Source: Fidelibacterota bacterium
Lineage (GTDB): Bacteria > Fidelibacterota > Marinisomatia > Marinisomatales > UBA1611
Reading direction: 5' to 3'
Assembly: GCA_028338895.1 (NCBI GenBank)
Contig: JAOLAV010000009.1
Location: 1-34,004 of the forward strand
Length of the DNA: 34,004 bases
Made by a program: the position numbers and the translations under genes
The notes under the pieces: generated by a model
Databases searched by the model: none
The model's input: the letters and a program-made list of their open reading frames with translations, nothing else
What the model was told of the DNA's origin: nothing
Part shown: positions 1 to 34,004 of the stretch, one piece after another
How positions within the stretch are numbered: the first letter of the stretch is position 1
Layout of the letters: each line of letters begins with the position of its first letter

Positions 1-565
1 TACCTCTTATCCAACTCAAGACCGCTTCTAAAACAGAAACTTCACCTTTATGTTCCATTGAAATTGTTTCTAAAAACCCATGAAGCGCGTGTTTTGAAGC
101 AACATAACCAGAGTGGTTGGGAAAACCCATTATCGCTTGAGCCGTTGAACAACTAACAATTTTACCGTTTGTTTTTTTTAAAAATGGAATAGCGACATGG
201 CAACAATTAACAGCACCCATATAATTTGTGTTAATTAAGTCATAAAAAAAACTAATGTCGTCAATATCCTCAAATTTTGCCCACATGCTAATACCTGCAT
301 TTAAAATTAAGGAATCAATTCTACCAAACTCATTTATTGTTTGATCAATCATATTTTTACATTGATCTATTTTGGTTATATCAGTTTTTACAGCTATAGA
401 TCGACCACCAGAAGAATTAATAAAACTTGAAACTCTTTGGATTTCTTCTAATCTCCTTGCTGCACAAACGACTATTGAACCATTAATTGATAATTGTTTA
501 CATAGCTCTTCTCCAATTCCAGAAGAGGCTCCAGTTACAATAAAGACTTTATCCTTAAGAAGCAT
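1..565 (-). CDS. SDR-family oxidoreductase, 3' part cut by left window edge; candidate acyl/alkyl-DHAP reductase from context
   Basis: Reverse-strand reading from ATG at 565: MLLKDKVFIVTGASSGIGEELCKQLS...DSLILNAGIS...NTNYMGAVNCCHVAIPFLKKTNGKIVSCSTAQAIMGFPNHSGYVASKHALHGF. Contains TGxxxGIG, NAG and S/YxxxK motifs. Not in ORF track because it is incomplete. Confidence 0.88.
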   Translation of the reverse strand, partial: MLLKDKVFIVTGASSGIGEELCKQLSINGSIVVCAARRLEEIQRVSSFINSSGGRSIAVKTDITKIDQCKNMIDQTINEFGRIDSLILNAGISMWAKFEDIDDISFFYDLINTNYMGAVNCCHVAIPFLKKTNGKIVSCSTAQAIMGFPNHSGYVASKHALHGFLETISMEHKGEVSVLEAVLSWIRG

Positions 566-583
566 ATATAATGATTTTTAAAA

Positions 584-2341
584 CTATTTTTTAACTATAT
601 TATTATTTACACCAAATATGTTATCAGGGTCTTGGGCTTTTTTTATACCTTGAATCATACTTATACTGCCCTTAGAGATGGTTTTGACCATAAAATCTTT
701 TCTTAGTTTCCCCACTCCATGATGATGGGATATAGAGCCACCATTTTTTATAAAATTTTCTCTCAGAGCATACTCAATTTCGGTAAAAACATCTTCAGGG
801 TTTTCTACCCCATCAAAGCACATTGCGATGGTGTTATACATACAAACACCGGTATGATATATTTTTGATATTCTAGATGTGAAAAAAGGTTTACCAGGTA
901 AATTATAATTTTTATGAAGTTTAATTAGAAGTTTATAGGCCTCACTTTTTACTTGATTTATGTTTGACCAGGGAACGGATGTTTCCATTGTTTCACCCAA
1001 AATATTTTGGGTGAAAATAAGCTCTCTTATATATGCAATTACCATGGTTGCTAAATACCCACTTTTACCGGTACTCTCCCCAGCGATAAAACCTTTATGT
1101 TTTTTTGCTAAAGACTTTAAGTTTTCTAATTGGTGTTTTACTTCTAAATCAGATCCTTCAACCTTAAATGTAGCTGCGGTGAATTTTTCTGGATCAAACC
1201 CTTTTATATTAAAAATAAAATATTTTTGCAATTTATCTAACGTACCAGAAAAGCCTTCTTTCTCTTCTTTTAGAGCGCTACCAAATCGTATTTGAAGATT
1301 ATCGGCTAACCGAGCACTAGCGGGAACCATATTAGATTGAAAGAGGTCTTGCATAAAACTCACACCCTTTTCCCAATCATGAAAAATGATAGATTCATAA
1401 GCTGACTTTTTTGGTAGAGGATGTATTTTCAGTGTTGCTTTTGTTATTAAACCAAGGTTTCCCTCGGATCCAAAAAGTATATTTTGAGTTTTTATTCCGA
1501 TTGATGCTCTTGTTAAGGGTTTTATTTGGTTAATGACACCAGAAGGTGTAATCATTGTTATATTTTGGACTATATCTTCAATATTTCCATATTTATGTTT
1601 TTTCATTCCAGCAGCATTGGTAGATATCCACCCACCAACTGTCGAAAACTCGTAACTATCTGGTTCATGTCCCGCAGTAAAACCAGCTTTATTTAACCCT
1701 TCTTCAAGTTTTTTTCCAGTTATTCCAGCTTGCACTGAAGCCATTAGGTTTTTTTTATCAATTGATTCAATTTTGTTCATTCTTCTAGTATCAACGGAAA
1801 CGATCATTCTCTTCTCTTCCTCTGGTACCCTTAAAGCGTTTGTTACGTTTGTACCACCTCCGTATGGTATAAGGCAAACATTATGTTTTTTTGCAAGATC
1901 AATTAATTGTATCGCCTCCTCTTCATCTTCAACATAGAAAACTAAATCTGTAAAGTTTTTAAGTTTATTATATAAAACCTTATATACTTCATCTGTTGAG
2001 TGTTGTCCATGGCTATGTAAGAGTCTTTCATTATCTGTAAAAGTATATCTATCTTCTTCAAATAAAGATTTCAGCTCATCAATAAAGTCATTATTTGTAT
2101 TATATTGCTCAATATATTTTCTTTCTAACTCTTGAACTTTTGGTTTTATATCAAATTCAACTCCCAGAGCTTCTTCTACGAACGGAATAAATTTTGTTAG
2201 TTTTTTACCACAAACAGGATATCTGTTTCCTGTAAATGTTACAGATTTATCATCGTTTACAATAAAATTAGAGTCACGATACCCCCACTTATGTCCCCAG
2301 TTTTCACTATTTACACCAAAAAACTTTTTGTTTTCACTCAT
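584..2341 (-). CDS. Alkyldihydroxyacetonephosphate synthase (AGPS)-like FAD-dependent enzyme; start probably MSENKK at 2341 rather than 2377
   Basis: PYGGGTNVTNAL FAD-binding motif, GHEPDSYEFSTVGGWISTNAAGMKKHKYGNIEDIV, GYLATMVIAYIREL...LGETMETSVPW and GGSISHHHGVGKLRKDFM, all closely resembling eukaryotic AGPS. The 12-aa longer ORF start lies inside the upstream acyltransferase gene. Confidence 0.9.
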   Translation of the reverse strand: MSENKKFFGVNSENWGHKWGYRDSNFIVNDDKSVTFTGNRYPVCGKKLTKFIPFVEEALGVEFDIKPKVQELERKYIEQYNTNNDFIDELKSLFEEDRYTFTDNERLLHSHGQHSTDEVYKVLYNKLKNFTDLVFYVEDEEEAIQLIDLAKKHNVCLIPYGGGTNVTNALRVPEEEKRMIVSVDTRRMNKIESIDKKNLMASVQAGITGKKLEEGLNKAGFTAGHEPDSYEFSTVGGWISTNAAGMKKHKYGNIEDIVQNITMITPSGVINQIKPLTRASIGIKTQNILFGSEGNLGLITKATLKIHPLPKKSAYESIIFHDWEKGVSFMQDLFQSNMVPASARLADNLQIRFGSALKEEKEGFSGTLDKLQKYFIFNIKGFDPEKFTAATFKVEGSDLEVKHQLENLKSLAKKHKGFIAGESTGKSGYLATMVIAYIRELIFTQNILGETMETSVPWSNINQVKSEAYKLLIKLHKNYNLPGKPFFTSRISKIYHTGVCMYNTIAMCFDGVENPEDVFTEIEYALRENFIKNGGSISHHHGVGKLRKDFMVKTISKGSISMIQGIKKAQDPDNIFGVNNNIVKK

Positions 2342-3062
2342 ATAGGAACTCCGCTTTTTCTTTAATCCTCTGTTCAAGTTCTAGGGTCATACCTTTGATC
2401 GCTTTACTTACTTCTTCATTCGTTGGGCTTTCTGTTTTTATAAAAGAACTAGGATAAATTGGTTCAAGAATGTATACACAAATCTTACCTGGCTGCATAA
2501 GAAATTTATCTTTTGGCCATGCTCTATGAGAACCAAAAATAACAGCAGGAACAATAGGCTTATTTAAGTTAATTGAAAACGTTGATGCTCCTCTTTTAAA
2601 GGGAGTAATCTCACCCGGTTTTCCTCGGGTACCTTCTGGGAAGAAGATTAAACATCTTTTGTTATAATTCATAAACGACTTACATAGTGTTAATGTATCT
2701 TTGATTGGAAAACTTCGAACACCATCTATTTTCCTATCAATAGGTATCAAGTTCATAACAGTATTAATTAAATTTCTTTTGAACCAACTATCAAACCAGT
2801 AATCCTTTGCCGCAAGCATTCCAAAGTGATTAAAGCTTTTTTGAGCAGAGGCAGATAATAAAGCAACATCCATATGGCTATTGTGATTACTGCAAAAAAT
2901 ATATGATGATTCAGGAAGGTTTTCTCTTCCAAAAACTTTTAAAGGAGTATAAAAAGTAAAGACAATTTTACTATAAATGTAAAATAAGATTTTCCATATT
3001 TTAAAATAAAAAGGTTGATTCCCCAATAAGTATTTAAATTTGGGGTTTTGGAGGACATCCAT
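2334..3062 (-). CDS. 1-acylglycerol-3-phosphate acyltransferase (PlsC-family) domain protein
   Basis: HX4D motif (NHNSHMD) and FPEGTRGKPGEITPFKRGA motif; stop overlaps the AGPS start by 8 nt. Confidence 0.9.
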   Translation of the reverse strand: MDVLQNPKFKYLLGNQPFYFKIWKILFYIYSKIVFTFYTPLKVFGRENLPESSYIFCSNHNSHMDVALLSASAQKSFNHFGMLAAKDYWFDSWFKRNLINTVMNLIPIDRKIDGVRSFPIKDTLTLCKSFMNYNKRCLIFFPEGTRGKPGEITPFKRGASTFSINLNKPIVPAVIFGSHRAWPKDKFLMQPGKICVYILEPIYPSSFIKTESPTNEEVSKAIKGMTLELEQRIKEKAEFLYE

Positions 3063-3070
3063 ATAGGATG

Positions 3071-4231
3071 TTATTTTCTACCATATTTCATGTGTGCGTC
3101 TGTCCATGTATGAGAACCTATTGCACATATTAGAGATATTTCAAGAGCTAGAGCAGCTCCAGCTATAATTTCTGCTAATTTTCTTGAAGAGTATTCCCCA
3201 CCATTACAACCAAGTAATTCTAAGTTTTTATTTTGCATTTTTAATCGAGTTCCTCCACCTACAGTCCCAACGGTTAACGATGGAAGAGTTAATTTAAACT
3301 TTAAGGCATCTTCTCTTTTTTCAAGTCCAATATGAGCGATGCTGTTTTCAGCTACACATGCAGCGTCTTGACCCGTTGCAAGATATATAGCTGTAAGAGC
3401 ATTTGAAACATGAAGACCATTACCATGAGTACCAGCCATACTAGATACAATAGGAAAAAAACTCCAGCAATCAAAAAGTATATCTGGATCCATTTTTAAG
3501 ACTCTTCTCATTACACTATTTTTGATAGTTGTTTCTGCTGTAACGGCATGACCTCTTCCGAGAAGCATATTTCGTACGGATGCTTTTTTATCACTATTGA
3601 GGTTTGATTCTAAAATATAGTTTTGATTTGTTTTTTCTTGAATAAACTCACAAGCTACTTTTGCTGCGAGTGTCACCATATTCTGACCAGCAGCGTTACT
3701 TGTATCTAAAACAATATCGAGAATAACATAATTCTGAACTGTGTACTGGTCTATTCTTAAAACTTTACCATGATTTGTAGTGCTCTCAGCAACATCCATA
3801 ATACTTTTTTCATTTTCTTTTACCCAATTTTGAAATTTGACACTTTCATCAATATTATCAAAAATAAACACAGGAGCTCTGGAGAGTTCTTGTCTAAAAT
3901 GTCTTACAATCGTTCCGCCGCTAATACTAGAGGCATAGATACCACGATTCATAGACATGGCGAGTGTCCCTTCAAGCGTACACAATGGAATACAAAACTC
4001 CCCTTTTGCGTAAGTCCCATCTAATAGTAGTGGTCCAACCACCGCCATTGGTACTTGCATAAACCCAACATGGTTTTCAATAATTCCTTGAAGATCTTCT
4101 ACATCATCTCGAAGAGAATCATTTAATTCTATTCCAGAAAACTGTTTAACCCATTTTTTACGAGCAGTTGTATCCTCGTGTGTGTACCCTCTAGGTATAG
4201 ATGTATTACGTTCATTGTTTTGATCAGACAT
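3071..4231 (-). CDS. HMG-CoA reductase-fold protein, divergent
   Basis: ENHVGFMQVPMAVVGPLLLDG, CTLEGTL (catalytic Glu), NSDKKAS (Lys), TGQDAACVAENS (Asp), LPSLTVGTVGGGTRL, DAHMKYGRK (His). The SRFARL and GDAMGMNM motifs are altered. Confidence 0.85.
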   Translation of the reverse strand: MSDQNNERNTSIPRGYTHEDTTARKKWVKQFSGIELNDSLRDDVEDLQGIIENHVGFMQVPMAVVGPLLLDGTYAKGEFCIPLCTLEGTLAMSMNRGIYASSISGGTIVRHFRQELSRAPVFIFDNIDESVKFQNWVKENEKSIMDVAESTTNHGKVLRIDQYTVQNYVILDIVLDTSNAAGQNMVTLAAKVACEFIQEKTNQNYILESNLNSDKKASVRNMLLGRGHAVTAETTIKNSVMRRVLKMDPDILFDCWSFFPIVSSMAGTHGNGLHVSNALTAIYLATGQDAACVAENSIAHIGLEKREDALKFKLTLPSLTVGTVGGGTRLKMQNKNLELLGCNGGEYSSRKLAEIIAGAALALEISLICAIGSHTWTDAHMKYGRK

Positions 4232-4385
4232 AATTATACTTTTAATTTTTAAGAAGAAAAATAAATAGAAATCGAATTTTCTAACTAAGATAGAAATACA
4301 CGATGTTTAAATATACAAGAATCATTAATGATGTTCCAATTGAATTAGATCTGTATTTCTTAATAAGATGTTTAATTAATTATCC

Positions 4386-4634
4386 TCAACCAGCCAAAAT
4401 GATTAAACTAAAAATGGACCCCAAGCTTATTGCAATAGCAACAAGCGATCCATTAAGTGCTGAACGATATCTTAATTTTTTTGTTTTAGAAGAGTATTCC
4501 TTTTCTAGTAGTCTTTTTTGTTCAAGTGTTAAATTGTCTGTGTCTGCGATATTTAAATTTTTACTCAAAAATCGAGATTTTAAATTATTATTTAAAATTA
4601 GACTAAGGAGGGTATAGCCAATTAATCCGCCCAA
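4386..4634 (-). CDS. Small membrane protein ORF (TTG start); possibly the 3' fragment of a frameshifted gene
   Basis: 82-aa ORF with hydrophobic segments at both ends (LIGYTLLSLIL; SLVAIAISLGSIFSLIILAG) and a charged middle (LTLEQKRLLEKEYSSKTKKLRYRS). Confidence 0.4.
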   Translation of the reverse strand: MGGLIGYTLLSLILNNNLKSRFLSKNLNIADTDNLTLEQKRLLEKEYSSKTKKLRYRSALNGSLVAIAISLGSIFSLIILAG

Positions 4635-4870
4635 TAAAAGCCTGGAAAACTATTGGTCATTGCGCCACCTGTACAGCTAAAGTAAAACCTGTTCCACAAC
4701 TAAAAACCCCACAGCAAGACCAGACTAAGTGGCTATGGTCTTGGCCTGCTTTGGAAAAAACCAACTTTTCAATATCAAGAGTTGTTCGGGTTTTTACTAT
4801 TCCAAAAACATCCTCTTTTACATTGGTCTTGTTTTCACCAATAAAAGACTCACTTTTAGAGGCTTTTATT

Positions 4871-5764
4871 TTATTCTCCAGTTTCAGGGTCAAAGGTATT
4901 TGGCTTTTTTCTAACTCTTTCTCCAGTTTCAGGGTCAAAAGTCTCGAATTCTTCACCTAGAATACTATTTTGGTCATGTGATTTATACTGATGATTGATC
5001 TTTGTAGGCGCTGGAAGCGGTGTAAATATCTCTTTTTTACTTTGAATTGGTATAAATTCATTAACACCAAAACCAATTGAGACTAATGGTTGATACTCAC
5101 TATTATAGTTTTCATAAAAATATGTATTTTTACTATTAGGGTTTATATTTAAAATTTCATTTTTTATAAGGGAAACATCTACTTGTAGCACAATAGACCC
5201 GTTTTTCATCAAGCTATTATATTCTTCATACCCAAATGATATTCCTGCTCCATGTGTATTAAATTTATATTTTATCTGATCAGGTATTAATCTATACCCT
5301 CTTGTATAAAGAGTATGAAAACCAATATAAAAAGGGAATTTATCGTTTTCAGAAGTACCTGTTTTAATAGATTGGATTGAATGTAAAACATGACTACCAG
5401 AATTGCTTAAGGTTGTTTCGACGTTTATACCCGCTTTCAGAGGTGATTTACTGTTTATGTTTATATATTTCCTATGTTCTAATCCTATAAAAGACCCTAG
5501 TTGATCACCATTAGGATCAATTATTCCCAAACCACCATAAACACCAGATTCACTCTTTTGGTGGCCCTTTAAAAAAGAAAACTCAGTACGTAAACCAGAA
5601 ACCCAATGGGCTTCTCCACCCATTGGAAGGGAGGCATTAAGAGAAAAAACTTTTTCACCTTTATCTAATATTTTTTGCGTTCGTATATGTGCGTTATTAT
5701 GACAACCTGCGATAAAAAAAAGACTTAACGTAATAAATAAACATCGTTTATGAAGGTGAAGAAT
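4871..5764 (-). CDS. Lipoprotein with C-terminal FDPETGE repeats; possible pseudogene (no ATG start, frameshifted 3' end)
   Basis: ORF track 4871..5623. The same frame stays open upstream and reads ...KRCLFITLSLFFIAGC^HNNAHIRTQKILDKGEKVFSLNASLPMGGEAHW, a type II signal peptide with IAGC lipobox. Exact start is uncertain (ATT 5764 is the guess). Confidence 0.5.
   Translation of the reverse strand: MLHLHKRCLFITLSLFFIAGCHNNAHIRTQKILDKGEKVFSLNASLPMGGEAHWVSGLRTEFSFLKGHQKSESGVYGGLGIIDPNGDQLGSFIGLEHRKYININSKSPLKAGINVETTLSNSGSHVLHSIQSIKTGTSENDKFPFYIGFHTLYTRGYRLIPDQIKYKFNTHGAGISFGYEEYNSLMKNGSIVLQVDVSLIKNEILNINPNSKNTYFYENYNSEYQPLVSIGFGVNEFIPIQSKKEIFTPLPAPTKINHQYKSHDQNSILGEEFETFDPETGERVRKKPNTFDPETGE
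4874..4939 (-). repeat. Two in-frame 21-nt direct repeats encoding FDPETGE, 45 nt apart
   Basis: ttctccagtttcagggtcaaa at 4874-4894 and again at 4919-4939 (reverse complement TTTGACCCTGAAACTGGAGAA). Confidence 0.9.
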
Positions 5765-5769
5765 AGGAT

Positions 5770-6462
5770 TTATACAGTCATCACGAACATAAAAACAAAG
5801 AATAATATTCCCGGGACAATAAAATATTCAGGTCTCTGTTCAATTACTTTTATAATACCGTGTCGATTTATATATTCTATAGGTGAGAGTTCTTTTGGGT
5901 AGGTTTTCTGTTTTATATTTATTTTTTCTTTTTGTATTATGCTCATTTCCTGTCTTATCAATAACCTAATTTCATTTTTTGTTAAAAAAGAAAATTCGTT
6001 ATTGAGAGCTTTAAAAGACCCCGTAAGTGTATCTTGCTCTGTAATACTTTTTTCTACAGTAAGGCTTTTATTAGGGTCTAATTTGTTTTTTAATGTAAGA
6101 GTTTTTTGAATCTCTCTATTAAAAACATCTGGAATATTAGAAGTCCACTCTCCCGTCATGGGGTTAATTTTAGGGGGAAATAAAATTTCTTCAGAAAGAG
6201 TGTTTTCACTACAATTATATTCTATGTTTTCTACAGATTGAGAATTTAATTTTACCAAAGTTATAAAATCAACACTATCACAGGAGTAGTGCTGAACTTT
6301 TTCTTTTACTAAAACGTGAACATAGTTCATATACGTTCCTAAATATTCACCAGAAATAACGATTCCTTTTTTGTTTTTTTCCGTTGGAGCAAGAGTTACT
6401 TCATTAAACTGGGGAAAGCAAAAGCTAAATAAAATAAAAAAAAGAAAAATATTTTTAGTCAT
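5770..6462 (-). CDS. Exported protein of unknown function; likely start MTKNIF at 6462
   Basis: Signal peptide MTKNIFLFFILFSFCFPQ, AGGGA-like RBS upstream of 6462, INPMTGEW motif, C-terminal hydrophobic segment. Confidence 0.7.
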   Translation of the reverse strand: MTKNIFLFFILFSFCFPQFNEVTLAPTEKNKKGIVISGEYLGTYMNYVHVLVKEKVQHYSCDSVDFITLVKLNSQSVENIEYNCSENTLSEEILFPPKINPMTGEWTSNIPDVFNREIQKTLTLKNKLDPNKSLTVEKSITEQDTLTGSFKALNNEFSFLTKNEIRLLIRQEMSIIQKEKINIKQKTYPKELSPIEYINRHGIIKVIEQRPEYFIVPGILFFVFMFVMTV

Positions 6463-6922
6463 ATATATTCCCTGAGATATCAATTTTTAAAGGCTTATAA
6501 AAAGTGTTTTTTCCAATTATTCCACCCAAAACGACTCCACCAACTATAGTTACTCTGACCAATGGATTTTGTGGGTTTTCACGGTTAACAATCAAAGTAA
6601 GGTAGCTAATAACACCCCCAACTAATGAAACTCCCAAGGCTAAAAGAAACTCAGTTTTTTCAGGGATAACATAAACATATTTAATACCCTTATTGCTATA
6701 TGATGATGATGAGCCTTCAACTAAAACAATAAAAGCTTCAGATGTTGAACCAATAAGTTCTCCTTGAATATAAATATTTTCTTGGCCTAGAAAACGAATG
6801 ATCTTACCTGTATAATTATTCACAAAGTTTTCTAGCCGTACGGACTTTATCGCTTTTTTGTCCGTTATAGCTTGAGAAAATGCTGAAGAAAGAAATAAGA
6901 TCAGGACTATCTTTTTTTTCAT
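6455..6922 (-). CDS. Exported/membrane protein of unknown function
   Basis: Signal peptide MKKKIVLILFLSSAFSQA; two hydrophobic segments; overlaps next gene start. Confidence 0.7.
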   Translation of the reverse strand: MKKKIVLILFLSSAFSQAITDKKAIKSVRLENFVNNYTGKIIRFLGQENIYIQGELIGSTSEAFIVLVEGSSSSYSNKGIKYVYVIPEKTEFLLALGVSLVGGVISYLTLIVNRENPQNPLVRVTIVGGVVLGGIIGKNTFYKPLKIDISGNIYD

Positions 6923-6933
6923 TAGTTATTCCT

Positions 6934-8421
6934 TTAGAATTCTAAAAACTCCCAGTAGAAATCTATAAAAGGTTGCTGAAAATGAAGTCCAACTCTAAAG
7001 TTTTCATTCACTGTATACTGCAGGCCAAAATCAAAATCAATCATACTTACTGTTCCAGCGGCAGACTCTAAAGACAAAGGAGCAGTTCCATCCTCGCCTG
7101 TGTAGTCACTCCAAGCAGTTCCAAACGGCATTGATCTGTAGCCATTATCTACCCAAGCCGAACCTAAAAACTTTAAATCTTTTCTTAGGTCATATTCAAG
7201 AGAAGCCCAAGCTCGAAAAGGAATTGTATATTTTTTATCAGCACTCCATTCTATAGAGTGTTTATTGTCGCCAATTTCAAGAGAATCCTTAATAAATATA
7301 TCTCTATCCATGAATGCATTTGAAAACTTTAGACCTGTTGACCAACCAATTTTCCCCCTTCCAGTGGGGTTAACTCTTCTTGAAGAAAAAACAAGATACC
7401 CCTCAAAATAAAAAACTCTATTATCACCATTTTTTATAACATTTTTTACAGTTATGCCATCACCTTCTACAGATCCATTGTTAGTTAAAAATTCATTTAA
7501 GGGAATTGCAACACCAGAACTATCAACATTAATAGCGTGTGAATATTTTGAAATGATAGATTCAGTTGGGTACCCCCTGTGCAGTCCTATTCCCCAAGCG
7601 GCAGCCACTTCTTTTTCCGCTGATTTTTTATGATAAAACCTTAACCTAGGATGAAGATTAAGATCATTATTAAAATCAGAACCTATTTTAGAAGTTACCA
7701 TGAATTTATCTGTTAGTCCGTAACCAATAGAAAGACCGCTCAAATAGAATGTGTTTCCAGCTAATGGGAATGCTGTGGGGTCTAAAAAAACACCAATCAG
7801 CGCTGACTCGCCCTGATAAAAAACTGTTTTCTCCTCAGAAGCTCTATCGAGTACTCCACCATGATATCTTTTCATTCTTTGGATGTTTTTTTTCTGCACT
7901 ACGGCATCACCGTAAGCAGTTCGAATAATAAACTCTTCAGCGGTTTCACTTAAAACAGACCCCTTAAATAATTCACCATTTTTATTTGTGATTACAGCTG
8001 TTTCTGCAAGAAATTGGTCTTTTGGAATATTAAAAGTGCCACTTCCCGTTTTTAATCGAACAATTTCACCATCATTAGAGAGTATTTCACCTTCTCTTAT
8101 TGTTCCATCATAAAAATGAAACCTCTTCTTCATTCCAATTTCGAGAGCGACCGCCAAATCAAGGTTTTGTTTACCCCTTGAAGGTTTTAGGATATTACCC
8201 TCCTGGAAACCTCTTATTAGTTGCGCACCTTCATCTCGACTTAATTGAGTGAGGTCTTTCCCATATTTTTGATTTAAATACTCGTTGAGTTCTTGATCTG
8301 AAAATCCAGAAGAAGAAGAAAGAGATTGGATTGCAGATTTTTGCCCTGGTAGAATTAGTCCGCTTTGACCAAAAACAAAAGTAATAAAAAAGTACAATAA
8401 AGCAATTTTATTGATATTCAC
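6934..8421 (-). CDS. Exported, probably outer-membrane protein with N-terminal small-beta repeats
   Basis: Signal peptide MNINKIALLYFFITFVFGQ; alternating amphipathic C-terminal half ending in FYWEFLEF; two tandem G..GE/GS-type beta segments at residues ~96-185. Confidence 0.7.
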   Translation of the reverse strand: MNINKIALLYFFITFVFGQSGLILPGQKSAIQSLSSSSGFSDQELNEYLNQKYGKDLTQLSRDEGAQLIRGFQEGNILKPSRGKQNLDLAVALEIGMKKRFHFYDGTIREGEILSNDGEIVRLKTGSGTFNIPKDQFLAETAVITNKNGELFKGSVLSETAEEFIIRTAYGDAVVQKKNIQRMKRYHGGVLDRASEEKTVFYQGESALIGVFLDPTAFPLAGNTFYLSGLSIGYGLTDKFMVTSKIGSDFNNDLNLHPRLRFYHKKSAEKEVAAAWGIGLHRGYPTESIISKYSHAINVDSSGVAIPLNEFLTNNGSVEGDGITVKNVIKNGDNRVFYFEGYLVFSSRRVNPTGRGKIGWSTGLKFSNAFMDRDIFIKDSLEIGDNKHSIEWSADKKYTIPFRAWASLEYDLRKDLKFLGSAWVDNGYRSMPFGTAWSDYTGEDGTAPLSLESAAGTVSMIDFDFGLQYTVNENFRVGLHFQQPFIDFYWEFLEF

Positions 8422-8606
8422 AACAACACCTCATTAGCTAATCATATTAGTAAAAAACAAATTTAATTAAAAAGAAGTTAACTTGCTTTTCAAAAAGTAA
8501 AATTAATTATTACAAACGCTTAAGTACGTTAAAACTTGTAATTAAATTAAACTATGCTTAACTTTAATTAAGTAAAGATTAAAAAACAAGGGTTTTATTT
8601 AGTTTT

Positions 8607-9308
8607 ATGGAAAATGCTAAAGAAATAATTAACAACTTAATGAGTATTCGGGGCTTGAAACGAAAGCGTGACGTAGCTAAATATTTTAATGTCACCCCTC
8701 AGGCTCTTAGTATATGGATAGCTAAGGGTAAAATTCCACCCAAGCACTTACTATTGTTATCAAAAGAGGAGCAGATGGAAAAATCTTCAGGACTGGGAGT
8801 GTTTACTCCAAAAAAAAACCTTGAATCTCAAGGTGAATTGCAAACAGTAATTGATTATCTAATGAAAGAAAATGTTAACTTAAAAGAAAAAATCAAAAGC
8901 TTAGCAGAACAAACCAACCTTACAAAAAACCTAGCTAATACAAATGGTGTTTTTAATAAAATAATTGCGGATTCATTATATCTTTCTGGTCGAGTAAGTG
9001 ATGGTATTATAACAAAAGCTGACGGTAACTGGAAAGATATCATGGGGTATCAGCCAGACCAATTATCAGGGAAAAAATACGACAGAAACGATTTAATACA
9101 TCCAGATGATTTAAAAGCGGCAAAAAAGATACAACAGACATTAAAAGATTCTCTGTCTATATCTTCATCAAGATATAGTGCTATACAAAGATGGAAACAT
9201 GGTGAATCTGGTAATTATATAATGCTCAGTATGGTTTGGGATATTAATGTTAATGAAGACAATGCTTTAATCGTTTGTAAACAAATAGATGGTTTTATTT
9301 CTGATTAA
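8607..9308 (+). CDS. Transcriptional regulator: CI-repressor-like HTH plus PAS domain
   Basis: GLKRKRDVAKYFNVTPQALSIWIAKGKIPPKHLLLLSKE (HTH) and DGIITKADGNWKDIMGYQPDQLSGKKYDRNDLIHPDDLKAAKKIQ (PAS). Confidence 0.75.
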   Translation: MENAKEIINNLMSIRGLKRKRDVAKYFNVTPQALSIWIAKGKIPPKHLLLLSKEEQMEKSSGLGVFTPKKNLESQGELQTVIDYLMKENVNLKEKIKSLAEQTNLTKNLANTNGVFNKIIADSLYLSGRVSDGIITKADGNWKDIMGYQPDQLSGKKYDRNDLIHPDDLKAAKKIQQTLKDSLSISSSRYSAIQRWKHGESGNYIMLSMVWDINVNEDNALIVCKQIDGFISD

Positions 9309-9567
9309 AGAAGCCTATGGAGATAATTCTATATGCTGGTTAAACTAGGGTTTCATTTGTTTTAAGTGAGGGTAAAACCAGGGTCTCCCTCAAAAAAATT
9401 CAAATTATCAGAAGAAAAAAAGAAGGATCAATACTTCTAGCTTAAAGAAACAATCTCTTGGAGGAGAATATTCCGATTAACTATAATTTTTTATTAAAAA
9501 TAATGTAATTAGAATATTAATCTTTAGTCCTGTCTTTTGATAATTTTTAAACCTTATATTTATTGAT

Positions 9568-10647
9568 ATGTCGCCAATTAAAATTTATTTAAGAATATTT
9601 TTTGTTTTATTTCTCATTTTTATTCTGGTGTATTTAAAAACAACGATTGAACCGAATAATATATTTAATAATGATCTAATCTTAGAGAAAGAAACTCATT
9701 TTTTTAATATCCGTCAGTTAACAACAAGTGGAGAAAATGCTGAAGCTTATTTTTCGTCGGATGGAAGAGAATTAATATATCAAAGTCATGATGGGGACTC
9801 CCTATGTGACCAAATTTATATTATGAATATAAAAACGGGAAAAACACAAATGGTTTCAACCGGTAGTGGAGTGACAACATGTAGTTATTTTGAATATCCA
9901 AGTTGTGATAATATTATTTATGCCTCCACTCATCTAGCTTATTCTGAATGTCCTCAAAAACCAGATTATAGCAGCGGGTATGTATGGAAGATTTATCCTA
10001 ATTATGATATTTTTAAATCAAATAGAAACGGTGAAAATTTAATAAGATTAACAGATTCTCCACTTTATGATGCAGAAGCAACAGTTGCTTTTGATGGAAG
10101 TAAGATTCTTTACACTTCAATGGCGAGTGGTGACTTAGATATTTGGAGTATGGATACAGATGGGTCGAATAAAAAACAGTTAACTAATCGTCTTGGGTAT
10201 GATGGAGGTGCTTTTTTTAATACAGATGCATCAAAAATAGTTTGGCGTGTTTTTCATCCAGAAACACCAAAAGAAATAAAAGCTTACAAAGATTTACTTT
10301 TAGATAATTCTATTCGTCCAATGGCTTTACAAATATGGACAATGGATGCCGATGGTTCCAATAAGAAACAAATAACTTCCAACAAATCTGCTAATTTCGG
10401 ACCATACTTTATTCCCAATAGTAATCGAATAATATTTTCTTCAAATTTCCATGATCCCAAAGGACGAGATTTTGATCTTTATTCAATTAATACTGATGGA
10501 AAAATGATGGAAAGGATAACCTACTTTGATGGATTTGATGGATTCCCTATGTTTAGTCCAGATGGTAAATATATTGTTTTTGCATCGAATCGAAACCAGT
10601 TAAAAAAAGGCGATACTAACTTATTTATCGCTGAATGGAAAAATTAA
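9568..10647 (+). CDS. TolB-like/PD40 beta-propeller protein with N-terminal membrane anchor
   Basis: Repeated blades: AEAYFSSDGRELIYQS, AEATVAFDGSKILYTS...DLDIWSMDTDGSNKKQLTN, FPMFSPDGKYIVFASNR. Confidence 0.8.
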   Translation: MSPIKIYLRIFFVLFLIFILVYLKTTIEPNNIFNNDLILEKETHFFNIRQLTTSGENAEAYFSSDGRELIYQSHDGDSLCDQIYIMNIKTGKTQMVSTGSGVTTCSYFEYPSCDNIIYASTHLAYSECPQKPDYSSGYVWKIYPNYDIFKSNRNGENLIRLTDSPLYDAEATVAFDGSKILYTSMASGDLDIWSMDTDGSNKKQLTNRLGYDGGAFFNTDASKIVWRVFHPETPKEIKAYKDLLLDNSIRPMALQIWTMDADGSNKKQITSNKSANFGPYFIPNSNRIIFSSNFHDPKGRDFDLYSINTDGKMMERITYFDGFDGFPMFSPDGKYIVFASNRNQLKKGDTNLFIAEWKN

Positions 10648-11441
10648 TGAAATTATTTTATTTAATTATAATTACTATAAATATTTGTAACGCTCAATCG
10701 GTAGAAGATGATTCAGCGTACCAACTTGTATTAGAGAAGCTTGGAGGAGCAATACCAGAAGGATATGTTCGGGAAGCTTTTTCTCACTCTGAACTAAAAA
10801 TTCATAAAGAGATATCTGAAAGATTTGCTCGACCTTACGAAAAGAAAGCATGGGTAGAGTACCGTAAAATTTTTGTAAAAGAATCAAGAATATCAGCTGG
10901 AGCAAAATTTTACAACAAAAATAAAAAATTAATCACTGGTATCGCAAATGAATATCAAATGGATCCATTTATTATTGTCACAATAGCTGGAATTGAAAGT
11001 AATTATGGAGTTCATCACTCCCAATTTTCAGTTTTTAATTCTCTTTATACCCAAATTCATGAAATGCCAAGAAGATCAAAGTGGGCAACAAGAGAATTAG
11101 CGGAGTTCTTAAAATATTGTTTTGATGATCAATTGGATCCTCAAGAAATAGGTGGGTCTTATGCTGGAGCATTTGGTTTTGGTCAATTTATACCATCAAG
11201 TTTTACAACATACTCAATAGATTATGATAAAAATGGTATTAGGGAGCCATACAGTTGGCCTGATGTTCTTGGTAGTATTGCAAACTATTTACGAATGAAT
11301 GGCTATAAAGCAAAAAGTAATAATTATGATAAAAATGGAGACATTTGGAAATCTATTTATGCCTACAACCATGCTGATAATTATGTAATGGCTGTATTAG
11401 AGCTTACTGAAAAAATTAGAAAAAGAGCTAAAACTGGATAA
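10635..11441 (+). CDS. MltB-family lytic murein transglycosylase
   Basis: IVTIAGIESNYGVHHSQFSVFNSLYTQ, GSYAGAFGFGQFIPSSFTTYSIDYDKNGIREPYSWPDVLGSIANYL; N-terminal signal peptide. Confidence 0.88.
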   Translation: MEKLMKLFYLIIITINICNAQSVEDDSAYQLVLEKLGGAIPEGYVREAFSHSELKIHKEISERFARPYEKKAWVEYRKIFVKESRISAGAKFYNKNKKLITGIANEYQMDPFIIVTIAGIESNYGVHHSQFSVFNSLYTQIHEMPRRSKWATRELAEFLKYCFDDQLDPQEIGGSYAGAFGFGQFIPSSFTTYSIDYDKNGIREPYSWPDVLGSIANYLRMNGYKAKSNNYDKNGDIWKSIYAYNHADNYVMAVLELTEKIRKRAKTG

Positions 11442-13965
11442 TTTAAAAAATCATAGTTTTGTTACTGATGGCGAATATTATAAAAACGTTGTTTTAAACT
11501 ATGAACTTTACAACTCATTCTTTATAACTCTGCCATTTGGGGGACTAAAAAATATTGGGAATTTGATTCCAATATTAAATGGCTTTATAAATAAGAAACT
11601 AGCTTTAGGTGAAAATCCAGAAAAAATTATAAATGACTTTTTTCTAACACATACAAATATTAAGAAAAAAGCGGATAAGCATAATTTTTTATTTAAAGTT
11701 ATTCAATATACCGAAAGACAAGTTGTATTAATAGATGCGATAGAAGATGCTTTTTTCTCAAAGATTAATAATGTTAAAGGAAATGGGTCTATTGATTCTG
11801 TATTTAATAAAATAACAGATAAGGAATTAACCTTAAATCAGATATCAAATGAAATAAATAAATTTGCATCACGAATTGTTTTAACAGCTCACCCAACCCA
11901 ATTTTATCCAAGCAGAGTGTTAGGTATTATAGATGATTTAAAAAACAACATAATTACAAAAGACTCTTCCTCAATTCGCGACGTATTAATCCAGTTGGGA
12001 TGGACACCCTTTTTTAAAAAGAAAAAACCCACTCCCTTTGAAGAAGCATCTAAACTAGTTTGGTATTTAGAAAATATATTTTTTAAGGTATCTCCGGGGT
12101 TATTAAAAAATCTTAAAAAACATCTAAATGCTGATATGCAAAATTTAAGGTTCATAAATATTGGTTTTTGGCCAGGAGGAGATAGAGATGGAAATCCTTT
12201 TGTTACAAATGAGATAACAGTAAAAGTCGCAAAACTTTTAAGAAACTCAATTATTAACTTATACATTAAAAAAATTAAAGAGATAAGAAAAAAAGTTACT
12301 TTTTCTGGTATTTATGAACAATTAGAAGATATTGAACTCAATTTACAAGACCATTTAATTTATAAAAAAGAGTACAAATTAATCTTATTTTCTAGAAACC
12401 TATCAACTATCAAAAAAAACCTATTTAATCAATATGGTGGGATTTTTGCAGATATTATTGATGAATTATTAAATGCAATTCAACTATTTGGATATTTTTT
12501 TTCTTCTATTGATGTTCGTCAAAATAGAAACGAAATAATTAGAGCACTTAATTTTGTTGATTATAAAAATCACAAAATACAAATAATGAGTACCACTGAA
12601 TTATTTTCTATTTCAAATGAATTAAGCATTTTAGATGTTAAAGATAAAACAATTAGAGATACTCTTTATTCCTTTCAAATGATACAGGATTTACAAAGTA
12701 AATATGGTGAATTAATTTGCAATAGATATATTATTTCTAACTGTTGTTCTGCTAAAGATATTGCACATGTGTTTTTTTTAGCTAAAGGGACTGCATTTAA
12801 AAAGAATATCACTATTGATTTTATTCCACTTTTTGAATCAGTAAAAGATCTCGAAAATGCGGATATAATCCTTGATGAAATATTTCAAGACAATACTTAT
12901 AAAAAACATTTGAATCAAAGAAAAAGCACTCAAACAATAATGTTAGGTTTTTCAGATGGAACAAAAGATGGTGGATATATAACAGCTAATTGGAAAATTC
13001 TTCAAGCTAGGAAATCAATTTTAAAGATTGGGAAAAAACACAATATTGATATCATCTTTTTTGATGGACGAGGTGGACCACCAGCAAGAGGTGGAGGCGA
13101 AACCCATGAATACTATACTTCACTTAATAAAAAAACAATGGGTTCACAAATTCAACTAACGATACAAGGACAAACGATATCAAGTAAGTTTGGAAACACA
13201 ATTTCAGCGAAATTTAATCTTGAACAATTAATTTCATCTGGACTTCATGTCTTAACAAAGGAAACTAAATCGGATAATAAAGAGTTTGATCCTTTAATGG
13301 ATAAAATGAGCAGTATTTCATATAAAAAGTATTTAAAATTAATTAAGAGAAAAGATTTTATGGAATATATGGATAAAGTCACCCCACTAAATTATTATCA
13401 GAAAGCGAATATTTCTTCAAGACCTGATAGGCGTGGGAATGGTTCAAAGTCTATATCTGATTTAAGAGCGATTCCATTTGTCGGTGCATGGTCTCAGATA
13501 AGACAAAACGTACCAGGGTATTATGGATTAGGTACAGCAATTAGTGATATGATAAAAGATGATAAAGAACAGTTTTTAAAAAAAATGTATCTTCAATTTG
13601 ACTTTTTTCAAGCTATTATTGAAAATTCAATGCAAAGTATGTTAAAAACAGACTTCCAAAAAAGTCAATTTTTACAAAAAGATAGAAAGTATAAATCTAT
13701 TTGGGAAGACATGAGATTAGAGTTTGAATTAACCCATAAAATGGTTTTGAGAATATCAGGACAAAAAACATTACTCGAAAAGAAACCACAGATAAAATCA
13801 TCAATCTTACTTAGAGAACAGATTGTTTCACCATTGATTTTAATTCAACAATATGGTTTATATAAAAAAAGAAGAAAGATTGAAGACGATAAGAATGATG
13901 TATATGGCAAGCTAATTATAAGGTCTCTTTTTGGAAATATTAACGCCGCAAGAAATTCTGCATAG
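11434..13965 (+). CDS. ppc: Phosphoenolpyruvate carboxylase; N-terminus upstream of called TTG (11563); CTG 11434 is a guess
   Basis: TAHPTQFYPSRVLGI, GFWPGGDRDGNPFVT, MLGFSDGTKDGGYITANW, FFDGRGGPPARGGGETHEYY, SSRPDRRG, AIPFVGAWSQIRQNVPGYYGLGTA. Upstream frame (LDNLKNHSFVTDGEYYKNVVLNYELYNSFFITLPFGGLKNIG) looks like PEPC N-terminus. Confidence 0.92.
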   Translation: MDNLKNHSFVTDGEYYKNVVLNYELYNSFFITLPFGGLKNIGNLIPILNGFINKKLALGENPEKIINDFFLTHTNIKKKADKHNFLFKVIQYTERQVVLIDAIEDAFFSKINNVKGNGSIDSVFNKITDKELTLNQISNEINKFASRIVLTAHPTQFYPSRVLGIIDDLKNNIITKDSSSIRDVLIQLGWTPFFKKKKPTPFEEASKLVWYLENIFFKVSPGLLKNLKKHLNADMQNLRFINIGFWPGGDRDGNPFVTNEITVKVAKLLRNSIINLYIKKIKEIRKKVTFSGIYEQLEDIELNLQDHLIYKKEYKLILFSRNLSTIKKNLFNQYGGIFADIIDELLNAIQLFGYFFSSIDVRQNRNEIIRALNFVDYKNHKIQIMSTTELFSISNELSILDVKDKTIRDTLYSFQMIQDLQSKYGELICNRYIISNCCSAKDIAHVFFLAKGTAFKKNITIDFIPLFESVKDLENADIILDEIFQDNTYKKHLNQRKSTQTIMLGFSDGTKDGGYITANWKILQARKSILKIGKKHNIDIIFFDGRGGPPARGGGETHEYYTSLNKKTMGSQIQLTIQGQTISSKFGNTISAKFNLEQLISSGLHVLTKETKSDNKEFDPLMDKMSSISYKKYLKLIKRKDFMEYMDKVTPLNYYQKANISSRPDRRGNGSKSISDLRAIPFVGAWSQIRQNVPGYYGLGTAISDMIKDDKEQFLKKMYLQFDFFQAIIENSMQSMLKTDFQKSQFLQKDRKYKSIWEDMRLEFELTHKMVLRISGQKTLLEKKPQIKSSILLREQIVSPLILIQQYGLYKKRRKIEDDKNDVYGKLIIRSLFGNINAARNSA

Positions 13966-13972
13966 GTTTTAT

Positions 13973-15769
13973 TTAAAAGGATACGTTTAATTCAATAATC
14001 CTTTTATTCCTTTCTATTTCTACGGTGATGCTTGTTCCCGACTCTAACTCGCCTAGCCTTTCCATATATTCATATATATTTTTAATTTCTTTCCCATTAA
14101 TTGATTTTATGATATCTCCACTAACTATTCCAGCTTTTGCAGCTGGGCCATCAGTATTAGAAATTTGATCTATTTCTAGACCAATAGCCGCACTACCATA
14201 GTTAGGCATTATACCAAAGGTAACCTTAAATGCAGTCCTTTTTTCCATTGAGTTATTTTTAGGCCCAGCTTCACTAAATAGAGGCCTTTGAGGCGATCGA
14301 GCTAGAAAAAAAGTGACTTCATACACAAAATCTAAAATACTTTTTTGTCCATTTAGGTTTATAAGTCTCCAAGTATCATATGGTGTGTGATATTCATCAT
14401 GGAATCCAGTAAAAAAGAATAAGACAGGTATTTCTTTAGAATAAAAAGCAGCATGGTCACTTGGCCCAAATCCAGGTAACGTTTTATTTATTTTAAATTT
14501 TTTATTTTTGGATAAACTGTCTAATAAAGAATTAAAAATTGGAGAAGTACCAACTCCCCCAATGGTAAAGGTTGAATCCTTCATTCGCCCAATCATATCC
14601 ATGTTTATCATTGTTGTAATTTTTTCTAAATCAACTATTGGATTAGAAATAAAATATTTTGAGCCTAAAAGACCTTTTTCTTCAGCATCAAAACCAATTA
14701 AAAGAACGCTTCTTTTTAATCTACTTTTCTGAGCCGATAACTTTTGTGCTAGCTCAATTAAACCAGCTGTTCCAGAAGCATTATCATCTGCGCCTGGGTG
14801 GATCAAGTTTTCTTTAGGTTTTCTTGATCCAGATGATAAACCTCCACGACCAACATGATCAAAGTGTGCGCCAATTACTACATATTCATCTCGAAATTCA
14901 CGGTTACCACTCTTTATTAAACCGATTACATTTGCAGCTCTTGAGGTTTGAGCTAATAAATTAACATTTGTTTCAATTTTTATACTATTTAAATCAAAAT
15001 TAAGAGGAGCAAGTTTTTTATTCATAGTTTTTTGAATTTTTTCTCTTGTCCATCCTATTTTCTTAAATAAATCATCTGCAATATCATTAGAAAGATGCAG
15101 AGCTGGTATACCACCATTGCTGTACCCTTTCATATATTGAAGTGGGAAAAGACCATCATCTTCTATTTGAGAAACAAAAAGGACTCCAATAGCACCGGCA
15201 TCTCGGGCAACTAACATTTTTTTATGAAGAGAAGAATGTTCAGTGTAGATTGAATGTTTATTTTCTCTTTCAGGGCTATGTCGCATCACAATAACCCATT
15301 TACCATCAACATCAATATTTTTATAATCATCCCAAACTAATTCTTTTTCGTTTATTTTGAAACCATATCCTGCAAAAACAGCGATACCTGATGACTTCCC
15401 CTGCCCGGAAAAAAAGAGGGGAATGTAATCTTCCTTAACATTTAATATTCTATTATTGATTTTTGTATAATTTGAGTCTCCGAGCTCAACACCTGTTTTT
15501 ATGTTGAACGGTTGAATATATGAATTATTTACTCCAGGAAGAACGCCAAAAGATTTAAATTTTTTCACAATATAAGAGATCGCGTCTTTTGATCCTCGAG
15601 AGCCAGGATACCGACCTTCTCTTTTGTCATGTGAAAGATATCTTATATGTCCCATAATTTCATTTTCTGTAATCTCGGAAGAGGTACTTGAACGCTTATT
15701 TTGTATTAAAACAAAACCAATGAATAAAAATATTATAACTGCATATAGAGATTTTTTGTTATCGTTCAT
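13973..15769 (-). CDS. M28-family zinc aminopeptidase with PA-like insert and C-terminal PDZ domain
   Basis: GAHFDHVGRG...HPGADDNASGTAGLIELA...GFDAEEKGLLGSKYF...MINMDMIGRM...GPSDHAAFY...DEYHTPYDTW; PDZ: GPAAKAGIVSGDIIKSINGKEI. Confidence 0.9.
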   Translation of the reverse strand: MNDNKKSLYAVIIFLFIGFVLIQNKRSSTSSEITENEIMGHIRYLSHDKREGRYPGSRGSKDAISYIVKKFKSFGVLPGVNNSYIQPFNIKTGVELGDSNYTKINNRILNVKEDYIPLFFSGQGKSSGIAVFAGYGFKINEKELVWDDYKNIDVDGKWVIVMRHSPERENKHSIYTEHSSLHKKMLVARDAGAIGVLFVSQIEDDGLFPLQYMKGYSNGGIPALHLSNDIADDLFKKIGWTREKIQKTMNKKLAPLNFDLNSIKIETNVNLLAQTSRAANVIGLIKSGNREFRDEYVVIGAHFDHVGRGGLSSGSRKPKENLIHPGADDNASGTAGLIELAQKLSAQKSRLKRSVLLIGFDAEEKGLLGSKYFISNPIVDLEKITTMINMDMIGRMKDSTFTIGGVGTSPIFNSLLDSLSKNKKFKINKTLPGFGPSDHAAFYSKEIPVLFFFTGFHDEYHTPYDTWRLINLNGQKSILDFVYEVTFFLARSPQRPLFSEAGPKNNSMEKRTAFKVTFGIMPNYGSAAIGLEIDQISNTDGPAAKAGIVSGDIIKSINGKEIKNIYEYMERLGELESGTSITVEIERNKRIIELNVSF

Positions 15770-15826
15770 AAGCGATTAAAACTAAACAGTATAATCCCAT
15801 CGTTAAAAAAAGCGACCCGTAAGTCT

Positions 15827-16015
15827 TTGTTCTTTTTTTCTTTATATATATATATATTTAATATCATGGTTAATATCATGGCTTATTTAGTTTTAGCCAT
15901 ATTTTTCAATCAAACTTATGTTAGGAACAATCTTTTAATCGATGTTATGTTATCTCTGGGATTAGTTTTTTACTTATTAAAAAATAACGAAAAAAAGTCC
16001 ACACTTAAGAGCTAA
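15827..16015 (+). CDS. Small hydrophobic ORF, uncertain
   Basis: 62 aa, hydrophobic N-terminal half, TTG start; true start may be an internal ATG. Confidence 0.25.
   Translation: MFFFSLYIYIFNIMVNIMAYLVLAIFFNQTYVRNNLLIDVMLSLGLVFYLLKNNEKKSTLKS
15858..15881. repeat. Perfect 12-bp tandem duplication TTAATATCATGG x2, preceded by a (TA)7 tract
   Basis: Read directly: ttaatatcatgg ttaatatcatgg; (TA)7 at about 15843-15856. Confidence 0.85.
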
Positions 16016-16123
16016 AAGAATTCAAATCATTATAAATAGTAAGAATTATAAATTAAATTCAAAAAGAAAAAATGCAGTTAATCAAGTTTATAAAAAATTA
16101 AGTAAAAATCTTTAAAAAACTCT

Positions 16124-17305
16124 ATGAATGAAAAAAAATATATTTTTGATATTTGTATCATTGGAGGATTAGGCCATGTTGGGCTACCTTTTGGAATATA
16201 CTTAGCTGAAAAAAAATTAAAAGTTTGTTGCTATGATAATAATAAAGAGTTGTTAAAAAAAGTCAAAAAAGGGGAAATGCCGTATATTGAACATAATTCT
16301 GATAAACTTTTAAATAAAAACATAAAGAATAAAAACTTATCTTTTTCATCAGATCCAAATTCTATTTCTGTTTCAAGTACAGTTATTATCGCGATTGGTA
16401 CTCCTGTTGATGAGTACCTTAATCCTAAAATAAGTGATTTTTTAGAAAACATTAAAGCTTTAAAACCTTTTTTTAGAGAATCACAGCTTGTGATAGTTCG
16501 AAGTTCGGTTTTTCCAAAAACCTGCCAAAAGATTTTAAAGATTTTAGCCGAAAATATTAATTTAGATCTGGCATATTGCCCCGAAAGGATTGTGCAAGGA
16601 TCTGCATTTTCAGAACTTGAAAAGTTACCGCAAATAGTTGCAGGATTCTCCGATAATGCAAAAAAAAGAGCTGGAAAGCTCTTCAGTTTAGTTACAAGAA
16701 AAATAATATATACATCAATTGGCGAAGCTGAACTAATGAAGCTCTTTTCTAACTCATGGAGATATATACAGTTTGCTGTTGCAAATCAGTTTTATATGAT
16801 AGCGAATGATTATGAAGAAGATTTTGATAAAATTCGAGAAATAATGATGCAAGACTATGATCGTGCTTCAGGTATTCCTTCAGCTGGGTTTGCAGCTGGC
16901 CCATGTTTACTAAAAGACACAATGCAACTATCTTCTTTCTACAATAATAATTTTCTATTAGGTCAAGCAGCAATGAATGTAAATGAAGGTTTACCAAACT
17001 ATATAATTAATGATTTAAAAAAGAAGAATAATCTAATTAATAAAAATATTGGAATATTAGGGATGTCCTTTAAAGCAAATATTGATGATATTAGAGGTTC
17101 GCTTTCATATAAAATAAAGAAATCTCTGATTTTTGAGGGTGCAAGCGTATTTTGTTCAGATCCGTATGTCAAAGACAAAGGGTTTATTGGTATTGAAGAA
17201 TTAATCAAAAAGTGTAGTATTATTATTATAGGAGCACCTCACAAGGTTTACAAAAAATTGAAGATCAAAAATAAAGTAATTGTTGACATTTGGAAAATTT
17301 TATAA
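16124..17305 (+). CDS. Nucleotide-sugar dehydrogenase (UDP-glucose/UDP-ManNAc dehydrogenase family)
   Basis: CIIGGLGHVGLPFGIYLAEKKLKVCCYDNN (Rossmann), VIIAIGTPVDEYLNPK, LAYCPERIVQGSAFSELEKLPQIVAG, SAGFAAGPCLLKDTMQL (catalytic Cys), GILGMSFKANIDDIRGS. Confidence 0.9.
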   Translation: MNEKKYIFDICIIGGLGHVGLPFGIYLAEKKLKVCCYDNNKELLKKVKKGEMPYIEHNSDKLLNKNIKNKNLSFSSDPNSISVSSTVIIAIGTPVDEYLNPKISDFLENIKALKPFFRESQLVIVRSSVFPKTCQKILKILAENINLDLAYCPERIVQGSAFSELEKLPQIVAGFSDNAKKRAGKLFSLVTRKIIYTSIGEAELMKLFSNSWRYIQFAVANQFYMIANDYEEDFDKIREIMMQDYDRASGIPSAGFAAGPCLLKDTMQLSSFYNNNFLLGQAAMNVNEGLPNYIINDLKKKNNLINKNIGILGMSFKANIDDIRGSLSYKIKKSLIFEGASVFCSDPYVKDKGFIGIEELIKKCSIIIIGAPHKVYKKLKIKNKVIVDIWKIL

Positions 17306-17372
17306 AATTTATATTTAACACTAACTTGTTTATTCCTTTTTCAAGAATAACAGTTTATGCGAAGCCTATTAA

Positions 17373-17382
17373 GGGGGGGGGG
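17373..17382 (+). repeat. Homopolymeric G(10) tract directly before an epimerase start codon
   Basis: cctattaagggggggggg-a-ATGAGTACAG; 10 consecutive G in a strongly AT-rich region. Confidence 0.9.
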
Positions 17383-17383
17383 A

Positions 17384-18412
17384 ATGAGTACAGTTTTGGT
17401 TACAGGTGATAGAGGATTTATTGCGGGATATTTAGTAGAAAAATTATTAAGTAATAATCACAGAGTTATTGGAATTGATAATGATTGGAAATATGGTAAA
17501 CAAGAAAAAAAGTATGATGCTAATCCGAATTACCATCATTATACGGGTGATGTAAAAGATGTTGACCTTTTAAAAAAGAAATTAAAAGACCATCAAGTTG
17601 AATATTTTGTTGCAGCAGCATCATGGATAGGTGGTATTTCTTTTTTTCATAAGCTTGCGTATGATTTATTAGCTGAAAACGAACGTATTTTTGCTTCAGC
17701 TTTTGACTCAGCAATTTGGGCTCATAAAAACCTGCAGTTGAAAAAGATTATTGTAATTTCGTCTTCAATGGTATTCGAGAACTCTAAGGTTTATCCAACA
17801 CCAGAATCTGAAGTGTATAATTGTCCTCCCCCTGATTCAACATATGGGTTTCAAAAACTTGCAACTGAATATTTCTGCAGAGGTGCATGGGAACAATATG
17901 AATTACCATATTCTATTGTTAGGCCTTTTAATGCTGTCGGGATTGGAGAAAAAAGAGCACAGCTGGATAAGGAAGTGATGTCAGGGAATATTAAATTAGC
18001 TTTTAGTCATGTAGTACCGGATCTTATTCAAAAAATTTACAAAGGTCAAAGCCCTTTGCACATTCTTGGTGATGGTAAACAGATTCGTCATTATACTTAT
18101 GGAGGTGATATAGCTGATGGCATCTATCAATGTATCTTCAATCCAAAATCTAAAAATAATGATTTCAATATTTCAAACAATATTTCTACCGATGTCCTGA
18201 CATTAGCTGAAAAAATATGGTTTAGGTTAAATCCCGAAAAACCTTTTAAGTATACATCCGATGAACCATTTAAATATGATGTGCAAAGAAGAATACCCGA
18301 TGTTGAGAAAGCAAAAAAAATATTAGGTTTTGAAGCAAAAACAAATTTGACCTCGATCTTAGATGAAGTAGTTCCATGGGTATGTAAAATGGTTGATGAA
18401 GGAGCGATTTGA
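17384..18412 (+). CDS. NAD-dependent nucleotide-sugar epimerase/dehydratase (SDR); ORF track start at 17357 reads through poly-G
   Basis: MSTVLVTGDRGFIAGYLVEKLL; SSSMVF; YGFQKLATEYFCR; IVRPFNAVG; LHILGDGKQIRHYTYGGDIADGI. Confidence 0.88.
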   Translation: MSTVLVTGDRGFIAGYLVEKLLSNNHRVIGIDNDWKYGKQEKKYDANPNYHHYTGDVKDVDLLKKKLKDHQVEYFVAAASWIGGISFFHKLAYDLLAENERIFASAFDSAIWAHKNLQLKKIIVISSSMVFENSKVYPTPESEVYNCPPPDSTYGFQKLATEYFCRGAWEQYELPYSIVRPFNAVGIGEKRAQLDKEVMSGNIKLAFSHVVPDLIQKIYKGQSPLHILGDGKQIRHYTYGGDIADGIYQCIFNPKSKNNDFNISNNISTDVLTLAEKIWFRLNPEKPFKYTSDEPFKYDVQRRIPDVEKAKKILGFEAKTNLTSILDEVVPWVCKMVDEGAI

Positions 18413-18461
18413 TTAAAGTCTTTAATTATCAATTAAATAGAATAATTTTTAAAATATAAAA

Positions 18462-19583
18462 TTGATACCTTCTAAGCCTAAATATAAAGTTATAATCTTT
18501 TTGACTGAAGATATACGACATACTTCTTATGTTGTTAAAGGGTTATTGGATTTAGAAAAAACAGGGTTTATCAGTTTAGATTTTAGGTCTATGCCCATGT
18601 TATTTAATAATCGAATTAAAATTCAAAATAGCCAATTTATTAGAACAATTAAAGGGTATCCTTGGTGTCCGGAGCTTGTAATTACTTCTATAAAAAAAAA
18701 AACTAAAAAAAGAGTTGGTATAGATTTACAAGATTGGGATAACTATTTTTCACATCATAGTTTTCAAAATTGTTCAATTGTATTCAAAAGAGCTCTAACA
18801 GAAAAAAATAAATTATTTTTAGAAAAAGAAAAACCAAACTTTATAAAGCCTTTTGGACCAAATTTTTATTTAACGGTTACTGATAAAAGATATTTAAAAA
18901 ATATTAAAATTAGTAAAATAAAACAAACCATAGCAAAAGTAATTTCAAATCCGTCAAAAATACCTAATAAAATCAAAGAAAAGTTTATAGAGACTAGTAA
19001 AAACACAAAAAATAACGGTTCCAGAATTGTTAGTGAAAATGCATTTAGATATCCTCCCAATAAAAGATATATATTTTTTCAAGTCCAGTATTATGATTGG
19101 AAAAACAAGCATTCGAAATCAATAAACGATTACAGAGCGAGTATAATAAGAACTCTTAAAAATAGTTTTAAGGAACAGTTTTATGGTGGTATGTGGTTTG
19201 TTCATGACGTTCACCAAGATTACAAAGACTGTGTAACAAATGTGGATACAAATAAAAAGACTTACGATAGTTTCATTGAAAAGGCATCGGTTGTTATTAG
19301 TACTAATGGTTTTGGAGAATCTATTCCATGGAAACTAATAGAGTTTTTAAAATCAGGGTCTTGTATTGTCACTGAAAGAAATAAGCATTTATTTAGAGAG
19401 CCATTGACCAATAATGAAGTAACTTTTTACAATAATAGAGATGAAATTATAAATTCATGTAGGGAGCTTTTAAAAGATAAAAAATTAAATAAACTAAAAA
19501 GAAAAAATGCATTTAAATATTATGAGAAATACCTAAACCCACAAGCCTCTATGAAAGAAGTTATAGAAAGTTCATTTAGTTGA
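18462..19583 (+). CDS. Putative glycosyltransferase (GT-B-like C-terminal half)
   Basis: C-terminal VVISTNGFGESIPWKLIEFLKSGSCIVTERNKHLFREPLTNNEVTFYNNRDEIINSCRELLKDK resembles glycosyltransferase donor-binding region; adjacent to sugar-nucleotide genes. Confidence 0.5.
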   Translation: MIPSKPKYKVIIFLTEDIRHTSYVVKGLLDLEKTGFISLDFRSMPMLFNNRIKIQNSQFIRTIKGYPWCPELVITSIKKKTKKRVGIDLQDWDNYFSHHSFQNCSIVFKRALTEKNKLFLEKEKPNFIKPFGPNFYLTVTDKRYLKNIKISKIKQTIAKVISNPSKIPNKIKEKFIETSKNTKNNGSRIVSENAFRYPPNKRYIFFQVQYYDWKNKHSKSINDYRASIIRTLKNSFKEQFYGGMWFVHDVHQDYKDCVTNVDTNKKTYDSFIEKASVVISTNGFGESIPWKLIEFLKSGSCIVTERNKHLFREPLTNNEVTFYNNRDEIINSCRELLKDKKLNKLKRKNAFKYYEKYLNPQASMKEVIESSFS

Positions 19584-19892
19584 ATTTTTATAATTTAATA
19601 GAAGAAAATATTATATAAGAAAGAAAAAGTTATTTGTTCTAGCCAGACTTTTTTAATGTTGGAGGTTGATCTCAAGTTAACAAATAATATAAAAACTTAA
19701 GTTTAAAATCTTTAGATATTTAAATTATAAAACAACTAAAGAGAATGTAAAAATTTTAATTTAAAAGTATTTAGCCTTTTAAAGGATGATTTAAAAAAGT
19801 CACCTTAATCAATATAACTTTTAATGATAAAGACAATTTTGATTACACAAAAAATAAAATTATAAAAAAAATAAAATAGTTAATTTTAAGTT

Positions 19893-20264
19893 ATGAAATA
19901 TAAAATTATTATAAATGTTAAACCCCAATATATGGCACATCAATCTGATCCCATAAAATCAAGCTATTTATTTTCGTACCATATAGTCATTAAAAATCTT
20001 TCTAGCACTACTATTAAGCTTGTTAGCCGCTATTGGCATATAACTGATGGTTTAGGTAATTCTGAGGACATACATGGGCCTGGGGTGATTGGAAAGACGC
20101 CTACTATTAGTCCCGGAAATTCTTTTGAGTATACAAGCTTTTGTCCTTTAAAAACACCAATGGGCTTTATGGAAGGGTCATTTAGAATGATAGACACCAA
20201 TAAAATTGAATTTGATGTTGAAATTAATCGATTTAGGCTCCTAGCATCTCAAATTCTCAATTAA
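19893..20264 (+). CDS. apaG: ApaG domain protein
   Basis: SYHIVIKNLSSTTIKLVSRYWHITDGLGNSEDIHGPGVIGKTPTISPGNSFEYTSFCPLKTPMGFMEGSFRM is characteristic of ApaG. Confidence 0.92.
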   Translation: MKYKIIINVKPQYMAHQSDPIKSSYLFSYHIVIKNLSSTTIKLVSRYWHITDGLGNSEDIHGPGVIGKTPTISPGNSFEYTSFCPLKTPMGFMEGSFRMIDTNKIEFDVEINRFRLLASQILN

Positions 20265-20346
20265 GTTATAAAGTAATTTTAAAAAATTAAAATCTTTGCA
20301 ACTACAAAATTAAATATTTAAAAAAGAAATAAGGTAATTTAGGTTT

Positions 20347-21759
20347 ATGAAAACAAATAGAACAAAAATAATTGCAACAGTTGGGCCTAGTTGCTCAGAC
20401 GAACAAACTTTACAGTCATTAGTCAATACAGGAGTTGATTGCTTTAGAGTTAATCTTTCTCATGGCACTATAGAAGAAAAATCAGATTTTTTTGATTTAA
20501 TAAAAAAGATGTCACTGCCTTCTGGTGAACGACCTGCAATCTTAGCTGATTTATCAGGCCCCAAAATACGTGTTAGTGATTTGAAAAAATCACTACATCT
20601 TAAAGTTGGTGAATCTATAAAAATTAGTAACGAAGAGAATGGTGAAAATATTATTCCTGTATCTAATGGAGTCAGGTTTCAAGCTGTTAACCCAGGTGCA
20701 AAAATCTTAATTAATGATGGTCTAGTTAGCTTGCTCGTCAAGGAGCAGGTTTCAGATAGGACTTTAATTTGTGAAACGGTAATTCCAGGTCTAGTTGAAA
20801 ACAGAAAAGGGGTGAACTTTCCGGGTATAGATTTGGATGTTCCAACCCTTACTAAGCAAGATGAAAAAGATCTAAAATTATCATTAGAAAAAGGAGCTGA
20901 TTGGCTTGCATTGTCTTTTGTTAGGTCCGCATCTGATTATGATCTACTTCGGTCAAAAGTTAAAAACTATGGATATAATACTCCAATAATGGCAAAAATT
21001 GAAAAATGGGAAGCTGTAAGCAACATTGATTCTATAATTGAAGCATTTGATGCTGTTATGGTTGCTAGAGGAGACTTAGGGGTTGAGCTTCCAATAGAGC
21101 GTGTTCCACTAATTCAAAAAGAAGTCATAACTAAAGCTAGCCAAGCCAGTAAACCTGTTATTATCGCAACTCAAATACTAGATTCAATGACAGAGAGGCC
21201 CGTTCCAACTCGTGCAGAGGTTAGTGATATTGCGAATGCAATTCTTGATGGAGCAGATTGCTTAATGGTCACAGGAGAAACAGCTGCTGGTAAGCACCCC
21301 AATAAAGTTATAAAAGTTTTAAATCGAGTTATTCAAGAAACTGAATCGGCCATAGACTATCAAGAATTTTATATTGAGCCGGACCATGAAAAAATCAATA
21401 CTGCTCAAGCCATTAGTCATGCGGCATGTTCAGTTGCACAAGATCAGGAAATAAAAATATTAGTTACGATGACTCATAGTGGTAGCACAGCAAGAATGGC
21501 GGCAAAATATAGACCGAATGCCAAAATTATTGCAATGACACCTATTTCAGCAATTTGTCGTCAACTTTCAATAGTGTGGGGAGTTAATCCAATCCTAGTG
21601 GGTAAATATAAATCCTCAAATGAAATTCCTGACATTGCGAATGTTGTTCTAAAAAAAGAAAATCTTTTAGAAAAAGGTGATAAATACGTCATTACAGGTG
21701 GTGTTCCAGTTGGAATAGCTGGTACAACAAATTTTTTATCTGTTTCTGAGATTAAATAG
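20347..21759 (+). CDS. pyk: Pyruvate kinase
   Basis: RTKIIATVGPSC, CFRVNLSHG, ADLSGPKIRV, MAKIEKWEAVSNIDSII, VMVARGDLGVELPIERVPLIQK, MTERPVPTRAEVSDIANAILDGADCLMVTGETAAGKHP. Confidence 0.97.
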   Translation: MKTNRTKIIATVGPSCSDEQTLQSLVNTGVDCFRVNLSHGTIEEKSDFFDLIKKMSLPSGERPAILADLSGPKIRVSDLKKSLHLKVGESIKISNEENGENIIPVSNGVRFQAVNPGAKILINDGLVSLLVKEQVSDRTLICETVIPGLVENRKGVNFPGIDLDVPTLTKQDEKDLKLSLEKGADWLALSFVRSASDYDLLRSKVKNYGYNTPIMAKIEKWEAVSNIDSIIEAFDAVMVARGDLGVELPIERVPLIQKEVITKASQASKPVIIATQILDSMTERPVPTRAEVSDIANAILDGADCLMVTGETAAGKHPNKVIKVLNRVIQETESAIDYQEFYIEPDHEKINTAQAISHAACSVAQDQEIKILVTMTHSGSTARMAAKYRPNAKIIAMTPISAICRQLSIVWGVNPILVGKYKSSNEIPDIANVVLKKENLLEKGDKYVITGGVPVGIAGTTNFLSVSEIK

Positions 21760-21763
21760 TTTT

Positions 21764-22279
21764 TTATTTAGGATTAATTACCCTTCCTAAATGCTTGCAT
21801 ATATATGCCGTACCTCTTCTATCTGGAGGGTGTGAGTCCTTGCATTTGTCAGTACAAACAAAATAAGATTCATCCATCTCTTTTACACCCTTATCATTAT
21901 AATAAATCCATTTTCCTGTTTGCAGTCCCTGTTCATACTTCCCTTCATATTTTTTTTTACCATTTGGATGGTATCCGATCCAATTTTCATTTGCTTTACC
22001 TTCTTTATATTCTCCGGTAAACCTCTTTTTCCCGTCTTTATTCCATCCCGTCCAAAGACCCTCTTTGTAACCATTTTTTAATAGACCTTGTTCTCTTTTT
22101 TCTCCTGATCTATATTTGTTAAAAGCAGGGCCATTGTAGACTTTTTGATTAAAGAAAAAATAGGGACTGAAATTATCACCAGTTATATATTGCCCACTCC
22201 TATCGTAGAGTACATTTTCCATATCAACAGGTTCATCTGAACAGGAATAAAAAAGTAATAGTAATAATATTTTTTTCAT
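21764..22279 (-). CDS. Lipoprotein with MORN-type repeats (YwqK-like)
   Basis: MKKILLLLLFYSC lipobox-like start; repeats GYKEGLWTGWNKDGKKRFTGEYKEGKANENWIGYHPNGKKKYEGKYEQGLQTGKWIYYNDKG. Confidence 0.8.
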   Translation of the reverse strand: MKKILLLLLFYSCSDEPVDMENVLYDRSGQYITGDNFSPYFFFNQKVYNGPAFNKYRSGEKREQGLLKNGYKEGLWTGWNKDGKKRFTGEYKEGKANENWIGYHPNGKKKYEGKYEQGLQTGKWIYYNDKGVKEMDESYFVCTDKCKDSHPPDRRGTAYICKHLGRVINPK

Positions 22280-22344
22280 TTAAACCTCTTTTAATTTGAT
22301 GATAGCGAAGTTATTTAACTATAAATACAAGGAATAGATTTATT

Positions 22345-24708
22345 TTACTCAATAATAATTTCGTCTGCAAATAACCAAACATGTCCACCGGAGCCATCGT
22401 GCCAATCAGGACAAATTTTTCTACTAAATGCTTTTACTTTAATAAACCTTGAATTTAGGTTTATATCTTTAAAAACGGACTCTATTCTGTTTGGCTTTCC
22501 ATTTTCAGGGCCATCTTGGATCTCTTTAGTTATCAATTCTGAGAATGAAAAACTATCATCTGAAAAAGATAATTCAACTTTTGTTGGTAAGAAAATCCAA
22601 GAGCTATGTGATTCCAAAAATCCACAAATAATCTTATTAATTTCAGTAATTTTACCTAAATCAATAATTACATCAAGGCTCTTACTCTTCCATCCTTGCC
22701 AGTATCCATCTCCAAAATTAGTTGTTCCCCTATATCCATCGATTAAACTTAGTTTTCCAGCACCTCTATAGCGATCATTAAAAATTGCATTATATCTAAT
22801 TTTTTTACCCATAGCTTTATGAAAAATAAATGATTGCTCAGAATATTCTTTTACAGGGACATTATCAGAAAAAATTGCAGCAATCACTTTTTTTGGCTCT
22901 TTGATTAAAAATGGACGCTCGTATAACTGTGATTCGTTACTTGGATTTGTCCCATCTAGTGTAAACCTAATTTTCTCCCCCGGTTTTTCAGAACTTAAAT
23001 TGACTTTAATTGATCTAAGGCTATCATTTAATTCACCTTTAATATTAATTGAAAAACTTCCTGGAGCAGAAACCCAGTTTAAAAAATCAAACCGTTTTTT
23101 TAAGTTTTTAAGTCTTAAATAAAAATCATCATAAGTATTTTTACCAGGACCAGACCATAGAACTTCAGAAAGAGCTGTCATTCTAGGCAAAACTCTATAT
23201 TGAGCGCGATCAGGTGTTTGAACATATTCAGTCCAAAGATTCCCCTGAGCTCCAATTATATATTTATGGTTTTGAATATCTAGATCTAAGGGAATTGGGT
23301 TAAATGAATATACTTTTTTTAAAGTTACTAGTCCTCCAAATGCAACAGGTGAATTATTGGCGCTGGCTTGATAATAATCGAAATAACAATGTGAAGTTGG
23401 GCACATTATGACATCATGGCCTGCGGTTGCAGCCTCGATTCCACCGGCCATCCCTCTCCAACTCATAACTGTTGCGGATTTTGCGAGACCGCCTTCAAGA
23501 ATCTCATCCCAACCAACAAGTTTTTTATTTTTTGATAAAATAAATTTCTCAACACGCTTTATAAAATAGCTTTGAAGTTCGTTTTCATTTTTAAGATTTT
23601 CAATCTTAATCCGCTTTTGGCATTTAGGGCATTTTTTCCAATTTGTTTTTTCTGCTTCATCTCCTCCAATATGAATGTAGGGAGATGGGAAAAGATCAAT
23701 TACTTCTGTTAAAACATCTTCAATAAAATCAAAAACTTGATCATTTCCTGCGCAAAAAATATCTTCATTGGGCCAATAAGAACCAGGGTTAACAGGAATT
23801 GTATCTCCTTTACACGAGAGGTTCGGAAATGCTGCAAAAACTTCAGATGTATGTCCCGGCATTTCAATTTCAGGTATAACCATAATATTACGATCTAAAG
23901 CATACTTTACGACATCTTTAATTTCATCTTGAGTATAGTAACCACCATAGCTGGCTTTTTCTCCTGGAAGAATAGGAGATTGTTTTTTCCAGGGCTCATC
24001 TGTTCTATCGACAGACCAAGCAGATTTTTTAGATAGCTCTGGATACTTTTTTATATCGATTCTCCAGCCATTATCATCTGTTAAATGCCAATGAAAAACA
24101 TTCATTTTATGTAATGCTATCATATCAATATATGTTTTAATGAAACTAACATCAAAAAAATGACGGGATACATCTAAGTGCATCCCCCTATATTGAAAAT
24201 TAGGAGCATCCATAATTACACATTTTTGAATATCTGAAATACGAGGTTTTATATTTTTTTCTAATTCTACAGGACAGAGTTGACGAAAAGTCTGAAAACC
24301 ATAAAAAAGGCCAGAAAATGAAGTTGCAATTAATTCAATATTTGCACCCTCCCCCACAGAAAGATTGTAACCTTCGAATTCTATTTCAGATTCATTATCT
24401 ATAGAAATAATAATTTGATTTAATGAATTAGATTCTTTTACTATAGGTACAGAAGATATTGGGCTTAAATATTTTTGGAATAATATTGCGGCTTGGCGCT
24501 CTTGAATATGGCCGCTCTTCAGAGTAATACTTTTAATTGATTTTAAATCAAAGGTGCCATTTATTATTTTTTCTGAAATTGGTTTTGGGATAATAGATAT
24601 ATTATTCATAATTATTTTTTGAGTTTGATTTGGTTGCTGACACCCAAAAATTAATAGGAAAAAAACAACGTTTATTCTTTTTATTATAGATGTTATAATA
24701 TCTATCAT
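22345..24708 (-). CDS. Glycoside hydrolase family 20 beta-N-acetylhexosaminidase, lipoprotein
   Basis: FQYRGMHLDVSRHFFDVSFIKTYIDMIALHKMNVFHWHLTDDNGWRIDIKKYPEL; HIGGDEAEKTNWKKCPKC (catalytic D-E); lipobox FLLIFGC; C-terminal beta-sandwich. Confidence 0.93.
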   Translation of the reverse strand: MIDIITSIIKRINVVFFLLIFGCQQPNQTQKIIMNNISIIPKPISEKIINGTFDLKSIKSITLKSGHIQERQAAILFQKYLSPISSVPIVKESNSLNQIIISIDNESEIEFEGYNLSVGEGANIELIATSFSGLFYGFQTFRQLCPVELEKNIKPRISDIQKCVIMDAPNFQYRGMHLDVSRHFFDVSFIKTYIDMIALHKMNVFHWHLTDDNGWRIDIKKYPELSKKSAWSVDRTDEPWKKQSPILPGEKASYGGYYTQDEIKDVVKYALDRNIMVIPEIEMPGHTSEVFAAFPNLSCKGDTIPVNPGSYWPNEDIFCAGNDQVFDFIEDVLTEVIDLFPSPYIHIGGDEAEKTNWKKCPKCQKRIKIENLKNENELQSYFIKRVEKFILSKNKKLVGWDEILEGGLAKSATVMSWRGMAGGIEAATAGHDVIMCPTSHCYFDYYQASANNSPVAFGGLVTLKKVYSFNPIPLDLDIQNHKYIIGAQGNLWTEYVQTPDRAQYRVLPRMTALSEVLWSGPGKNTYDDFYLRLKNLKKRFDFLNWVSAPGSFSINIKGELNDSLRSIKVNLSSEKPGEKIRFTLDGTNPSNESQLYERPFLIKEPKKVIAAIFSDNVPVKEYSEQSFIFHKAMGKKIRYNAIFNDRYRGAGKLSLIDGYRGTTNFGDGYWQGWKSKSLDVIIDLGKITEINKIICGFLESHSSWIFLPTKVELSFSDDSFSFSELITKEIQDGPENGKPNRIESVFKDINLNSRFIKVKAFSRKICPDWHDGSGGHVWLFADEIIIE

Positions 24709-26147
24709 TTTATAAAAATTAATTTTTCAGAATGAACATAATCACTTGATTCAAACGTGAAAAAATAAATTCCTGAGGGTATAGAATTACCCGATGCTGA
24801 TTGTGCAATCCAATTAAACTTATGTAATCCAGGGTGTATCTTTTGTAGATAGTACGAGTCTATTTTTTCCCCACTAATATTATAAATATCAATTTTGATA
24901 TCACTTGAAATAAATATTTCATAATGAAAACTAATACTTGGATTAAATGGATTTGGAAACGGTTTAAAAATTTTAAAACTTTTAGGTATTGGTTTTTCCT
25001 TTGCTATATCAAGATTTGTATTGACAAATTTTATTGCATCGAAAAGAACATATTCACCTACAGATGTTGTACTCACATGATCTCTTAAGATGACGCTACT
25101 TTTTGAACCCTTTGGTAAATTGAGAGTAGTGATAGTTGAAAAACTACCGAGTCCTAAACTTTGATCAACAATGATAATACTCTTTGAATTTGTACCATCT
25201 TCATTTTGAACAATAATTTCATATTTAGCACTTGTTGCCGCATTGGGGTTTTCTGGTAAAAACACTTGGATATCATATTCCCCCTCGACATCTAATGTTG
25301 GAACCCAAATAGCGTAATGCCGACTATTATCAACACTATAAACAGCTGGAACCCTCCAAGAATCATCTTGATAACCTGTATTCAGATAAGTCCAGTCAGG
25401 ACCATAATATCGCTGAAAACCATTATCTCCATCATCCACCAATTCGTTTGAAACCCAGAGCCATTCACTGCGGTTACCCCTAACTTGTTCAATAGGATCA
25501 GTAGTCTCTCCCCACCAACCAAAAGGGTTTATAGCCCATGGTTCATTTGTATCGAAGTACCAATTTTCTTTACGAACCTCAAAATGTAAGTGTGCGTTTA
25601 ATGCACAACCAGAATTCCCATTGAATCCTAAAGTATCTCCTGTTATAACTGTTTCACCAACCGAGACATTGAGCGGAGGATTCATATGTAGATAACAAGA
25701 AAAATAGCCATTCCCATGAGCAACAATTATTGTTCCCTGATCTCCATTCGGTTCAATTCCACCAGGACAGGGGTCCGCTGGTGGAGAAAAAGCTGCCCAT
25801 AAAACATAGCCTCCTGCTGGTGCGAGAATAGGAGTGTTTAGAGGCATATAATAATCTGTCCCAGCATGTCCATCATAGCAAGATGAACCGGAGAGACAAT
25901 CAGGGAAAATAACATCATTATCGAATTCTTTTCCATCAAAACGAAGAAAAAACCCATCTTGGATATTGCTTGATGGGTAGTGATGGTCAACGTGATTTCG
26001 AGAAGAAAATTGTTCAAAAGAGGGTTGCGCAAAAGGTCTAATCTCAAGAAATGGATCTTGAGCATAGACAACGACTTCAAAGAAAAACAATAAAGAACAT
26101 AAGTTATAAAATGATATTTTCATTAATAGAATCTTTTCCCAAAACAA
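24705..26147 (-). CDS. M23 (LytM-like) peptidase-domain protein with T9SS C-terminal sorting domain
   Basis: HAGTDYYMPLNTPILAPAGGYVLWAA...GTIIVAHGNGYFSCYLHM...GETVITGDTLGFNGNSGCALNAHLHFEVR; C-terminus FPNPFNPSISFHYEI...SGIYFFTFESSDYVHSEKLIFIK. Start probably internal MKISFYN. Confidence 0.88.
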   Translation of the reverse strand: MFWEKILLMKISFYNLCSLLFFFEVVVYAQDPFLEIRPFAQPSFEQFSSRNHVDHHYPSSNIQDGFFLRFDGKEFDNDVIFPDCLSGSSCYDGHAGTDYYMPLNTPILAPAGGYVLWAAFSPPADPCPGGIEPNGDQGTIIVAHGNGYFSCYLHMNPPLNVSVGETVITGDTLGFNGNSGCALNAHLHFEVRKENWYFDTNEPWAINPFGWWGETTDPIEQVRGNRSEWLWVSNELVDDGDNGFQRYYGPDWTYLNTGYQDDSWRVPAVYSVDNSRHYAIWVPTLDVEGEYDIQVFLPENPNAATSAKYEIIVQNEDGTNSKSIIIVDQSLGLGSFSTITTLNLPKGSKSSVILRDHVSTTSVGEYVLFDAIKFVNTNLDIAKEKPIPKSFKIFKPFPNPFNPSISFHYEIFISSDIKIDIYNISGEKIDSYYLQKIHPGLHKFNWIAQSASGNSIPSGIYFFTFESSDYVHSEKLIFIK

Positions 26148-26246
26148 AATTAAAATAATGCAATAATTATATAAATTTAAATCATTATTTTAAATAGCAC
26201 TTTTAATTCTTTTTTAAGAAAAGTTTATAATCAAAAAGAGGTTTAA

Positions 26247-27902
26247 ATGAAATACGCGCTTATTTTACTGTTTTTCTCATCTTATTTAATGGCAATAGAA
26301 ATAGATAGTTCTTACTCTTTGAAGTGGAATAATCAAGCGTGGGGATCTGGTGGCTTATTTCCTGCTGGACCTCCCTGGAGTATGGTCGGACCTTATGATT
26401 TTGATGGTGATGGTTATGGCGATTTTATTGTATCTAGTTCTTACACTGGAGAATATTGCAATGGTGTATATCACTATGAAGCTGTAGATGATGATTCAAT
26501 TGAAGTTCAGTGGGTTCATACTTTTTACGATCTTAGTTGCTCTTATGATAATTTTTCGAGTGTTGCAGTAGCCGACCTAGATGGTGATAGTTTACTTGAA
26601 ATTTTAACAATAGCAGATACTGAGCCAGGGTCTTCTAACCAAAATGGATTTCAAATTTTTGAATGGGATATAGATTCTTCATCCTTTTTATCAACACCAA
26701 CAGCAACATGGAATATGGGCTTAGACAGTATTTGGGAAGCAGGTCAAATTCTTGTGGCAGAATTAGATGGAGATCCAAATCCTGAAGTTATTGTTTCTGT
26801 GATGGATGGACCATGGGGTGCAACCGGAAGTAGCAGGATGATGATTTTTGAATTAGAAAACAATGATTTTAATAACCCTAATTGGGTTCTTGAGTATGAA
26901 GATCCGTTTTGGACTAATTGGAGCGGATATAATATTTCAGTAGGAGATTTAGATCAAGACGGCCTTATGGAAATTTATACCATTGCTAATGAATATTATC
27001 ATATTATTGTTTACGAAAATGTAGGAGAAGATTTATATGAATATCAAACTGACTTTTATGTAAGTGAGAATTCCTATGAACGAGGGAATCAGAGTATGGT
27101 TATTACAGACATTAACGGAGATGGAACAAATGAACTTTTTGCTGTTACCTCTGGTACAAATAGCTTAACAGGAGATTTACTTACACCCGGTTATTTCTAT
27201 GCGATAGGCGGTGTTACTGATGTGAGCCAATTATCTTTTAATAATTTTAATTATTTGACTAGCTACGAGGGTGGTTTAAGAGAAATAACTCTTGGAGATG
27301 GAGATGGAGATGGTAATCCAAATTTGTACATTGCTGGTCACTATAACGAAGCTGTATATGATTGGGAATGGCTTAATGGTGATCCATTAAGTATAAATAG
27401 CTACACAGAAAACATTATTTTCATGGATGATACAACGGACAACTATACGCCTGAAAGCGATCAAGGTAAAGTTCGCGTAGCTAAATTATTTTCAGGAGAT
27501 ATTGATAATGATGGTAATGGTGATATTATTTTTACATCCGCCAGTTTTGCATCTGATAAGCCTCAGGTTTTTATGATTGAGCACGAAAACCAATTAAATA
27601 CAAAAAACGGATCACAAATTCCAAAACAATTTAATATAAGTCAGAATTACCCAAACCCATTTAACCCCTCAACTCATTTTAATTATAACCTTCCAGAATC
27701 TGGAATAATTGAATTAGCTATTTATGATATTGAAGGTAAAATGATTTACAAATTCCATGATGGTTTTCAAAGAGCGGGGAATCATAATGTTTTATGGACT
27801 GGCATTGATTATAACCAAAAAAAAGTGTCAAGTGGTATTTATTTTTGTCGATTAAAAATGGAATCCAAAACAATTACAAAAAAAATGATAATGACAAAAT
27901 AA
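26247..27902 (+). CDS. Secreted FG-GAP/VCBS-repeat protein with T9SS C-terminal sorting domain
   Basis: Repeated DxDGDG-type units (YDFDGDGYGDFIV, VADLDGDSLLEIL, GDLDQDGLMEIY, TDINGDGTNELF, GDIDNDGNGDIIF); NYPNPFNPSTHFNYNLPESGIIELAIYDIEGKMI...SSGIYFCRLKM. Confidence 0.87.
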   Translation: MKYALILLFFSSYLMAIEIDSSYSLKWNNQAWGSGGLFPAGPPWSMVGPYDFDGDGYGDFIVSSSYTGEYCNGVYHYEAVDDDSIEVQWVHTFYDLSCSYDNFSSVAVADLDGDSLLEILTIADTEPGSSNQNGFQIFEWDIDSSSFLSTPTATWNMGLDSIWEAGQILVAELDGDPNPEVIVSVMDGPWGATGSSRMMIFELENNDFNNPNWVLEYEDPFWTNWSGYNISVGDLDQDGLMEIYTIANEYYHIIVYENVGEDLYEYQTDFYVSENSYERGNQSMVITDINGDGTNELFAVTSGTNSLTGDLLTPGYFYAIGGVTDVSQLSFNNFNYLTSYEGGLREITLGDGDGDGNPNLYIAGHYNEAVYDWEWLNGDPLSINSYTENIIFMDDTTDNYTPESDQGKVRVAKLFSGDIDNDGNGDIIFTSASFASDKPQVFMIEHENQLNTKNGSQIPKQFNISQNYPNPFNPSTHFNYNLPESGIIELAIYDIEGKMIYKFHDGFQRAGNHNVLWTGIDYNQKKVSSGIYFCRLKMESKTITKKMIMTK

Positions 27903-27972
27903 TCAGAAAATTTCAAATTAATTTTGACCATTTTATAGATATTATTATCAAAATCAATAAATTAAACTTTTA

Positions 27973-29547
27973 ATGATAAATTTTAAGAAAAGTTTTTTAG
28001 CTTCTATTTTATTTTTTTTTAGTGCCATTATTTTATTCATTAATTTTGGTTGTGTTAAGACAGATATTCCTTCTCAAGAGGACTCACTAGTTTATCTAAT
28101 GTATGACGATGTAAAAGACTGGGATCCGGCATCGGCTTTTTCATTGGAAATTTTACCAATGTCGAATATCTATGAACCTTTACTTTGGTATGACGCCTCT
28201 GAAGAGGAACCTCGGTTTATCCCTGCGCTTGCGACATCGTATAAAAAATCTAAAGATGGCCTAAAATGGACATTCTACCTTAGGGATAACGTTACTTTTT
28301 CTGATGGTCATATTTTTGATGCAAATGCCGTAAAAATAAGTATTGAAAGAACAAAGTCAATAGGCGAAGGCGCTGGGTTCATTTGGGATCCTTTAGATAA
28401 AATAGAAATAGTGGATTCCTTAACTATTCTTTTCCATTTAAAATACCCAACTCCTTTAGACTTAATTGTTAGCGCTCAGTATGGCGCTTGGATCTATTCA
28501 CCTAAATTAGCAGAAATGAGTAGAGACAGCATAAGAGCTGGTATTGCTGCAGGAACAGGACCTTATGTACTTTCAAAATGGATCAAAAATCAAAGTATTA
28601 TTTTGGAAGAAAATAAAACCTACTGGCGTGGGTTTTCAGAAAAAAGTTTTAGAAAAATAGACCTTCGAATTGTGTCTGAACCAGCGACAAGGATTCAAAT
28701 GATTCAAGGAGGAGAAGCTGATATTTGTTCTCTTATTCCTATCGAAGCATTAAAGAGCTTTGATGATAATCCCAATTTAGAAGTGAAAGTTTTTCCTAGT
28801 TTTGTGAATCATTTACTAATACTTAATGTTAATAAACCACCAACTAATGATATTAAAATAAGACAAGCGATTGCTTCTGCTTTAGATTACCAAAGTATTA
28901 TAGAAAATATTTATAATGGATTAGCAAATAAACCTTCGGGATTAATACCATCTTCAATAGCTGGAATTTCTGCACCCAAAAAACAGTTTAAATTTGATTT
29001 GAAAAAAGGTCAGGAGTTAGTTGAGCATTCAAATTTTGACAAAAAAAAGTCAATTAAACTTAGTTATGTAGCCTCTTCCAATGAATATTGGAAAACGTGT
29101 TTGATGTTACAGGCCAATTGTAAAAAAATTGGTTTAAATATTGATTTACATGCTGGTTTATGGTCTGAAATATGGGCTAAAGCTCGAGAATTTAAAACTT
29201 CACCAAATATTATTGAAATGGCATGGTGGCCTACCTACGCGTCTCCATCTGATTGGCTATATAACATGTTTTCTTCCCAAGAAAAGCCTCTTTTTAACTT
29301 GTCTTATTATTCTAATGCAAAAATTGATTCACTCATAGAAGTTGCAAAAAGACTTGAAGGAGTTAATAAAAAAAAATCTTTTGAAATTTACAGTCAAATA
29401 CAATCTACTTTAATTGAAGATTGTGTTGTTATTCCCATTGCTGATTTAAACGCATGGATTGTAACTAAAAAAAATTTAGTTGGATTTAAAAATAATCCAG
29501 CCTACGCAACAATTTTATTTTATAGCTTAGAGCGGAATTCAAATTGA
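27973..29547 (+). CDS. ABC transporter substrate-binding lipoprotein, family 5 (peptide/nickel type)
   Basis: Lipobox INFGC; YEPLLWYDASEEEPRFIPALATSYKKSKDGLKWTFYLRDNVTFSDG; followed by matching ABC permease genes. Confidence 0.92.
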   Translation: MINFKKSFLASILFFFSAIILFINFGCVKTDIPSQEDSLVYLMYDDVKDWDPASAFSLEILPMSNIYEPLLWYDASEEEPRFIPALATSYKKSKDGLKWTFYLRDNVTFSDGHIFDANAVKISIERTKSIGEGAGFIWDPLDKIEIVDSLTILFHLKYPTPLDLIVSAQYGAWIYSPKLAEMSRDSIRAGIAAGTGPYVLSKWIKNQSIILEENKTYWRGFSEKSFRKIDLRIVSEPATRIQMIQGGEADICSLIPIEALKSFDDNPNLEVKVFPSFVNHLLILNVNKPPTNDIKIRQAIASALDYQSIIENIYNGLANKPSGLIPSSIAGISAPKKQFKFDLKKGQELVEHSNFDKKKSIKLSYVASSNEYWKTCLMLQANCKKIGLNIDLHAGLWSEIWAKAREFKTSPNIIEMAWWPTYASPSDWLYNMFSSQEKPLFNLSYYSNAKIDSLIEVAKRLEGVNKKKSFEIYSQIQSTLIEDCVVIPIADLNAWIVTKKNLVGFKNNPAYATILFYSLERNSN

Positions 29548-30563
29548 AAATATTCTTTTTAAAAAGATTTATGACTCTATTTATTACTGTATTCGGAGTC
29601 ATTTTAATTACATTTTTATTGGCTCGTATTTTCCCAAATGACCCAATAATGTTAGTTGTTGGTTCACATCCAACGCAAGACCAGATTGATATAGCCAATC
29701 AAAAATATGGTTTTGAAAAACCGATAATTGAGCAGTTTATTGATTACCTTGTAAATTTAATTCAAGGAGATATGGGAACATCGCTTCGGACTAAACAATT
29801 AGTTCGAGATGAATTAAGTCATCGTTTTATGGCTACATTTGAACTTGTAACACTATCTCTATGCCTATCAATATTAATTGGTTTTCCCCTAGGGATATTA
29901 TCAGGATATTATAGGAAAAACCGTTTTTCAATATTAATTAGAGGATTTGCTTTTAGCAGTATTGCATTACCTCTTTTTTGGTCTGGAATGCTTGCCCAAA
30001 TGTTTTTTTTTGGAAAGCTTGGGTGGCTACCACTGCAAGGGCGTGTTTCACCTCACTTTCAAGAGACAGAACTATCTATCAATTCAGGTATTCTAATATT
30101 TGATTCTTTTATAACAAAAGATTGGTCTTTTTTTGGAGATGTCTTTAGCCATTTGATTTTACCGGTAATGTGCCTGTCTCTTTCTAGTGTCGGAATTATT
30201 ATTAGAACAGTTAGGTCCTCTGTAATAGAGACTCTCCAAGAAGATCATTTTTTTAATTATCAAGCTTTAGGCTTTCACCCTTTATCAATACTGTTTAGAC
30301 TTGCTTTTAAAAATAGCCTTGTACTTTCATTAACTATTCTAGGCTTAGTTTATGGTATGTTACTAGGTGGCTCTTTTTTTATTGAAACAATTTTTGATTG
30401 GCCCGGATTAGGGCATTTTGGGATTTTATCCATAATGACAAATGATTTCCCGTCTATTATGGGAGTGACAATTCTTTATGCCGGGGTTTATCTTTTGATC
30501 AATTTTTTAGTAGATCTAGCATATTACTATATTGATCCCAGAATTAGATACGGGAAAAAATGA
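29544..30563 (+). CDS. ABC transporter permease, DppB-like
   Basis: FLLARIFPNDPIMLVVG start, IETIFDWPGLGHFGILSIMTNDFPSIMGVTILYAGVYLLINFLVDLAYYYIDPRIRYG end. Confidence 0.94.
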   Translation: MKIFFLKRFMTLFITVFGVILITFLLARIFPNDPIMLVVGSHPTQDQIDIANQKYGFEKPIIEQFIDYLVNLIQGDMGTSLRTKQLVRDELSHRFMATFELVTLSLCLSILIGFPLGILSGYYRKNRFSILIRGFAFSSIALPLFWSGMLAQMFFFGKLGWLPLQGRVSPHFQETELSINSGILIFDSFITKDWSFFGDVFSHLILPVMCLSLSSVGIIIRTVRSSVIETLQEDHFFNYQALGFHPLSILFRLAFKNSLVLSLTILGLVYGMLLGGSFFIETIFDWPGLGHFGILSIMTNDFPSIMGVTILYAGVYLLINFLVDLAYYYIDPRIRYGKK

Positions 30564-31372
30564 GTCAATATCCTAAAAATATATATATTCCCATTTTTCT
30601 TCTAATCTTGATCCTAATATTAAGTTTCTTTGTTCCGCTAATTAGGGGTGGGATTATATCGCATTACGATTTACACTTTGAGCGTGCCCTTCAACCACCT
30701 TCTTTTTTATATCCTTTCGGAACGGATTCATTAGGTCGAGATTTATTTTCGATTACTTTTATGGCCGCGAAGTCTTCTTTTTTTGTTGGTTTTGGCGTTG
30801 TTATTCTTGCCGCTTTAATTGGAGTTCCAATTGGAATGATTGCAGGATTTAAAGGTGGATTTTTTGATACCGTTTTAATTCGAATTACTGATGGTTTTTT
30901 GGCTTTCCCTCCGTTAATTCTACCTTTTACTATCACAGCTTTACTTGGGCCTTCATTAATAAATATTATTATTGCCATTGCGGTTGCATGGTTTCCTTGG
31001 TACGTACGAATTGTCAGGGCTAAGACTCTCGAAATACGATCTTCTGGTTATATAGAGTATTCTATAGTCATGAAAGCAGGATGGGCTCATATTTTAAAAA
31101 TACATATATTTCCTAATATTTTCCCAGCTGTATTGATTCAGGCCAGTGCAGATATAGGGTATGCTATTTTAATGGCAGCAGGACTTTCATTCCTTGGGCT
31201 TGGTGCACAGCCACCTGAATTAGAATGGGGATTATTAATCACACAATCTAGAATTAGTTTTTTATATAGTTGGTGGACAATTTTACCGCCAGGAATATTT
31301 CTTTTCATCACTGTTGTACTTTGTAATTTTCTTGGTGACAGCTTAAGAGAATATTATGATCCAAAGTTATAA
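30560..31372 (+). CDS. ABC transporter permease, DppC-like
   Basis: YPFGTDSLGRDLFS...YAILMAAGLSFLGLGAQPPELEWGLLI; 4-nt overlap with upstream gene. Confidence 0.94.
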   Translation: MSQYPKNIYIPIFLLILILILSFFVPLIRGGIISHYDLHFERALQPPSFLYPFGTDSLGRDLFSITFMAAKSSFFVGFGVVILAALIGVPIGMIAGFKGGFFDTVLIRITDGFLAFPPLILPFTITALLGPSLINIIIAIAVAWFPWYVRIVRAKTLEIRSSGYIEYSIVMKAGWAHILKIHIFPNIFPAVLIQASADIGYAILMAAGLSFLGLGAQPPELEWGLLITQSRISFLYSWWTILPPGIFLFITVVLCNFLGDSLREYYDPKL

Positions 31373-32165
31373 AAAAAATCAAACTATTCTAGATGTCTCC
31401 CACTTGCGTGTCGGGCATAGAGATAAAAAAAAAGTTAATATCCTAAGAGATATAAGTTTTTCTATATTCAAAACAGAAACATTTGGAATTATTGGAGAAA
31501 CGGGTTCTGGAAAAACAATGACAGCAAACTCTGTTATGAATCTTTTACCCGAAAGTATTTACAAAAAAAAAGGTGAAGTTTTTCTTGAAGGGATCCCAAT
31601 ACATACATTTTCATTGAACGAAATGCGAAAAATATTAGGTTTGAAAATTGCGTTTATTCCGCAAAACTCATCTACTGCTTTAAATCCTATATACAAAATA
31701 GGCTTTCAATTTGAATTTGTTCTTAGAAATCGATTCAAAATTAACACTTTAAAAGCAAGGTCTAGGGCGAAAGAGTGGTTTGAAAAAGTGAAACTTAGAA
31801 ACATTGATCGGATATATAATAGCTATCCTTGTCAACTTTCTGGCGGTCAAAACCAGCGAATCTCTATAGCTTTAGCATTATCTCTAGATCCATCTCTATT
31901 AATTGCGGATGAACCAACAACAGCTCTAGATAGTATTACACAACAAGAAATACTTTCTCTTTTGTTATCTTTAAAAAAAGAATACGAACTAAGTATCATG
32001 TTTATTACCCATGATATTTCAATTGTAAAAAAAATATGTGATAGAGTTGCAGTCATGTTTAAAGGTCAAATTGTAGAGTGTGGAATAACTAATCAAATTC
32101 TGACAAATCCTAAACATTCTTACTCAAAGAGCCTATTAAATTCATTACCAACTTCGCTTGTATAA
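31356..32165 (+). CDS. ABC transporter ATP-binding protein, DppD-like
   Basis: GETGSGKTM Walker A, QLSGGQNQRISIALALSLDPSLLIADEPTTALD signature and Walker B. Confidence 0.95.
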   Translation: MIQSYKKNQTILDVSHLRVGHRDKKKVNILRDISFSIFKTETFGIIGETGSGKTMTANSVMNLLPESIYKKKGEVFLEGIPIHTFSLNEMRKILGLKIAFIPQNSSTALNPIYKIGFQFEFVLRNRFKINTLKARSRAKEWFEKVKLRNIDRIYNSYPCQLSGGQNQRISIALALSLDPSLLIADEPTTALDSITQQEILSLLLSLKKEYELSIMFITHDISIVKKICDRVAVMFKGQIVECGITNQILTNPKHSYSKSLLNSLPTSLV

Positions 32166-32213
32166 TATTTTGATTTTTAAAACAATATTATTTATAGTAA
32201 AGAGTTTAAAAAA

Positions 32214-32954
32214 ATGAGCAGGCTTCTTTTATTAAATAAAATCAATAAATATTATTCAATAAACTCTGTTTCAATGCAAGTGCTTCATGATATTGACCTT
32301 TTAGTTGAAAAAGGAGAAAGCTTGGCTTTGGTTGGAGAATCGGGTAGCGGAAAAACAACATTATCTAGGATTATTTTAGGATTAACTCAGCCTGATAGCG
32401 GTGATATTTCATGGGGGGATAATGAAATTAGGCCTAAGGTGAGTGCTGTCTTTCAGAATCCAAAAGATGCTATGAATCCGCGAAAACGCATATGGGAATC
32501 CATAGCCGAGCCATTAATCATTAATGAAAAAAAAAGAGTAAACTATTTTAGAGAAAAATGTTTAAGAATTGCATCAGAAGTTGGCTTAGAAAAAAACCTA
32601 ATAGATCGTTTTCCGTTTGAACTTTCTGGTGGGCAAATACAAAGAGCCGTTATTGCTCGGGCATTAATTGTTATGCCGGATCTCGTAATATTAGACGAAC
32701 CCACATCAGCTTTAGATATTTCAGTTCAGGCCAAAATTATTAACTTATTAATTGATTTACAAATTGAATATAATTTGACTTATATATTTATAACGCATGA
32801 TTTACAATTAGTCCATTATTTAGCTAAAAAAATATTTGTTTTAAAAAATGGTAAATGTGTAGAAAAAGGAGAAATAAAAGATGTTTTTTCAAAACCGAAT
32901 AATCTTTATACTCGAAAGCTTTTGGAAGCAGGTGGTGTTATTAATATTCCTTAA
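32214..32954 (+). CDS. ABC transporter ATP-binding protein, DppF-like
   Basis: GESGSGKTTLSRIILGL, FQNPKDAMNPRKRI, ELSGGQIQRAVIARALIVMPDLVILDEPTSALD. Confidence 0.95.
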   Translation: MSRLLLLNKINKYYSINSVSMQVLHDIDLLVEKGESLALVGESGSGKTTLSRIILGLTQPDSGDISWGDNEIRPKVSAVFQNPKDAMNPRKRIWESIAEPLIINEKKRVNYFREKCLRIASEVGLEKNLIDRFPFELSGGQIQRAVIARALIVMPDLVILDEPTSALDISVQAKIINLLIDLQIEYNLTYIFITHDLQLVHYLAKKIFVLKNGKCVEKGEIKDVFSKPNNLYTRKLLEAGGVINIP

Positions 32955-32985
32955 AAAAGCATAAAGATTAAAAAGGTTTAAAAAT

Positions 32986-33804
32986 ATGAAAAAATATTTA
33001 ACTATTGCTTCAGTTCAGATGTTTGTTGGATTGGATTTAAAAACCAATTTAAAAACGATTGAAAAGTATTTATCTTACGTGTACTTGACATTTCCACACA
33101 TAAATATTGTTGTTTTTCCAGAGTTGTCATCTTTAGGTATTGGTGGCGATATGTCTAAGTTAGCTCAGCCAATTCCAGGTGATTTAACTAAAATTTTTTC
33201 AACTTGGGCGAAAAAATATAAAATATGGTTAATACCTGGCAGTATTTATGAGTCTTTAAATAATAAAATTTATAACTCTACTCCTGTTTTCTCGCCCGAT
33301 GGTTCACTCGTTGGGATTTACAGAAAAAGATTTCCATGGACTCCATATGAAAAAACTGAACCAGGAAAAGAACCATTTGTTTTTGAAATAGAAGGATTTG
33401 GAAAAGTTGGGATTATGATATGTTACGATATAATGTTTCCAGAGGTAGCTAGAGATTTAACACATTTAGGGGCTGAATTGATTATTATTCCAACTGCGAC
33501 AACAACCGGCGATAGGAGGCAGGAACAAATAGTTGTTCAGGCAACAGCTATTACTCAACAGTGTTATGTTGTCTCATGTAATGGAGTTGGGCTTGGAGGA
33601 GTTGGTGGATCGCAAATTATTGACCCAGAAGGCCTTATCTTGCAGAATAGTGGCGAAGGGGCCAACCTTCAAACCGCAATTATTGATTTTGATCATGTTC
33701 AAATAATTAGAGATAAGGGTATTGCTGGTATTTCTAGTCCATCTAAAGCTTTTAAAGAAAATAAACAATTTTTTTCTGCATATGGAATTGATAAAAATGA
33801 GTAA
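32986..33804 (+). CDS. Carbon-nitrogen hydrolase (nitrilase superfamily amidase)
   Basis: Catalytic Glu (VFPELSSLG), Lys (GIYRKRFPW), Cys ([16 protein letters not shown]). Confidence 0.92.
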
Positions 33805-34004
33805 TCATAATTATTTATCTCCAGTATGGACACATTTAACTGAAATAACACCGGCAAGGGGTGAGGGTGTTTATCTTTATGATAAAGATGGGAATCAATT
33901 TCTTGATTTCACATGCGGCATAGGCGTGACAAACACAGGGCATTGTCATCCGAATGTTGTTAAGTCAATAAAGGATCAGTCGGAAAATCTTATTTTTGGT
34001 CAAA
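33797..34004 (+). CDS. Class III pyridoxal-phosphate aminotransferase, 5' part (cut by right edge)
   Basis: ATG at 33797 overlapping nitrilase stop: [69 protein letters not shown]. Confidence 0.85.

What the first reader, a model, noticed from the sequence alone, without database searches (positions are those of the whole stretch)
3071..4231. Divergent HMG-CoA reductase that keeps the catalytic quartet but loses the HMG-binding motif: possible repurposed acyl-CoA-to-alcohol reductase
By manual alignment to class I HMGR from memory, catalytic Glu (CTLEG), Lys (SDKKAS), Asp (TGQDAA) and His (DAHMKYGRK) are retained. The TSRFARL segment, whose Arg contacts the HMG carboxylate, reads TTNHGKVL; GDAMGMNM reads SNAAGQNM; TRGPVV reads SRAPVF. 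HMGR chemistry is a four-electron reduction of a CoA thioester to a primary alcohol, the same reaction type needed to make the fatty alcohol for AGPS. Hypothesis: this protein supplies the alcohol substrate rather than mevalonate. Alternative: a true HMGR feeding an isoprenoid alcohol into the ether linkage.
Basis: partly seen in the sequence, partly recalled or inferred. Interest (0 to 1): 0.8.

Follow-up and report, generated by a model that had tools for sequence, protein, structure and literature searches.

The report
HMG-CoA-reductase-like fatty alcohol maker for ether lipids
This bacterial gene looks like the cholesterol-pathway enzyme HMG-CoA reductase, but it most likely turns fatty acids into fatty alcohols so that three neighbouring genes can build ether-linked membrane lipids; the enzyme type (FcrA) was described in 2025, and what is added here is strong evidence for a conserved four-gene ether-lipid cassette.

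Summary
Window 3071-4231 (minus strand) encodes a 386-aa class I HMG-CoA-reductase fold with Glu87, Lys215, Asp289 and His380 intact. The informative changes are Ser684->Glu208, Lys735->Phe259 and Leu862->Trp376. These match FcrA, a fatty acyl-CoA reductase shown biochemically in 2025 to make fatty alcohols and not to reduce HMG-CoA (PMC11948995). The phylum has no detectable HMG-CoA synthase or wax synthase (0/245 genomes each), and the family uses the MEP pathway. The gene heads a cassette (FcrA, PlsC acyltransferase, AGPS, SDR) found in all 52 FcrA genomes of the phylum wherever contigs allow, and in several other phyla. In one relative a classical fatty acyl-CoA reductase sits in exactly the FcrA position; it is the only such gene above cut-off in 245 genomes. 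Best reading: FcrA makes the fatty alcohol that AGPS puts into alkyl-ether lipids. The enzyme kind is known and the ether-lipid role had only been suggested; the cassette and the enzyme swap make it testable.

The parts
3071..4231 (-). FcrA-type fatty acyl-CoA reductase (class I HMGR fold), 386 aa, first gene of the cassette
   Evidence: Pfam PF00368 E 9.2e-100; catalytic and pocket residues; fold; tree
2334..3062 (-). PlsC-family acyltransferase, 242 aa; proposed dihydroxyacetone-phosphate acyltransferase (substrate inferred)
   Evidence: Pfam Acyltransferase E 7.3e-19; best PDB 5kym 1-acyl-G3P acyltransferase; starts 9 bases after the FcrA gene
584..2341 (-). Alkylglycerone (alkyl-DHAP) phosphate synthase, AGPS, 585 aa from the ATG at 2341; overlaps the end of the PlsC gene
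   Evidence: Best PDB 4bby peroxisomal AGPS, 453.9 bits over residues 15-580, next non-AGPS family 92 bits; SHHHGVGKLR motif retained, and the Tyr that is Phe in entry 4bca retained
1..565 (-). Short-chain dehydrogenase/reductase, N-terminal 188 aa, cut by the window edge; proposed acyl/alkyl-DHAP reductase (substrate inferred)
   Evidence: SDR matches in PDB; conserved as fourth gene in relatives

Best explanation
The protein is an FcrA-type fatty acyl-CoA reductase: it uses the HMG-CoA reductase fold and catalytic residues to reduce a long-chain acyl-CoA by four electrons (probably with NADPH) to a primary fatty alcohol. It is the first gene of a four-gene alkyl-ether lipid cassette. The PlsC-like enzyme acylates DHAP, FcrA makes the fatty alcohol, AGPS swaps the acyl group of acyl-DHAP for that alcohol to form the ether bond, and the SDR reduces alkyl-DHAP to alkyl-glycerol-3-phosphate, which enters phospholipid synthesis. 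Shown here: gene content, residues, clade, cassette conservation, missing HMG-CoA synthase and wax synthase, and the swap with a classical reductase. Inferred: substrates, chain length, cofactor and pathway flux.
For: Catalytic quartet kept; S684->E208, K735->F259, L862->W376, as described for FcrA. FcrA of Ca. [quoted passage not shown]). HMG-CoA synthase 0/33 in the family and 0/245 in the phylum; IspG 30/33, including the window's own genome, and IspH 29/33. Wax synthase 0/245. PlsC and AGPS follow FcrA in 51 of 52 FcrA genomes, the exception being a contig break; SDR in 47, the other five at contig ends. All 52 FcrA genomes hold cassette-type AGPS; only two AGPS genomes lack FcrA: G026, where AGPS is cut by the contig end, and G193, where the slot holds a classical reductase (NAD_binding_4 219 bits, Sterile 54 bits, best PDB fatty acyl-CoA reductase 7eoz 257.5 bits). 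The Sterile domain is above cut-off in no other of 245 genomes. The cassette recurs in Ignavibacteria, Calditrichota, KSB1, Planctomycetota, Verrucomicrobiota and others, while the gene upstream varies (30 clusters in 71 loci).
Against: No activity measured. The expressed FcrA (P. breve) and the N. pharaonis FcrA carry an N-terminal lipid-carrier domain that this protein lacks, and their sequences could not be fetched, so clade membership with them was not tested directly. PlsC and SDR substrates are assigned by context. Three Planctomycetota-labelled FcrA-like loci (L200, L204, L205) show no cassette nearby, so some relatives may serve another pathway. The swap rests on one genome.
Confidence: 0.9

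Rival explanations
1. A true HMG-CoA reductase making mevalonate for isoprenoids, possibly for an isoprenoid ether lipid.
For: Overall fold and catalytic quartet; PcrB-type prenylglyceryl-phosphate synthase genes exist in 26/33 genomes of the family.
Against: No HMG-CoA synthase in 245 genomes; MEP genes present; HMG-pocket Ser684 and Lys735 replaced by acidic and mostly uncharged residues; PcrB occurs in family members with and without this gene, so it does not depend on it.
Confidence: 0.02
2. A reductase of a different thioester, for example acyl-ACP, a hydroxylated, branched or dicarboxylic acyl-CoA, or one that stops at the aldehyde, still feeding the AGPS step or a vinyl-ether variant.
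For: The residue at the Lys735 position varies across the clade (F, G, Y, L, S), which may reflect different chains; K692 is Asn in one sub-clade.
Against: The assayed FcrA acts on acyl-CoA of C14 and longer and does not reduce a C16:1 aldehyde; AGPS uses an alcohol; the swap is with an alcohol-forming type of reductase.
Confidence: 0.06
3. Fatty alcohols made here go to wax esters, as proposed for halophilic archaea.
For: FcrA was described in wax ester synthesis (PMC11948995).
Against: Wax synthase model TIGR02946 finds nothing in 245 genomes of the phylum; tight linkage to AGPS instead.
Confidence: 0.02

Closest known systems
FcrA, HMGR-related fatty acyl-CoA reductase (Grossi et al. 2025, PMC11948995)
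   Same: Class I HMGR fold, same catalytic quartet, acidic residue at S684, non-Lys at K735 (printed there as Lys795, apparently K735), bulky aromatic at L862; found in genomes without the mevalonate pathway.
   Different: No N-terminal lipid-carrier or ACP domain here; no wax synthase in the phylum; tied to an AGPS ether-lipid cassette, a role that paper only suggested.
Myxococcus xanthus MXAN_1676-1674 operon (PMC9131029) and the mammalian FAR1-GNPAT-AGPS-reductase pathway
   Same: Same set of four functions: alcohol-forming reductase, acyltransferase, AGPS, reductase.
   Different: There the reductase is FAR1-like, in M. xanthus fused to the acyltransferase; here it is an unrelated HMGR-fold enzyme. 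G193 shows the classical reductase in the same cassette.
Class I HMG-CoA reductase (human, Methanothermococcus 6hr7)
   Same: Fold, catalytic residues, R590 equivalent.
   Different: HMG-carboxylate pocket residues changed; no HMG-CoA synthase in the phylum.

Membership tests
FcrA fatty acyl-CoA reductase | HMGR fold with catalytic Glu, Lys, Asp, His | tested here: met
FcrA fatty acyl-CoA reductase | Acidic residue at S684, no Lys at K735, bulky residue at L862 | tested here: met
   E208, F259, W376
FcrA fatty acyl-CoA reductase | Genome lacks other mevalonate pathway enzymes | tested here: met
   HMG-CoA synthase 0/33 and 0/245; IspG present in the own genome. Own genome is only 55% complete, and mevalonate kinases were not searched
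FcrA fatty acyl-CoA reductase | Branches with characterised FcrA, apart from canonical HMGR | tested here: inconclusive
   Cassette proteins form a 100/100 clade apart from human, plant, archaeal and Streptomyces HMGR; characterised FcrA sequences could not be fetched
FcrA fatty acyl-CoA reductase | Reduces long-chain acyl-CoA and not HMG-CoA | not testable with these tools
   needs enzyme assay
Canonical class I HMG-CoA reductase | HMG-carboxylate contacts S684 and K735 | tested here: not met
   E208 and F259
Canonical class I HMG-CoA reductase | Works with HMG-CoA synthase | tested here: not met
   0/245 genomes
AGPS (neighbour, 584-2341) | Full-length match to alkyl-DHAP synthase with HHHGVGK motif and the conserved Tyr | tested here: met
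   453.9 bits to 4bby

The most novel reading that the evidence does not exclude
A complete, mobile four-gene alkyl-ether lipid pathway, spread across many bacterial phyla, uses an HMGR-fold enzyme as its alcohol-forming reductase; ether lipid synthesis, not wax synthesis, may be the main or original role of this FcrA branch.
Probability: 0.6. Interest if true: 0.65.

Novelty: new member of a known kind. Interest (0 to 1): 0.5.

Why it matters
Many bacterial genes annotated as HMG-CoA reductase are probably mis-annotated. This case shows how to tell them apart, names the likely source of fatty alcohol for AGPS in uncultured marine bacteria, and gives a compact cassette plus a natural enzyme swap with which bacterial ether-lipid synthesis can be tested directly in a laboratory host.

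Tried and rejected
True HMGR: rejected on missing HMG-CoA synthase and pocket residues. Wax esters: rejected, no wax synthase. Arg loss in TSRFARL as the key change: rejected, that position varies and R590 is kept. A search of Ignavibacteria genomes for AGPS failed on a handle rule. Plasmid HMGR-like hits (L206-L210) include distant relatives with long branches and were used only as tree context. The promoter scan found no excess of promoter-like sites over shuffles. The structure model is a monomer, so pocket length at the subunit interface could not be judged.

Full report
What is there. The finding's coordinates hold an intact 386-aa reading frame on the minus strand. It matches Pfam HMG-CoA_red over its whole length (334.6 bits) and is closest in the PDB to the Methanothermococcus HMG-CoA reductase 6hr7 (247.9 bits). 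An AlphaFold2 model (pLDDT 86.7, pTM 0.89) finds HMG-CoA reductases as its best PDB matches. The NCBI model for true NADPH HMGR gives 280.5 bits against a cut-off of 441.8.

Residues. Numbering was anchored on human E559 using the sequence printed. The catalytic quartet is intact (E87, K215, D289, H380). Human R590 is in TRGP, and its equivalent R118 is present in all 52 family members. TSRFARL holds R627, which is N here but N, K, Q or R in relatives. The changes that set the family apart are S684 to Glu (47) or Asp (5), K735 to Gly, Phe, Tyr, Leu or others, and L862 to Phe or Trp. These are the three positions that Grossi et al. 2025 give as distinguishing FcrA from HMGR (PMC11948995); the paper prints Lys795, which appears to mean K735, since human position 795 is Cys in the numbering used here.

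What FcrA does. In that paper FcrA of Ca. Promineifilum breve produced C16 alcohol in E. coli, used NADPH, did not reduce HMG-CoA and was not inhibited by simvastatin. The authors suggested, without testing, that some FcrA feed ether lipid synthesis. A literature search for FcrA found no other paper on this enzyme in the held library. AGPS homologues had been reported in Marinisomatota from the Black Sea, without mention of this reductase (PMC11868695).

Genome context. The window's genome is a 55%-complete member of Marinisomatota (phylum inferred from the record titles of close relatives). It has one PF00368 gene and an IspG gene. In its family 21 of 33 genomes have the gene, none has HMG-CoA synthase, and 29-30 of 33 have MEP genes. 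In the phylum 53 of 245 genomes have a PF00368 match. One of these, G055, is a class II type: its ORF shows no BLAST match to the window protein and lies next to a kinase-like gene. HMG-CoA synthase and wax synthase are absent in all 245.

The cassette. In all 52 FcrA genomes the order FcrA, PlsC, AGPS, SDR on one strand holds wherever the contig is long enough. The AGPS is well supported by its match to solved peroxisomal AGPS (453.9 bits). Cassette-type AGPS occurs in 54 genomes and FcrA in 52, all shared (Fisher p about 2e-51; genomes are related, so the number overstates independence). The gene upstream of FcrA differs between groups (30 clusters among 71 loci), so the cassette is the conserved unit. 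A scan of GTDB genomes returned 80 loci, and 76 carry at least one partner gene next to FcrA, including Ignavibacteria, Calditrichota, KSB1, Planctomycetota, Verrucomicrobiota, Gammaproteobacteria including Legionellales (different gene order), and a Spirochaetaceae genome (AGPS only). In several of these groups the AGPS is only about 30% identical to the window's, yet the order is the same. HMG-CoA synthase is not found in 21 of 24 of these other genomes; matches occur in the two Legionellales and the Spirochaetaceae genome.

The swap. Genome G193 has PlsC, AGPS and SDR in the same order but no FcrA. In its place, overlapping the PlsC start, lies a 563-aa protein with NAD_binding_4 and Sterile domains, whose best PDB match is fatty acyl-CoA reductase 7eoz. 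The Sterile domain is above cut-off in no other genome of the phylum. This is what one expects if FcrA and the classical reductase do the same job. The M. xanthus MXAN_1676-1674 operon has the same functions with a FAR1-like domain (PMC9131029).

Phylogeny. A 42-row tree places all cassette proteins and their close relatives in one clade (100/100), apart from human, plant, archaeal and Streptomyces mevalonate-cluster HMGR. The characterised FcrA sequences could not be fetched, so their joining this clade is inferred from residues.

Conclusion. The protein is most likely FcrA making fatty alcohol for AGPS. Substrate, chain length and cofactor remain to be measured.

Noticed in passing
L212, L213, L214, L215 (genomes G057, G157, G033, G036): A second AGPS-like protein (about 30% identical) is followed by a GlpD-like FAD protein (judged by its N-terminal sequence), with no FcrA nearby; a different ether-lipid or glycerol-phosphate arrangement.
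   Followed up: no
L064:8722-12078: G055 has a class II-type HMGR ORF of 758 aa next to a mevalonate-kinase-like gene, but no PF08540 HMG-CoA synthase was found in that genome.
   Followed up: partly
loci L128-L159 against window 584-2341: Two AGPS subtypes (about 50-100% and about 30% identical to the window's) occupy the same cassette slot in different phyla, suggesting in-place replacement.
   Followed up: partly
genomes of the window's family: PcrB-type prenylglyceryl-phosphate synthase genes are present in 26 of 33 genomes, with or without FcrA.
   Followed up: no
L206, L208, L210 (Alteromonas, Vibrio, Sinorhizobium plasmids): Other proteins annotated as HMG-CoA reductase with altered pocket residues in unrelated gene contexts, including a Sinorhizobium one among acyl-CoA carboxylase genes.
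   Followed up: no
window 4870-4940: The stretch CTCCAGTTTCAGGGTCAAA occurs twice within about 50 bases upstream of the cassette.
   Followed up: no
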